The position numbers and the translations under genes are program-made. Shown piece by piece: positions 1 through 64,000 of a DNA stretch of 64,000 nucleotides (positions are counted from its first letter, which is position 1; every line of letters starts with the position of its first letter). The DNA comes from Barnesiella sp. An22 (GTDB lineage: Bacteria > Bacteroidota > Bacteroidia > Bacteroidales > Barnesiellaceae): NCBI RefSeq assembly GCF_002159975.1, contig NZ_NFJR01000003.1, positions 186,001 to 250,000 of the forward strand, read 5' to 3'. The notes under the pieces are model-generated. The model worked only from the letters and a program-made list of their open reading frames with translations, did not search any database and had not been told where the DNA came from.

Positions 1-346
1 CGACGGCACCTTTGTGGGCGGCAACATAGCCCCCGGCATCAGGCTGCGACTGCTCGCCATGCACGAGCACACCGGCAAGCTACCCCTGGTAGACGACTCG
101 GGCGAGATTCCCGAGATAGGCTTCAGCACCGAGACGGCCATGCGGGCCGGCGCCACGCTGGGCGTGGCCTATGAAATCGAAGGCTACATGGCCCGTCTCA
201 ACGAGATTTACCCCGACCTTTTCGTTTTTTTAACAGGGGGAGATGCCTTAAAATTGGCTGCAAAAATAAAAAGTCGCATCTTTGTGAACGAAAATTTGGT
301 ATTAACCGGCTTAAACAGAATATTACAGGAAAATGCTGAAATATAA
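1..346 (+). CDS. coaX: Type III pantothenate kinase, C-terminal part (truncated by window edge)
   Basis: The window opens inside this gene; the reading frame starts at base 2 and the stop is at 346. The visible 114 residues carry the GGNIAPG loop and the TGGDA segment typical of type III pantothenate kinases, the first step of coenzyme A synthesis in the cytoplasm (pantothenate to 4'-phosphopantothenate). The N-terminal ATP-binding part lies outside the window. The stop overlaps the start of the next gene by 14 bases, so the two are probably co-transcribed. The assignment rests on the C-terminal third only. Confidence 0.85.
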   Translation, partial: DGTFVGGNIAPGIRLRLLAMHEHTGKLPLVDDSGEIPEIGFSTETAMRAGATLGVAYEIEGYMARLNEIYPDLFVFLTGGDALKLAAKIKSRIFVNENLVLTGLNRILQENAEI

Positions 347-1577
347 AATCCTTTTATTAGGCTTGATTACCGGGCTCGCCGCATGGGCCCAAAACGGCAC
401 CACCTCGCCCTATTCCCGATTCGGATACGGTATACTCGGCGACAATGCCATAGGAGCCCAACGAGCTATGGGCGGCGTAGGTTATGCCCTGCACAACAAC
501 CGGCAGATCAACGTAATGAACCCCGCCTCCTATGCCAGTATGGACTCGCTCACCTTCCTCTTCGACATAGGCCTTACCTACCAGGCCGTCACGACTCACG
601 AAGGGCAGTTGAGCGAAACCTCGCAAAGCGGATCGCTCGACTACATCGTCATGCAATTCCCTCTGGGCCGCCACATGGCCGGTAGCATCGGGTTGCTCCC
701 CTACTCCAACGTGGGCTATTCGTTTGCCAGCTCTATCTCCAACGGTACCGACAGCCGCACGGGCGAAGGCAACATCTCGCAGGCCTATGTGGGTGTGAGC
801 GGAAATCTGTTCAAGGGCTTCTCGATCGGTGCCAACGTGAGCTACCTCTTCGGCAACCTCACCAACGCCAACACCGTAATCCCGGCCAACGGCAGTACCG
901 GTATATTCGAGACCGACCTCAAGGTGCGCGACTACCACCTGCAGTTCGGCGCACAATATGCCATCGAGTGGGACAAGAAGCACACCATCACGCTCGGTGC
1001 CGTCTACTCACCGGGCAAAGCGCTGCTGGGTAAAGCCTACACCAGCACCTACGATGTGAGTTCGAGCTCGATTATCGACGCCGACACCCTCAACATGAAG
1101 AGCCACTACTCGCTGGCCTCGACCTATGGCGGAGGTATCAGCTACAACTACGACAAACGACTCACCGTAGCGGCCGACGTCACCTACCAGAACTGGGCCG
1201 ATGCCAAGTTTACCAACCTCAACGCCGGACAGTTGCAGACCTCGACCGGGCAATTCAACAACCGGCTGAAGGTAGCTCTGGGTGCCGAATTCCGCCCCAA
1301 GAGCATGGGCGGCAACTATCTGCAACGCATCAACTACCGGGCCGGTCTGTTCTACAACCGCTCCTACCTGAAGATAAACGGCAACGACCTGAACGAGATA
1401 GGTGCCACCTGCGGTTTCGGATTCCCTCTGGCCACCGACAAGTCGGTCGTAAACGTAGCCTTCGAATACATCAACCGCCAGTGCTCGCCGGCCAAGCTCA
1501 TCAGCGAAGACCACTTCCGTATTTCACTGAGCCTTACCTTCAACGAGATGTGGTTCTGGCAACGCAAGTTTGAATAA
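333..1577 (+). CDS. Putative outer-membrane beta-barrel protein
   Basis: A 414-aa protein with a signal peptide (about residues 1-19, cleavage after AAWA). The rest is made of alternating aromatic/glycine strands such as GGGISYNYDKRLTVAADVTYQNWA, ending in an amphipathic strand segment. This is the pattern of a Bacteroidales outer-membrane barrel, distantly FadL/OmpP1-like. The N-terminal SPYSRFGYG motif is common in such proteins downstream of coaX. It overlaps coaX by 14 bases and is followed by a strong terminator. Substrate unknown; the FadL-like assignment is an inference from pattern, not from alignment. Confidence 0.7.
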   Translation: MLKYKILLLGLITGLAAWAQNGTTSPYSRFGYGILGDNAIGAQRAMGGVGYALHNNRQINVMNPASYASMDSLTFLFDIGLTYQAVTTHEGQLSETSQSGSLDYIVMQFPLGRHMAGSIGLLPYSNVGYSFASSISNGTDSRTGEGNISQAYVGVSGNLFKGFSIGANVSYLFGNLTNANTVIPANGSTGIFETDLKVRDYHLQFGAQYAIEWDKKHTITLGAVYSPGKALLGKAYTSTYDVSSSSIIDADTLNMKSHYSLASTYGGGISYNYDKRLTVAADVTYQNWADAKFTNLNAGQLQTSTGQFNNRLKVALGAEFRPKSMGGNYLQRINYRAGLFYNRSYLKINGNDLNEIGATCGFGFPLATDKSVVNVAFEYINRQCSPAKLISEDHFRISLSLTFNEMWFWQRKFE

Positions 1578-1601
1578 AATCTACTATCCATAAAAAACAA
1601 G

Positions 1602-1637
1602 AAGCGGAACGAGGGGCATCCCCTGTTCCGCTTTTTT
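1602..1637 (+). terminator. Rho-independent terminator after the coaX/OMP pair
   Basis: Perfect 9-bp stem (aagcggaac at 1602-1610 with gttccgctt at 1625-1633), an inner agggg/cccct stem, and a run of six T (1632-1637). It lies between convergent genes and is oriented for the plus-strand operon. Confidence 0.85.
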
Positions 1638-1699
1638 GTTGTTCCATTCAGTTTGTATTGGGGAGGAGCCAGGCTCCACCCCGACACAAGGCGCCACCG

Positions 1700-2389
1700 C
1701 TACTTGGCCAGCAACGGCGAGATATACTCGAGCACCTTCTGCAGACCCTCCTCCCGGTTCCACTTCACCTTGTTCTTTTTCAAGAAGGTGTTGAACTCCT
1801 TCTGGTCGGCCTCGGGCAACAGTTTGGAGATGGTGCGCTTGTTGGCGTTATAGAGCTGACCGTCGATGACAAAACAGAAACGTACCGAAAGCGGCAGCGT
1901 CTGGCCATTCTCACGCTCGACCCGGATGAGGTCGTAATTAAGATTGGTGAGACCGCCTATCTGCAGACTCGACAGATTGTCTACGGCCGAAGTCGACGAC
2001 GACGTACCATAGGCTCCCGTCCCCTGCGTCAATCGATCGAAGTCGCCGGTCGTGCGGCGGCCCAGAATAGCCTGGGGAGTCTCGCCCAACACCTCGATGT
2101 AAAGATTTTCACACCGCACGAAGGCCGTACTGTCGGGCAGCACGACACGGGCCACATCGTTCTGATTGTCGGTAGTAAATATTTTCGAACCATTCAAATA
2201 GTGCAAATCGTTATGCAACAAGTGGATATTGACCTTCGCCTGGCCCGTCTCGCCAGAGCGGAAGTGGAGCGTGGCTTCGGTAAAATCGGTAAACAGATAG
2301 GGCCACATGGTCGTGGGTTCCTGAGCACTGACACTAAGCCATAATGAGGCGAACAATCCCACCATTCCGGCAAATAAAAACTTTCTCAT
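1700..2389 (-). CDS. Secreted protein of unknown function
   Basis: A 229-aa protein with a clear signal peptide (MRKFLFAGMVGLFASLWLSVSAQ). The mature part starts with EPTTMWPYLFTDFTEATLHF and contains alternating beta-rich segments with no catalytic motif that I recognise. The phrase KVNIHLLHNDLHYLNGSKIF suggests a beta-sandwich or periplasmic fold. It is a single gene, convergent with the outer-membrane protein gene and divergent from the M16 peptidase. Conserved-looking Bacteroidales hypothetical; I assign no function. Confidence 0.7.
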   Translation of the reverse strand: MRKFLFAGMVGLFASLWLSVSAQEPTTMWPYLFTDFTEATLHFRSGETGQAKVNIHLLHNDLHYLNGSKIFTTDNQNDVARVVLPDSTAFVRCENLYIEVLGETPQAILGRRTTGDFDRLTQGTGAYGTSSSTSAVDNLSSLQIGGLTNLNYDLIRVERENGQTLPLSVRFCFVIDGQLYNANKRTISKLLPEADQKEFNTFLKKNKVKWNREEGLQKVLEYISPLLAK

Positions 2390-2459
2390 ACGAATAAATT
2401 TATAGACATTAAAAAATTAAATTTGTCGAAAAAACGTCCACAAGTTAGTAATTTTATGC

Positions 2460-2467
2460 TACTTTTG
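2460..2467 (+). promoter_or_regulatory. Candidate -7 box for the M16 peptidase gene
   Basis: TACTTTTG fits the Bacteroidota -7 consensus TAnnTTTG, 52 bases before the ATG at 2520. No clear TTTG -33 box at the expected spacing. Confidence 0.5.
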
Positions 2468-2519
2468 CTCACATGGTTAGGAATATTTTGACATTTTAAT
2501 CACACAAAAACTTAACAAT

Positions 2520-5417
2520 ATGAAAATCAAACATCTATTGTGCCTTATCGCACTATGCCTCTTATGGCTCCCCGGTAAAGCGCAACAATTGAGTGTAATG
2601 ACCCTGCGGAACGGCGCTACGGTTTACATCTGGGAAGACAAGAGCAAACCCGATGTATTCGGTATGGTTGCCTTCAAAGTGGGCTCGGTCGACGACCCGG
2701 TACAATATACCGGTCTGGCCCACTACCTCGAACACGTCATGTTCAAAGGCACCCAGACAATCGACGCCCTCGATTGGGAAAAAGAGAAACCTATCTACGA
2801 GAAAATCATCGCCAAGTATGATGAGCGTGCCGCTACGACCGACCAGGCCAAGCGTGACGCCATAGACCTGGAGATCAACGAACTTACTCGCGAAGCTGCC
2901 CAGTATGCTGTCGGCAACGAGTTTTCGCAGCTCATCGACCACATGGGCGGCGAAGGGCTGAACGCCAGCACGGGCTTCGACCAGACCGAGTATCACAACT
3001 CGTTCCCCCCTTCGCAACTCGAGAAGTGGCTCGAGGTTTACTCCGAGCGCCTCATCGATCCCGTGTTCCGCGGATTCCAGACCGAGCTCGAGGCCGTATA
3101 TGAGGAGTACAACATGTACAACGACAACCGCGGTTCGCGCCTGGGCGAGTTCATCAACGAGCAGGCCTTCGGCTCCCACCCCTATGCCCGCCCCATCATC
3201 GGTCTGCCCGAGCACTTGAAGAACCCCCAGCTGAGCAAGCTCATCGAGTTCTACAACACCTGGTACGGCCCGCAAAACATGTCGATTATCCTCGTGGGTA
3301 ACGTCGACACCAAGACGGCTATCCCCTTGATTCGCGAGAAATTCGAGCGTATCCCCCGCCGGGCCGAAATCCACCGCGAGAAACAACCCGTGCCCCAGTT
3401 CAAAGGCCGCACCGAGAAGAGCGCCAAGATATACTACTACCCCATGTTGGCCCTCATCTACAACGGTGTACCCTCGAACGACAAGGACGAAATACCTCTG
3501 CAAATCTGCTGCGAACTGCTCTCCAACTCGCAAAAGACCGGTATCCTCGACAAGCTGCAACTCGACGGTGACATCATGAGCGTAGGTGCCGGACAGAACG
3601 CCATGCGCGATGCCGGTGTCGTCATGATCAACGCCATCCCCTCGTTCGACGCCAACCAGAACCGCTGGGACAGCCACAAGGCTGTCGAGAAGATTCTGCT
3701 CTCGTCGCTGCAACAGTTGCAAAACGGCGAGTTCGACGAGACCATCCTCAACTCCATCAAGCAGAACATGATTCGCGAATATGAGCTGAGCCTCGAATCG
3801 AACGAGACGAAAGCCTACATTCTGGCCTCACTCTTCAACACGGGCTCCGATCCCTCGGAGATACTCAACTACAAAGAGCGCGTAAATGCCGTTACCCTCG
3901 ACGAGGTAAAGGCTACGGCCAAGAAATACTTTACCGACAACTACCTGGCCCTCAACATTCAGGAAGCCAAGAACCTCGACAGCAAAGGCAAAAAGCTGAA
4001 AAAACCGGCCTACAAACCTATCGAGACGAAGAAGGGCGAAATGTCGGAGTATGCCAAATGGGTAGAAAGTCTGCCCGCCCCGCTGCCCGAGGTGAAATAT
4101 TGCGACTTCAACTCGATACAGCAGAAGCGCATCAACACGCGCAGCAAACTGTTCTACAACTTCAATCCCGAGAACGAAGTCTTCACCATGACGCTGAAAT
4201 ATGGCGTAGGGACTCACCGCATGCCTAAACTCGAATATGCCGTTGCCCTGATGAACAATGCCGGTATGCTACCCGACGTCGAGCCGCTGGCTATCAAGCG
4301 GGCCATGGGCGAACTCAACGTCAACTGCTCTTACGCCGTCGACGACAACTACATGTATGTGATGATGAACGGCTACGAGAAAGACCTCGTGAAAGCCTGC
4401 CAGTTGCTCTCGAAACAGATTCTCTTCCCCAAACTCGACGACAAGCAGCTGCAAAGCCTTATCGGTAGCGCATTCGGTTCGCGTCAGATGGAGAACAGCG
4501 ACATCAGCACGCTGGAGAGAGCCCTCACTTCGTATGTGCTCTACAAAGACAGCTCCGACTACCTGCAACGCATTCCTACCCGCGACCTGCTGGATCTCTC
4601 GATTACCGACCTCACCACCCAGTTCCAGGCCGCTACCAACTACGAGTGCGAAATCTACTACACGGGTACCGCTCCCTTCGACGAGGTGTACGACGTATTG
4701 AGCAAGAACCTGCCGTTGAAAGCCGAGGAGATGCCCTCCTCGTCGCCCGAACTGCGCACCCGCGAGAAGTATGCCGAGAACACCATCTTCTTCTTGCCCA
4801 ACAGCAAGGCTACACAAAGCAAGATCTACTTCTTCATCGAGGGTAAACCCTTCGACGTGAAGGACGACATTGCCATCGAAGCCTTCTCCGACTACTTCGG
4901 AGGCGGATTCGGTAGCCTCGTCATGGACGAGATTCGTGAAAAACGGGCCATGGCCTACAGCGCCTACGGTGTGATTTCGACCCCCTCGGTTGCCCGTCGC
5001 AACTTTCTCTTCCAAGGTTTCGTAGGTACCCAGGGCGACAAGACCCTCGATGCCATCGACATCTACATGAACCTGCTCACCGACATGCCTTCGATGCCCG
5101 AGCACTTCGACGTCGTAAAGACCAACATCAAGGAGTCTATCCTCAGTGCCAAACCCGGCTTCCGTTCGGCCAGTGCCGTGTATGAGGCCTGGAAACGCAT
5201 GGGCTATACCCAAGACCCCGCCATCGACAAGATGAAGAAAATCGAAACGCTCAAGTTCGAAGACATCGTCAACTTCTACAACGAGAATATCAAGGGTAAA
5301 CCCATCGTGATGGCCATCGTGGGCAACCCCAAAGATTTCGATGTGAAAGCGCTCGAGAAATACGGCAAGGTAGTGAAGGTTTCCGAATCGAAACTCTTCT
5401 CCGAATCGGGCTTCTAA
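2520..5417 (+). CDS. M16 family zinc metallopeptidase, double-domain, periplasmic
   Basis: A 965-aa protein with a signal peptide (residues 1-21, cleaved near GKA-Q). The inverted zinc motif HxxEH of the insulinase/pitrilysin family is at H68-Y-L-E71-H72, inside GLAHYLEHVMFKG. The downstream glutamate region EAVYEEYNMYNDNRGS fits the third ligand helix. Two M16 halves are present, the second (from about residue 540) lacking HxxEH, as in single-chain pitrilysin-type enzymes. It probably degrades peptides in the periplasm. Stand-alone gene with its own candidate promoter and terminator. The family call is firm; substrate unknown. Confidence 0.93.
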   Translation: MKIKHLLCLIALCLLWLPGKAQQLSVMTLRNGATVYIWEDKSKPDVFGMVAFKVGSVDDPVQYTGLAHYLEHVMFKGTQTIDALDWEKEKPIYEKIIAKYDERAATTDQAKRDAIDLEINELTREAAQYAVGNEFSQLIDHMGGEGLNASTGFDQTEYHNSFPPSQLEKWLEVYSERLIDPVFRGFQTELEAVYEEYNMYNDNRGSRLGEFINEQAFGSHPYARPIIGLPEHLKNPQLSKLIEFYNTWYGPQNMSIILVGNVDTKTAIPLIREKFERIPRRAEIHREKQPVPQFKGRTEKSAKIYYYPMLALIYNGVPSNDKDEIPLQICCELLSNSQKTGILDKLQLDGDIMSVGAGQNAMRDAGVVMINAIPSFDANQNRWDSHKAVEKILLSSLQQLQNGEFDETILNSIKQNMIREYELSLESNETKAYILASLFNTGSDPSEILNYKERVNAVTLDEVKATAKKYFTDNYLALNIQEAKNLDSKGKKLKKPAYKPIETKKGEMSEYAKWVESLPAPLPEVKYCDFNSIQQKRINTRSKLFYNFNPENEVFTMTLKYGVGTHRMPKLEYAVALMNNAGMLPDVEPLAIKRAMGELNVNCSYAVDDNYMYVMMNGYEKDLVKACQLLSKQILFPKLDDKQLQSLIGSAFGSRQMENSDISTLERALTSYVLYKDSSDYLQRIPTRDLLDLSITDLTTQFQAATNYECEIYYTGTAPFDEVYDVLSKNLPLKAEEMPSSSPELRTREKYAENTIFFLPNSKATQSKIYFFIEGKPFDVKDDIAIEAFSDYFGGGFGSLVMDEIREKRAMAYSAYGVISTPSVARRNFLFQGFVGTQGDKTLDAIDIYMNLLTDMPSMPEHFDVVKTNIKESILSAKPGFRSASAVYEAWKRMGYTQDPAIDKMKKIETLKFEDIVNFYNENIKGKPIVMAIVGNPKDFDVKALEKYGKVVKVSESKLFSESGF

Positions 5418-5442
5418 ACAACCGGCCGCAAACCATACGGGC

Positions 5443-5478
5443 AAAGGCTCCTGCCATCGCAGGGGCCTTTCCTTTTTT
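5443..5478 (+). terminator. Terminator of the M16 peptidase gene
   Basis: 12-bp stem (5443-5454 with 5459-5470, one G-T pair), a four-base loop, then ccTTTTTT at 5471-5478. Confidence 0.85.
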
Positions 5479-5546
5479 CAGGCGATACCAATCTTCCGGC
5501 TCTCTGGCCGAGACCGGCTACAGCTTACAAGCCAATCCTCAAGAGA

Positions 5547-5580
5547 CAAAAAATGCCCGCTCCTTCCGTCGGGGCGGGCA
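5547..5580 (-). terminator. Terminator of the DUF4251 gene (minus strand)
   Basis: Stem tgcccgc (5554-5560) with gcgggca (5574-5580). On the minus strand the hairpin is followed by a run of six T (aaaaaa, 5548-5553 on plus). Confidence 0.8.
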
Positions 5581-5652
5581 TGAATTAGGTGTATGCCGGG
5601 ACAAGGGCTGCAACTGCAACTGCAACTGCAACTTCAGCCCCACCCGTCGCCA

Positions 5653-6204
5653 TCACAGGGAAGAACCCTTGAACACACGGCTCTTGTCGAGCGGCAGGAT
5701 AATGCCCTTGAGGGTAATGTTGTTGGAGTGGAAATTGGGCACAATGTTGACAATGGCCTGATTGCTGCCGTTGTAGAGCGTAATATCCACCCGGGCCGAG
5801 ATACCGGTTCCCATGACATTGAGCGAAAGGAACAGGTTCCCCTTCTTGTCTTTCCGCAGGTCGTAGTTCGAGAAACTGCCCTCTACGGTCACACCGCCCA
5901 GGCCGTTAAGGCCGCTGACGGGTATGTTGAATGCCGTCTGTACCACGGCACGGTCCCCGTCAATCGAAACAAAGTTGGTATTCGAAGCCACGAATGCCGT
6001 CTCTCCGTGCTTGAAAATCACCTGGTCGGCCTCCATCGTGAAAGCCTTCTCGTAAATGGCCCGCTCGGCATCGGCATGTTGCAGACTGTCGATACGCTCC
6101 TGCAGAGCCTTTTTCTCCTCCTTGGTCAATTCCCGCTCTTGAGCTGCGGCGCTTCCTGCCCATACCAGCAGAAACATCGCCAAAACAAATGCAATTCTTT
6201 TCAT
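5653..6204 (-). CDS. DUF4251 domain secreted protein
   Basis: A 183-aa protein with a signal peptide (MKRIAFVLAMFLLVWAGSAAAQ), a short charged helix, and then the DUF4251 core with FVASNTNFVSIDGDRAVVQTAFN and the GVTVEGSFSNYDLRKDKKGN stretch. DUF4251 proteins are small Bacteroidota periplasmic or surface proteins of unknown function. Single gene with a strong minus-strand terminator just downstream. Beyond its stop lies a tiny tandem ctgcaa repeat (four copies, 5608-5631). Confidence 0.82.
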   Translation of the reverse strand: MKRIAFVLAMFLLVWAGSAAAQERELTKEEKKALQERIDSLQHADAERAIYEKAFTMEADQVIFKHGETAFVASNTNFVSIDGDRAVVQTAFNIPVSGLNGLGGVTVEGSFSNYDLRKDKKGNLFLSLNVMGTGISARVDITLYNGSNQAIVNIVPNFHSNNITLKGIILPLDKSRVFKGSSL

Positions 6205-6493
6205 CGTTCTCTCCTTTCAATCCCCGACAAGCTGGGTTTTCGTTTGGTTCATAGATAGCAAAATGTATACCATAATAACGGTTATCAACTGATTAACAAG
6301 GCATAAGAGGCCTGTAAATTATACATTTTTAATTTCAAATAAGATATGCTTACTCGAAAGCCGAGATCATGCCTCAGGAGTGGGTCTCGACCCTGCCAAA
6401 TATTCTTTCTCACAGGAATAGCCCAGCCGATTGGTCGAACCAAAAATTTTTCGTACTTTTACCCGAAAATAGGGTGATACTCATTTCGCTTCG

Positions 6494-6814
6494 ATGAAAA
6501 TAGATAAAAAGAAAATATTCGAATTCGTACGCAAGCACTTCTCTCTGGGGAAGGCGTTTCTGGTCGTATTTGTCATTTTCATTCTCTTTATCGACGAAAA
6601 CAGTTGCATCCAGCGGGTACGTTACGACCTGCAAATCAACGACTTGCGGCAACAGATTGCGGCACAGAACGATACGACCGACTACTACAACCGGCAAATC
6701 GAACGGTTGAAAACCGATAAAAACGAGGTCGAACAAATTGCCCGCGAACAGTATTATATGAGTAAACCCAGCGAAGATATCTACATCATAGAACCGAAAA
6801 AACAAACCCACTAA
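6494..6814 (+). CDS. FtsB/DivIC-type septum formation initiator
   Basis: A 106-aa bitopic protein: short basic cytoplasmic N-terminus, one membrane segment (about residues 20-34, AFLVVFVIFILFI), then a periplasmic coiled coil rich in L/I/Q/E (residues 42-85, DLQINDLRQQIAAQNDTTDY). This architecture is that of FtsB/DivIC, which links FtsL and FtsQ in the divisome. A near-consensus -7 box (TACTTTTA, 6455-6462) precedes it. The next gene follows after 11 bases, so they form a probable two-gene operon. Confidence 0.85.
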   Translation: MKIDKKKIFEFVRKHFSLGKAFLVVFVIFILFIDENSCIQRVRYDLQINDLRQQIAAQNDTTDYYNRQIERLKTDKNEVEQIAREQYYMSKPSEDIYIIEPKKQTH

Positions 6815-6825
6815 ATACTACCGAC

Positions 6826-7176
6826 ATGAAACAGCATACGCGCGACATGCTCTTTATGGTTTCCTCCATCGCTGTCATCATCGGGGCAGCTCTGCCTCTG
6901 TTCATGATCAAACTGCCGTGGGTCCCCTACCTCTATGCCTGCGGTGCCGCCGGTATGGCCGTCTGCCGACTCACCTTCCGCTACAAGGGCAAGAACTTTC
7001 GGTTGAAACGGCTTTTCCACATCGAGACCTTCTCGTCGCTCTTCCTGGTAGCCTCGTCCTATTTCATGTTTCGCAACGATCCCGACTGGGTAATGCTGCT
7101 CACCGTGGGGGCCGCCCTGCAACTCTATACGGCTATTCTCATTCCCCGAGTGGCCAAGAAAGAGGGCAACGACTGA
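6826..7176 (+). CDS. Small integral membrane protein, unknown function
   Basis: A 116-aa protein with about four hydrophobic segments (near residues 8-27, 32-46, 68-81, 88-107) and the basic loop RYKGKNFRLKRLFHIE between the second and third. No catalytic residues recognised. The 11-base spacing behind the divIC-like gene suggests co-expression with cell division, but a functional link is inference only. Confidence 0.65.
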   Translation: MKQHTRDMLFMVSSIAVIIGAALPLFMIKLPWVPYLYACGAAGMAVCRLTFRYKGKNFRLKRLFHIETFSSLFLVASSYFMFRNDPDWVMLLTVGAALQLYTAILIPRVAKKEGND

Positions 7177-7428
7177 TACTCACCGCGCTGTCACAGACGC
7201 TCCCCCCCTTCCGATTCTCGCGACTCGGAACGATGGTTCGTGCCATATTGTCTACCTGACAGCGGTACACCGTCGCAGCCCGAACGCTCTCCAGTTGCCC
7301 CCATCTTCTCCATCCGTTCGCCCCAATATATCCGGCATCCCCTTTCCCGGAGGTATTCCCAAGTAGGAATATAATCAAAACGAAATCAACTCATTAAACA
7401 TAAGCACCATAAAAAATCCATTATTTTG
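7177..7428. other. Intergenic stretch without recognised gene
   Basis: About 250 bases between the small membrane protein and the blaI promoter. It contains two weak inverted repeats (ttccga/tcggaa near 7210-7231; tattcc/ggaata at 7354-7371) without T-runs. I see no gene and no tRNA here. Confidence 0.5.
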
Positions 7429-7459
7429 TTTGTTATTCTACGAAATTTTCGTAGATTTG
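7429..7459 (+). promoter_or_regulatory. blaI-type promoter overlapped by a perfect operator palindrome
   Basis: TTTG (7429-7432), 19 bases, then TAGATTTG (7452-7459) matches the Bacteroidota sigma-A promoter. A perfect dyad, TCTACGAAA-T-TTTCGTAGA (7437-7455), fills the space between the two boxes and enters the -7 box. This is the place where a BlaI/MecI dimer would block RNA polymerase, so autoregulation is likely. The half-site cgtag recurs near 7470. Confidence 0.75.
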
Positions 7460-7491
7460 CGAAGTAATCGTAGTTAAGATTAAACAGAGCA

Positions 7492-7854
7492 ATGGAGAAA
7501 CTGACTCATCAAGAAGAAGAGGTGATGCTCGTCATCTGGAAAAAGGGACGGGGCATCATCAAAGACTTTCTGGAAGAACTGCCCGAACCGCGCCCGCCCT
7601 ACACCACCGTGGCTTCGGTCGTGAAGAACCTGGAGCGCAAAGGCTACCTGGCAAGCGAGAAGATAGGCAACACCTATCTCTATACGCCCCACATCAGTCA
7701 GGACGACTATAAAAAGCGGTTCCTCTCGGGAATCGTCAAGAGCTATTTTTCCAACTCCTACAAAGAGATGGTCACCTTCTTTGCCCAAGAGAACAAACTC
7801 TCTGAAGAGGACCTGCGCCAGATCATCGCCATGATCGAACACGAAAAAGAGTAA
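7492..7854 (+). CDS. BlaI/MecI/CopY family transcriptional repressor
   Basis: A 120-aa protein starting MEKLTHQEEEVMLVIWKKG, with the winged-helix segment PPYTTVASVVKNLERKGYL (recognition helix and wing) followed by a C-terminal dimerisation helix region. BlaI-type repressors are cleaved after an M56 membrane sensor is activated. That sensor type is encoded next (21 bases downstream), making a signal-responsive pair. The palindrome in its own promoter supports autorepression. The inducing signal is unknown and need not be a beta-lactam. Confidence 0.9.
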   Translation: MEKLTHQEEEVMLVIWKKGRGIIKDFLEELPEPRPPYTTVASVVKNLERKGYLASEKIGNTYLYTPHISQDDYKKRFLSGIVKSYFSNSYKEMVTFFAQENKLSEEDLRQIIAMIEHEKE

Positions 7855-7875
7855 ACCCACTAAAAAAACGGCACG

Positions 7876-9141
7876 ATGGATTTCCTGATTTACCTGCTGC
7901 AAGTGCACATTGCACTCTCGCTGCTTTTCATAGCCTACAAGGCTCTCTCGGCCCGCAACACCCACCTGGTCACGAGGCGGGCGCTGCTGCTGGGTATCCT
8001 GCTGTTTGCCCTCACCTACCCGCTCTATCGCCTCCCCTCCGTGGCCGACGCCATGCCTCATACGCTGCAATTCACACTGCCCGAACTGTCGATAGCGCCG
8101 GCCGCTGCGGCCCAAACCCCGGCCAGCTTCAACCTCTATCGACTGGGAGCCTGGCTCTATGGCGGCATAGCCCTGCTGCTGGGGCTGCGTATGGTCATAC
8201 GGCTGCTCTCCATCGTGGGGCTGCGCCGGCGGGGCCGGTTATACCGCGAGGGAGCCTGGCGCATTGTCGTCTGCCCCGAGCCGATACAACCCTGCTCGTT
8301 CTTCCACTGGATATTCCTGCCGGCCTCGATGGCCGATACCCCCGATGCCCGGGCCACCATTCTCAAACACGAGCAGGCGCACATCCGACAAATGCACACT
8401 CTCGACATTCTGCTGGGCGAGGTGGTAGCCGCACTCTGCTGGATGAATCCGCTGGCCTGGCTGCTGCTGAAAGAGATACGGCTCAACCTCGAATACTTGG
8501 CCGACCGCGCCGTACTGGCCGACGAGCCCGAGAAGCGCGCCTACCAATACCTGCTGCTCGACCTGGCCCTTGACAACCGACCGCATGCCTCGGCCATACC
8601 TTTCGACCATTCGTTTCTGAAAGAGCGTATCGCCATGATCAACCGCCGGGCCTCCTCGACACGGTCGCGGTATCGCTACCTCCTCGTGCTGCCGCTCTGC
8701 CTCCTGCTCGTCGTCGGGAGCCAGAGTTGCCGACAATCGGCTGACCACAAGGCAGCCAACTCGCCAGCCACGACCACCGAAACCCTGCCCCAAACGGCCA
8801 CACTCCGCGAGGTACCCGAGCAAGAACCCGTATTCGAGGTAGCCGAGGTGATGCCCGAATTTCCCGGTGGGCCCCAGGCCCTCTTCGAGTTTATCCGGGA
8901 CAATCTCAAGTATCCCCAGGAGGCTATCGACAACCAGACCGAAGGTCGCGTAATCCTCCAGTTCGTGGTCGACAAAAGGGGGAAAGTGAACAATATTCAA
9001 GTCAAACGAAGCATCGACCCGGCACTCGACCGGGCCGCCATCGACGTAGTGCGTGCCCTCCCTGCCTGGAAACCGGGCATGCAGAACGGCAAGCAGGTGA
9101 ATGTGCGATATACCTTACCGATTGTCTTCAAACTATCCTGA
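7876..9141 (+). CDS. BlaR1-like M56 metallopeptidase with C-terminal TonB domain
   Basis: A 421-aa protein. Four membrane segments surround a cytoplasmic M56 zinc protease domain with H165-E166-Q-A-H169 (HEQAH) and the following helix LNLEYLADRAVL that supplies the third ligand. The fourth membrane segment (YLLVLPLCLLLVVGSQ) leads to a periplasmic linker and a TonB C-terminal domain (about residues 325-421, PEFPGGPQALFEFI...). It lacks the penicillin-binding sensor domain of true BlaR1; the TonB-like domain sits in its place. Likely partner of the upstream BlaI repressor. The M56-TonB fusion is common in Bacteroidota; its signal is unknown. Confidence 0.88.
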   Translation: MDFLIYLLQVHIALSLLFIAYKALSARNTHLVTRRALLLGILLFALTYPLYRLPSVADAMPHTLQFTLPELSIAPAAAAQTPASFNLYRLGAWLYGGIALLLGLRMVIRLLSIVGLRRRGRLYREGAWRIVVCPEPIQPCSFFHWIFLPASMADTPDARATILKHEQAHIRQMHTLDILLGEVVAALCWMNPLAWLLLKEIRLNLEYLADRAVLADEPEKRAYQYLLLDLALDNRPHASAIPFDHSFLKERIAMINRRASSTRSRYRYLLVLPLCLLLVVGSQSCRQSADHKAANSPATTTETLPQTATLREVPEQEPVFEVAEVMPEFPGGPQALFEFIRDNLKYPQEAIDNQTEGRVILQFVVDKRGKVNNIQVKRSIDPALDRAAIDVVRALPAWKPGMQNGKQVNVRYTLPIVFKLS

Positions 9142-9175
9142 CCAATTTGTATACCTTAAATAAAATTTTACTGCA

Positions 9176-9640
9176 ATGAAAAAAGAACTGTTATTCGCTG
9201 CCCTGGCTTCCGTAAGCCTCCTGTTGGCCGGCTGTAATGCCAACCCTCAACAAACCGAAACGGCCGCTCCCGACGCATCCGACACCGCCACCGAAACGGC
9301 CGCTCCGGCCCCAACGCCCACCGACTCGGTATATGAAGTTGCCGAAGTGATGCCCGAGTTTCCCGGCGGCACACAAGCCCTCTTCAAGTTTATCAGCGAA
9401 AATCTCGAGTATCCCCAACACGCCATCGACGGCCAAATCGAGGGGCGTGTGGTTGTGCAATTCGTGGTCGACAAAACGGGGAAAGTGGGTAATATTCAAG
9501 TCGTTCGCAGCATCGACAAGCTTCTCGACCAGGCCGCTATCGACGTGGTGCGTGCCCTCCCTGCCTGGAAACCGGGCATGCAGAACGGCCAGCCGGTGAA
9601 CGTGCGCTACACGTTGCCCGTCAGCTTCAAGCTGTCATAA
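9176..9640 (+). CDS. TonB C-terminal domain lipoprotein
   Basis: A 154-aa lipoprotein with lipobox LAGC (Cys20), a low-complexity Thr/Ala/Pro linker and one TonB C-terminal domain nearly identical to that of the preceding M56 protein. A 42-base stretch is identical in both genes (9049-9090 and 9548-9589), so this looks like a duplicate of the upstream gene's 3' end fitted with a lipoprotein signal. It has no transmembrane anchor for ExbB/ExbD, so a classical TonB role is doubtful; it may act as a periplasmic partner of the same sensor pathway. Confidence 0.82.
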   Translation: MKKELLFAALASVSLLLAGCNANPQQTETAAPDASDTATETAAPAPTPTDSVYEVAEVMPEFPGGTQALFKFISENLEYPQHAIDGQIEGRVVVQFVVDKTGKVGNIQVVRSIDKLLDQAAIDVVRALPAWKPGMQNGQPVNVRYTLPVSFKLS

Positions 9641-9760
9641 GCCAACCGCTAAAAACCGATTCATCGCAAAAACCAAGTATGGCTCGGGGACTGGTCCCAA
9701 CCAACCGTACCCCGACCATGCCATACCCGATTTCGAACCACACCCCAATTCGTTTCCACT

Positions 9761-10960
9761 ATGAGAAAAACAAGTTGCTTCATCTTCCTTTTGGGGGCTC
9801 TGTGTCTCCCCAAAAGTCATGCCGCACGACCCGACGGAGCCATACCCTTTATCTTCGACAGTCACCTCTATCTGCAGGCCACGCTGAACGATACCGTACC
9901 GGTCACGATTATCTACGATACCGGGGCCGACTTCCTCTATCTCGATAAGGATTTTCTGGAGCTGAACCACCTGCAAGAAGCCTTCGGACGCAAAGGTACG
10001 GCCCGCATGGGCGGTGCCGGCAACAGCGACCCGCAGCGGGTCGACATCTTCATCGACCCGATTAAAATCAGGTGCGGCAAACTGGACTACCAGAACAAGA
10101 TAACCCCCATCATCGGGTTACGCGATATTCTGGGGCGATACATCGACGGTCTGCTGGGCAACACCCACCTGTTGCAGGCTCCTTTGATGATAAACTTCAG
10201 CGAGAGCTACATCGCGCCTTTGGCCGAGCCCCTCCCGCCCGACTCGCTTGCCGGCTACCACAAGCTCGAAACCCGATTCGAAGAGAACCGCATCGACGTG
10301 AAGGCACGCCTGCAAATCGACTCGGCAAACGTGGTAGAAGGCTGGTTCCGTATGGATTTGGGCAGTGGTTCCACCGTCTCGCTCACCAACGAGAGCTCCT
10401 CGGCACTTCACCTCGACCAGGTACCCAAAGCCTATTTCCGCACACAAGCCGGCGGCGTGGGTGGCGGTTCCGAAGACATCACGCTAAGAGCCTCCCGCTT
10501 CTGCTTGGCCGATACGCTCGACAATCTGGTCATCGACTGCTCACTCAACCAGAAAGGGGCCTTATCGTCCAACCGCCCCTATGTGGGTATCATCGGCAAC
10601 GAAATCTGGTCGCTCTACGATATAGTGATAGACCCGCTCCACGCCTCGGTTTGGGTAAAACGCAACCAAAACGAAGGCACCTACTCCCGGTCGTCGCTCT
10701 CGCACATGGCTACCGTCGACCGCACCGACATCGGTGACGGCTGGATTGTCAACGGCCTCTATCAAGGCGGCATCGCCGAGCGGGCCGGCATCGAAATAGG
10801 CGACACCATCATAGCCATAAACGGTCGGCCGGTGAAAGAGATAACCTGGGAGGAGCAACGAAACGGTTTGGGACTCAAAGGAGAAACCCGGTATACGGTA
10901 CGAAAGGCCGACGGAAAAACCGTCACCTACCGACTCTTCATTCACGACCAGATTATCTGA
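9761..10960 (+). CDS. Secreted retropepsin-like aspartyl protease with PDZ domain
   Basis: A 399-aa protein with a signal peptide (about residues 1-21). A first aspartyl-protease half has the DTG motif (D53-T-G in IIYDTGADFLYLD). A second half has D199-L-G-S-G in RMDLGSGSTVSLTN. The C-terminus (about 315-399) is a PDZ domain with GGIAERAGIEIGDTIIAINGRPV. This matches Bacteroidota aspartyl protease/PDZ proteins of the periplasm. It may belong to the same regulon as the upstream sensor genes (120-base gap), but that is inference. Confidence 0.85.
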   Translation: MRKTSCFIFLLGALCLPKSHAARPDGAIPFIFDSHLYLQATLNDTVPVTIIYDTGADFLYLDKDFLELNHLQEAFGRKGTARMGGAGNSDPQRVDIFIDPIKIRCGKLDYQNKITPIIGLRDILGRYIDGLLGNTHLLQAPLMINFSESYIAPLAEPLPPDSLAGYHKLETRFEENRIDVKARLQIDSANVVEGWFRMDLGSGSTVSLTNESSSALHLDQVPKAYFRTQAGGVGGGSEDITLRASRFCLADTLDNLVIDCSLNQKGALSSNRPYVGIIGNEIWSLYDIVIDPLHASVWVKRNQNEGTYSRSSLSHMATVDRTDIGDGWIVNGLYQGGIAERAGIEIGDTIIAINGRPVKEITWEEQRNGLGLKGETRYTVRKADGKTVTYRLFIHDQII

Positions 10961-11030
10961 CCCCGCAAAGAGCCCCCAATCAAAGACAATACAAAAAGCT
11001 ACTCAACAGCAACACAAAACGACTGAAAAC

Positions 11031-11064
11031 AAAAACCGGCAAGCAATCCTGCCTGCCGGTTTTT
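11031..11064 (+). terminator. Terminator after the aspartyl protease gene
   Basis: Stem aaaaaccggca (11031-11041) with tgccggtttt (11054-11063), ending in a T-run. The A-run on the left makes it potentially bidirectional. Confidence 0.8.
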
Positions 11065-11473
11065 ATCGTTTACACTGCTCGAGGCGAGCCGATCGGTTTC
11101 CCTCTATTCGATGGCATAAAACGGGGAACTCCTCTATACTCCCGAACTGCATCTGTGCAACCAAAACTCTCGAGAAGCTGCAAACGCCATCATCCTATCT
11201 TCGTAGGATTTTTTGTCCCCTTTCCCAATTACCTAAACTATTTTATCAGCTCTATAATGCAAACTTCACCTTACAAATATAAAACTAATTTCTAAAAAGT
11301 GCATAAGAGGGGTTAAAAATTAACATTCTCAATCTCCTATTTTTGAAGCTCAAAAATACGGTACAACTCCGATAGAATGGGCCATCCCCACTCTCAAAAA
11401 AAATTCTGTACAGAAACTATTGCGACTCACAACCAACGCCCGGCAAAAAGGGCATGACCGGGAACCGACAGGA
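11065..11473. other. Intergenic stretch between terminators and rodA 3' end
   Basis: About 400 bases without a credible open frame. It contains a second plus-strand terminator-like hairpin at 11192-11215. The rest is AT-rich from about 11210 to 11410, with no recognised gene. See the finding on a possible small RNA at 11065-11215. Confidence 0.45.
11192..11215 (+). terminator. Second, orphan terminator-like hairpin
   Basis: atccta (11192-11197), loop tcttcg, taggat (11204-11209), then tttttt to 11214. Compact stem plus T-run on the plus strand, 128 bases after the previous terminator and with no gene between. Confidence 0.6.
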
Positions 11474-12925
11474 CTAATGGCGCTCGGTGCGCGACGCATC
11501 GATACGCAACAGCACAAAGAGCAGAATGGTAAATCCCCACAACGACGAGCCGCCATAGCTGAAGAAGGGCAAAGGTATCCCTATCACCGGGCACAACCCG
11601 ATGACCATACCCACATTCACCGCCAGGTGGAAAAAGAGTATCGACACCACACAATAGGCGTAGACCCGACCAAAGGCCGAGTGCTGTCGCTCACCGATAG
11701 CAATGAGGCGGAAGATAAGGGTCACAAAGAGCAGAATCACCCCCACAGCTCCCCAGAATCCCTCCTCTTCGCCGATGGTACAGAAGATAAAGTCGGTATC
11801 CTGCTCGGGCACATACTTCAGCTTGGTCTGTGTTCCGTTGAGGAAACCCTTCCCCCAGAAGCCGCCCGACCCGATGGCAATCTTCGACTGGTTCACGTTA
11901 TAGCCGGCACCCCGCAGGTCCTCCTCCATACCCAGTGCCACCTTGATACGCTTTTGCTGGTGAGGCTCCAGTACCTCGTTGAAGGCATAGTCGACCGAGA
12001 AGAGGAAAACCACCGACACGAGCGCCGTAGCCAGTATGGTGAGCACGCGCAACGAGCGGGTCGAGAAGTAAAGCACCAGCAGATACACCGTCGTAGCCAC
12101 CGTAGCCCCTATGCACACATAGAGCAGATTGACCGGCACGTCGAAGTAGAGCAGCACACCGCACACCAGCCCTACGGCCAGATAGCCCCACAGCAGATAC
12201 CGGGCAGCCCGTCCGTTCTTCTGATAGAGCAACAGCATACCGGCCACCACCAGGAAGATGAGGATAAACACCAGCACCTCGCCGGCCGCCACACTCCCCC
12301 ACATGAGGCCCGAATACTTGACCGCCACCACAAAGTAAACGATGGCACACAGCCCGTAGAAGAGGAAGAGCCCCGACAGACCCTCGCGATAAAGCACAAA
12401 GATGAGCGAAGCAAAGACCAGAGCCGACCCGGTCTCCTTCTGGGCAATAATCAGGACAATAGGCAGCACGATGATGCAGATGGCCTGGATGAGGTCGCGC
12501 CGGTTCTTCAGCGAAAAGCCGTAGGTCCCGAACGACTTGGCCAGGGCGAGCGCCGTGGCAAACTTGGCAAACTCGGCCGGCTGCAAACTCACCGGCCCCA
12601 GCACCAGCCACGAGTGCGACCCCTTGATGTCGGGGGCCAGAAATATGGTGGCAATCAACAGCAGTATCAGAATGCCGTAAAAGAGGTAGGCATAGGCTTC
12701 ATAGACCCTGAAGTCGACCATCAGAATCATAAAGGCCAGCATGAGCGAGAGCCCTATCCACATGAGCTGCTTGCCCGACCGCTCGGCAAAATCGAAAATA
12801 CTGGCATTGTCGAAGTCGTAGCTGGCGGCATAGATACTCACCCAGCCGCAAAAGATGAGGATGAGGTAGAGAATCACCGTCATCCAGTCGATCGAACGCC
12901 ATATGTTAGTGCTTCTTGACTCCAC
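11474..12925 (-). CDS. rodA: Rod shape-determining peptidoglycan polymerase RodA (SEDS)
   Basis: SEDS-family polymerase that works with PBP2 in lateral wall synthesis. Multiple membrane segments are visible. The conserved C-terminal part GLCPVIGIPLPFFSYGGSSLWGF contains the SEDS signature. I start it at the GTG at 12925 (VESRSTNIWRSIDWMTVILYL), giving 483 aa; the frame is open to 12985, but that adds 20 residues lying entirely inside mrdA. The gene overlaps the mrdA stop by 20 bases, implying translational coupling. Last gene of the purH-mre-mrdA-rodA cluster. Confidence 0.92.
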   Translation of the reverse strand: MESRSTNIWRSIDWMTVILYLILIFCGWVSIYAASYDFDNASIFDFAERSGKQLMWIGLSLMLAFMILMVDFRVYEAYAYLFYGILILLLIATIFLAPDIKGSHSWLVLGPVSLQPAEFAKFATALALAKSFGTYGFSLKNRRDLIQAICIIVLPIVLIIAQKETGSALVFASLIFVLYREGLSGLFLFYGLCAIVYFVVAVKYSGLMWGSVAAGEVLVFILIFLVVAGMLLLYQKNGRAARYLLWGYLAVGLVCGVLLYFDVPVNLLYVCIGATVATTVYLLVLYFSTRSLRVLTILATALVSVVFLFSVDYAFNEVLEPHQQKRIKVALGMEEDLRGAGYNVNQSKIAIGSGGFWGKGFLNGTQTKLKYVPEQDTDFIFCTIGEEEGFWGAVGVILLFVTLIFRLIAIGERQHSAFGRVYAYCVVSILFFHLAVNVGMVIGLCPVIGIPLPFFSYGGSSLWGFTILLFVLLRIDASRTERH

Positions 12926-14768
12926 TATAAATAATCGTATTGGACTGTAACATACGTTCTTCGAGATATTTCCGCTCCGGGGCAATCTCCCGGTTCAGAT
13001 ACATCTCCATCATCAGGCTCCCGATAGGCACGCCGTAGGTGGCCCCGAAGCCGGCATTCTCGACATACACGGCAATCGCAATCTTGGGGTTGTTCATGGG
13101 AGCAAACCCCATGAAGGCCGAGTGGTCTTTGCCATGAGGGTTCTGAGCCGTACCCGTCTTGCCGCACACCTCGACTCCGGGAATGGCCCCGATGCGGCAG
13201 GTACCGCCGGTCACCGCCATGCGCATACCCTCGACCACATAGTCGTAGTAGTGCGCGTCGACCATCGTGTGCTTGGGGGTGGTATACTCGGCACTGATGG
13301 TCGAGTCCTGTATCTCGCGAATGAGGTGGGGCGTGTAGTAATGGCCCCGGTTGGCGATGGTGGCCGCCAGATTGGCAATCTGCAACGGGGTGGCCAGCAC
13401 CTCGCCCTGCCCGATGGCCACCGAGATGATGGTGAGGGCGCTCCAGCGGTTCTCGCCGTATATGTTGTTGTAGTAGTTGCTGTTCGGAATAAAGCCGCGA
13501 CTCTCGCCCGGCAGGTCTATGCCCAGCCGGTAGCCGTAGCCCATCGAGACCAGATAATCCTTCCAGATGTTGAAGGCCTCGGCGGCCGACTTGTACTTGG
13601 TGCGGTTGTCGATCATCGAGCGCAACCCGTAGCAGAAAAAGGCGTTGCACGAGGTTTGCAGGGCCGGCCTCAACGCCAGAGGCGAAGCGTGCCCGTGGCA
13701 TCCCACCTTCAACCGTCCCGCCACGAAACCGTGGTAGCAGGGATAGAGCGTGTTCTCGGTGATGATACCCTCGTTGAGGAAGATGAGCCCCTGTGTGGGT
13801 TTGAAGGTCGAGCCCGGCGGATAGGCGGCCATCAGCGCCCGGTCGTAGAGCGGTTTGTATTTGTCGCGATTCAGCTTCAGGTAGTTCTTGCCCCGTTCGC
13901 GCCCCACCAGCATCGAGGGGTCGTAGGTGGGGCTCGAGACCATGGCCAGCACCTCGCCCGTCGAGGGCTCGATGGCCACGATGGCACCTATCTTGTTCTG
14001 CATCAGCTTCTCGCCATAGGCCTGCAGCTCGATGTCGATCGAGAGCTTCAGGTTCTTACCCGATACGGGGGCCACGTCGTAGCGGCCATCCTCATACCGT
14101 CCCTTGATGCGGCCGTGGGCATCGCGCAAGAGAATCTCCACCCCCTTCTCGCCGCGCAGCACCTGCTCGTACGACCGCTCGATACCCAGGTCGCCCGTGT
14201 AGTCGCCCCGCTTGTAGTAGTCGTCGCGCTCGATGTCGCGGGGCGACACCTCGCGGATATTGCCCAGCACATTGGCCGCCACGGGGTAAGCATACTGGCG
14301 CAGCATGCGGTTCTGGATGAAGAAGCCGGGGAATCGGTAGAGCTTCTCCTGCAGGCGGCCATAATCCTGGGCCGAGAGCTGTGTCATGAAAGTCTGGGGC
14401 GTATAGGAGGAGTATCCGGGATTGAGCCGCGGGTTCTTCATGTCCTCCATGCGCTTGTCGAACTGCTCGCGGGTGATACCCAACGTGCGGCAGAAGTCGA
14501 GCGTATCGAAGGGACGCACCTCGCGCACAATCATCATCACGTCGTAGGCCGGCTGGTTGAACACCAGCAGCTTGCCGGTGCGGTCGTAGATGAGGCCTCG
14601 CGAGGGATATTGGGTCTTTTTCAAGAAGGCATTGCCGTCGGCATACTGCTTGTAATCGTCGTTGAGTACCTGCAACGAAAAGAGGCGCACGATGTAGATA
14701 CAGGCTACCGCCAGCACGATGCCCCCGATTACATATTTGCGTTTGGCCAGCTTATAATCTTTTCTCAC
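12906..14768 (-). CDS. mrdA: Penicillin-binding protein 2 (elongasome transpeptidase)
   Basis: A 620-aa class B PBP: one N-terminal membrane helix (about residues 12-30), a pedestal domain, and the transpeptidase domain with the active-site SxxK in YPPGSTFKP, SxN in SCNAFF and the KTGT box in VCGKTGTAQ. It cross-links peptidoglycan for cell elongation with RodA and MreBCD. It overlaps mreD by 17 bases and rodA by 20 bases. Length and motif order are standard. Confidence 0.95.
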   Translation of the reverse strand: MRKDYKLAKRKYVIGGIVLAVACIYIVRLFSLQVLNDDYKQYADGNAFLKKTQYPSRGLIYDRTGKLLVFNQPAYDVMMIVREVRPFDTLDFCRTLGITREQFDKRMEDMKNPRLNPGYSSYTPQTFMTQLSAQDYGRLQEKLYRFPGFFIQNRMLRQYAYPVAANVLGNIREVSPRDIERDDYYKRGDYTGDLGIERSYEQVLRGEKGVEILLRDAHGRIKGRYEDGRYDVAPVSGKNLKLSIDIELQAYGEKLMQNKIGAIVAIEPSTGEVLAMVSSPTYDPSMLVGRERGKNYLKLNRDKYKPLYDRALMAAYPPGSTFKPTQGLIFLNEGIITENTLYPCYHGFVAGRLKVGCHGHASPLALRPALQTSCNAFFCYGLRSMIDNRTKYKSAAEAFNIWKDYLVSMGYGYRLGIDLPGESRGFIPNSNYYNNIYGENRWSALTIISVAIGQGEVLATPLQIANLAATIANRGHYYTPHLIREIQDSTISAEYTTPKHTMVDAHYYDYVVEGMRMAVTGGTCRIGAIPGVEVCGKTGTAQNPHGKDHSAFMGFAPMNNPKIAIAVYVENAGFGATYGVPIGSLMMEMYLNREIAPERKYLEERMLQSNTIIYSGVKKH

Positions 14769-15270
14769 GTCCGGTCTTCGTTAAACTGTCCATTCCCAAA
14801 ACCACCAGAAACGTCAGTGCGGTACTGGCTACGACCCGAAGGATGAGCCGCCCGACGTTGAGCAGGCTCAACGACTCGACCAGAAACAGCACCACGCAGA
14901 AACAGAGCGAAAGCGTGAGGAGATACCGCACATAGAGCGACATGCCGAAGCTGCGAATCGACGGAATCGCCTCGGCATAATCTTCGCCTCGCGGCGTATA
15001 GAGGTTCAACACCGGCTTGCGCAAAGCCGCCATCACCACACACGCGAGGGCATTCATACCCGGCGTGTTGCTGAAGATGTCGATTGTGAGACCCAGCACA
15101 AAAGCCAGCGTGAGGGTCCAGTTAATCGAGAGCGACAAGGGCAGCCGCAAAATAAAGTAGATGTAAAAGAAGGGTATGGCTACCCCGAACAGATGTATGT
15201 CGTTGCCAATCGTCACCTGCAACAGCACCATGACGATAAACAGAAACAGGTATCGCAGCCAGTTACTCAT
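14752..15270 (-). CDS. mreD: Rod shape-determining protein MreD
   Basis: A 172-aa polytopic membrane protein (five or so hydrophobic segments) starting MSNWLRYLFLFIVMVLLQV, with the TIDIFSNTPGMNALA stretch seen in MreD proteins. It lies between mreC (8-base overlap) and mrdA (17-base overlap), which is decisive for this weakly conserved family. It anchors MreC in the elongasome. Confidence 0.9.
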   Translation of the reverse strand: MSNWLRYLFLFIVMVLLQVTIGNDIHLFGVAIPFFYIYFILRLPLSLSINWTLTLAFVLGLTIDIFSNTPGMNALACVVMAALRKPVLNLYTPRGEDYAEAIPSIRSFGMSLYVRYLLTLSLCFCVVLFLVESLSLLNVGRLILRVVASTALTFLVVLGMDSLTKTGREKRL

Positions 15271-16108
15271 AGCGGGCCTCCTTTTCCAGTTGGTCTTGCT
15301 CCTCTTTCATGCGGTTCGAGATGATGCGCACATATCCCAAACAGCTGAAATCGGTACTCAATTTCACCCGCAGCGCGTAGAAGTTGTCGTCGCGCTGCTT
15401 CTTGTAGTCGCTGATGACTCCAATCATCAACCCTTCGGGGAATACCGACGAGTAGCCGCTGGTCACAATCGTGTCGCCCGGGGCGAACTCGACATGACGG
15501 GGCATCTCCTCGAGCACGGCATAGCGGGGACTCACAGCGTCCCACACCAGCGACCCGAAGTAGTCGCTCCCCTTCACCTTGCAACTGAGGCGCAACTTGG
15601 GATTCAGCACCGAGATAGCCACGGCATGATGCTCGCCCACCACGTTGATGATGCCCACCACACCGTTCTGGTCGACCACCCCCATCTCGGGCTCTATGCC
15701 TTCGGCACGCCCTTTGTCTATGGTGATGTAGTTGTTGGTCTGGGCCACGCTGTTGTTCACCACGCGAGCCACCACGAAATCGTAGTCGTGCAGCACCGAG
15801 TCGGCCGGAATCGTATCCTTGCCCGCTGCAGCCCGGTAGCTGTTGAGCTGCTCCTTCAGGTTGACCACCTCCATCTCGAGCTCACCGTTGCGCAGCTGCA
15901 GGTCGCGGTTGGCCTGGCGCAAGCCCAGATACGAGGTGACCTCCGACTGCAAGTCGTAGACCACCACCGCCACCCGGTTGGCCGACGAGAAGTAGACACT
16001 GCGCTGATAGGGATTGCGCCCGAACAACAAGACGCAACTGAGCACCACATAGAATGCAAAAACAATCCATGAGCTATGTCGCCACAAAAAATCGATCAAA
16101 TTGCGCAT
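15263..16108 (-). CDS. mreC: Rod shape-determining protein MreC
   Basis: A 281-aa protein with one N-terminal membrane segment (about residues 11-31), a periplasmic coiled coil (residues 60-90, QANRDLQLRNGELEMEVVNLKEQL) and the beta-rich MreC core (DYDFVVARVVNNSVAQTNNYITIDKG...GVVGIINVVGEHHAVAI). It bridges cytoplasmic MreB to the wall enzymes. A strong hairpin separates it from mreB. Confidence 0.94.
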   Translation of the reverse strand: MRNLIDFLWRHSSWIVFAFYVVLSCVLLFGRNPYQRSVYFSSANRVAVVVYDLQSEVTSYLGLRQANRDLQLRNGELEMEVVNLKEQLNSYRAAAGKDTIPADSVLHDYDFVVARVVNNSVAQTNNYITIDKGRAEGIEPEMGVVDQNGVVGIINVVGEHHAVAISVLNPKLRLSCKVKGSDYFGSLVWDAVSPRYAVLEEMPRHVEFAPGDTIVTSGYSSVFPEGLMIGVISDYKKQRDDNFYALRVKLSTDFSCLGYVRIISNRMKEEQDQLEKEARYE

Positions 16109-16132
16109 TGTTTCCTCGTTTGTCTACCAACA

Positions 16133-16169
16133 ACGAGTTACAAAGGCTTTTTCGGCCTCTGTAACTCGT
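16133..16169 (-). promoter_or_regulatory. Hairpin between mreB and mreC
   Basis: Perfect 10-bp stem acgagttaca (16133-16142) with tgtaactcgt (16160-16169), plus an inner aggc/gcct stem. On the minus strand only a weak T-rich tail follows. It may act as a partial terminator or RNA-processing site that lowers mreC-rodA expression relative to mreB. Confidence 0.5.
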
Positions 16170-16221
16170 CTCTATACTGTCATTCCCGGCCGGGACACCC
16201 CGGCCCTCTCGTCGTCCGCTC

Positions 16222-17241
16222 TTATCGGATGAGGAACGAGAACTGGTCTATGTTCTTCAAAGCCACGCCCGTGCCTTTGGCCACAGCATGCAGGGGATCG
16301 TCGGCAATGCGGAAGGGGATACCTATCTTGTCGGTCAACCGTTTGTCCAAGCCTCTCAGCAGGGCACCGCCACCGGCCAGCCAGATACCGTTGCGCACGA
16401 TGTCGGCATAGAGTTCGGGGGGGGTATGCTCGAGGGCGTTGAGTACGGCAGCCTCGATTTTCGAAATCGACTTTTCGATACAGTGGGCAATCTCCTGATA
16501 CGAAACGGGTACCTCCATCGGCAGGGCCGTCATGCGGTTGGGACCGTGCACCACGTAATCTTCGGGGGGATTGTCGAGCTCGGTCAGAGCCGAACCGACG
16601 TTGATCTTGATCATCTCGGCCGTACGCTCGCCCACCTTCACATTGTGCTGGCGACCCATGTACTCCTGAATATCGCTCGTCAGGTCGTCGCCGGCTACCC
16701 GTATCGAGTTGTTCGACACGATACCGCCCAGCGAAATCACGGCGATTTCGGTCGTACCGCCACCTATATCTACAATCATGTTGCCCTCGGGAGCCAACAC
16801 GTCGAGACCGATACCGATGGCGGCAGCCATAGGCTCGTAAATCATGTAGACGTCGCGGCCGCCGGCATGCTCCGACGAGTCGCGCACGGCACGAATCTCG
16901 ACTTCGGTACTACCCGAAGGGATACCTATCACCATACGCAGCGAGGGCGAAAACCAGTGGCTCTTCGAGCTTACCATCTTCACCATGCCGCGAATCATCT
17001 GCTCGGCAGCGTAGAAGTCGGCAATCACACCGTCGCGCAAGGGGCGTATCGTGCGTATGTTCTCATGAGTCTTTTCATACATCAAACGAGCTTTTTCCCC
17101 GACTGCCAGCAGCTTGTCGGTACGCTTGTCCAACGCAACCACCGACGGCTCATCGACCACAATCTTGTCGTTGTGGATAATCACCGTATTGGCCGTACCC
17201 AAGTCGATGGCTATCTCCTGCGTGAAAGAAAACAATCCCAT
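16222..17241 (-). CDS. mreB: Rod shape-determining actin homologue MreB
   Basis: A 339-aa actin-fold ATPase with the phosphate-1 motif DLGTANTVI (about residues 13-21), the phosphate-2 motif DIGGGTTEIAV and the adenosine motif LAGGGALLRGLDKRL. The N-terminal MGLFSFTQEIA fits the usual membrane-binding start. It polymerises into membrane-bound filaments that guide lateral wall synthesis. The purH stop is 28 bases upstream, so the two are likely co-transcribed. Confidence 0.97.
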   Translation of the reverse strand: MGLFSFTQEIAIDLGTANTVIIHNDKIVVDEPSVVALDKRTDKLLAVGEKARLMYEKTHENIRTIRPLRDGVIADFYAAEQMIRGMVKMVSSKSHWFSPSLRMVIGIPSGSTEVEIRAVRDSSEHAGGRDVYMIYEPMAAAIGIGLDVLAPEGNMIVDIGGGTTEIAVISLGGIVSNNSIRVAGDDLTSDIQEYMGRQHNVKVGERTAEMIKINVGSALTELDNPPEDYVVHGPNRMTALPMEVPVSYQEIAHCIEKSISKIEAAVLNALEHTPPELYADIVRNGIWLAGGGALLRGLDKRLTDKIGIPFRIADDPLHAVAKGTGVALKNIDQFSFLIR

Positions 17242-17269
17242 ATTGACTATTCTTTTTTAATGTTTAATA

Positions 17270-18793
17270 TTAGTGTTTGAAGTGCCGTATGCCGGTCATC
17301 ACCATAGCCATGCCGTTCTTGTTGCAATAGTCGACCGACTCGTTGTCGCGAATCGAACCGCCCGGTTGTATCACGGCATTTACCCCGGCCTCGTGGGCTA
17401 TCTCCACACAGTCGGCAAAGGGGAAGAAGGCATCGGATGCCATCACGGCTCCCTGCAAATCGAAGTGGAACGAACGGGCCTTCTCGATGGCCTGACGCAG
17501 GGCGTCGACACGCGAGGTCTGACCGATACCGCTGGCGCAGAGCTGACGGTTCTTGGCCAGTACGATGGCGTTCGATTTGCTATGTTTTACAATCTTGTTG
17601 GCAAACAGCAAGTCTTCGACTTCGGCAGGAGTTACCGACTTGTCGGTTACCTGGCGCAGCTCCTCGGGGTTCTCGCGATAGAGGTCGCGGTCTTGTACCA
17701 GCACGCCGTTGAGCAGCGAGCGGAACTGACGGGCAGGAGCCTGGAAGGGTTTCTGCACGAGCACGATGCGGTTTTTCTTCTGCTCCAGAATGGCGAGGGC
17801 CTCGGGGTCGTAAGCCGGAGCGATGCACACCTCGAAGAAGATTTTGTGCATCTCCTCGGCCGTAGCCTTGTCGACCGGACGGTTGGTGATGAGCACACCG
17901 CCGAAAGCCGATACGGGGTCGCCGGCCAGGGCATCTTTCCAAGCCTCGAGCAGCGTGTCGCGCGAGGCCAGACCGCAGGCGTTGTTGTGTTTCAGAATAG
18001 CGAAGGTGGTCTCGTCAAATTCCGAAATCAGCGAAACGGCTGCATCGATGTCGAGCAGGTTGTTGTACGAAATCTCCTTGCCGTGGAGTTGCTCGAACAT
18101 CTCGTCGAAGTTGCCATAGAATACACCCTTCTGGTGGGGATTCTCGCCGTAGCGCAGCACCTTGGCGTGGTTGCCGGCATAGCGGAAGGCCGAGCCTTCG
18201 CCACCGTCGAAGTAGTTGAAGATGGCGCTGTCGTAGCCCGACGACACAGCGAATGCCTCTTTGGCAAACCAGCGGCGGTCTTCGAGCGAGGTGTTGGCAC
18301 CCTTCTCTTTCAGCAGCGAGAGCAGCGGGGCATATTGGGCTTTCGAAGCCACGATGACTACATCCTTGTAATTCTTGGCAGCGGCCCGGATGAGCGAGAT
18401 ACCGCCTATATCTATCTTCTCGATGATGGCGCTCTCGTCGGCACCCGAAGCTACCGTCTCTTCAAACGGATAGAGGTCGACGATTACCAGATCGATCGAA
18501 GGTATTTCGTATTGAGCGATTTGCTGTTGGTCGGTTTCATTCTCCCGACGGTTGAGGATTCCGCCGAACACTTTGGGGTGAAGGGTCTTTACCCGGCCGC
18601 CCAGAATAGAGGGATAACCGGTCAGGTCCTCGACTGCACCGCAAGGGATTCCCAGCGATTCGATAAACGACTGCGTGCCGCCGGTCGAGATAAATTCTAC
18701 TCCTTCGGCATGTAAGAGTTTCAAAATTTCGTCTAAGCCATCTTTATGAAAAACCGAGACAAGAGCTGTTTTAATTTTCTTATTTTCAAGCAT
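17270..18793 (-). CDS. purH: Bifunctional AICAR formyltransferase / IMP cyclohydrolase
   Basis: A 507-aa protein. The N-terminal IMP cyclohydrolase (MGS-like) domain has STGGTQSFIESLGI and GRVKTLHPKVFGGIL. The C-terminal AICAR transformylase has KHNNACGLAS and KHSKSNAIVL, and ends in PGGSIRDNESVDYCNKNGMAMVMTGIRHFKH. It catalyses the last two steps of IMP synthesis. First gene of the minus-strand cluster that continues into mreB, an order typical of Bacteroidales. Confidence 0.97.
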   Translation of the reverse strand: MLENKKIKTALVSVFHKDGLDEILKLLHAEGVEFISTGGTQSFIESLGIPCGAVEDLTGYPSILGGRVKTLHPKVFGGILNRRENETDQQQIAQYEIPSIDLVIVDLYPFEETVASGADESAIIEKIDIGGISLIRAAAKNYKDVVIVASKAQYAPLLSLLKEKGANTSLEDRRWFAKEAFAVSSGYDSAIFNYFDGGEGSAFRYAGNHAKVLRYGENPHQKGVFYGNFDEMFEQLHGKEISYNNLLDIDAAVSLISEFDETTFAILKHNNACGLASRDTLLEAWKDALAGDPVSAFGGVLITNRPVDKATAEEMHKIFFEVCIAPAYDPEALAILEQKKNRIVLVQKPFQAPARQFRSLLNGVLVQDRDLYRENPEELRQVTDKSVTPAEVEDLLFANKIVKHSKSNAIVLAKNRQLCASGIGQTSRVDALRQAIEKARSFHFDLQGAVMASDAFFPFADCVEIAHEAGVNAVIQPGGSIRDNESVDYCNKNGMAMVMTGIRHFKH

Positions 18794-18820
18794 AAAGCAT
18801 TACACCATATAAATTTGCCA

Positions 18821-18836
18821 CAAAAATACAAAAATA
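18821..18836 (-). promoter_or_regulatory. Two tandem candidate -7 boxes for purH
   Basis: On the minus strand TATTTTTG occurs twice (plus 18829-18836 and 18821-18828), 28-43 bases before the purH ATG. Both fit TAnnTTTG. No clear -33 TTTG, so this is tentative. Confidence 0.4.
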
Positions 18837-19007
18837 TATAGGTTTTGCCTTGCATAATCGGCGAAAGTTTTTCATCAAGAGCCAAATCTTTTTATAGGAC
18901 TCTCTTTTAACAAGGTTATCGCCTACGAATATCGAACAAAAGGGGAGGCGCGCTCGTTATCCTTTCTCAAAAAAACATACTCTTTAACCCGAAAAAAGAG
19001 AACGATT

Positions 19008-22000
19008 ATGAAAAAACTAAGTCTATTTCTGGCGCTGCTGGCCTGTGCGGTTTCCGTCGTCGGGGCACAAGAGCGTACCATCACCGGCCAGGTTATCTTT
19101 GCCGACGACAACGAACCCATCATCGGGGCCACCATACTCGTACCGGGTACCTCGATAGGCACCAGTACCGACCTCGACGGCAACTTTACCCTCCGGGTTC
19201 CCGACTCGGCCCGCGAGGTGACCGTCTCGTACGTGGGCATGGCTACCCGGCAGGTTCCCATTGCCGACCGCATGGAGATCGTACTCGAGAATGCCGACCA
19301 CAAAATCGACGAGGTGGTAGTCACCGCCCTGGGTATGAAGCGCGACCGCAAGGGGCTGGGCTATGCCGCCCAGGACCTGAAAGGCAACGAACTGAACAAG
19401 GCGGGTACCACCGGCCTCTCCGACGCCATGCAGGGCAAACTGTCGGGCGTGGAGATTGTACCCTCGAGCGGTATGCCGGGGGCCTCGTCGCAAGTGGTCA
19501 TCCGGGGAGCCCGCTCCTTTACCGGCAACAACACCCCGCTCTATGTGGTCGACGGAATGCCCATCCAGTCGACCCCCGACTTCTCGACCGGCCAGAGCGT
19601 GAGCGGCACCGATATTGCCGACCGCTCCATCGACATCGACCCCAACGACATCGAGAGCATCAACGTGCTCAAGGGGCAGGCGGCGGCCGCCCTCTACGGC
19701 ATCCGGGCCTCGAACGGTGTGGTGGTCATCACCACCAAGAGCGGGCGCGGGCTCTCGATCGGGCGACCTCACGTCACCTTCACCACCAACCTCAGTGCCG
19801 AGACGCTGTCGCGCCGCCCGCAGGTGCAGAAGCAGTGGGCCCAGGGCTATTACAGCGACTCGCAGCAGGCCCAACGGTTCGACCCCACCTCGTCGATGAG
19901 CTGGGGCCCCCGCATCGATGCTCTGCCCGACGACCCCACCTATGGCGGCAACGTGGCCACGGCCTTGAACAACTACGACACCTCGGGGACCCAAGGCCTC
20001 TACTATGTGCCCCAGCTGGCCCAGGCGGGCGAAAATCCCTGGGTAGCCCCCGACGTCTACGACAACATCGGCGACTTCTTCCGCACGGGGGTCACCTTCA
20101 ACACCTCGCTCAACATCAGCCAGCGGTTCGAGAAGGGTAACTACTCGTTCGGTATCGGCACCGCCCAACAGGACGGCGTGATTCCCTCGACCGGCCTCAC
20201 CCGCTACTCGGTGCGGGGCATGGCCGAGGTCAACCTTAGCGAAGAGTGGAAGACCGGCTTCTCGGCCAACTTCGTGCGCAACAACATCGACAAGGCCCCC
20301 ACCGCCAACAGCGGCGTGCTGGGTGCCGTCTACGGCGCACCGCCCAGCTACAACCTGCGGGGCATTCCCTACGCGCTGCCCGAAGACCCCTATACCCAAA
20401 TCAACTACCGCTCGCTCACCTTCAACAACCCCTACTGGGCCACGCGGCACAACTCGTTCAACGAGAACACGCACCGCTTCTTCGGCAACACCTTTGTCGA
20501 GTATACCCCCCGGATTGACTGGAGCAGCGACAAAAAACTCTCGACCCGCTGGCAAATCGGTATCGACGCCTACACCTCGTGCTACAAAAACATCTACGAA
20601 TACGGTTCACAGGGGCAGGCCGGCAGCATCGAGTCGAACGGCGTGACCAACGTCATCTTCAACTCGCTCTTTACCGTCAACTACGAGATGAACATCACCG
20701 ACGACTGGCACCTCACGGCCATGGTGGGCAACGAAATCAACCAGGAAAACAAAGCCTTTTACGAAGACTACGGCCAGAGCTTCAACTTCGGCGGCAACCC
20801 CACGATACAGAACACCGCGATACAGAGCGCATCGACCTCGGTACTGCGGGCCCGCACGGTGGGATTCTTCGGCAACGCCACCCTCTCGTGGCGCGACCAG
20901 GCCTACCTCAACGTCACCGGCCGTGAAGATGTGGTGTCGACCATGCCCCGCGGCCACCGCGCCTTCTTCTACCCCTCGGTGTCGGTAGCCTATGTGCTCA
21001 CCGAACTGGAACCTCTGCGGGGAAACCCCGTCCTCACCTTTGCCAAGGTGCGGGGCTCGTTTGCCCAGGTAGGGCAGGCAGGCCGCTACTACAACAACTA
21101 CTACGTCACCCCCAGCTATACCGGCGGCTTCTGGAGCAATCCGCCCATACTCTACCCCCTCAACGGCATTACCGCTTATGTGCCTTATGCCGAGCTGTAC
21201 GACCCCGACCTGACGCCACAGAACACCAACTCGTTCGAAGCGGGATTCGACCTGCGGCTCTTCCACAACCGGCTTGCCGCCAGCTACACCTTCTCGCGGC
21301 AGAACATCAAGAACCAGATATTCCCCGTGCCGCTGGCCGGTTCGACCGGCGCCGCCCAATACGTGACCAACGGCGGTAAGATACACACCGACGCCCACGA
21401 GATAGAGCTGAACGGCGAGATTTACTCCACGGCCGACATCACCTGGGACCTGGGAGTCAACTTCACCGTCATCCGCAACCGGGTCGACGAGCTGGCTCCT
21501 GGTGTGACCAACATCTTCCTCGGCGGCTTCGTCACGCCGCAGGTCCGGGCCGGTGTGGGCGACTACTACCCGGTCATCTACGGTACCGCCTTCAAGCGCG
21601 ACAGCCAGGGCCGCATCCTGGTCGACGAAGACCCCAACAGCGCTACCTACGGCATGCCCATGGCTTCGGGCAACCCGCAGGTCATCGGGCAGTGCGCCCC
21701 CGATTTCACGATGGGCATCAACACCTCGTTCCGCTACAAGCGGCTTTCGCTCTCGGCCACCTTCTCATGGCGGCACGGCGGCGACATGTATTCGGGCACC
21801 AACGGCCTGATGGACCTCTACGGCATCAGCAAGAAGACCGAAGACCGCACCACCCCCTTCGTCTATCCCGGCTATAAGGCCGACGGCACCCCCAACGACA
21901 TCGTGCGGGGCGGAGCCGACGATGCCGGAGCCTACGAGACCCTCTATGCCGACGTGCTGGGAAACATCGACGAGTCGTACATCTACGACGCTTCGTTCTT

Positions 22001-22217
22001 CAAACTGCGCGACCTCACCGTCAAATACCAGTTCCCCCGCGTCGGAATATTCGACATCTCGCTCTTTGCCTTTGCCCGCAACGTGCTGCTGTGGGCCAAG
22101 ATGCCCAACCTCGACCCCGAGTCGTCGCAGGGCAACAACAACATGAGCGGTACCTTCGAGCGATTCTCCCTGCCCCAGACCTCGAGCTACGGAGGGGGAC
22201 TCACTGTAACTTTCTAA
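19008..22217 (+). CDS. SusC/RagA family TonB-dependent outer-membrane transporter
   Basis: A 1069-aa protein with a signal peptide (about residues 1-20). A carboxypeptidase-regulatory-like beta-sandwich follows (residues 24-90, TITGQVIFADDNEPIIGATILV). Next come the SusC-type plug (VVTALGMKRDRKGLGYAAQDLKG; PLYVVDGMPI; IDPNDIESINVLKGQAAAALYG) and a 22-strand-type barrel. With the SusD-like lipoprotein that follows it forms a lidded importer for glycans or other polymers. No sigma/anti-sigma pair or glycoside hydrolase is adjacent, so the substrate cannot be told. Confidence 0.96.
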   Translation: MKKLSLFLALLACAVSVVGAQERTITGQVIFADDNEPIIGATILVPGTSIGTSTDLDGNFTLRVPDSAREVTVSYVGMATRQVPIADRMEIVLENADHKIDEVVVTALGMKRDRKGLGYAAQDLKGNELNKAGTTGLSDAMQGKLSGVEIVPSSGMPGASSQVVIRGARSFTGNNTPLYVVDGMPIQSTPDFSTGQSVSGTDIADRSIDIDPNDIESINVLKGQAAAALYGIRASNGVVVITTKSGRGLSIGRPHVTFTTNLSAETLSRRPQVQKQWAQGYYSDSQQAQRFDPTSSMSWGPRIDALPDDPTYGGNVATALNNYDTSGTQGLYYVPQLAQAGENPWVAPDVYDNIGDFFRTGVTFNTSLNISQRFEKGNYSFGIGTAQQDGVIPSTGLTRYSVRGMAEVNLSEEWKTGFSANFVRNNIDKAPTANSGVLGAVYGAPPSYNLRGIPYALPEDPYTQINYRSLTFNNPYWATRHNSFNENTHRFFGNTFVEYTPRIDWSSDKKLSTRWQIGIDAYTSCYKNIYEYGSQGQAGSIESNGVTNVIFNSLFTVNYEMNITDDWHLTAMVGNEINQENKAFYEDYGQSFNFGGNPTIQNTAIQSASTSVLRARTVGFFGNATLSWRDQAYLNVTGREDVVSTMPRGHRAFFYPSVSVAYVLTELEPLRGNPVLTFAKVRGSFAQVGQAGRYYNNYYVTPSYTGGFWSNPPILYPLNGITAYVPYAELYDPDLTPQNTNSFEAGFDLRLFHNRLAASYTFSRQNIKNQIFPVPLAGSTGAAQYVTNGGKIHTDAHEIELNGEIYSTADITWDLGVNFTVIRNRVDELAPGVTNIFLGGFVTPQVRAGVGDYYPVIYGTAFKRDSQGRILVDEDPNSATYGMPMASGNPQVIGQCAPDFTMGINTSFRYKRLSLSATFSWRHGGDMYSGTNGLMDLYGISKKTEDRTTPFVYPGYKADGTPNDIVRGGADDAGAYETLYADVLGNIDESYIYDASFFKLRDLTVKYQFPRVGIFDISLFAFARNVLLWAKMPNLDPESSQGNNNMSGTFERFSLPQTSSYGGGLTVTF

Positions 22218-22231
22218 CCTTCAAACACGAC

Positions 22232-23680
22232 ATGGATATGAAAAAGCTCATCTATATCTTCTGCGCCGCCAGCCTGCTCACCGCCTGTACCGACGACGTG
22301 ATGGACCGCCTCAACCGCAACGAAAACGACCCCGAAGAGGTGCCGGCCCGCTACCTCCTCACCGATGCCGAAACGGCTTCGGCCGTCAGTGTCGTTTCGG
22401 GCGACTTCGCCTTCTATACGGCTGTTTACATGGAACAGCAGGCGGGCATCTTCAACCAGATGTACAACGCCGAGATGCGTCTCGCCGAGGTCTACTCGGC
22501 CGCTACCTTCAACAACGCCTGGAATGCCACCTACCGCAACCTGCTCGCCCTCAGGATTATCCGCGAACGCTGCGCAGCCGGCGGTGCCGAGGCAGGCTCG
22601 AACCATCTGCTGGGTATGGCTCAGGTGCTCACGGCGCTGAACCTGGCTACCCTCACCGACCTCATGGGCGATATTCCCTGGAGCGAAGCCCTGCAACCCG
22701 GTGCCGTTTACCAACCGAAGCTCGACAGTCAGGAGTCCATCTACCAGGATGTCTTCGACCTGCTCAACGAGGCTATCGACAACCTGCGGAAAGAGGACCT
22801 GGCTACCCTCACTCCGGTAGGAGCGCAAGACCTCATCTACGGCACGCTCGATGCCGACCGACAGGCCGAACTCTGGATCAAGGCGGCCTACGGTCTGAAG
22901 GCCCGCTATGCCCTCCGCCTCTCCTTCCGCGAACCGCGCTACGACCAGGTAATCGACTATGCCGACAGCTCCTTTGTCTCATCCGACGAACAACTGGCCT
23001 ACCCCTACGACGGCAGCTCGTCGATCAACCCCTTCTATGCCTTCTACCTGAACCGCCGCTACTTCGGGGCCAGCGAGAGCCTGCACCAGAAGCTCGTCGA
23101 GCGGAACGACCCGCGCGAAAGCCTCTTCTTCAAAGCCTATCCCGGTACCGGCCAACTGGTGTTCGCCCCCAACGGCGCACCCGAGCAACGGCAGGGCTAC
23201 TACGGCATATCGGGTCTGCTCTCGCCTACACGCCCCACCCTGCTGCTCAGCTACCACGAATTGCAGTTTGTCAAGGCCGAGGCGCAAACCCGACTGGGCC
23301 AGACCGGCGATGCCATCGGCTCGCTCTACAACGCCGTGGTGGCCGCCTTTGCCCAGGTGGGTCTCTCGGCCAGTGAGGCCGACGACTATTTCCAGAACGT
23401 CGTCCTGCCCCGCTTCGAGGCCGACCCCCTCGGCGAAATCATCAACCAGAAGTATCTGGCCTGCTACGAGGGCGAGGTGCTGGAGACCTACCACGACTAC
23501 CGGCGCCTCCTGGCCATGGGCGAGGGTGACCTCCTGCCGCTCGCCAATCCCCTGCCCTTCCCGCTGCGGCTCCCCTACGGCAACAGCGACGTGGTGAGCA
23601 ACGACCATGTGGCCCAGGCCTACGGCAACGGCGACTACGTCACCACCGAACCGGTGTGGTGGGCCGGAGGCAGCCGATAG
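22232..23680 (+). CDS. SusD/RagB-like surface lipoprotein (SusD-like_2 type)
   Basis: The start is set at 22232 (MDMKKLIYIF), 14 bases after the susC stop; the frame is open further upstream but lies inside susC. 482 aa with lipobox LTAC (Cys19). The ETASAVSVVSGDFAFYTAVYMEQQAGI and LTDLMGDIPWSEALQ segments are those of the SusD-like_2 group of nutrient-binding lipoproteins. It would form the surface lid on the preceding SusC barrel. ATG 22238 is an equally possible start. Confidence 0.92.
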   Translation: MDMKKLIYIFCAASLLTACTDDVMDRLNRNENDPEEVPARYLLTDAETASAVSVVSGDFAFYTAVYMEQQAGIFNQMYNAEMRLAEVYSAATFNNAWNATYRNLLALRIIRERCAAGGAEAGSNHLLGMAQVLTALNLATLTDLMGDIPWSEALQPGAVYQPKLDSQESIYQDVFDLLNEAIDNLRKEDLATLTPVGAQDLIYGTLDADRQAELWIKAAYGLKARYALRLSFREPRYDQVIDYADSSFVSSDEQLAYPYDGSSSINPFYAFYLNRRYFGASESLHQKLVERNDPRESLFFKAYPGTGQLVFAPNGAPEQRQGYYGISGLLSPTRPTLLLSYHELQFVKAEAQTRLGQTGDAIGSLYNAVVAAFAQVGLSASEADDYFQNVVLPRFEADPLGEIINQKYLACYEGEVLETYHDYRRLLAMGEGDLLPLANPLPFPLRLPYGNSDVVSNDHVAQAYGNGDYVTTEPVWWAGGSR

Positions 23681-23722
23681 CGAATCGAACAAAGTCTGTC
23701 ATTGTCAACCTTTCAAAAGCAG

Positions 23723-23763
23723 CCGGCTCCGCTTCCGGGGGAATCTCCCCGGGGCGGAGCCGG
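23723..23763 (+). terminator. Large GC-rich hairpin between susD and the antiporter gene
   Basis: 10-bp stem ccggctccgc (23723-23732) with gcggagccgg (23754-23763), and an inner ccgggg/ccccgg stem. The T-run is weak on both sides. It sits between convergent genes and probably serves both. Confidence 0.6.
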
Positions 23764-23806
23764 TCGTTTATCCTATCGCGGTTATCCTCGAGACAAGCCG
23801 CGGCAT

Positions 23807-25312
<1,506 letters not shown>

Positions 25313-25338
25313 AAAACTCTCTTTTCGAAAAAACGGAA

Positions 25339-25439
25339 CAAAGATAAATGATAGTGAAAGTCGAGAGCAAGAGCAAAGGGAATCGCAGTTTTTACTTTGA
25401 CTATGCCGAGCCGCATCCTCTCTTCGTGGTACAAAGATA
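25339..25439 (-). repeat. Intergenic repeat element (copy A) with promoter-like ends
   Basis: Bounded by caaagata at 25339-25346 and 25432-25439 (TATCTTTG on the minus strand). Inside are gtgaaag-cgagagca and gactatgccgagccg-atcct, both shared with the copies at 63439-63620. The left end is 27 bases from the antiporter start and supplies its -7 box. Unit about 93 bases. Confidence 0.7.
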
Positions 25440-25563
25440 AATAAAAAGCGCGAGACCTACAACACCACACCCTCCGGCGGGGAGATAAAAGCGCCCCTTT
25501 TCTCCTTGAACAAAAGATTTTGAGAAGTGTTTAATAGACAATCATTTTAACCACACGTCAAAT

Positions 25564-27024
<1,461 letters not shown>

Positions 27025-27037
27025 CGAAACAACCGCT

Positions 27038-28558
27038 ATGAACAAAATACCCGACAGTCAGATTCTGGTGATTTTCGGCGCCTCGGGCGACCTGACTCAC
27101 CGCAAACTCATCCCCGCCCTCTTCGAGCTTTTCGAGCGAAAACTCCTCCCCGCGAAATTCCTCATCGTGGGGGTGGCCCGCACCCGGCAGAATACCGAGG
27201 AGTTCCGCCAGTCGCTCCTCGACTCGATGATTCAAAACCGCACCACCTATGCCATCGACAACCCGCACCTGACCGATTTCCTGCGCAGCGTCTACTACAT
27301 CGTGTGCGACACCACCCGGGGCGAAGCCTACGAAGCGCTGTTCCGGGAGATTGAGCAACTGCGCAACGCCGCCGGCATCGACGACAACCTGCTTTTCTAT
27401 CTGGCCACACCGCCGGTGATGTATCCGACAATCGCCTCCTCCATCGAGGCCCGGCACCAAAACCGGTCGGTCGAGGGGTGGCGACGCATCATCATCGAGA
27501 AGCCCTACGGCAGCAACGAGGCCGAGGCCCGCGCGCTCGACCGGCTGCTCTGCGCCATCTTCCCCGAGCGCGAAATCTACCGCATCGACCACTTTCTGGG
27601 AAAGGAGACGGTGCAGAACATTCTGGTGCTGCGCTTTGCCAACAGCATTTGGGAACCGCTGTGGAACCGCAACTACATCGACCACATCGAAATCACGGCT
27701 ACCGAGACGCTGGGGGTAGAGCAACGCGGTCTCTACTACGATTCGGCCGGGGCCCTGCGCGACATGGTGCAGAGCCATCTGCTGCAAATCATGGCCTTCA
27801 TCGCCATGGAGCCGCCCGCTACCTTCGAGCCCGAGGCCATTCGCGACGAAATAGCCAAGGTGTTCCGTTCGCTGCGGCCGCTCTCGCCCGACGACATCGC
27901 CCGCCACACCCTGCGGGGGCAATATGCGACCGGCACCGTCGACGGTCAAAAGGTACCCGCCTACCGCGACGAACCCCGTGTCGACCCGCAATCGACCACC
28001 GAGACCTTCGCAGCCCTCAAGCTCTACATCGACAACTGGCGCTGGGCCGACGTGCCCATCTACATCTACACCGGCAAACGGCTGGCCGAGAAGCGGTCGG
28101 AGGTGGTCATCCACTTCCGCAACACGCCCCGCACCTTCTTCCCGGGGCAGTGCTGCGGCAACTCGTGCAACCAACTGGTCATCACCCTGCAACCCGACGA
28201 GAGCATCCGCCTGCGGTTCGGGCTGAAGCAACCCGGCACCAACTTCGAGGTGAGCCAGGTGAGCATGGACTTCTTCTACTCGTCGCTTATCGAGACCCGC
28301 CTGCCCGGCGCCTACGAACGGCTGCTGCTCGACGCCATGCGGGGCGACTCGCTGCTCTACTCGCGCAGCGATGCCCTGGAGCTGAGCTGGCACTTCCTGG
28401 CTCCGCTGCTCGAGAGCTGGGAGCGCGACGGAGACGAAGGCCTCATCACCTACCCCGCCGGCTGCAAAATACCCCGCGAGGTGGTCGACCGCATCCTGCC
28501 CGATCCCTGTCTGCTCGAAGAAAATGCCTGTACCCTTTGTAATACCCGTCGCCCATGA
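27038..28558 (+). CDS. zwf: Glucose-6-phosphate 1-dehydrogenase
   Basis: 506 aa from ATG 27038 (MNKIPDSQILVIFGASGDLTHRKL); the frame is open upstream to 26870 but that part lies inside gnd and is not homologous. It shows the NADP-binding GASGDLTHRKL and the active-site motif RIDHFLGKE with the base histidine. It oxidises glucose 6-phosphate to 6-phosphogluconolactone. It overlaps pgl by 4 bases (ATGA), so the two are translationally coupled. Confidence 0.96.
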   Translation: MNKIPDSQILVIFGASGDLTHRKLIPALFELFERKLLPAKFLIVGVARTRQNTEEFRQSLLDSMIQNRTTYAIDNPHLTDFLRSVYYIVCDTTRGEAYEALFREIEQLRNAAGIDDNLLFYLATPPVMYPTIASSIEARHQNRSVEGWRRIIIEKPYGSNEAEARALDRLLCAIFPEREIYRIDHFLGKETVQNILVLRFANSIWEPLWNRNYIDHIEITATETLGVEQRGLYYDSAGALRDMVQSHLLQIMAFIAMEPPATFEPEAIRDEIAKVFRSLRPLSPDDIARHTLRGQYATGTVDGQKVPAYRDEPRVDPQSTTETFAALKLYIDNWRWADVPIYIYTGKRLAEKRSEVVIHFRNTPRTFFPGQCCGNSCNQLVITLQPDESIRLRFGLKQPGTNFEVSQVSMDFFYSSLIETRLPGAYERLLLDAMRGDSLLYSRSDALELSWHFLAPLLESWERDGDEGLITYPAGCKIPREVVDRILPDPCLLEENACTLCNTRRP

Positions 28559-29286
28559 ACTCGACCCCCGTACAATTCTACCCCGATGCCGCCAAATCGC
28601 TCATCGCCCTCACCGAAGCTCTGCTCGTCTCGGTAGCGGCCCGCACCCGCAAACCCTTCTACCTGGCCCTCTCGGGCGGCGAGACGGCACAGCAGCTCTT
28701 TGCGTTGTGGCGCAGCCGCTACAACGACCCCGTGCGCTGGAAAAACGTGCACTTCTTTTGGGTAGACGAGCGGTGTGTGTCGCCCGACAGCGAGGTGAGC
28801 AATTTCTATTGGGCCAACCACCTCTTCTTCATCCCCACAGGAATACCGCCCGAACACATCCACCGCATCCGGGGCGAGGAGCCTCCCGCCCGGGAGGCCG
28901 AACGATATGCCCGCCTCATTGCCGGGCTTCTGCCCGACCACGAGGGGGTACCACGGTTCGACTGCACCCTGCTGGGCATCGGCGAAGACGAACACGTGGC
29001 CTCGATATTCGGCAACGACACCGACCTGCTGCGCTCGGACGACCTCTATGCCGTATCGCAACAACCCGTCACCGGGCAATACCGGGTGACGCAGACCGGC
29101 GAGGTGATACTCGCCTCCCGCGAAATACTCATTGCATTGGTTGGGGAACGGAAAAAAGAGCTGCTGCACCGGCTGGTTACCCGCCAGGAACCCACGGTGA
29201 CACCCGCCACCTACATACTCTCGCACACGTCGCGGGCTACTATCTTCACCGAGATTGAACTACACAGCCGGGAACTGTCACTTTAA
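28555..29286 (+). CDS. pgl: 6-phosphogluconolactonase
   Basis: A 243-aa protein of the NagB/DevB fold: [18 protein letters not shown] near the N-terminus, the [23 protein letters not shown] block and the [15 protein letters not shown] motif expected in bacterial 6-phosphogluconolactonases. It hydrolyses the product of Zwf. Its start overlaps the zwf stop, and its 3' end overlaps the convergent trmD by 9 bases, so no room is left for a classical terminator. Confidence 0.95.
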
Positions 29287-29952
29287 CAGGTCGGGGCGCA
29301 GACGACGCGTGCGCTCGAGCGACTGTTCGTGTTTCCACTCATCGATTTTGCGCTGATGCCCCGAGAGCAGCACATCGGGCACACGCCACCCCTTGTACTC
29401 GGCCGGGCGCGTATAGACCGGCGGGGCCAGCAGGTTGTCCTGAAACGAATCGGAGAGGGCCGACTGCTCGTCGCCGATGGCTCCGGGGATAAGCCGCACG
29501 ATGGCATCGCACATGATGGCCGCCGCCAACTCGCCGCCGGTGAGCACATAGTCGCCTATCGACACCTCTTTGGTGATGAAGTGCTCGCGTATGCGGTAGT
29601 CGATGCCCTTGTAGTGGCCGCACAGAATAATGAGGTTGCCCGCCATCGAAAGGCTGTTGGCCATGGGCTGGTCGAACTGTTCGCCGTCGGGGGTGGTGAA
29701 AATCACCTCGTCGTACTCCCGTTCGCTCTTCAACTGGGTGATGGCCCGGTCCACCGGCTCAATCTGCATCACCATACCGGCCTCGCCCCCAAAGGGATAG
29801 TCGTCGACCTTGCGGTGCTTGTCGAGCGAATAGTCCCGCAGGTTGTGGACCACAATCTCGACCAGTTTCTTATCTTGCGCCCGCTTCAGAATGGAGTAGT
29901 TCAACGGGCTCTGCAACAACTCGGGCAATACGGTGATAATATCGATGCGCAT
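29278..29952 (-). CDS. trmD: tRNA (guanine-N1)-methyltransferase TrmD
   Basis: 224 aa when started at ATG 29952 ([22 protein letters not shown]), the usual TrmD length; the frame runs further up to 30036, but those residues are not family-like. SPOUT knot with [30 protein letters not shown] and the C-terminal [21 protein letters not shown]. It makes m1G37 in tRNAs that read CNN codons. A consensus promoter lies directly upstream. Confidence 0.96.
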
Positions 29953-29974
29953 CATAACACTCACAATTTGTCTG

Positions 29975-30005
29975 CAAAGGTAGCCTTTTCCCCCGGTTTC
30001 GCAAA
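29975..30005 (-). promoter_or_regulatory. trmD promoter
   Basis: On the minus strand TTTG (plus 30002-30005), 19 bases, TACCTTTG (plus 29975-29982), 22 bases before the ATG. Good match to the Bacteroidota -33/-7 consensus. Confidence 0.75.
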
Positions 30006-30050
30006 CTCGGGAAGGGCAATCTCGCACCCGATGCAATCAAGCCATATTTC

Positions 30051-31190
30051 TTACAACAACTTTTTGAGATCCTCTACATCGGGCAGAGCCTTTCTCAACC
30101 GTTCGGGCATATCCGATGCCGTTTTATAGGTAGCAACTCCCATAGGCTTATCGTAATCCCGAATCGCATATTCGGCATACGCTTTATCGGCACTTTTGCA
30201 TAGCACGATACCTATCGAAGGATTTTCATTCGGCTTACGCACAAAATCGTCCAATACCCGCAAATACATGTTTAACTGACCGAGATACGCCGTTTTGAAT
30301 GGCCCTGTCTTCAGTTCAACAGCCACCAAAGCCGAAAGTTCCCGATTAAAAAAGAGCAAATCTATCACATGCGTATGGCCCAACGCTTCGACCTGAAACT
30401 GATTTCCCACAAAAGCAAAGTCCCGACCAAAGGTCATAATGAAATTCTTGATATTCTGAACAATCTTATTCTCTACAACTCTTTCATCTATATCCTCAAT
30501 GTCTCGAGCGCCGAGCTCTTCCACATTGATAAAATCAAGCAGATACTCATCTTTGAACGTCATTACGGCCCTGCGAGCCAATTCGGCCGTCGGTAACTTT
30601 TCCATAAAGTTGTTGGCCAACGCACCTTGCTTGTGATAAACATCCTCACGTATTAACCGTTTTAATGAATCGACACTCAGGTATTCTCGAGCACTTAGCT
30701 TTATGTAGAAATAACGCTCTTCAATGGACTTAACTTGCGACAAGATGGCTATATGATGAGTAAAACCGATTTTGAAAAATTCCTCTACCGGAAAATCTTT
30801 GAAGTTCGGCAGTTGTAATTGCCGAATTTCTGCGGAACTGTCATCCTCTGTACAACCTTCCTCTGGTAAATCGGCAGTTACAACTGCCGATTTAGAATCC
30901 AATGATTGCCACTCTTCATAAAACGTGCGCATATTCTTCAAATTACGTTCCGAAAAGCCCCGGAGCCCAGGCAGCTCCATCTGCAATCTATTACTGATAA
31001 ATGCAATAGCCCCTGTCCCCCAATATTCCTTACGAGAATTTTGAGAAATATAACGGCCAATACCATAATACAAAACCAACTGCTCCCTATTCACGAGCTT
31101 GGCAGCCCGATATTGGCTCTGCAATATGGCAATTTTAATCGCTCGAACGGCTTCACCATATTTGGCCTCAGACAATTTATTCATTTCCAT
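30051..31190 (-). CDS. DUF1016 / YhcG-type PD-(D/E)XK nuclease
   Basis: 379 aa from ATG 31190; a GTG at 31202 would add four residues. The N-terminal DUF1016_N helical domain has LVLYYGIGRYISQNSRKEYWGTGAIAFIS and FSERNLKNMRTFYEEW. The C-terminal YhcG nuclease domain has HVIDLLFFNRELSALVAVELKTG (catalytic D, then E292-L-K294) and GQLNMYLRVLDDF. Family members are linked to restriction systems and mobile DNA; here it stands alone. Lower GC than its neighbours suggests acquisition. The linker between the domains is encoded by two palindromes (30805-30826, 30868-30893). Confidence 0.88.
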   Translation of the reverse strand: MEMNKLSEAKYGEAVRAIKIAILQSQYRAAKLVNREQLVLYYGIGRYISQNSRKEYWGTGAIAFISNRLQMELPGLRGFSERNLKNMRTFYEEWQSLDSKSAVVTADLPEEGCTEDDSSAEIRQLQLPNFKDFPVEEFFKIGFTHHIAILSQVKSIEERYFYIKLSAREYLSVDSLKRLIREDVYHKQGALANNFMEKLPTAELARRAVMTFKDEYLLDFINVEELGARDIEDIDERVVENKIVQNIKNFIMTFGRDFAFVGNQFQVEALGHTHVIDLLFFNRELSALVAVELKTGPFKTAYLGQLNMYLRVLDDFVRKPNENPSIGIVLCKSADKAYAEYAIRDYDKPMGVATYKTASDMPERLRKALPDVEDLKKLL

Positions 31191-31253
31191 ACCTGCTTGC
31201 ACGCCCTCAAAAAATTCGATTTACACTCTTTTCATTCCCCCAACGGAGGTTTA

Positions 31254-31261
31254 CAAATATA
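31254..31261 (-). promoter_or_regulatory. Candidate -7 box for the DUF1016 gene
   Basis: TATATTTG on the minus strand (caaatata on plus), 64 bases before ATG 31190. No clear -33 box. Confidence 0.45.
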
Positions 31262-31357
31262 TCATTTATATACGATTCGACCACTATCTGTTCTTATTTA
31301 TTCTTCCCTATTTCGAGCTATTCGCTTGAACATGATTTATATCTCGAAAAAAAGCGC

Positions 31358-31365
31358 TACCTTTG
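31358..31365 (+). promoter_or_regulatory. Candidate -7 box for the ABC-F gene
   Basis: TACCTTTG, 23 bases before the ATG at 31388. Exact TAnnTTTG match. Confidence 0.55.
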
Positions 31366-31384
31366 CGCCCTGAAAAACAGGTAA

Positions 31385-33004
<1,620 letters not shown>

Positions 33005-33019
33005 ACAAGATATTCGGTT

Positions 33020-33313
33020 ATGGTAAAACACATTGTCACTTTCAAACTCACCGGCACACCCGAGGAACGCAAAGAGGTGGCCACCCGATTCAAAAACGCC
33101 CTGCTCGAATTGCCCGCCGTTATCGACGTGCTCCGCAGCATCGAAGTGGGTATCAACGAAAATCCCGCCGAGAGCTGGGATGTAGTGCTCACCGCTACCG
33201 TCGACTGCATGGCCGACGTGGAGACCTATGCCAAACACCCGGCTCACGTAGCTGCCGCCGGCTTGCTGGCCGGTCACAAGGCCGACCGCGCCTGCGTCGA
33301 CTACACCTGCTAA
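33020..33313 (+). CDS. Dabb-family (stress-responsive A/B barrel) protein
   Basis: A 97-aa cytoplasmic protein starting MVKHIVTFKLTGTPEERKEVATRFKNAL, with the Dabb features IEVGINENP, WDVVLTATVDCMADVETYAKHPAHVAAAGLL. Such proteins form dimeric ferredoxin-like barrels of mostly unknown role. It begins 15 bases after the ABC-F gene and is probably co-transcribed with it. Confidence 0.88.
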   Translation: MVKHIVTFKLTGTPEERKEVATRFKNALLELPAVIDVLRSIEVGINENPAESWDVVLTATVDCMADVETYAKHPAHVAAAGLLAGHKADRACVDYTC

Positions 33314-33332
33314 ACCCGGCCGGAAACGACAT

Positions 33333-33380
33333 AAAAAAAACGAGAGCGGAAAATCGGGGAAACCCGGTCTTTCGCTCTCG
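33333..33380 (-). terminator. Terminator, best oriented for the minus strand
   Basis: Stem cgagagcg (33341-33348) with cgctctcg (33373-33380). A run of eight A on the left (33333-33340) gives eight U on a minus-strand transcript. This supports a minus-strand gene to the right, namely the 43-aa frame at 33432-33563. Confidence 0.75.
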
Positions 33381-33431
33381 TCGTATTTCATACGACCCTC
33401 CCTGGCGGGGAGCCTCAAACTTTTCTAAAAG

Positions 33432-33563
33432 TCAGGCAACCGCAGTTGCCAGTTTTTGTTGCAACAGGGCTGTTAACTCCTGGCACATGGCGCCATTTCC
33501 CATGGCACGATACTTCGCTATCTGATACCGAAGCATCTCTACTGTCATTTGTTCTTTCATCAT
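33432..33563 (-). CDS. Small 43-aa protein, unknown function
   Basis: An open frame too short for usual gene callers: 43 aa from ATG 33563 (MMKEQMTVEMLRYQIAKYRA...), ending LQQKLATAVA with TGA at 33432-33434. It is helical throughout with heptad-like hydrophobics (M, L, I, L) and no cysteine pairs or signal peptide. Support for a real gene: an upstream TATCTTTG -7 box (plus 33630-33637), a palindrome at the -33 position, and a dedicated minus-strand terminator 51 bases after the stop. I do not recognise the family. Confidence 0.6.
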   Translation of the reverse strand: MMKEQMTVEMLRYQIAKYRAMGNGAMCQELTALLQQKLATAVA

Positions 33564-33629
33564 AATTCAGCCTTTTGTGTTCTCCACCCGTTGTGGGGAA
33601 CGATTTATTCTTTACTCTTTTTACAAGGA

Positions 33630-33671
33630 CAAAGATAATACCATTTCCGAGAAAAACATGTTGTACAACAT
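33630..33671 (-). promoter_or_regulatory. Promoter and palindromic operator for the 43-aa gene
   Basis: TATCTTTG on minus (caaagata, plus 33630-33637). A perfect 14-base palindrome ATGTTGTACAACAT at 33658-33671 replaces the -33 region, with an extra half-site atgttg at 33679-33684. This suggests regulation by a dimeric DNA-binding protein. Confidence 0.5.
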
Positions 33672-33806
33672 AAAAAATATGTTGCTTTTTTATGTATTTT
33701 ATATTTCACGCTCAATTAACCCTCGACCTATACAACTATTAACAAAATAAATTTCAATAGTTTATCCCCGAATCGGCAAAGATTTTACCAGCCCGCCATT
33801 TTTTTA

Positions 33807-33814
33807 TACTTTTG
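33807..33814 (+). promoter_or_regulatory. Candidate -7 box for metA
   Basis: TACTTTTG, 41 bases before the ATG at 33855; a weak TTTT lies about 20 bases upstream in place of -33 TTTG. No SAM riboswitch fits in the short leader. Confidence 0.5.
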
Positions 33815-33854
33815 TACTGACAGAAAAGCTGCCAACCAACCGAAAGGAGAGACC

Positions 33855-34772
33855 ATGCCCGTAAAGATTCCCGCATCGCTGCCGGCTGTCGAGATACTCA
33901 AAGCCGAAAACATTTTCGTCATGGACGACCTGCGTGCCTCCACGCAGGACATTCGCCCGCTCAGGCTACTCATTCTCAACCTGATGCCGTTGAAGATCGT
34001 CACCGAGACCGACCTGCTGCGGCTCATCTCGAACACCCCGCTGCAAATCGAGCTCGACCTGATGAACGTCTCGGGCCACATCTCGCACAACACCCCCGTC
34101 GAGCATATCGACACCTTTTACAAGGATTTCAGCGAGATACGCACCCACAACTACGACGGCATGATCATCACCGGCGCACCGGTCGAACGGCTCGACTTCG
34201 AGAAGGTTGACTACTGGGACCAGCTGACCGAGATTTTCGACTGGGCCCGTACCCACGTCACCTCCACACTCTACATCTGCTGGGCGGCGCTGGCGGGGCT
34301 CTACCACTTCTACGGCATACCCAAGCATGCACTGCCCCACAAGCTGTTCGGCGTGTTCACCCACCACAAACACGACGAGAAGAATCCCATCTTCCGCGGC
34401 TTCGACGACCGCTTCGAGGTGCCTCACAGCCGCTACTCCGAGGTGCGCCGCAGCGACATCGAGCGGAACCCCGAGCTCACCATCCTCTCCGAGTCGGAAG
34501 AGGCGGGGGTCTACATGGTCATGGCACGCGGCTGTCGCGAGTTCTTCATCACGGGCCACTCCGAATACTCGGCCCTCACGCTCGACATCGAGTACCGGCG
34601 CGACCGGGCCAAGGGGCTCGACATCGCCCTGCCCCGCAACTACTACCCCGGCGACAACCCCGACAACCCGCCCGTGGTCACCTGGCGGGGACACGCCAAT
34701 CTGCTCTTTACCAACTGGCTCAACTACTTTGTATATCAACAAACTCCTTATAATCTGAACGATATTCGATGA
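33855..34772 (+). CDS. metA: Homoserine O-acyltransferase, MetA family (predicted acetyl-specific)
   Basis: A 305-aa protein that activates L-homoserine at the start of methionine synthesis. MPVKIPASLPAVEILKAENIFVM is the usual MetA start. The nucleophile is C142 in TSTLYICWAALAGLYHFYG. Residue 111 is Glu (GAPVE111). In this family Glu111 goes with acetyl-CoA use and Gly111 with succinyl-CoA, so homoserine acetyltransferase activity is predicted despite the MetA name. The stop overlaps the next gene by 4 bases. Confidence 0.95.
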   Translation: MPVKIPASLPAVEILKAENIFVMDDLRASTQDIRPLRLLILNLMPLKIVTETDLLRLISNTPLQIELDLMNVSGHISHNTPVEHIDTFYKDFSEIRTHNYDGMIITGAPVERLDFEKVDYWDQLTEIFDWARTHVTSTLYICWAALAGLYHFYGIPKHALPHKLFGVFTHHKHDEKNPIFRGFDDRFEVPHSRYSEVRRSDIERNPELTILSESEEAGVYMVMARGCREFFITGHSEYSALTLDIEYRRDRAKGLDIALPRNYYPGDNPDNPPVVTWRGHANLLFTNWLNYFVYQQTPYNLNDIR

Positions 34773-36595
34773 CAAACGCTCGCCGCATAGAACTGTTGGC
34801 TCCCGCCAAAAATGCAGAGATAGGGAAAGAGGCCATCCTCCACGGGGCCGATGCCGTCTACATAGGTGCACCCCGGTTCGGTGCCCGGGCCGCGGCCGGC
34901 AACAGCCTCGACGACCTGGCCGGGCTCGTCGACTTTGCCCACCGTTTCGATGCCCGCATCTACATCACTTTCAACACCTTGCTCTACGACCGCGAACTGG
35001 CCGAGGCCGAGCGGCTCATCCGCCAGCTCTACCACATCGGGGTCGATGCCCTCATCGTGCAGGACATGGGCATCACCCGGCTCGACATTCCGCCCATTGC
35101 CCTGCATGCCAGCACGCAGACCGACAACCGTACCCCCGAGAAGGTGCAGTTTCTCGAACGGTGCGGATTCTCGCAGGTGGTTTTGGCCCGGGAGCTCTCG
35201 CTCGACGAGATACGAGCCATCAGCGCTACGGTGCAGGTTCCGCTCGAGGTATTTGTGCACGGGGCCCTCTGTGTAAGTTACAGCGGGCAGTGCTACCTGA
35301 GCCAGGCCCTGTGCGGCCGCAGTGCCAATCGGGGCGAGTGTGCCCAGTATTGCCGGTTGCCCTACACGCTCGTCGACGGCCGCGGCCGCATCGTAGCCCG
35401 CGACAAGCACCTGCTCTCGCTGCGCGACCTCAACCAGAGCGACCGCCTCGAAGAGTTGCTCGATGCCGGCGTCACCTCGCTCAAAATCGAGGGGAGGCTC
35501 AAGGAGATGGCCTACGTGAAAAACTGCACCGCCTACTACCGGCAGACGCTCGACCGCATCTTCGAGCGGCGGCCCGAGTACCGCCGCTCCTCGACCGGCA
35601 GCTCGATTATCGACTTTACCCCCCGGCTCGAAAAGAGTTTCAACCGGGGCTTTACCCACTACTTTCTCGACGGACGCACCGCCGCCCCCATTGCCTCGCC
35701 CGACACCCCCAAGTCGCTGGGCGAACGTGTAGGCCAGGTAAAACAGACCGACCGCAACTCGTTTGTCGTGGCCGGGACCACCTCGCTGCACAACGGCGAC
35801 GGGCTCTGCTTCGTCAACAGCCGGGGCGAGTTCGAAGGGGTACGGGTCAACCGGGCCGAAGGGAACCGCATCTACCCCGCCTCGCGCATCGACATCGCCC
35901 CCCGCACGGTGCTCTATCGCAACCTCGATTTCGAGTTTGAGAAACAGCTTGCCCGCCCCACGGCCGACCGCCGCATCGGGGTAACCATGCGACTCTATAC
36001 CGTGCCCGACGGTTTTGCCCTCACCCTCACCGACGAGAACGGCCTCTCGGTGACCGTGCGCGAAGAGGCACAGCACCAGCCGGCCCGCACCCCGCAGCAG
36101 GAGACGCAACAGAAACAACTGGGCAAACTGGGCACCTCCGTCTACACTGCCACACGCATCGACATCGCCCTCGACGAGAGCCTCTTCATCCCCGCCTCTA
36201 CCCTGTCGAAACTGCGGCAACGGGGCGTCGAATGGCTCGACCGCGCCCGCCGCATCGCCTGCCGACCCGAACGCCGTCGGCCCGAGGAGCTCACGGCCCG
36301 ATTCCCGCAAAACGCCATCAACTACCTGGGCAACGTGTCGAACCACCTGGCCGAGCAGTTCTACCGCGACCACGGCGTCACGAGCATAGCACCCGCTTTC
36401 GAGACGAAACCCGTCGAAGGGGTACCCCTCATGTTCACGCGCCACTGCATCCGCTACATGCTGGGATATTGCAGGAAGACTCCCGCCGGCAAGGAGTTGC
36501 CCGAACCGCTCACCCTGCTCTACAAGGGCGAACGACTGGCCCTGCACTTCGACTGCCAGGCGTGCCAGATGACCATACAGCGAGAGGCGAAATAG
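34769..36595 (+). CDS. U32 family peptidase-like protein (RlhA/YhbU-type)
   Basis: 608 aa. The N-terminal (beta/alpha) region has RRIELLAPAKNAEIGKEAILHGADAVYIG. The U32 signature is EVFVHGALCVSYSGQCYLSQALCGRSANRGECAQYCR, whose cysteines are conserved in the family. A long C-terminal domain follows with four more cysteines near the end. Characterised relatives (RlhA, TrhP) hydroxylate rRNA or tRNA rather than cleave peptides; RlhA-like 23S rRNA C2501 hydroxylation is the likeliest role but not proven here. Coupled to metA by an ATGA overlap. Confidence 0.87.
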   Translation: MTNARRIELLAPAKNAEIGKEAILHGADAVYIGAPRFGARAAAGNSLDDLAGLVDFAHRFDARIYITFNTLLYDRELAEAERLIRQLYHIGVDALIVQDMGITRLDIPPIALHASTQTDNRTPEKVQFLERCGFSQVVLARELSLDEIRAISATVQVPLEVFVHGALCVSYSGQCYLSQALCGRSANRGECAQYCRLPYTLVDGRGRIVARDKHLLSLRDLNQSDRLEELLDAGVTSLKIEGRLKEMAYVKNCTAYYRQTLDRIFERRPEYRRSSTGSSIIDFTPRLEKSFNRGFTHYFLDGRTAAPIASPDTPKSLGERVGQVKQTDRNSFVVAGTTSLHNGDGLCFVNSRGEFEGVRVNRAEGNRIYPASRIDIAPRTVLYRNLDFEFEKQLARPTADRRIGVTMRLYTVPDGFALTLTDENGLSVTVREEAQHQPARTPQQETQQKQLGKLGTSVYTATRIDIALDESLFIPASTLSKLRQRGVEWLDRARRIACRPERRRPEELTARFPQNAINYLGNVSNHLAEQFYRDHGVTSIAPAFETKPVEGVPLMFTRHCIRYMLGYCRKTPAGKELPEPLTLLYKGERLALHFDCQACQMTIQREAK

Positions 36596-36637
36596 GCCCC
36601 ATTCATACAGTCAACAGCCACATATTAAACTACATAG

Positions 36638-36692
36638 AGCACGACGGCTTGTCTCATTTCGGAGACAAGCCGTCGTGCTTTCCTCCTTTTTC
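36638..36692 (+). terminator. Strong terminator after metA/U32
   Basis: Perfect 18-bp stem (36638-36655 with 36662-36679), six-base loop, followed by a T-rich tract to 36692. Confidence 0.88.
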
Positions 36693-36792
36693 AGATTTTT
36701 TACCACATGCCCACTTTCATCTTTAGCCCAGACTTAATATTATAAAAACACAATCTATCGGGATAAAGTCTTTTTTATCAGCCAGAAATTCA

Positions 36793-36800
36793 TATCTTTG
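36793..36800 (+). promoter_or_regulatory. Candidate -7 box for the serine protease gene
   Basis: TATCTTTG, 37 bases before ATG 36837; a T-run about 20 bases upstream stands in for the -33 box. Confidence 0.55.
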
Positions 36801-36836
36801 TAAAAATTTTCTTACCACCATCAAGAACACACTTCT

Positions 36837-38531
36837 ATGAAAAAACAGTTTTTGACTTTTTTGTCGTTGATTTTGGCATTTGCCGCATCGGCTCAAAACC
36901 TGCGCGAAACGGTGGCCATCGTACGCCCCAAACTCAGTGAAACCACACAAACCTTCCTGGCCGACTTCAGCAAATCGCTTCGCGGCGACGGGTTCCATGC
37001 GGCAGCCGACGTACTCCAGAACTACGGGAAGGGCTCGTTCGGTACCGGTTTTGCCTACCGCGACAAACACAACAACCGGTTGTACATCATCACTAACCGC
37101 CACGTGGTGGAACAGGCCGACCGGGTCGACATCGAGTTTTCACTGCCCGACAACAGCACCAAGCGATTCGACGCGTGCCCGGTAGTAGGCGTACACGACG
37201 ACTTCGACCTGGCCTTTATCGCCCTACCCGAAGGAGCCAACGTGCCTGCCCTCGAGACTACCGACCAGAGCATAACCGACGGCACAACCGTATTCACGGC
37301 CGGCTTCCCGGCCTTGGAAGACCGCCCCTCGTGGCAGTTCGGACAAGGCATCGTGTCGAATGCCAATGCCCTCATCAAGTCGTTGACCAACAGCAAAGAG
37401 CTCCCCTTGATACAACACACGGCGCAGGTCGATGCCGGTAGCTCGGGCGGTCCGCTGCTCATCCGTGACGAACAGGCTGCCACCGGTTACGCCGTGATTG
37501 GTATCAACACCTGGAAAGCCGCCGGCCGCGAAAACACCAACTTCGCCATCCCGGCACGCGCCATCGACGACCTGCTGCAAAACTACCCGAGCAATACCCA
37601 GCTCCTGCTCACCCGCGACGAAGTGTCGAAGCGAGCCACCGGGATGCTCCAGGCCGCCCAGTCGTCCTACCAGGCCATGATGCCCTTCGTTTCGTACCAA
37701 TACGTGTCGAATATCTCGGCCGACACCTTCTACGACCTGGTCATCGCCGCCTCCGATCCGGCAACCGACGCCATGGAATCGTGCTTCGAGCAAGGGAGTC
37801 CGCTCGAGGGTATCCGCATCGGATTGGCCGACATCATCTGCCGCCAGTTCTCGGGCAAGAATTATACCTTCTCTACGGTAGCCAGCCTCGATACACTCAC
37901 CCGGAAGGCCGAGGTGGTCTACACCGCAGGCAACAAAAGCATCTCCACCCAATGGATGATGGAGCAGGGGCGCTGGCGGCTGGTCGATGCCGAGAATGTG
38001 AAGGCCAGCAACATCGAGCCCAACGGCATCTCCAAGAGCTACGGCTTCGGCACGTCGGTCTATCTGGGCCTCATCTCCCCGCTTAACAACGCATTCGACC
38101 TGTCGTACAGCCTGGCCTTCAAGCGTACCATACTCACCTTCGTGACCTACGAGATTACGGGGTCGCTCCTGAAAATCAACACCGAGAAGACGGAGTGGGA
38201 AGATTTGAACGAAGTGATCAAACCCGGTACCCAGAATGTATTCGACATCGATTTCAACCTGGGCGGACAACTGCCCGTCAAGTGCGGCCCCATCTACCTC
38301 GTACCCTACGCCAAGGTGCTGGGCGGTCTCTATCTCGGCTCCGACCTGACCGGCATCGACTACGGATTCGGCGCCGGTGTAGAGGTAGCCTACAAGTTCG
38401 GGTATCAAAACTACGTATTCATCAACCTGGGCTATCTGGGCAAGAAGATGAAACCGTTTGACGACCAGGAATACCGCATGAAGTCGAAGACTCTTTCGGG
38501 TCTGGCCTGCTCGATAGGTATCAGTTTTTAA
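36837..38531 (+). CDS. Secreted trypsin-like serine protease with C-terminal barrel-like domain
   Basis: 564 aa with a signal peptide (residues 1-19, cleaved before QNLRE). The S1-type protease domain has H89 (TNRHVVE), D124 (HDDFDLAFI) and S203 (DAGSSGGPLL), a complete triad as in DegP/HtrA. No PDZ follows. After a linker (about 265-400) the last 170 residues show alternating Gly/aromatic strands (YGFGTSVYLGLISPL...YGFGAGVEVAYKFGYQNYVFINLGYLG) and end in Phe, like an outer-membrane barrel or barrel-like domain. If so, the protease would be tethered to the outer membrane. This domain pairing is unusual to me. Confidence 0.82.
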   Translation: MKKQFLTFLSLILAFAASAQNLRETVAIVRPKLSETTQTFLADFSKSLRGDGFHAAADVLQNYGKGSFGTGFAYRDKHNNRLYIITNRHVVEQADRVDIEFSLPDNSTKRFDACPVVGVHDDFDLAFIALPEGANVPALETTDQSITDGTTVFTAGFPALEDRPSWQFGQGIVSNANALIKSLTNSKELPLIQHTAQVDAGSSGGPLLIRDEQAATGYAVIGINTWKAAGRENTNFAIPARAIDDLLQNYPSNTQLLLTRDEVSKRATGMLQAAQSSYQAMMPFVSYQYVSNISADTFYDLVIAASDPATDAMESCFEQGSPLEGIRIGLADIICRQFSGKNYTFSTVASLDTLTRKAEVVYTAGNKSISTQWMMEQGRWRLVDAENVKASNIEPNGISKSYGFGTSVYLGLISPLNNAFDLSYSLAFKRTILTFVTYEITGSLLKINTEKTEWEDLNEVIKPGTQNVFDIDFNLGGQLPVKCGPIYLVPYAKVLGGLYLGSDLTGIDYGFGAGVEVAYKFGYQNYVFINLGYLGKKMKPFDDQEYRMKSKTLSGLACSIGISF

Positions 38532-38559
38532 CCCCGAAAAAACTCACCACCTCATAAAG

Positions 38560-38598
38560 CAGCCCGGCAGACCATGCGTCCGTCGGGCTGTTTTTTTT
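38560..38598 (+). terminator. Terminator after the serine protease gene
   Basis: Stem cagcccg (38560-38566) with cgggctg (38584-38590), then eight T (38591-38598). It lies between convergent genes. Confidence 0.85.
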
Positions 38599-38642
38599 AT
38601 CGCTGTCTCCCCCCGCTTCGGGGTGAGAATCCTGTTTTCTGT

Positions 38643-41630
38643 CTAATCGGGCTCTTGTTCCAGAAACTCCACCAATTGCCGGTATAGCGGATTGCGGGCC
38701 AGCAACGCGCTGTTGCCCAGCACGAAGAGTTGACACCGAGCCCGGGTGAGGGCCACATTCAACTTACGGTCGATGAGCTGGCCCGCCTCCTCGGTATAGC
38801 TGGGCAGCCACTCGAGCTGCCGCTCGTCGTTCACCGAAAACGAGTAGACGATGCAATCGCTCTGCGACCCCTGGAACCGCTCGACCGTATCGATGCGTAT
38901 CGCGTCGAATGCCGCCACCTGCAACCGGTCGAGCTCCTGACGGATGCGGGCTATCTGGTGCCGGTACGGGGTGATGATACCGACCGACTGGCGACCGAAC
39001 TCGAGTCCGTTGCGGCCATATAGCCGATAGAGGGCATGCACGATTTGGGCCACCTTGCGGGCCTCCTCGTCGTTGTATTTCTTGCCGGCATACACCGTAG
39101 CGGTGGGCAGGAAAGCCAATCGCCGCGTGGCCACGAGCTGCTCCCACTCATCGTCGCCCCTGCGGGTAAACGGCAGCGGCGAAACCTGATGGTCGGCCGT
39201 GCCGTTGTGCAGCAGGCCGTGATAGAAATAGCGGTTGGCAAAGGCGGCTATGTCGGGGTGCATGCGCCATTGGCAATCGAGCATGTCGGCAAAGGGCGAC
39301 CCCTCGGGCAACGAGCGGTAGAGGCGTTCGAAGAGCGACACCCGGCAATCGGTGAAGCCGGCGGCCCGCAGACGGCTGTCGGTGATGGCCGACTCCTCGG
39401 GCGGCTCCACCACGATAGCGGGCAGCTGCTTGTGGTCGCCGATGAGAATAAACTTGCCTATGGCATCGCGCCCCGTAGGCGTAGCGGCCGAGAGCACCCC
39501 CACAAGCTGGGGTTCGAGTATCTGCGAAGCCTCGTCGACGATGGCCACATCGAACCGCTTGAGGCTGAAGAGCTCGGTCTTGCTCGAGAGCGACGACAGC
39601 GTGGCCACGAAGATGCGGCATTCGCCGATGGTACGGCTCACCTCCTCGCGGTTCCGGCACAACTTCATGCGCTCCGACAAGAGGTGCGACCGATAAGCCA
39701 CATCGCACGAGAGGGTCTGCCCCACCCGTATGTAGTCGTCCACCTCGGCAATCGAGTCGAGTTTGTCGCAAATCTCGTCGACCGCCCGGTTGGTATAGGC
39801 CATCAGTAATATCTGACAGTCGGATATGGCCATGAACTCCCGCACCATGTGGCGCAGGGCCATCGAGGTCTTGCCCGTGCCCGGCGGCCCCACCAGCAGA
39901 AAGTAGTCGTCGGCCTGCATCGCCCGGGTGAGGATGCGTGCCAGGTGCGGATTGTCGTAGTCGTAGGTCAGCCGGCGCAACCCGTTGCGCTGCGGCTGTT
40001 CGTCAGCATCGCCCGTGAGCAGCCCGCGCCGGTGCGGCGAGGCCCCCAACAGCGTGTAGAGACCCTTGTACTGGGTGGTAAACGAGGAGTCGACATAGTC
40101 GTGCTCGATGGCATAGAGCGACTCGGCCGGCAGAGCCCCGGCAAAGAGCTGGCTGTCGCGCAGCCGCAGCACGATGCGTTCGGGCGAAAGCGTGGCCACG
40201 GTCGCCTTGAATATCTGGCAAGTCGACACCTGGTCGGCCTCACGGTCACATCGGTAAAAAAGTACGATATCGCCCTCCCTGAAATCGGGCAGCAACCGCT
40301 CGCCCGAGAGAGCAAACTCCACCTCGGGAGTCTCGGCCGCCGCATCGTTGCGCACCAGCCTCAACCCGGTGAACATATACCCCTCCTGCTCCTTCTCGCT
40401 GCGCGACATGCGCCACAGCGAGGCAGCCCCCGAGATGCCCGAACCCGAGGCATACCCCACTTTCGACAGGTAGTGCTCGCGCGCCACAAAGGCATAGAAC
40501 CGGTAGAAATAACTCAGGGCCAGCAGATTGTCGGGCCGGCGCTCGAGGCGGGCACGCCCCTGCTGGATTTCGGGACGGATATAGCGGTCGGTAAACCGGC
40601 TGGGCCAGGGAATCAGATTCTCCACACTCAACTGGCTGGTGAGCCACTCGGCCTGCGAGGCCCCGTAACGGGCCACATCGCGCTCGGCCGCCACTATCCT
40701 GTTACGCAGATTGACGAGGGTGCGCAGCTCGTCGGGCGTCGCTACCACCGGCCGCAACAGCCCGTCGGGGTAACGGCTGCGGGCATAGAGCAGGAAGAAC
40801 CGCTGCTCGTCGAGGCGCACCCCCAGCACACTCTGCATCATCAACTGGTAGAGCACCGACTGGGCCCGGTGCGGCGGGGCTATCTTCGTACAGTTCTCCT
40901 CGGGGAAGGGCGGACGCCCCGCCTTCAACTCGATGCCGCACAGCCCGCCCTCGCGCTGCAGAAAGTCGAGACGCCCCTGCAACCCCAGCGCCTCGCACAC
41001 AAATGCAGGCTCGACCATGGCCCGCCGGCGGTCTATCGACTGGGCCGGCAACACATGCTCCATGAGTAGCTGCAACGTGTCGAACTGCTGGCGAAGGGTC
41101 TGGAAAAACGAGCGGTCTATCGACTGGGTAGCGGCAAATTCGGTAGGATAGCGGGCGAACAACTTGGGCATCAGCAACTCGAAGGTAACCGCCCGGCAAT
41201 CGTCGGCCGTCACCAGCTCGTCGAACATCAGGTTCACCGAGTTACCCAGCAGTATCGAGTCGGTCACCGCCTTGGGCCGGATACGGTTCCAGAAGTAGCG
41301 TTGCCACCCCGCCCCATACTCCTGCACACACTCGGCCAGAGCACTCACATCGACCAGGTAGTCGGGCTCCAAAACCAGATAGTGCGGCAGCAGCGCATCG
41401 TCGACCACCGCCACATCGACCAGATTCAACCGCGAGCCCGGCTCGACCAGACGCAACGTCTCGTCAAACTCGCCGTTCACCCCGGCCCGGTGCACAAGCA
41501 CCCGCATCTCGGCCGGCAGATCCGGCTCGTCGAGGCGCACCCGCAGCCCCTCCTCGCCTACCGCTATCACTTCGGCTCCGATGCGGCGCAACGGGTCAAA
41601 TTCATACGCTTCTCTCTCGGGGTGATTCAT
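38643..41630 (-). CDS. Dna2-like fusion of PD-(D/E)XK nuclease and superfamily 1B helicase
   Basis: 995 aa. The N-terminal third holds a RecB-like nuclease core: GRLDFLQREGGLCGIELKAG with D222, E234 and K236, then a QSVLYQLMM helix. The helicase part has Walker A GPPGTGKTS (K587), Walker B VDEASQ (D699, E700), CQWRMHPDI, and motif VI VALTRARCQLFV, typical of Dna2/Upf1-type enzymes. Probably a DNA end-processing or repair enzyme. It lies next to and divergent from cas12a, but its GC content matches the housekeeping genes and it has its own promoter, so it is probably not part of the CRISPR system. Confidence 0.88.
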   Translation of the reverse strand: MNHPEREAYEFDPLRRIGAEVIAVGEEGLRVRLDEPDLPAEMRVLVHRAGVNGEFDETLRLVEPGSRLNLVDVAVVDDALLPHYLVLEPDYLVDVSALAECVQEYGAGWQRYFWNRIRPKAVTDSILLGNSVNLMFDELVTADDCRAVTFELLMPKLFARYPTEFAATQSIDRSFFQTLRQQFDTLQLLMEHVLPAQSIDRRRAMVEPAFVCEALGLQGRLDFLQREGGLCGIELKAGRPPFPEENCTKIAPPHRAQSVLYQLMMQSVLGVRLDEQRFFLLYARSRYPDGLLRPVVATPDELRTLVNLRNRIVAAERDVARYGASQAEWLTSQLSVENLIPWPSRFTDRYIRPEIQQGRARLERRPDNLLALSYFYRFYAFVAREHYLSKVGYASGSGISGAASLWRMSRSEKEQEGYMFTGLRLVRNDAAAETPEVEFALSGERLLPDFREGDIVLFYRCDREADQVSTCQIFKATVATLSPERIVLRLRDSQLFAGALPAESLYAIEHDYVDSSFTTQYKGLYTLLGASPHRRGLLTGDADEQPQRNGLRRLTYDYDNPHLARILTRAMQADDYFLLVGPPGTGKTSMALRHMVREFMAISDCQILLMAYTNRAVDEICDKLDSIAEVDDYIRVGQTLSCDVAYRSHLLSERMKLCRNREEVSRTIGECRIFVATLSSLSSKTELFSLKRFDVAIVDEASQILEPQLVGVLSAATPTGRDAIGKFILIGDHKQLPAIVVEPPEESAITDSRLRAAGFTDCRVSLFERLYRSLPEGSPFADMLDCQWRMHPDIAAFANRYFYHGLLHNGTADHQVSPLPFTRRGDDEWEQLVATRRLAFLPTATVYAGKKYNDEEARKVAQIVHALYRLYGRNGLEFGRQSVGIITPYRHQIARIRQELDRLQVAAFDAIRIDTVERFQGSQSDCIVYSFSVNDERQLEWLPSYTEEAGQLIDRKLNVALTRARCQLFVLGNSALLARNPLYRQLVEFLEQEPD

Positions 41631-41654
41631 CGCTATTCCTCGCTTTTCTCCCTA

Positions 41655-41686
41655 CAAAAATACCCAATCGCCGCCAGCAGCCCAAA
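41655..41686 (-). promoter_or_regulatory. Promoter of the Dna2-like gene
   Basis: Minus strand TTTG (plus 41683-41686), 20 bases, TATTTTTG (plus 41655-41662), 24 bases before the ATG at 41630. Exact consensus match. Confidence 0.75.
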
Positions 41687-41765
41687 TAAACGGGAAGGGA
41701 TTTGTACAGAAAATTTCGAACGACAGCTTCACCAGAGAGTCCAAGCAGCTACAACGTCACGACTC

Positions 41766-41799
41766 AATACAATGGCTCAACCGGGGCATTGTATTTTTT
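41766..41799 (+). terminator. Orphan terminator-like hairpin upstream of cas12a
   Basis: Perfect 9-bp stem aatacaatg (41766-41774) with cattgtatt (41787-41795) and a T-run to 41799, on the plus strand. No plus-strand gene precedes it, since the helicase is transcribed the other way. It insulates cas12a from readthrough, or ends a small unrecognised RNA starting after 41690. Confidence 0.6.
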
Positions 41800-41832
41800 C
41801 ATCTTCCGAGCCCTATTTTAATGCCATTTTAT

Positions 41833-41840
41833 TATCTTTG
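41833..41840 (+). promoter_or_regulatory. Candidate -7 box of the cas operon
   Basis: TATCTTTG, 27 bases before the cas12a ATG at 41868 and downstream of every longer in-frame start, which fixes the start choice. No TTTG -33 box at the expected spacing. Confidence 0.6.
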
Positions 41841-41867
41841 AGATTATTCATTTTAACAGAAATAGCC

Positions 41868-44800
41868 ATGAAAACATTATCTGATTTTACAAATTTATTC
41901 CCTCTCTCAAAAACGCTACGGTTCAAACTGATACCCATAGGTAACACCTTGAAGAACATCGAAGCCAGCGGGATACTCGACGAAGACCGGCACCGGGCCG
42001 AAAGCTACGTAAAAGTAAAAGCCATCATCGACGAATACCACAAAGCATTTATCGACCGCGTTCTCTCCGACACCTGCTTGCAAACCGAAAGCATAGGGAA
42101 ACACAACTCGCTCGAAGAGTTTTTTTTCTACTATCAAATCGGGGCAAAAAGCGAGCAACAGAAGAAAACTTTCAAAAAAATACAGGACGCTCTGCGCAAA
42201 CAGATTGCCGACAGTCTCACCAAAGACAAACATTTTTCCCGCATCGATAAAAAAGAGTTGATACAGGAAGACCTTATCCAATTCGTCCGGGACGGGGAAG
42301 ACGCTGCCGAGAAAACGAGTCTGATTTCTGAATTTCAAAACTTTACCGTCTACTTTACCGGGTTCCACGAGAACCGCCAAAACATGTATTCGCCGGACGA
42401 GAAATCTACGGCTATCGCCTATCGGTTAATCAACGAGAACCTTCCCAAATTCGTCGACAACATGAAAGTGTTCGACCGGATTGCAGCCAGCGAATTGGCC
42501 TCTTGTTTCGACGAACTGTACCACAATTTCGAAGAATACCTGCAAGTAGAGCGGCTCCACGATATCTTCTCCCTCGACTATTTCAATCTGTTACTCACCC
42601 AAAAACATATCGACGTATATAACGCTTTAATCGGAGGAAAAGCCACCGAAACCGGCGAAAAAATCAAAGGCCTCAACGAGTATATCAACCTGTACAATCA
42701 GCGACACAAACAAGAAAAGCTGCCCAAATTCAAGATGCTTTTCAAGCAGATATTGACCGATCGCGAGGCCATATCGTGGCTCCCCCGGCAATTCGACGAC
42801 AACAGCCAACTGCTCTCGGCTATCGAGCAATGCTACAATCACCTCTCGACCTATACCCTGAAAGATGGGTCTCTGAAATATCTGCTCGAAAACCTGCATA
42901 CCTACGACACCGAAAAAATCTTTATTCGCAACGACTCGCTTCTGACCGAAATATCGCAACGGCACTATGGCAGCTGGAGCATACTGCCCGAAGCCATCAA
43001 GCGCCACCTCGAAAGAGCCAATCCTCAAAAGCGGCGCGAAACATACGAAGCATACCAAAGCCGCATCGAAAAAGCCTTCAAAGCTTATCCCGGCTTCTCG
43101 ATTGCCTTTCTGAACGGTTGTCTGACCGAAACCGGCAAAGAATCGCCCTCGATCGAAAGTTATTTCGAGAGCCTGGGGGCTGTCGAGACCGAAACCTCGC
43201 AGCAAGAAAACTGGTTTGCCCGCATAGCCAATGCCTATACCGATTTCCGGGAGATGCAGAATCGCCTCCATGCAACAGATGTCCCCCTGGCCCAAGATGC
43301 CGAAGCCGTGGCACGCATCAAGAAACTACTCGATGCGCTCAAAGGGCTGCAACTGTTTATCAAGCCTCTGCTCGACACGGGCGAAGAGGCCGAAAAAGAC
43401 GAACGCTTCTATGGCGATTTCACCGAATTTTGGAACGAACTCGACACCATTACTCCCTTGTACAACATGGTGCGTAACTACCTTACCCGCAAACCCTACT
43501 CCGAAGAAAAAATCAAACTCAACTTTCAGAATCCCACACTGCTCAACGGCTGGGATCTGAACAAGGAGGTCGACAACACCTCGGTTATCCTGCGGCGTAA
43601 CGGCCGGTACTACCTGGCCATCATGCACCGGAATCACCGTCGGGTCTTCTCCCAATACCCGGGGACAGAACGAGGCGACTGCTATGAAAAGATGGAGTAT
43701 AAACTACTGCCCGGAGCCAACAAAATGCTGCCCAAAGTTTTCTTCTCCAAATCGCGAATCGACGAATTCAATCCCAGCGAAGAACTATTGGCCCGTTACC
43801 AACAAGGCACTCACAAGAAAGGCGAGAATTTCAACCTGCACGACTGCCATGCCCTCATCGATTTCTTCAAAGACTCGATCGAGAAGCACGAGGAGTGGCG
43901 CAATTTCCATTTCAAATTCTCCGACACCTCCTCTTATACCGACATGAGCGGCTTCTACCGCGAAATCGAAACACAAGGTTACAAACTCTCATTCGTACCC
44001 GTAGCGTGCGAATACATCGACGAACTGGTGCGCGACGGTAAAATATTTCTGTTCCAGATATACAACAAAGATTTCTCGACATACAGCAAAGGGAAGCCCA
44101 ACATGCACACGTTGTACTGGGAAATGCTCTTCGACGAACGTAACCTGATGAATGTTGTCTACAAACTCAACGGGCAAGCCGAAATATTCTTCCGCAAAGC
44201 CAGCCTCTCGGCCCGGCATCCCGAGCACCCGGCCGGATTACCCATCAAGAAAAAACAAGCCCCCACAGAAGAGAGTTGTTTCCCCTACGACCTAATCAAA
44301 AACAAACGGTATACGGTCGACCAATTTCAGTTTCATGTTCCCATCACAATCAATTTCAAAGCAACCGGCACCTCCAACATCAACCCCTCGGTAACCGACT
44401 ATATACGCACAGCCGACGACCTGCACATCATCGGGATAGACCGCGGGGAACGGCATCTGCTCTACCTCGTGGTAATCGACAGCCAAGGGCGCATTTGCGA
44501 ACAATTCTCCCTGAACGAGATTGTCACTCAATATCAGGGACATCAATATAGAACCGACTATCATGCCCTGCTGCAAAAGAAAGAAGATGAACGACAAAAG
44601 GCCCGACAAAGCTGGCAAAGCATCGAAAACATCAAGGAGCTCAAAGAAGGGTATTTGAGCCAGGTCGTTCACAAGGTCTCGGAACTGATGATAAAATACA
44701 AGGCCATCGTGGTTCTCGAAGACTTGAATGCCGGCTTCAAACGCAGCCGACAGAAGGTAGAAAAACAAGTCTACCAAAAATTTGAAAAGATGTTGATTGA

Positions 44801-45620
44801 CAAGCTCAACTATCTGGTATTCAAAACAGCCGAAGCCGACCAACCGGGCGGACTGCTTCATGCCTACCAACTGACCAACAAATTCGAAAGTTTCAAAAAA
44901 ATGGGAAAACAAAGCGGCTTCCTCTTCTATATCCCGGCCTGGAACACCAGCAAGATAGACCCGACAACCGGTTTTGTCAATCTGTTTGATACCCGCTATG
45001 AAAACGTAGACAAGAGCCGGGCCTTCTTCGGCAAATTCGACTCGATTCGTTACCGCGCCGACAAAGGGACTTTTGAGTGGACATTCGACTACAACAATTT
45101 CCATAAAAAGGCCGAGGGAACTCGCTCATCGTGGTGCCTGAGCTCTCACGGGAACCGTGTGCGAACATTCCGGAACCCCGCCAAAAACAACCAATGGGAC
45201 AACGAAGAGATTGACCTCACCCAAGCTTTCCGAGACCTTTTCGAAGCGTGGGGCATCGAGATAACCTCCAACTTGAAAGAAGCTATCTGCAACCAGTCGG
45301 AGAAAAAGTTCTTCTCCGAACTGTTCGAACTCTTCAAGCTGATGATTCAGTTGCGAAATAGCGTGACAGGCACCAACATCGACTACATGGTGTCGCCCGT
45401 AGAAAACCATTACGGGACATTTTTCGACAGCCGCACCTGCGACAGCTCCCTGCCGGCCAATGCCGATGCCAACGGGGCATACAACATCGCCCGCAAAGGG
45501 CTCATGCTTGCCCGACGCATACAAGCGACTCCCGAAAACGACCCCATATCCCTAACCCTCTCCAACAAAGAATGGCTGCGGTTTGCACAAGGCTTGGACG
45601 AAACGACGACCTATGAATGA
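41868..45620 (+). CDS. cas12a: CRISPR effector nuclease Cas12a (Cpf1), type V-A
   Basis: 1250 aa from ATG 41868 (MKTLSDFTNLFPLSKTLRFK); the frame is open upstream to 41301 but that part is not Cas12a-like and precedes the promoter. RuvC acids are D858 (GIDRGERHL), E951 (VVLEDLNAGFK) and D1200 (NADANGAYN). The Nuc arginine is R1163 (QLRNSVTG). PAM-contact positions are K566, N570 (GWDLNKEVDN) and K619 (PGANKMLPK). Pre-crRNA processing residues H787, K796 and K811 align with FnCas12a H843, K852 and K869. Length is between LbCas12a (1228) and FnCas12a (1300). It should process its own crRNA and cut double-stranded DNA beside a T-rich PAM. It overlaps cas4 by 8 bases. Confidence 0.98.
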   Translation: MKTLSDFTNLFPLSKTLRFKLIPIGNTLKNIEASGILDEDRHRAESYVKVKAIIDEYHKAFIDRVLSDTCLQTESIGKHNSLEEFFFYYQIGAKSEQQKKTFKKIQDALRKQIADSLTKDKHFSRIDKKELIQEDLIQFVRDGEDAAEKTSLISEFQNFTVYFTGFHENRQNMYSPDEKSTAIAYRLINENLPKFVDNMKVFDRIAASELASCFDELYHNFEEYLQVERLHDIFSLDYFNLLLTQKHIDVYNALIGGKATETGEKIKGLNEYINLYNQRHKQEKLPKFKMLFKQILTDREAISWLPRQFDDNSQLLSAIEQCYNHLSTYTLKDGSLKYLLENLHTYDTEKIFIRNDSLLTEISQRHYGSWSILPEAIKRHLERANPQKRRETYEAYQSRIEKAFKAYPGFSIAFLNGCLTETGKESPSIESYFESLGAVETETSQQENWFARIANAYTDFREMQNRLHATDVPLAQDAEAVARIKKLLDALKGLQLFIKPLLDTGEEAEKDERFYGDFTEFWNELDTITPLYNMVRNYLTRKPYSEEKIKLNFQNPTLLNGWDLNKEVDNTSVILRRNGRYYLAIMHRNHRRVFSQYPGTERGDCYEKMEYKLLPGANKMLPKVFFSKSRIDEFNPSEELLARYQQGTHKKGENFNLHDCHALIDFFKDSIEKHEEWRNFHFKFSDTSSYTDMSGFYREIETQGYKLSFVPVACEYIDELVRDGKIFLFQIYNKDFSTYSKGKPNMHTLYWEMLFDERNLMNVVYKLNGQAEIFFRKASLSARHPEHPAGLPIKKKQAPTEESCFPYDLIKNKRYTVDQFQFHVPITINFKATGTSNINPSVTDYIRTADDLHIIGIDRGERHLLYLVVIDSQGRICEQFSLNEIVTQYQGHQYRTDYHALLQKKEDERQKARQSWQSIENIKELKEGYLSQVVHKVSELMIKYKAIVVLEDLNAGFKRSRQKVEKQVYQKFEKMLIDKLNYLVFKTAEADQPGGLLHAYQLTNKFESFKKMGKQSGFLFYIPAWNTSKIDPTTGFVNLFDTRYENVDKSRAFFGKFDSIRYRADKGTFEWTFDYNNFHKKAEGTRSSWCLSSHGNRVRTFRNPAKNNQWDNEEIDLTQAFRDLFEAWGIEITSNLKEAICNQSEKKFFSELFELFKLMIQLRNSVTGTNIDYMVSPVENHYGTFFDSRTCDSSLPANADANGAYNIARKGLMLARRIQATPENDPISLTLSNKEWLRFAQGLDETTTYE

Positions 45621-46179
45621 GCCTATTGCCATCTCGCAGTTGAATGACTTTATTTTCTGTCCGTACTCCATATATCTACACAATGTATATATGGAGTCGG
45701 ACGAAAGTCTGTATCATGCCTCCCCACAAGTAAAAGGGAAAATTGCTCACGAAACCATAGACGCCCCAAAAGCCTCGGCACAAAACCGCGACATGGTAGC
45801 AATAACCGTATGGAGTGAGACTCTGCAAATCTATGGAAAGATAGATATTTACAGAGCCTCGACCCAAACCTTAATCGAGCGGAAATACATTCTGAAACAG
45901 ATATTTCGAGGACAATTATATCAATTATGGGCGCAGTATTTCTGTATGAAAGAGATGGGCTATGATGTGAAAAGACTGGCTTTTTACGAAAGCTCTACTC
46001 ACAAAACCTATCCTATAAGCCTTCCCAATGAACAAGAACGAAAAGAATTGGAATATTTTATAGCCTCATTTCGAAGGTTCAATCCCTCACAACCGATTAC
46101 CGTAAATCCCAACAAATGCCGACATTGCATCTATTGCAGTCTCTGCGACAAAACCAACTTAGGCCATGTATACGAGTAA
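45613..46179 (+). CDS. cas4: CRISPR adaptation exonuclease Cas4
   Basis: 188 aa from ATG 45613, overlapping the cas12a stop. RecB-type nuclease residues are H46 (KIAHETID), D78 (YGKIDIY), E89-R-K91 and the QLYQLWAQYF helix. The Fe-S cluster cysteines are C16 (FIFCPYS) and the C-terminal group C169, C172, C175, C178 (NKCRHCIYCSLC). Cas4 trims prespacers and helps select the PAM during spacer uptake. It overlaps cas1 by 14 bases. AT content rises from here on compared with cas12a. Confidence 0.95.
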   Translation: MNEPIAISQLNDFIFCPYSIYLHNVYMESDESLYHASPQVKGKIAHETIDAPKASAQNRDMVAITVWSETLQIYGKIDIYRASTQTLIERKYILKQIFRGQLYQLWAQYFCMKEMGYDVKRLAFYESSTHKTYPISLPNEQERKELEYFIASFRRFNPSQPITVNPNKCRHCIYCSLCDKTNLGHVYE

Positions 46180-47149
46180 AGACATAGAAACCCGTACCAT
46201 CTTTGTAATAAATTGTATCGAACACAATCGCAATATGCGTGTATCCAATGGCGAGCTTTTATTGGAAGAGAAACAAGATGACGTATACCGCACACTCACC
46301 AAAATTCCATTCCAAAAACTGTTAGCCCTGTTCATAATAGGTCATATCACAATAACCACCCCCCTGATAGAGAAATGTAAAAAATTCAATGTCGCATTGG
46401 TGGTACTCAAACCCAATTTGAGACCGGTTTTTTACTGGGCCAATTCGGCCGAAGCAAACTATCTTTTACGTCAAAAGCAATATGAATACGCCAACAACGA
46501 TTTATCGATAGCCAAAACCATCATAAAAAACAAAATCCACAACCAACAAATCGCCTTAAAAAAGACCCGAAAAAAAGATACATCGACCACCTCGGCAATA
46601 GACTCGTGCCGATTGGCATTAAACACCATCGACGACATTACCGAATACAACCAACTATTGGGCCTTGAAGGTTTTATTTCCAAAAACTATTTCAGCGCAT
46701 ACTATCAAGACCTCGGCTGGAAAAGCCGTATGCCGCGAACCAAACAAGACATCATCAATGTAACACTGGACATCGGCTATACCATTTTATTCAATTACAT
46801 GGAGTGTTTTGTGCGAATGTTTGGATTCGATTTATACATAGGCGTATACCATAGGGCTTGGTTTAAACGAAAATCACTTATATGCGACTTAATAGAGCCA
46901 TTCCGATGTATCATCGACCACGCTGTCCTATTAGCGTTTAATCACAAACAATTTGTAAAATCCGATTTTATTTATCGAAAATCGGAGTACCATCTAAAAT
47001 TGGACTGCTGCGCAAAATACTATAATGTTTTTTATAAAGCGCTTATAGGATACAAAAAAGAGATTTTCTCTTATATACAGGCCTATTACCGCTGCTTTAT
47101 GCAAAAAAAATCTCAAAAAGAATATCCAATATTTGATTTTGAAAAATGA
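46166..47149 (+). CDS. cas1: CRISPR integrase Cas1
   Basis: A 327-aa integrase subunit with the metal ligands E168 (LLGLEGFIS), H229 (GVYHRAWF) and E244 (DLIEPFR), so the active site is complete. It joins spacers to the leader-proximal repeat with Cas2. Clearly AT-rich (one sampled 60-base line is 37% GC), unlike the chromosome around it. It overlaps cas4 by 14 bases and cas2 by 4 bases. Confidence 0.96.
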   Translation: MYTSKDIETRTIFVINCIEHNRNMRVSNGELLLEEKQDDVYRTLTKIPFQKLLALFIIGHITITTPLIEKCKKFNVALVVLKPNLRPVFYWANSAEANYLLRQKQYEYANNDLSIAKTIIKNKIHNQQIALKKTRKKDTSTTSAIDSCRLALNTIDDITEYNQLLGLEGFISKNYFSAYYQDLGWKSRMPRTKQDIINVTLDIGYTILFNYMECFVRMFGFDLYIGVYHRAWFKRKSLICDLIEPFRCIIDHAVLLAFNHKQFVKSDFIYRKSEYHLKLDCCAKYYNVFYKALIGYKKEIFSYIQAYYRCFMQKKSQKEYPIFDFEK

Positions 47150-47415
47150 TAATAATAAGTTACGATTTGGCCGACGATTTACTCCGAAGCCGATTTCAAA
47201 GAATGCTAACCAAAAACGGTGCCATACGTTTACAGTATTCTGTATACGAGGTTGTTAACACCCGACGAGTTCTCGACAACATAAAAATAAAAATAAATGC
47301 CTATGCCAAACATTTCTCTCCGGCAGACAGTGTAATCCTTTTCGAAGTCGACAATAAAAACCTGATAAAATATGGACACGCCATTCACCGCGATACCGAT
47401 ATCGTCTTTTTTTAA
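47146..47415 (+). CDS. cas2: CRISPR adaptation protein Cas2
   Basis: 89 aa starting MIIISYDLADDLLRSRF with the usual beta1 Asp (D7), followed by GAIRLQYSVYEVV and the C-terminal beta strand HRDTDIVFF. It forms the dimer core of the Cas1-Cas2 integration complex. Its start overlaps the cas1 stop (ATGA). The CRISPR leader begins right after its stop. Confidence 0.95.
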   Translation: MIIISYDLADDLLRSRFQRMLTKNGAIRLQYSVYEVVNTRRVLDNIKIKINAYAKHFSPADSVILFEVDNKNLIKYGHAIHRDTDIVFF

Positions 47416-47608
47416 TCGCTTTATGACGCCATTGACAAGTGTTCGTTTCACCATTTTCGCTATCGAACCCCATAAACGCCTGTTTATCTGCATTATAAGC
47501 CCCTAAAAACAAACACATAGAGAAAGAGGGGGGATAAAATAACCCCAAAAAATTTTATGATAATACTTTGATTATTAAAAAATAAACCCGATATTTGTAT
47601 GGAATAGA
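47416..47608 (+). promoter_or_regulatory. CRISPR leader with candidate array promoter
   Basis: 193 AT-rich bases between cas2 and repeat 1. TTTG (47567-47570), 19 bases, GATATTTG (47590-47597) matches the Bacteroidota -33/-7 promoter with one mismatch. It would start transcription about 5 bases before the first repeat. An inverted repeat ataaaat/attttat (47534-47540, 47552-47558) lies upstream and could serve leader recognition. Leader placement is supported by the degenerate repeat at the opposite end. Confidence 0.65.
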
Positions 47609-48478
47609 GTCTATACAGACACTTTAATTTCTACTATTGTAGATTAGAGATAAGCGGCTTCTCTACATTCCATTGTCTATACAGACACTTTAATTTCTAC
47701 TATTGTAGATCTCAACCTGCGGCAAGCCATACCGACGTCTATACAGACACTTTAATTTCTACTATTGTAGATATTGTTGTTTTATTAACGATATTTGGCG
47801 TTGTCTATACAGACACTTTAATTTCTACTATTGTAGATACGGAACTAGGGTGACACAAAAAGAAAGTCTATACAGACACTTTAATTTCTACTATTGTAGA
47901 TAATGTTGGGAATTTGTTTTGCACTCATGAGTCTATACAGACACTTTAATTTCTACTATTGTAGATTATGAACCGTCACTTACGGCGATGCGGTGTCTAT
48001 ACAGACACTTTAATTTCTACTATTGTAGATAAGACCGACTGTACCGGCACCTAAATGGTCTATACAGACACTTTAATTTCTACTATTGTAGATTTATATA
48101 CTCTTTTTCGCACAGGTTTTTCGTCTATACAGACACTTTAATTTCTACTATTGTAGATGCTGTCATTTTGCTTTTTCGCTTTTTCGTCTATACAGACACT
48201 TTAATTTCTACTATTGTAGATCAATATGGAAAAAACAACCATCACTACGTCTATACAGACACTTTAATTTCTACTATTGTAGATCAAGCTCCTGCTTTAC
48301 GGGTATGCTTACAGTCTATACAGACACTTTAATTTCTACTATTGTAGATATAACGTCCACATATTTGTAGGTCTCAGTCTATACAGACACTTTAATTTCT
48401 ACTATTGTAGATGAGATGATGCTCTGACGGTAACGGGCTTGCGTCTATACAGACACTTTAATTTTTGCTATTGTACTT
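47609..48478 (+). CRISPR. Type V-A CRISPR array, 14 repeats and 13 spacers
   Basis: The 36-base repeat starts GTCTATACAGAC and ends with the 19-base handle AATTTCTACTATTGTAGAT, whose TCTAC/GTAGA stem and TATT loop form the Cas12a crRNA pseudoknot. Repeats begin at 47609, 47675, 47737, 47803, 47866, 47931, 47995, 48058, 48123, 48186, 48249, 48314, 48377 and 48443. Thirteen are identical; the last (48443-48478) has four changes that break the stem. Spacers are 30, 26, 30, 27, 29, 28, 27, 29, 27, 27, 29, 27 and 30 bases and all differ. Transcription is rightwards, away from cas2. Confidence 0.99.
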
Positions 48479-48530
48479 ACGGGAGGGCAGGCGATTTATA
48501 CGGCACAACCGTTTGCAGCATTCTACACGT

Positions 48531-48580
48531 AATGCAGGGTTTTTAACGGGCCAAAGAATCTGACCTTGCATTTCTTTTTT
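48531..48580 (+). terminator. Candidate terminator of the CRISPR transcript
   Basis: Stem aatgcaggg (48531-48539) with ccttgcatt (48564-48572; one G-T pair), 24-base loop, then ttctttttt. It lies 52 bases past the degenerate repeat, on the plus strand. Confidence 0.6.
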
Positions 48581-48741
48581 ACCCCGCATCTGGGGGCTTA
48601 TGGCTTAACGACAATATTGCCCGATTTTCTCTGGGGAAGAATCTCCCGACAGGGGCATACAGACATAGGGTCAAATAGCGGTATGGCCCCGATATACCGC
48701 ACCTTCTCCCTTTTATTTCACGGGTACCGTTCTTTGAGGTT
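48581..48741. other. Intergenic stretch between CRISPR island and dapA
   Basis: No gene seen. A small inverted repeat gcggtat/ataccgc (48678-48700) lies 40 bases past the dapA stop and may be its weak terminator on the minus strand. Confidence 0.4.
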
Positions 48742-49635
48742 TTAAGGAATGTAGTGCAGGCTTTGCAGCACGGCGCGTATCTTCTCGTAGGTGGTGATGC
48801 GCGTAGGCACGAGCGGCAGGCGCAGTTTGTTCTCGATGTAGCCCATGGCGTTGAGCAGACACTTCACACCGGCGGGGTTGCCGTCGACGAAGAGCAGGCT
48901 GAAGAGCTCGGTGAAGCGGTGGTGTATGGGCAGGGCGTTCTTGAAATCGCCGTTGAGCGCCAGGCGCACCATCTTGCTGAACTCCTTGGGAAAGGCGTTG
49001 CCGATAACCGAGATGACCCCAACAGCCCCCAGCGTGAGCAGCGGGAAGGTGATGCCGTCGTCGCCCGAGATGACCATGAAGTCGGCGGGCTTGTTCTTGA
49101 TGATGTCGTCCATCTGGGTGATGTTGCCCGACGCCTCCTTGATGGCCACGATGTTGGGATACTCCTTGGCCAGCCGCAGCGTGGTCTCGGCACTCATGTT
49201 CACACCCGTACGACCCGGCACGTTGTACAGGATGACCGGCAGCCGCGAGGCTTGCGCGATAGCGCTGTAATGTTGATAGATGCCCTCTTGCGAAGGTTTG
49301 TTATAGTAAGGTACAACCGACAGGATGGCGTCGTAGCCCGTGAAGTCGTCGTGCTTCAAATGCTCCACAATGCCGCGCGTGTTGTTGCCGCCCAACCCCA
49401 GAACCAGGGGGATGCGACCCTTTACCCGCTCTACGACAAAACTCTTGATGGCTGCCTTCTCCTCCTCGGTGAGTGTGGGAGTCTCGGCAGTAGTACCTAA
49501 AACAACCAGATAGTCGGTGCCGTTTTGTATCAGATGTTCAATCAGTCGGGAAAGGGCCTCGAAGTCGATACTCTCGTCTTCTTTGAACGGCGTGATAAGT
49601 GCCACACCCATTCCGCTTAAATTGATTCTTGCCAT
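48742..49635 (-). CDS. dapA: 4-hydroxy-tetrahydrodipicolinate synthase
   Basis: 297 aa, (beta/alpha)8 aldolase of the lysine/diaminopimelate pathway, condensing pyruvate with aspartate semialdehyde. It shows GTTAETPTLTEEEK, SVVPYYNKPSQEGIYQHY (catalytic Tyr) and the Schiff-base lysine in NIVAIKEASGNITQ. A TAATTTTG -7 box on the minus strand (plus 49674-49681) lies in the 3' end of the preceding gene, so it may have its own promoter besides readthrough from ligA. Confidence 0.96.
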   Translation of the reverse strand: MARINLSGMGVALITPFKEDESIDFEALSRLIEHLIQNGTDYLVVLGTTAETPTLTEEEKAAIKSFVVERVKGRIPLVLGLGGNNTRGIVEHLKHDDFTGYDAILSVVPYYNKPSQEGIYQHYSAIAQASRLPVILYNVPGRTGVNMSAETTLRLAKEYPNIVAIKEASGNITQMDDIIKNKPADFMVISGDDGITFPLLTLGAVGVISVIGNAFPKEFSKMVRLALNGDFKNALPIHHRFTELFSLLFVDGNPAGVKCLLNAMGYIENKLRLPLVPTRITTYEKIRAVLQSLHYIP

Positions 49636-49668
49636 ATTTCTACCCTCTATTTATTTTCGCTTCCAAAA

Positions 49669-50247
49669 TTACAGATTATTCTCTTTTACGCCAATTTTCT
49701 TCCAATAAAAAAGCGCATTCTTCAACAATTCGCCTGCATCGAGGCCTCTTTTCCCCGAAGCCGGAGCATCGCCATCGGCCTCTTTCCCAGGGTGATGAGC
49801 GGGTACCAGTATCTGCAGGTGGAAGGGGTTGGCCTCCTCCTTGGGCACCCCTATCTTGAAGGTCGCCCGCGAGTGCACGGCCAGGCAAAGCAGCGGCAGC
49901 GACCGGGCGGTAGACACGTCGATGAGCACCTCGCCGTCGTGCCGGTCGAAGTTCTCGAGGAACTGCCGGGTGGGCCTACGCCACAACCACGAACTGCGCA
50001 GGGACAACACGGGGTCGCACCCCGGTATGGAGGCGGGAAGCTCGCTTTTGCTGCGCGCATCGACCACCAATGTTATCTTTTTGCCGGCGGCCGCCAGTTC
50101 GGCCAGCACGGGCCGTAGCGACGGTATATCGCGCCCCAGTGCCAACATGACCAGCCTATCGGCCTCGTCGAAGGCCCGAAACCTCTCGGGCGCAGGTTGC
50201 TGCAACCTGCGCCTCACTCGCCATCCAGTAATCCACGAAAGACACAT
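49669..50247 (-). CDS. DUF6913-like protein, unknown function
   Basis: 192 aa, cytoplasmic, with RLVMLALGRDIPSLRPVLAELAAAGKKITLVVDARSK, GEVLIDVSTARSLPLLCLAVHSRATFKIGVPKEEAN and C-terminal GELLKNALFYWKKIG. This looks like the small Bacteroidota family (DUF6913) found between ligA and dapA; the family name is from memory and moderately sure. The fold looks like an alpha/beta Rossmann-type domain. It lies 12 bases after ligA and 33 before dapA, so probably one operon. Confidence 0.7.
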   Translation of the reverse strand: MCLSWITGWRVRRRLQQPAPERFRAFDEADRLVMLALGRDIPSLRPVLAELAAAGKKITLVVDARSKSELPASIPGCDPVLSLRSSWLWRRPTRQFLENFDRHDGEVLIDVSTARSLPLLCLAVHSRATFKIGVPKEEANPFHLQILVPAHHPGKEADGDAPASGKRGLDAGELLKNALFYWKKIGVKENNL

Positions 50248-50259
50248 ATCACACGCTGT

Positions 50260-52263
50260 TTATCGAATCATCTCCAAAAATTCATCTTCCGACAAGATGC
50301 GCACCCCCAGCTTGCGGGCCTTCTCGAGCTTGGCCGGACCCATGTTCGCACCGGCCAGCAGATAGGTGGTCTTGCCCGATACCGAGCCGGTATTCACCCC
50401 GCCGTGCTGCTCGATCATCGCCTTGTACTCGTCGCGCGAGTGGTGGGCAAAGGTACCGCTGATGACAATCGTGGCACCGGCCAGCTTGTCGGTCCGCTCC
50501 GAGAGCCGCTCCTCGGTAATCTGCATCTGCACGCCATAGCCGCGCAGCCGCTCGATGAGCCGCAGGTTGTCGGCATCGGCAAAGTAGGCCACCACGCTCT
50601 GGGCGATGCGTTCGCCGATGTCGCCTATCTGGGTAAGCTCCTCGACCGTAGCCTCGCGCAGCCGGTCAATCGAGTGCAGGGCCAAGGCCAACTTCTTGGC
50701 TACGGTCTCGCCCACATAGCGTATGCCCAGGGCAAAGAGCACCCGCTCGAAGGGCACCTCGCACGACTGCCGCACGGCATCGACGATGTTCTGGGCCGAG
50801 CGTTCGCCCATACGTTCGAGCTCGGCTATCGCCGGGGCTTGCAGGGTATAGAGGTCGGCCACGTCTTTCACCAGCCCGGCGTTGTAGAACTGGTTCACCG
50901 TCTCGCTGCCGATGCCGTCGATATTCATTGCCCGGCGGCTGATGTAGTGCTCGATACGGCCCTTGATTTGCGGCGGGCACCCCTTCTCGTTGGGGCAGAC
51001 CCAGGCGGCCTCGCCCTCGATGCGTTTCAGCGGCGTGCCGCACTCGGGGCAGTTGCGTATGAAGCGCACCTTCTCGCCCACCAGCACGCGGGCCGAGGTA
51101 TCGACGGCCGTAATCTTGGGTATGATTTCACCTCCCTTCTCGACATAGACCATATCGCCTATGTGCAGGTCGAGGGCGTTGATTATATCTTCGTTGTGCA
51201 GCGTGGCCCGCTTGACAATGGTACCCGAAAGCAACACCGGGTCAAGATTGGCCACCGGGGTAACCGTGCCCGTGCGCCCCACCTGGAACGACACCGAGTT
51301 GAGCCGCGTGAGCGCCTGCTCGGCCTGGAACTTGTAGGCAATGGCCCACCGGGGCGACTTGGCCGTGTAGCCCAGGTTCTTCTGCTGGCGCAGCGAGTTG
51401 ACCTTGAACACCATGCCGTCGGTAGCCACCGGCAGATGCTTGCGCTCAGTGTCCCAATAGTTGATATACTCCTTCATCTCGTCGACCGAGTGGAGAATGC
51501 GCATGGCGTCGGAAATCTTGAAGCCCCAGGCGCGGGCCCGCTGCAGATTTTCGTAGTGGGTATCGGCCGGCAGATTGTCGCCCAGCAGATAGTAGAGGTA
51601 GGCATCGAGCCCCCGGGCGGCCACCACGGCCGAGTTTTGCGACTTGAGGGTACCGGCTGCCGCGTTGCGGGGGTTGGCAAAGAGGGGCTCTTCCTGCTCC
51701 TCACGCTCCTTGTTCAGCGCCTCGAATACGGCCCAGGGCATGAGTATCTCGCCCCTGATTTCGAACGAGTCGGGATAGTCGTTGCCCCGCAGTTGCAGGG
51801 GAATGCTGCGTATGGTCTTCACATTCTCAGTCACATCGTCGCCCCGCGTGCCGTCGCCCCGCGTCACCGCCTGCACCAGCCGGCCATGCTCGTAGATGAG
51901 CGAGATGGAGGTACCGTCGAACTTCAGTTCGCCCACCAGTTCGAACTCCTCGCCCATCAGCCCCGTGCGCACCCGGTCGTAGAAGGCGGACACCTCTTCG
52001 ATCGAATAGGTGTTGCCCAACGACAGCATGGGGTAGCGGTGCTCGACCTGCGTAAAGGCCCGGTTGATGTCGTTGCCCACCCGCTGCGTGGGCGAGTTGG
52101 GGTCGAAATACTGGGGGTAGGCCTCCTCGATCTGCTGCAACTCGTGCATCATCTCGTCGAAGGTGCGGTCGTCGATGGTCGGGGCATTCAACACATAGTA
52201 GTTATAGTTGTGCTCGTCGAGCTCCTTGCGCAGGCGAGCTATCTTTTCCTGGGGAGATTCCAT
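50260..52263 (-). CDS. ligA: NAD-dependent DNA ligase
   Basis: 667 aa with all LigA parts: domain Ia ([21 protein letters not shown]), the adenylation lysine K114 in ELKFDGTS, an OB fold ([12 protein letters not shown]), a zinc finger with four cysteines ([26 protein letters not shown]), HhH repeats and a C-terminal BRCT domain ([30 protein letters not shown]). It seals nicks during replication. First gene of the minus-strand ligA-DUF6913-dapA set. Confidence 0.97.
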
Positions 52264-52289
52264 GTAACAGTGAGGTTTTTAATTCTACA

Positions 52290-52297
52290 CAAATGTA
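52290..52297 (-). promoter_or_regulatory. Candidate -7 box for ligA
   Basis: TACATTTG on the minus strand (caaatgta on plus), 27 bases before the ATG at 52263. Confidence 0.5.
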
Positions 52298-52364
52298 AGA
52301 TTTTTACCCAGAAAATCGGGTATAATTTGCCAAGAATGTTATACGCCGATAGCCATAAATAACT

Positions 52365-52372
52365 TATCTTTG
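52365..52372 (+). promoter_or_regulatory. Candidate -7 box for the hydrolase/Mur ligase/Ddl operon
   Basis: TATCTTTG, 26 bases before ATG 52399; divergent from the ligA promoter. Confidence 0.55.
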
Positions 52373-52398
52373 CGGGTAAAATCATCAAGCGCAAAAAA

Positions 52399-53178
52399 AT
52401 GCTGCAAACAAAAAATTTGTGTGGAGTGACGCTGCAATACAACGTCGAAGGCGAAGGCCTGCCCGTGATACTGATGCACGGCTGGGGGTGCAACCACACC
52501 ACCGTGGCCTCGATCGAACGGCTGTTGACGCCTCACTTCAAGGTCTATAACCTCGACTTCCCGGGATTCGGCGGCAGCAGCACGCCGCCGGCCGTGTGGG
52601 GCGTAGAGGAGTATACCCGCCTGGTCGAGGCTTTTGCCCGGGCCGAAGGCATCGAACGCCCCATCCTCATCGGCCACTCGTTCGGCGGCCGGGTGTCGAT
52701 ACTCTTTGCCTCGCGCAACGCCACCCGCAAGGTGATTCTGGTCGATGCCGCCGGCGTGAAACCCCGCCGTCCGCTCAAATACTACGTGAAGGTCTATTCG
52801 TTCAAACTGTGGAAACGGCTGCTCCCCCTCGTCGTGGGCCGCAAACGGGCCGACGAAACCATCGAGGCCTATCGCCGCAAATCGGGGTCGGCCGACTACA
52901 ACGCCCTCACCGGCACCATGCGCAACATTCTGGTCAAGGTGGTGAACGAAGACCTCAAGGCGGTGATGCCCCGCATCCAGTGCCCCGTGCTCCTCATCTG
53001 GGGCAAGAACGATACCGCCACCCCCCTGCGCGACGCCCGCACCATGGAGCGCCTCATCCCCGATGCCGGGCTCGTGGCCTTCGACGATGCCGGACATTAC
53101 AGCTTCCTCGACAAGCCCTACGAGTTTAATGCCGTGGTACAAAACTTTTTACAGCCCGATATAAAACAAGAATCATGA
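52399..53178 (+). CDS. Alpha/beta hydrolase
   Basis: 259 aa with the alpha/beta hydrolase core: HGWGCNHTT oxyanion region, nucleophile Ser in LIGHSFGGRV, acid in LLIWGKNDTATPL and His in FDDAGHYSFLDKP. No signal peptide. It overlaps the Mur ligase-like gene by 4 bases (ATGA) and so is translationally coupled to it. Substrate unknown; a role in processing a peptidoglycan precursor or lipid-linked intermediate is inference from context. Confidence 0.88.
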   Translation: MLQTKNLCGVTLQYNVEGEGLPVILMHGWGCNHTTVASIERLLTPHFKVYNLDFPGFGGSSTPPAVWGVEEYTRLVEAFARAEGIERPILIGHSFGGRVSILFASRNATRKVILVDAAGVKPRRPLKYYVKVYSFKLWKRLLPLVVGRKRADETIEAYRRKSGSADYNALTGTMRNILVKVVNEDLKAVMPRIQCPVLLIWGKNDTATPLRDARTMERLIPDAGLVAFDDAGHYSFLDKPYEFNAVVQNFLQPDIKQES

Positions 53179-54737
53179 CTCAGATACTCTCCATCATCAC
53201 CTTCCTGGCCCTGCTCTTCTACACCGCAACCGAAGTGAAATTCCAGTTGCAGATGATGCAGCAGAACACCTACCGCAACGACCGCTACAACCGTTGGCTC
53301 AAAGGCGAATCGTTCGCCTCGGTATCGCGGCTCGTCGACCTGTTTCTGCTCCTGCTGCTCTCGACCAACTTTCTGCCGCTCTTCGTGCAGATTGTCGCCA
53401 TCACGGTCGCCCTCTACAAGAGCGTGAACCACCTGAAGGCCAAGTACAAAAAGCCGTTGGTATTCACCCGCCGGGCCACCCGCCTCTATGTGGCCGCCCT
53501 GCTGCTGACCCTCGTCATTGCCGGCCTTGCTGCCGCCACGACCACGCTCGACAACGGCAGCCGCGCCCTGCTGGCTCTGGCCATCCTGGCCCCCTACCTG
53601 ATGATGATTGCCAACTGGCTGATGCAACCCGTCGAGAAACAGATCAACCGCAAATATTACAACGAGGTCAAGCAAATACTGGCCCAGATGCCCGGCCTCA
53701 CCATCATCGGCATTACCGGTAGCTACGGCAAGACCAGCACCAAGCACTACCTCTACCGCATCCTGTGCGAGCGGTACAACGTGCTGATGACCCCCGGCAG
53801 CTTCAACACCCCCATGGGCGTGATACGTACCGTGCGCGAGCAGATGAAGCCCTACCACAACGTATTCATCTGCGAGATGGGTGCCAAGCAGATAGGCGAC
53901 ATCAAGGAGATTTGCGACCTGGTGAATCCGCAGATAGGCATCATCACCGCCGTGGGCGAGCAGCACCTCGAGTCGTTCAAGAGCATCGAGAATGTGCAGC
54001 GCACCAAGTTCGAGCTGGTCGACGCCCTGCCCGCCTCGGGCTTTGCCGTGGTCAACAACGACTTCCCCTACATCGCCAACCGCCCCGTCAACAACGTGCC
54101 GGTGAAACGCTACACCATCGCCGACACCGGTGCCGACTACCACATCGAGAACATCCGCTACGACAGCGACGCCACCCGATTCACCGTGGTGGGCGGCGGC
54201 GAGCGCATCGAACTGAGCACGAAACTCATCGGCGAGTGCAACCTGTCGAACCTCATGGCCGCCGTCATCGTGGCCCGGCACCTGCAAGTGCCCGTGCAGT
54301 CGATACAATACGGCGTGAGCCGCATCGAGCAGGTGGAACACCGCCTGAACATGAAACGTACGCCGGGCGGAATCTCGATTATCGACGACGCCTTCAACTC
54401 CAACCCCGACGGCGCCCGCATGGCACTCGACGTGCTGCGCCGCATGACCCAGGGCAAGCGCATCGCTATCACCCCGGGCATGATCGAGCTGGGCGACAAA
54501 CAGGTCGAATACAACCGCACGCTGGGCCGCCAGCTCGCCACCGCCTGCGACTACGTGATGGTGGTGGGCCGCTACAACCGCGACGCCATTCTGGCCGGAT
54601 TGCAGGCCGAGAACTTCCCCGAAGAGAAGCTCTTCGTGGCCGACTCCTTTGCCGAAGCACAGGCCCGCCTCGCCCAGGTAGCCGAAGCCGGCGACACCGT
54701 CCTCTACGAGAACGACCTGCCCGACACCTTCAAGTAA
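53175..54737 (+). CDS. Membrane-anchored MurF-like Mur ligase
   Basis: 520 aa. The first 155 residues contain about four membrane segments, absent from normal MurF. A Mur ligase follows, with P-loop GITGSYGKTSTK (K186), CEMGAKQIGDIKEICDLVNPQIGIITAVGEQHLE, and the C-terminal GISIIDDAFNSNPDGARMALDVL with its DDAFNSNP motif. It belongs to the MurF-like group that adds an amino acid or dipeptide to a UDP- or lipid-linked substrate. With the next gene (Ddl) it could make and attach D-Ala-D-Ala or a variant at the membrane. It is distinct from a canonical dcw-cluster murF, which is expected elsewhere. Confidence 0.82.
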   Translation: MTQILSIITFLALLFYTATEVKFQLQMMQQNTYRNDRYNRWLKGESFASVSRLVDLFLLLLLSTNFLPLFVQIVAITVALYKSVNHLKAKYKKPLVFTRRATRLYVAALLLTLVIAGLAAATTTLDNGSRALLALAILAPYLMMIANWLMQPVEKQINRKYYNEVKQILAQMPGLTIIGITGSYGKTSTKHYLYRILCERYNVLMTPGSFNTPMGVIRTVREQMKPYHNVFICEMGAKQIGDIKEICDLVNPQIGIITAVGEQHLESFKSIENVQRTKFELVDALPASGFAVVNNDFPYIANRPVNNVPVKRYTIADTGADYHIENIRYDSDATRFTVVGGGERIELSTKLIGECNLSNLMAAVIVARHLQVPVQSIQYGVSRIEQVEHRLNMKRTPGGISIIDDAFNSNPDGARMALDVLRRMTQGKRIAITPGMIELGDKQVEYNRTLGRQLATACDYVMVVGRYNRDAILAGLQAENFPEEKLFVADSFAEAQARLAQVAEAGDTVLYENDLPDTFK

Positions 54738-54786
54738 ACCCGATTATTCACAACACAACAAAACATATCGTTAGCACAGAAAGATT

Positions 54787-55968
54787 ATGAAAACTACCGT
54801 TGGTGTTTTTTTCGGAGGCCGCTCGACCGAGCACGAAATCTCCGTCATCTCGGCCCTGCAGGCCATCAATGCCTTTAACAAGGAGAAGTACGAAATCGTC
54901 CCCATATACATAACCAAACAGGGCCGCTGGTTCAGCGGCGACGCCCTGCTCACGGTGAAGAACTACCGCGACATGGCCGCCCTGCAAAAGATGTGTACCG
55001 AGGTATACATGATTCCCGAATACGGCGACTACAACGTCTACCGCAAGAAGAAACCCCTCTTCGGGAGCGACATCTGGGCCAAACTCGACGTCGTGGTGCC
55101 CGTGCTGCACGGCAGCAACGGCGAGGACGGCATCTTCGAGGGAGTGCTCGAGTCGATAGGCATCCCCTATGCCGGTTGCAATACGCTGGCCTCGGCCAAC
55201 GGCATGGACAAAATCACCATGAAGATGATTATGCAGCAGAGCGGAATCCCCATCGTCGATTACGTGTGGTTCACCGACAAGCAGTGGTTTGCCCAGCGCG
55301 ACCAACTCATCGCAGAGATTGAATCGAAACTCGGCTACCCCGTCATCGTGAAACCGGCCAACCTGGGCTCGAGCGTGGGTATCTCGCATGCCGACAACCG
55401 CGAGGAGCTCATCGCCAAAATCGACGTGGCCGAGAAATACTCGACCCGCATCGTCATCGAAGATATGGTCGAGGAGCTGAAAGAGATCAACTGCTCGGTA
55501 CTGGGCGACTGCGACGACTACCGCACCTCGGTATGCGAAGAGCCCATCAAGAGCGGAGACATCCTCACCTATGAAGACAAGTACATGGGCGGCGGCAAGT
55601 CGAACAAAGGCATGCAGGCTACCCAGAAACGCATCCCGGCCGACCTCACCCCCGAGGAGACCGCCCGCGTGCAGTTCCTGGCCGGCGAAACCTTCCGAGT
55701 GCTCTCGTGCCACGGCGTGGCCCGCGTCGACTTTATGATCGACGGCAAGAGCGGCAACATCTACGTGAACGAAATCAACACCATCCCCGGCTCCCTCTCG
55801 TTCTACCTGTGGGAGGCATCGGGCATCCCCTTCGACCAACTCATGGACCGTCTGGTCGACCTCGCCCTCAAACGCAAGCGCGAGTCGGCTATGAAGACCG
55901 TCAGCTACGACCAGAACATCTTCAACCTGGGCAAAGGGCTCAAGGGCGGCAAGATGGGGGCGAAGTAA
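54787..55968 (+). CDS. ddl: D-alanine--D-alanine ligase (ATP-grasp)
   Basis: 393 aa, a little longer than typical Ddl. N-terminal [60 protein letters not shown]-grasp segment [21 protein letters not shown] and the metal-binding [19 protein letters not shown] are all as in VanA/Ddl-type ligases. It joins two D-alanines (or D-Ala with another D-residue) for the wall stem peptide. It starts 49 bases after the Mur ligase, probably in the same operon. Confidence 0.93.
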
Positions 55969-56045
55969 GAGGAAAAGACGAAAGTGCCTTCTGGTTTAAC
56001 AAACTCAACAAGAGGAAATATACACGACAGGAGCAGCCATCAGGA

Positions 56046-57167
56046 TTATTGCTTTGACTTCATTTCATGATATAAAGCAAGTCCTTTGGCCGTCAACAAA
56101 TATTTCTGTCGAGGATGATGTGGCCTGTCTGGATACAGAGACTTGAGAATACCGGCTTCTAAAGCAGGAGCCATGTAGTTTTCCAAAAACGACGGGCGAT
56201 GCTTTAGGCCGATTTTCTCCATCAGACTCTTCAAAGACAATTGCTCGTTTGACAAGGCAAGCAATAAAGTACGAACTTGTTCGGATACTTGTACGGTAGG
56301 TTGTTCGGTACTTGTTCGGTTCATAGGCTGCACTTGTTCTGCTGCCAGTTCTTCAGGGGCATTGACTACCATATACCTGTTCCGTAACTCGTTGTTTTCG
56401 CCCAATAACAAATTACGGAAGAATCGTTCCAGGTATTCCGAATTACGCATAATGCCTTTCTGTACGTTTTGGTAGTTGGCCCGTACCAGTGCATTACGGA
56501 AGTACCACGAATGGTTGGCAAACAAGTCGTTCGTTACATCGAAGCCCATAGAACGGAGATAGAGAATTGTAAAAACGGCAGTTGTCCGCGTATTTCCTTC
56601 TCCAAACGGATGAATCTGCCACAGTCCCGATACGAATTGGGCTATATGGCTCACCAGACCGTTCCTCTCCACTTTGGAATAGTCAAATTGCCGTTCCTGC
56701 TCCAAGTCATATTCGACAGCCTTACGGATATCCAAGGCAGAAACATAGAGCACCGTATCCCCTCGAAGCACCCACTCCTTTTTCGTGATGTTGTAATCGC
56801 GTATCTGACCGGCAAATTTGAATACGCCATCGAATATACGACGATGAATCGATGTTAGCCCGACAAACGTAAAGGCAAATGTTTTCTCGGTAAGCAGTCG
56901 ACGAATATTGGTCGATACCATATCCGCCTCATGCATATCCGCCTCTTCTGGTGTACGTGCTTCTTTCGACAGATAATAACTCTTTATAAGTTGTTCCGCC
57001 TCATCGATAGATATTTCGCCCTCAATATCCTTACGAGCCGTTTCAATCAGATAGTCGGATGGTTTAAGTCCATCGACAGCCTGCAAGCCGATGGCCGTCT
57101 GCCACGCATAACCTTTCTCACGCTTTTGCGGATCGCCTTGGCGTATATATTCGTCGAAGTTAATCAT
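56046..57167 (-). CDS. Fic family protein with N-terminal antitoxin-like helix region
   Basis: 373 aa. The Fic core has the active-site loop H186-P-F188-G-E190-G191-N192-T-R194 (QIHPFGEGNTRT). This keeps the catalytic His, acidic residue and Arg, but has Thr where HPFREGNGR has Gly. The flap FAGQIRDYNITKKEWVL matches AMPylating Fic proteins. Residues 38-70 (DYLIETARKDIEGEISIDEAEQLIKSYY) resemble a fused VbhA-type antitoxin. A C-terminal winged-helix-like part follows. Lower GC than its neighbours suggests transfer. It probably AMPylates a protein and may be self-inhibited. Confidence 0.88.
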   Translation of the reverse strand: MINFDEYIRQGDPQKREKGYAWQTAIGLQAVDGLKPSDYLIETARKDIEGEISIDEAEQLIKSYYLSKEARTPEEADMHEADMVSTNIRRLLTEKTFAFTFVGLTSIHRRIFDGVFKFAGQIRDYNITKKEWVLRGDTVLYVSALDIRKAVEYDLEQERQFDYSKVERNGLVSHIAQFVSGLWQIHPFGEGNTRTTAVFTILYLRSMGFDVTNDLFANHSWYFRNALVRANYQNVQKGIMRNSEYLERFFRNLLLGENNELRNRYMVVNAPEELAAEQVQPMNRTSTEQPTVQVSEQVRTLLLALSNEQLSLKSLMEKIGLKHRPSFLENYMAPALEAGILKSLYPDRPHHPRQKYLLTAKGLALYHEMKSKQ

Positions 57168-57193
57168 TCATGTTAATCCGTTATATCAGTTTA

Positions 57194-57201
57194 CAAAGAT
57201 A
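57194..57201 (-). promoter_or_regulatory. Candidate -7 box for the Fic gene
   Basis: TATCTTTG on the minus strand (caaagata on plus), 27 bases before the ATG at 57167. Confidence 0.55.
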
Positions 57202-57357
57202 TAAAAATATCATACGATAAAAAGATAAAAGCGAGGTGATTCTGTAATCGGTATCAGGGAAAAAAATCTCCACTTTAAAACAAAAATTGCCCGAGGTGCA
57301 AGACTGATGTCACCCGGGAGACATTGCGTTGAATACCTAAAACACCTATTTTATCTT

Positions 57358-57945
57358 TTATCGAAAGAGAGTTTCTACATTTTTTGGGCCTGGCCTGCCC
57401 GGTCGGTCTGGTTCGGGTTTGAACCGGAAGGGAGCCATCACCTCATCTTCGAGCCTGAGCCACTGCTCATACTGACCCTTGTCGAGCACCTTCTTCAGCT
57501 TCTTGTCGCGCTTCTGAGCCGCTTTCGTCAGGTTCTTGGCTATCTTTTCGGGGTCGGGACGGTCGTCACCCCAATCCATTTCTCGAGGAGGCATGGGAGG
57601 CCGACCGCCTCCCATACCTTCAAAACCGCCACCTCTGTGCGGTCGGCCGCCTTCCATACGATGGCCCTGGAGCGGCATTTCCCCTAAATCTTTTTCTATA
57701 CCCCTCTGTGGAGTTGGCTTGTATTTGAATATGGTCTTCTGTTCGACAAGCTGAATCTTGTACACCTTCTTGTACTGCTTTTCGGTAAGCCCCAACCGGC
57801 TCTGCATGGCCTCGGTGATGAGGCGGGCATTCCGCTCGGGCGAAGGTATATCCTTGTACGATTTGAGCGGGGCATCGGCCCAGACTGCCATCCAAAGGGT
57901 CGACAGCACGACGAGTAAAGCTCCTGTTTTCAATCGACTGTTCAT
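57358..57945 (-). CDS. Small periplasmic protein, DUF4890-like
   Basis: 195 aa with a signal peptide (about residues 1-24). Two helical segments, each shaped like an LTxxQ-type helix (SRLGLTEKQYKKVYKIQLVEQ and KRDKKLKKVLDKGQYEQWLRLED), flank a Gly/Pro/Met-rich stretch (residues 95-125, GGRPHRGGGFEGMGGGRPPMPP). This resembles DUF4890/CpxP-like periplasmic proteins of Bacteroidota. Single gene; role unknown, envelope stress binding is a guess. Confidence 0.65.
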   Translation of the reverse strand: MNSRLKTGALLVVLSTLWMAVWADAPLKSYKDIPSPERNARLITEAMQSRLGLTEKQYKKVYKIQLVEQKTIFKYKPTPQRGIEKDLGEMPLQGHRMEGGRPHRGGGFEGMGGGRPPMPPREMDWGDDRPDPEKIAKNLTKAAQKRDKKLKKVLDKGQYEQWLRLEDEVMAPFRFKPEPDRPGRPGPKNVETLFR

Positions 57946-58100
57946 CTTGGTTTTCCTTTTCCTTCGCTACAAAGAAATAACGAGCATACGGCTTTTGAAA
58001 ATAGTTTAGACAACTGGCTCGATTGTCACGACAAACCGTCCCGGGAAGGCCGCAAAACGGGGAATGAAGCCATTCCCCACACAGGCGCCCAATATAACCA

Positions 58101-58136
58101 AGAGGGCCGTACCCTCAACATAGGATACAGCCCTCT
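58101..58136 (-). terminator. Probable terminator of the LRR gene
   Basis: Stem agagggc (58101-58107) with gccctct (58130-58136), extended inside by gtaccct/aggatac with one mismatch. It lies 22 bases past the LRR stop on the minus strand; the T-tract is only moderate. Confidence 0.5.
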
Positions 58137-58158
58137 CGCCCTATTCAACAAAAATTAT

Positions 58159-60312
58159 CTACAAAACCACTTTGACAGTCTGCCGTGCTACTTTTACCAG
58201 ATACATGCCAGAACCCGGGAGTTCGATATTCGAGGCTTCACCCCGATATACCAACTGGCCACCCAAACTGTACACCTCGACCGGCAGGTTGTCGGCAGCG
58301 CCCTCTATGCGAATGCGGTTGCCATCGACTACCACCTGCAGGGCAGCATCGGCGCAATTGTCGATACCCGAGGGATTGTTTACCTGTATATTCTTGAACA
58401 GTTTCCAGCCATCGCTTGTCTTGTAGGAGTCTACCGAGCCATCGGGCACAAGCAGCTCGGCGGTGTTGTAAACGGTTTCGTCGAAGGCCGACTCGCTCAA
58501 CACCGGAGCTGTGGTACTCAGCGATACCACCGATGTGATGGACGGACAACCGGCAAACGCCTCGAAACCGATCGCCGTTATCGTCGAGGGCAACTTAACC
58601 GTGCGCAAGCCCGTGCACTCGTAGAATACCGAAAAGCCTACCATGGTCGTACCCTCCGGCAACTCGGCCATGGTCAGTCCGGTACACCCGTCGAAGGCTC
58701 CGTCGCTGATTACCTTCACCGTCGAAGGCAGTTTTATCGAGGTAAGGGCCACACAACCCTTGAAGAGTTCGGATGAAATTTCGGTTACTCCCTCGGGGAT
58801 ATTCACGCTTACGAGGCTGCTGCATCCTTCAAAGGCGTGCGCACCTATCGACTGAACGGTTTCCGGAATTTGCAGCGAGGTCAAAGCGCTGCAATCGACA
58901 AACATATACGACTCGATTGCCGTAAGCGGTGCCTGAATGTCGACCGATTTCAGAGCGCTGCAACCGTTGAATACCGAATAACCCAGCGAACTTACTCCCT
59001 TGGGAATTACAATCGACTCCAACTTCGTACAGTTGGCAAAGGCCGACGCACCGATAGAGGTAACCGTAGAGGGAATCGTTATCGACTCCAGCTTGGAACA
59101 CCCCACAAACACGTTGTAGCTGATGGTCTCCAGCCCCTCGGGCAGGTCGATGCCGGCCAAAGCCGAACAATTCTCGAGCGACGAATACTCCAGTGACTTT
59201 ATATGAGCAGGCAAATTGATGGAACTCAGCCGGGTACAACCGTAAAAGGTGTGATGCTCCAGGCTGGTCAGCTGGTCGGGCAGGTCAACTTCGGTCAAAG
59301 CGATGCAACCGGCAAAAGCCCAGTTGCCTATCGCCGTCACCTTATCGGACAACTGTATGGATTTCAGACTCCGGCACTCGTAAAAGGCCCACTCGCCAAT
59401 CGAGGTAACCGACTCGCCCATCTCGACCGACTCCAAACCCGTGCAATAATAAAAGACTTCGTCGCCTATCGAGGTAAGGTTTTCAGGGAGCACAATCGAC
59501 TTCAAACCGGTGCAATCGTAGAAGGCCGAATTGCCAATGGTTCTGATCGAAGTCGGAAATTCGATTTCTTCCAAACCGCTACATCCGCTGAAGGTAGAGG
59601 GGGCAATGTGGGCAATGCCATCGGGGATGCGAAAGGTGGTGAGGCCACTGCAATCCCACAAGGCATACTCGCCTATCGAGTCGACACTGGCCGGGAACAC
59701 CAGCTCGGTGAGCGAACTACAGCCCGAGAAGGCATAATTACCAATCAAAGAGACCCCGTCGGGTACGGTTACATCCGACAGGTTGCCGCAAAATTCGAAC
59801 ACCGAGTCTTCGATTTTCGATACCGTCGACGGCACGGTCACCTTCGTCAGGCTACTGCAACTGGCAAACATCGAGGTGCTAAGCACTTCGATACCCGTGG
59901 GCAAAACAACCTCTTCCAACGCCCGGCAGCTATAAAAGGCCGATGGACCTATCGAGGAGACGGCTGCCGGAATGTCCAGAGAGACCATATTGGTACACCC
60001 CGAAAAGGCCGACTCGCCAATCGCGGTAACCGACTCGGGAAGGATGACACCAAGCAACGATTCACAATCTTGGAATGCCGTTGCCCCAACTCCCGTTACC
60101 GTATACGTTTTACCCTCGAAAGTAACCTCTTCGGGGATTCGCACAGTTCCGGAATAGGCCGGAATCGGGCCCGGGGCCACTTCTACCGTAAGGTCGTCGG
60201 CCGAAAGCACATTGTAATATACACCATCGGTCGAGAAGTCGGACGCATTTACAAAAAATCCGATTGACAGGCAGACAGCCACGGAGAACATTTTCAGAAT
60301 AGATTTTCGCAT
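58159..60312 (-). CDS. BspA-type leucine-rich-repeat surface protein
   Basis: 717 aa with a signal peptide (MRKSILKMFSVAVCLSIGFFVNA). A short N-terminal strand region precedes about 23 LRR_5 repeats of 23 residues (pattern: I-P-x-x-V-x-x-I-G-x-x-A-F-x-x-C-x-x-L), covering residues 55-620. The last 70 residues (VEVYSLGGQLVYRGEASNIELPGSGMYLVKV) look like a T9SS type A sorting tail, which many gut Bacteroidales keep on secreted proteins. Likely exported and involved in adhesion or surface binding. The regular repeats make the opposite strand look open as well; that is a shadow. Confidence 0.88.
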   Translation of the reverse strand: MRKSILKMFSVAVCLSIGFFVNASDFSTDGVYYNVLSADDLTVEVAPGPIPAYSGTVRIPEEVTFEGKTYTVTGVGATAFQDCESLLGVILPESVTAIGESAFSGCTNMVSLDIPAAVSSIGPSAFYSCRALEEVVLPTGIEVLSTSMFASCSSLTKVTVPSTVSKIEDSVFEFCGNLSDVTVPDGVSLIGNYAFSGCSSLTELVFPASVDSIGEYALWDCSGLTTFRIPDGIAHIAPSTFSGCSGLEEIEFPTSIRTIGNSAFYDCTGLKSIVLPENLTSIGDEVFYYCTGLESVEMGESVTSIGEWAFYECRSLKSIQLSDKVTAIGNWAFAGCIALTEVDLPDQLTSLEHHTFYGCTRLSSINLPAHIKSLEYSSLENCSALAGIDLPEGLETISYNVFVGCSKLESITIPSTVTSIGASAFANCTKLESIVIPKGVSSLGYSVFNGCSALKSVDIQAPLTAIESYMFVDCSALTSLQIPETVQSIGAHAFEGCSSLVSVNIPEGVTEISSELFKGCVALTSIKLPSTVKVISDGAFDGCTGLTMAELPEGTTMVGFSVFYECTGLRTVKLPSTITAIGFEAFAGCPSITSVVSLSTTAPVLSESAFDETVYNTAELLVPDGSVDSYKTSDGWKLFKNIQVNNPSGIDNCADAALQVVVDGNRIRIEGAADNLPVEVYSLGGQLVYRGEASNIELPGSGMYLVKVARQTVKVVL

Positions 60313-60659
60313 AATTCAACAATTTAAGGTGGGTTTAAAATAAAGGGGAAATATCTAGCTGAGGATTAGGTTCATAGTATAGAGATTTAGATTTCAATAT
60401 TTCAAATTAAAATGTTTAGATGATTATTACTATTCTTTTCGATGCCTAAATCTACAAAAAATTATCGAATTGCAAATAATTTTTGTAAAAAAACTGCATT
60501 AAGTCAAAAGAAATATACAATAAGACTAAATAATATGAGACTTTCGGGGCCGTATCGGGTGAAAAAAAGATTGAACAGCCACCCGAAAAGGCCGGCCGGA
60601 AAGAGCTGTCTCCACAGGGTGAAGGCAGCCATCGGTCCCCTCAAATCCTCCCCTCCCCC
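60313..60659. other. Intergenic stretch upstream of the LRR gene
   Basis: AT-rich in its left part (60313-60540), where the LRR promoter must lie; no exact TAnnTTTG found on the minus strand. No credible gene seen; the 84-codon plus-strand frame at 60442-60696 runs into the ettA terminator and has no protein-like character. Confidence 0.45.
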
Positions 60660-60698
60660 CAAAAACAGTCACGGCGAACCTTGCGGCCCGCCGTGACT
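60660..60698 (-). terminator. Terminator of the ruvX-def-ettA operon
   Basis: 10-bp stem agtcacggcg (60667-60676) with cgccgtgact (60689-60698). On the minus strand it is followed by gTTTTT (plus 60661-60666). Confidence 0.85.
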
Positions 60699-60722
60699 TT
60701 ATGCGGTATATAAAACGTATAT

Positions 60723-62408
60723 TTATGCCATAAACTTGCGATAGCGCACCCGGTGGGGCTCCACATCGCCCAGGCGTTTCTTCTTGTTCTCTTCGTACTC
60801 GGAATAGGAACCCTCGAAGAAGAATACCTTCGAATCGCCCTCAAAGGCGAGTATGTGGGTACAGATGCGGTCGAGGAACCAACGGTCGTGCGAGATGACG
60901 ACGGCACAGCCGGCAAAATTCTCGAGACCCTCCTCGAGTGCCCGCAGCGTGTTCACGTCGATGTCGTTGGTAGGCTCGTCGAGCAGCAGCACGTTGCCCT
61001 CCTCCTTGAGCGCCATGGCCAGGTGCAGGCGGTTACGCTCGCCACCCGAGAGCACCCCGATGAGTTTCTCCTGGTCGGCTCCCGTGAAGTTGAATCGCGA
61101 CAGATAAGCCCGCGCATTCATGTCGCGACCTCCCATGCGGAAGGTGTCGAGACCGCCCGACACTACCTGATAGACGGTCTTGGCGGGGTCGATGTCCTTG
61201 TGGGTCTGGTCTACGTAGGCAATCTTCACCGTCTCGCCCACCTCGAACGAACCCTTGTCGCACTGCTCCTGCCCCATAATGAGCTTGAAGAGGGTGGTCT
61301 TGCCGGCTCCGTTGGGACCGATTACCCCCACGATGCCGTTGGGCGGCAGCACAAAGTCGAGGTTGTCGAAGAGCAGCTTGTCGCCGTAAGCCTTGGCCAC
61401 ACCGTGAGCCTCGATCACCTTGTTGCCCAGACGGGGACCGTTGGGGATAAAGATTTCGAGCTTCTCTTCGCGCTCCTTCTGGTCCTCGTTCAACAGTTTG
61501 TCGTAGGAGTTCAGACGAGCCTTACCCTTCGACTGGCGGGCCTTGGGAGCCATGCGCACCCACTCCAGTTCGCGCTCGAGGGTCTTGCGACGTTTGCTGG
61601 CCTGCTTCTCCTCCATCTCCATGCGTTTGGTCTTCTGCTCGAGCCACGAGGTATAGTTGCCCTGCCAGGGGATACCCTCGCCGCGGTCGAGTTCGAGAAT
61701 CCAGCCGGCCACATGGTCGAGGAAGTAACGGTCGTGCGTGATGGCGATAACCGTACCGGGATACTGGTGCAGGTGCTGTTCGAGCCAGTCGATCGACTCG
61801 GCGTCGAGGTGGTTGGTAGGCTCGTCGAGCAGCAGGATGTCGGGCTGTTGCAACAGCAGGCGGCAGAGGGCCACCCGGCGGCGTTCACCCCCCGAGAGGT
61901 ATTTCACAAGCTGGTCTTCGGGCGGACAGCGCAAAGCATCCATCGCCTGCTCCAGCTTGTTGTCGATATTCCAGGCATCCGAGGCGTCGATATGGTCTTG
62001 CAGTTCGGCCTGGCGAGCCATGAGGGCATCCATCTTGTCGGGATCCTCGAGCACTTCGGGGTCGCCAAACGACTCGTTCACCTTTTCATACTCGGCCAGC
62101 AGGTCGAGGATAGGCTGCACGCCCTCCTGCACCACCTCCTTCACCGTCTTTTCGGGGTCGAGCTTGGGCTCCTGCTCGAGGTAACCCACCGAGTAGCCCG
62201 GCGAGAATACCACTTCGCCCTGGTACGACTTCTCCACCCCGGCGATGATTTTCAGCAGGGTCGATTTTCCCGAGCCGTTGAGACCGATAATACCGATCTT
62301 GGCCCCGTAGAAAAACGAGAGATAAATGTCTTTCAATACTTGTTTGTGGGGCGGGAACATTTTGCTCACGCCCACCATCGAGAATATAACTTTCTTGTCG
62401 TCGGCCAT
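60723..62408 (-). CDS. ettA: Energy-dependent translational throttle protein EttA (ABC-F)
   Basis: 561 aa with two complete ABC domains: Walker A GLNGSGKST and GPNGAGKTT, signatures YLSGGERRRVALCRLLL and VLSGGERNRLHLAM, Walker [15 protein letters not shown] and [14 protein letters not shown]. The EttA arm and the linker WVRMAPKARQSKGKARLNSYDKLL are present. EttA gates the ribosome's entry into elongation according to ATP/ADP. It lies 33 bases after def on the minus strand. Unlike the other ABC-F protein in the window, both sites are intact. Confidence 0.96.
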   Translation of the reverse strand: MADDKKVIFSMVGVSKMFPPHKQVLKDIYLSFFYGAKIGIIGLNGSGKSTLLKIIAGVEKSYQGEVVFSPGYSVGYLEQEPKLDPEKTVKEVVQEGVQPILDLLAEYEKVNESFGDPEVLEDPDKMDALMARQAELQDHIDASDAWNIDNKLEQAMDALRCPPEDQLVKYLSGGERRRVALCRLLLQQPDILLLDEPTNHLDAESIDWLEQHLHQYPGTVIAITHDRYFLDHVAGWILELDRGEGIPWQGNYTSWLEQKTKRMEMEEKQASKRRKTLERELEWVRMAPKARQSKGKARLNSYDKLLNEDQKEREEKLEIFIPNGPRLGNKVIEAHGVAKAYGDKLLFDNLDFVLPPNGIVGVIGPNGAGKTTLFKLIMGQEQCDKGSFEVGETVKIAYVDQTHKDIDPAKTVYQVVSGGLDTFRMGGRDMNARAYLSRFNFTGADQEKLIGVLSGGERNRLHLAMALKEEGNVLLLDEPTNDIDVNTLRALEEGLENFAGCAVVISHDRWFLDRICTHILAFEGDSKVFFFEGSYSEYEENKKKRLGDVEPHRVRYRKFMA

Positions 62409-62441
62409 ATAAAAGCAGATAAGAAGATTTTGAAATGAGTT

Positions 62442-63008
62442 TTATTTTTTGACGGGTGCCGCTTTCACCCGATAGTCGCAACGTACGCGTCCCTTGATGA
62501 TGTTGACCAGCTTCGACTTGATGAGCTGCTTGCGTATGGGCGAGATGCGGTCGATGAAGACCTTGCCCTCCAGGTGGTCATACTCGTGCTGTACCACACG
62601 CGAGAGATAGCCCTCGATCACCTCGTCGTGAGCCACAAAATCCTCGTCGAGCCACTTGAGGTGAATCTTCTCGATGCGGGGCACCGGCTCGTGAATGCCG
62701 GGCAGGCTGAGGCAACCCTCCTCGCGGGTCTGCTTGGGACCATCCTCGAGCACCTCGAGCACGGGATTGATGAGGGTCAGCTTCTTGCCCTCGCAGTCGG
62801 GGAAGTATTCGGCCATGGGGCTGGCATCGATGACGATGAGCCGTATCGACAGACCTATCTGCGGAGCTGCCAACCCGATACCCTCGGTGGCATACATCGT
62901 TTCATACATGTTGGCAATCAGCTCCTTGAGCTGGGGGTAAGAAGCATCGATCTCTTCGGTCTCCTTACGAATGACGGGGTGTCCGTACAGGTAAACAGGT
63001 AATACCAT
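62442..63008 (-). CDS. def: Peptide deformylase
   Basis: 188 aa with the three deformylase motifs in order: [20 protein letters not shown] (metal-binding Cys) and [13 protein letters not shown] (HExxH metal site). It removes the formyl group from nascent proteins. It starts 3 bases after the ruvX stop, so the two are translationally linked. Confidence 0.97.
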
Positions 63009-63011
63009 ATC

Positions 63012-63428
63012 TTATTGTTTTTTACTTTCCAAATAATCTCTGAGGATAATCGTAGCGCTTATCTCGTCGACAAGCTCCTTGTTGCGGCGGGCCATCTTGG
63101 GCAGACCGCCGTCGAGCATGGCCCGATGAGCCAGCACCGAGGTGAACCGCTCGTCGAAAAACTCGACAGGCACCTGCGGGAACAGTTTCTTGAACCGGTT
63201 GACAAAGGGGGTGATGTAGCGCATGCTCTCCGACGGCTCGTTGTTCATCTGCCGCGGCAGCCCCACGACCACCCGCTCGACCTCCTCGCGCTGCATGTAT
63301 TGCGTGAGGAACTCGATGAGTTGCGACGAAGCGACGGTAGTCAAACCGTTGGCGATAATCTGCAGCGGGTCGGTCACCGCGATACCCGTGCGTTTCTTGC
63401 CATAATCTATTGAAAGTATTCTGCCCAT
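63012..63428 (-). CDS. ruvX: YqgF/RuvX-type putative pre-16S rRNA nuclease
   Basis: 138 aa, RNase H-like fold: GRILSIDYGKKRTGIAVTD with the first catalytic Asp, VVVGLPRQMNNEPS with the second acidic-region motif, and FFDERFTSVLAHRAML. E. coli YqgF matures the 16S rRNA 5' end; earlier it was called a Holliday junction resolvase. First gene of the ruvX-def-ettA operon, whose promoter lies in the adjoining repeat. Confidence 0.94.
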   Translation of the reverse strand: MGRILSIDYGKKRTGIAVTDPLQIIANGLTTVASSQLIEFLTQYMQREEVERVVVGLPRQMNNEPSESMRYITPFVNRFKKLFPQVPVEFFDERFTSVLAHRAMLDGGLPKMARRNKELVDEISATIILRDYLESKKQ

Positions 63429-63438
63429 AATGCTGGTG

Positions 63439-63620
63439 CAAAGATAGTGAAAGGCGAGAGCAGAGGCAAATGGAAAACAAAGTTTTCAACATTTGACTAT
63501 GCCGAGCCGAATCCTATCTTATGAAAAGATAGTGAAAGGCGAGCGGAGAATAAAATATCGAAACTCTGTTTCAAATATTTTTTATCCTGAGCCGACTCCT
63601 GTTTTCGTGGAACAAAGATA
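63439..63620 (-). repeat. Intergenic repeat element, two tandem units (copies B1 and B2)
   Basis: Units start at 63439 and 63524, each with (c/a)aaagatagtgaaaggcgag, and end with gagccga-tcct before the next caaagata at 63613. They share sequence with the copy at 25339-25439. On the minus strand unit B1 carries TTTG (plus 63467-63470), 20 bases, TATCTTTG (plus 63439-63446), an exact promoter match placed 11 bases before the ruvX ATG. Confidence 0.75.
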
Positions 63621-63662
63621 GTGAAAGGAAAAAACTGAAACAAACAGAAATCACCGTTTTCA

Positions 63663-63694
63663 TTTGCCTCGGTTCGTCTCTTTCATTATCTTTG
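63663..63694 (+). promoter_or_regulatory. Promoter of the GH92 gene
   Basis: TTTG (63663-63666), 20 bases, TATCTTTG (63687-63694): exact Bacteroidota consensus. It leaves a leader of about 95 bases before ATG 63798. Confidence 0.75.
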
Positions 63695-63797
63695 AACACT
63701 CGTTTGCGGTTGCCTGCCAAGGGGACGGCCACCCAACGGGTAACCATATCGTACACTTTGCTTATTTATTTGAAAACATACACACAATTATCACGCC

Positions 63798-64000
63798 ATG
63801 AAGCGACATTCGATCTATCGTAAATTGTTTTTTATCAGTGCTATCTTCTGCGGGCTTCCGCTATTTGCCAAGTTTTCGCCCGTCGACTATGTGAACCCGC
63901 TCGTGGGTACCCAATCGAAATACGAACTCTCTACCGGCAACACCTACCCGGCCATTGCCATGCCGTGGGGCATGAACTTCTGGACCCCCCAAACCGGCGA
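63798..64000 (+). CDS. Glycoside hydrolase family 92 (alpha-mannosidase), N-terminus only
   Basis: The frame is open from ATG 63798 to the window edge (67 codons), with a signal peptide (MKRHSIYRKLFFISAIFCGLPLFA). The mature start reads VDYVNPLVGTQSKYELSTGNTYPAIAMPWGMNFWTPQTG. The VNPLVGT and GNTYPAIAMPWGM segments are the N-terminal hallmark of GH92 exo-alpha-mannosidases, which trim host or yeast glycans in the periplasm or at the surface. The catalytic part is outside the window. Confidence 0.88.
   Translation, partial: MKRHSIYRKLFFISAIFCGLPLFAKFSPVDYVNPLVGTQSKYELSTGNTYPAIAMPWGMNFWTPQTG

Follow-up and report, generated by a model that had tools for sequence, protein, structure and literature searches.

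Cur (BT4338), of the Crp family, regulates carbon limitation in Bacteroides, and in B. thetaiotaomicron it has been called a master regulator of gut colonisation (PMC6989115). A palindromic consensus, wwwTATGTTnTAnAACATAwww, was derived by Ravcheev et al. (2013) and is reported there as belonging to the Crp-like regulator BT4338 (PMC3878776). Townsend et al. (2020) reported that binding of BT4338 at fusA2 was lost once a consensus-like stretch of 22 bp had been removed (PMC6989115). Published Cur targets include sugar-use operons, fusA2 and the small RNA (sRNA) MasB, and an autoregulatory site has been proposed or reported for BT4338 and its orthologues.

The locus described here lies in the window, meaning the whole 64 kb stretch of DNA that was analysed, from a Barnesiella genome of 3.35 Mb, and centres on a frame of 43 codons. 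With a probability that we put at a little under 0.8, this frame represents a stand-alone small-protein gene that would belong to the Cur carbon-starvation regulon in several genera of Bacteroidales. The features of the locus are as follows.

33432-33563, minus strand: 43-codon small-protein gene (open reading frame, homologues, pN/pS, fold prediction)
33637-33630, minus strand: -7 promoter box TATCTTTG of the Bacteroidales type (sequence; the box is also present in relatives)
33658-33671, no strand given: Cur-type palindrome ATGTTGTACAACAT, a perfect palindrome and the sole such site in the window
33601-33579, minus strand: 5' leader hairpin GUUCCCCAC-AACGG-GUGGAGAAC (folding; retained in relatives)
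33333-33382, minus strand: intrinsic terminator, a long GC-rich stem and then eight U (folding compared with shuffles)

An earlier note on this DNA had described a tiny helical frame, possibly regulated, between a -7 box and a hairpin followed by eight U, with a palindromic operator covering the -33 position. The box is indeed present, as TATCTTTG at 33637-33630, and the terminator proved equally sound, its stem (33382-33339) and eight U (33340-33333) folding with an MFE of -25.6 kcal/mol (z -7.1) that none of 200 shuffles equalled. The terminator is positioned just beyond the interval 33432-33671, and a simple terminator scan of the window, which gave three other sites, missed it because the stem holds internal mismatches. 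On the plus strand, the leader hairpin and the T-rich stretch after it (33578-33602) were scored as terminator-like by a simple scan. The palindrome is perfect and lies upstream of the promoter, 20 nt before the -7 box, as far as the earlier description went; it does not fall on the -33 position itself, however, but just upstream of the -33 region, its centre being at about -40/-41 relative to the inferred transcription start. The transcript would be about 290 nt long. In the list of open reading frames, the small gene is flanked by a divergent frame at 33855-34772, which we take to resemble metA, and by a convergent frame at 33020-33313, presumably a gene for a small Dabb-type protein.

Homologues with 86-100% identity are found in all nine genomes of the genus Barnesiella, including the source genome itself. 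With a broader profile, 52 of 60 sampled Bacteroides genomes had a match at E 0.05 or below, which was strong (below 1e-14) in 50 of them; among the genomes of good quality, 35 of 37 had a match. Of the two genomes not counted as strong, one matched at E 0.02 and the other at E 0.01, the latter match containing an internal stop, and 20 of the loci from this search were retrieved and inspected. A narrow profile, built from the nine genus sequences alone, matched 18 of 393 genomes in the order-wide sample, 15 of them credibly, the loci L039-L041 being discarded as chance, since these matches were short and partial and one was interrupted by a stop; the family is thus not universal in Bacteroidales. 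A single conserved pattern, used to scan species genomes, found 44 loci, which belong to Barnesiella, Parabacteroides, Tannerella, Massilibacteroides, Bacteroides ihuae, Alloprevotella rava and further Tannerellaceae/Bacteroidales, and the gene also occurs in two records of a plasmid collection, from Bacteroides finegoldii and Phocaeicola massiliensis. It spans at least six named genera. The record NZ_OY725907.1 (L184; 108 kb) is labelled as plasmid 5 of B. finegoldii, but with rny and a ZapA gene on it, it resembles a piece of chromosome. In B. finegoldii the homologue has the RefSeq accession WP_004301914.1 and is listed as a hypothetical protein, encoded close to ribonuclease Y. Two Bacteroides genomes each have a pair of neighbouring copies of the small gene (G422:C1:1991546-1992140 and G428:C10:67148-67748).

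Within the family, pN/pS is 0.114 in Barnesiella (9 sequences), 0.143 in Bacteroides (20) and 0.234 in the Tannerellaceae group (35), and in these three clades the variable columns are mostly third codon positions. Conservation of the frame and synonymous bias, the absence of which the earlier note had named as speaking against a small-protein gene, were both found, and on this comparative evidence the 43-codon frame is a real gene. For B. thetaiotaomicron, 409 small frames are reported as predicted, seven of them with ribosome profiling support (PMC7366714), and the small gene may belong to the 409. No publication naming the 43-aa protein was found, as judged by titles and abstract openings. 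The small-protein catalogues of Sberro 2019 and GMSC (PMC11364881) may also include the gene.

The description of the protein as helical is supported by structure prediction, AlphaFold2 with a 33-member alignment giving a two-helix hairpin (helices 2-21 and 24-42; pLDDT 92.4). Five residues (L11, Y13, Y18, G24 and Q28) are invariant across the 33 aligned members, 32 of which have a positive net charge, up to +7. In Pfam, the best family for the window protein was DUF2997, at 14.3 bits against a cut-off of 24.1, and the A2 alignment gave four weak families, none above the cut-off. NCBIfam gave none for A2 and a single weak match from one A3 member, the best E-values were 0.025 in PHROGs and 0.0024 in PADLOC (in one of 33 members), and PDB sequences gave no match to the protein. 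The weak matches, namely DUF2997, HR1, ABC_tran_CTD, DUF1192, three PHROGs, Lsa26, LmuC and Cas2, were rejected as chance resemblance between short helices. Foldseek against the PDB gave 78 matches at E 10 and none at 0.001; designed hairpins, Dps helices, UvrB/McsA hairpins and Rop are among the best 50 of the 78 (best E 2.6), and these likenesses were judged generic, none being significant. At the RNA level, Rfam gave zero matches in the window at the gathering score, and, by E-value, none that overlapped the small gene at 19 relatives' loci (3 + 16), the FopS and GibS families included.

Read on the minus strand, the palindrome region TTTTATGTTGTACAACATGTTT departs once from the fixed letters of the Cur consensus. 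The pattern ATGTTNTANAACAT, with at most one mismatch, has a single match in the 64 kb window, 0.06 being expected and 6 of 100 shuffles having one. Within 260 nt upstream of the gene, a Cur-type site with at most two mismatches was present in 72 of 73 distinct loci (no mismatch in 48, one in 22 and two in 2), the siteless locus being the Alloprevotella rava homologue L074, whereas the 73 equal downstream control stretches held no site with up to one mismatch and three with two. For this count 77 loci were collapsed to the 73, and L031, L032 and L034-L037 were excluded as the same genomes retrieved twice under other ids. All 20 retrieved Bacteroides loci have the site, 18 of them exactly and two with one mismatch. 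In 68 of the 72 distinct site-bearing loci a -7 box, here defined as TAnnTT(T/C)G, follows the site after 18-20 nt; with the strict pattern TAnnTTTG, five further loci besides L074 are boxless. Site and box pattern together matched 23 times, in 22 of the 198 genomes sampled from the order, against one control match, and the further Cur-type sites across this genome gave no clear picture of a regulon.

Class II activators of the Crp family have the centre of their site near -40, and a spacing of 18-20 nt before the -7 box fits activation rather than repression. The "operator" of the earlier note is better read as a probable activator site, and the suggestion of regulation gains from the match to the Cur consensus and from the unchanged position of the palindrome in 72 of 73 distinct loci. 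Taken together, the match and placement of the site are strong comparative evidence, short of proof, for predicted Cur control; the palindrome could also serve a different protein of the Crp family.

Two Crp-family genes in this genome (P0002 and P0003) exceed the Pfam cut-off. Relatives of P0002 are present in 20 of 21 Bacteroides genomes, at about 59-68% identity, and in 18 of these 20 loci (L142-L161) the -7 box of the promoter is immediately followed by the palindrome TGTGCTnTAnAACACA or a sequence close to it. These palindromes show three (once four) departures from the 14 fixed consensus letters, and under a stricter limit (at most two mismatches, 300 nt) the site is found in one of the 20 loci. 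Relatives of P0003 have a Cur-type site in none of 20 loci and no common promoter site. The family of P0002 and the promoter palindrome of its relatives, set beside the lack of a shared site in relatives of P0003, make P0002 the likely Cur orthologue, a candidacy based on family and promoter site and not on the sequence of BT4338. The promoter palindromes agree with the autoregulatory site described for BT4338 and its orthologues, and autorepression would be in keeping with the position of TGTGCTnTAnAACACA right behind the -7 box of the likely Cur gene. A third Crp gene, which occurs in two genomes beside what we take to be a gene for trigger factor, was set aside.

Elsewhere in this genome, ATGTTGTACAACAT occurs as a perfect copy just once (G000:C23:254685-254698), 10 nt ahead of the -7 box of the FopS sRNA (RF04319), which was detected at L003:2186-2290 with 80.9 bits. 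Inspection by eye showed the same arrangement in two further genomes of the genus (L024 and L025), which suggests that FopS is under Cur control in Barnesiella, perhaps through a site at the -33 element. In a second FopS-like sequence, also recognised by eye, the -7 box follows 9 nt after ATGTTTGAAAACAT (L134; G000:C2:67954).

The leader hairpin of the window, folded alone, has an MFE of -10 (z -1.7), with one C-A mismatch in the stem in this species; the corresponding shuffle test on single leaders is weak for many Parabacteroides leaders. The pairing analysis drew on 59 of 69 distinct transcripts. Five transcripts (L029, L030, L033, L038 and L078) fit neither group, and five of the Tannerella type (L102, L105-L107 and L111), whose leaders lack the hairpin, were excluded. 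For hairpin-bearing transcripts, to which these percentages therefore apply, the Bacteroides and Barnesiella leaders (29 rows) have a common stem with 99.3% standard pairs, compared with 48-84% for slid partners, and the Tannerellaceae leaders (30 rows) one with 95.8%, compared with 46-77%. Changes on both sides affect four of five pairs in the Bacteroides/Barnesiella stem and at most two when slid. In the Tannerellaceae they affect six of six, with up to five of six when slid, and further pair types number 12 in the stem and 13 in a slid partner, so that there the percentage paired alone distinguishes the stem. Joint folding energies are -0.7 (Bacteroides and Barnesiella) and -5.2 (Tannerellaceae). 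Throughout, the 5' arm of the stem is pyrimidine-rich and the 3' arm purine-rich. The hairpin precedes the start codon, and the sequence after it is rich in A and not in U, so that the hairpin is neither a terminator nor a lid on the start codon; its likely use would be in mRNA stability or protein binding.

A separate signal was noticed in the coding region. Across the nine Barnesiella species, codons 1-18 (33510-33563) show zero synonymous change, codons 19-36 vary and codons 37-43 vary little, giving 3 of 19 against 17 of 24 variable third positions in a comparison that was picked post hoc (Fisher p 0.0006). A predicted hairpin, GATGCTTCG..CGAAGTATC, overlaps codons 1-18. Synonymous suppression is absent from the Tannerellaceae group and confined to codons 1-6 in Bacteroides, L131 being omitted from the latter group in this comparison.

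These RNA features bring into view a dual-function or mainly regulatory RNA, controlled by Cur as MasB is in B. thetaiotaomicron, for which the protein would be secondary. The leader hairpin retained in relatives, the post hoc signal in the first 18 Barnesiella codons (p 0.0006) and the reported activation of the MasB sRNA by Cur (PMC10994844) would all accord with such an RNA, but we consider it unlikely given purifying selection on the amino acids in three clades, a synonymous suppression that does not extend to the Tannerellaceae and reaches only codons 1-6 in Bacteroides, and the lack of an Rfam match overlapping the gene. Less likely still is that the palindrome serves as the operator of another kind of repressor, local to the small gene. 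A perfect palindrome close to a promoter is what such a repressor would use, but this one matches a published global consensus and in 68 of 72 loci is separated by 18-20 nt from the -7 box downstream of it, as fits an activator, and it has no neighbouring gene in common across genera.

The neighbourhood bears equally on whether the frame acts on its own. Among the neighbour clusters listed for 67 loci, none joins the genera as a partner; Parabacteroides relatives have two common neighbours (in 19 and 17 loci), whereas those in Barnesiella are its own, and this lack of a neighbour common across genera favours a stand-alone gene. A leader peptide or uORF controlling a downstream gene, as a short frame behind a structured leader might be, is very improbable with a strong terminator after the frame, a convergent frame next to it (33020-33313) and neighbours that differ between genera. 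The frame is very short, as a functionless chance frame would be, but strong matches in 50 of 60 Bacteroides genomes, presence in 9 of 9 of the genus and pN/pS values of 0.11-0.23 leave that explanation a negligible share.

The favoured reading is a stand-alone small-protein gene under predicted Cur control. On exhaustion of sugar, a Cur of the BT4338 type would bind the palindrome and, as a class II activator, would aid RNA polymerase at the TAnnTTTG promoter, giving a transcript made up of an A-rich leader with its hairpin, the 43-codon frame and the terminator. The gene, its conservation and purifying selection, the match and position of the site, the leader hairpin and the predicted fold were computed here; binding, activation, the transcription start and translation are steps that we infer. 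The protein is predicted to fold into two antiparallel helices with a conserved GNG turn between them, and would probably dock, perhaps as a dimer, on RNA, the ribosome or a protein partner in starved cells, which is a guess. A bolder proposal, which we regard as doubtful, is that it is a starvation-specific, Rop-like hairpin binding RNA or the ribosome which binds its own leader hairpin, forming an autoregulatory loop under Cur in several genera, with an overlapping RNA signal in the first 18 codons of Barnesiella.

If the main reading is true, a small protein of several genera would be a nameless component of the Cur hunger programme, and its occurrence in genetically tractable Bacteroides makes it readily testable. 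The homologue WP_004301914.1 of B. finegoldii has, by eye, a Cur-like site and a leader hairpin; it is a database entry without a function, and its gene neighbourhood differs from that of the window. In structure, Rop and the UvrB/McsA hairpins likewise consist of two antiparallel helices of similar length, but the fold is generic and the small protein has no significant match to them and no sequence family in common. MasB (BTnc201) is, like the small gene, a short stand-alone transcript, and is described as Cur-activated with a peak in starvation; it is reported, however, as a narrowly conserved sRNA of about 100 nt (PMC10994844), on which grounds its identity with the small gene was rejected, whereas the small-gene transcript, at an inferred length of about 290 nt, is protein-coding and occurs in at least six named genera. 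BatR, described as a different RNA, was also rejected as the small gene. Finally, fusA2 of the B. thetaiotaomicron Cur regulon is reported to have a -7 box preceded by the same palindromic consensus (PMC6989115), but whereas fusA2 encodes EF-G2, the small gene encodes a predicted helical hairpin of 43 aa behind a putative Cur site.
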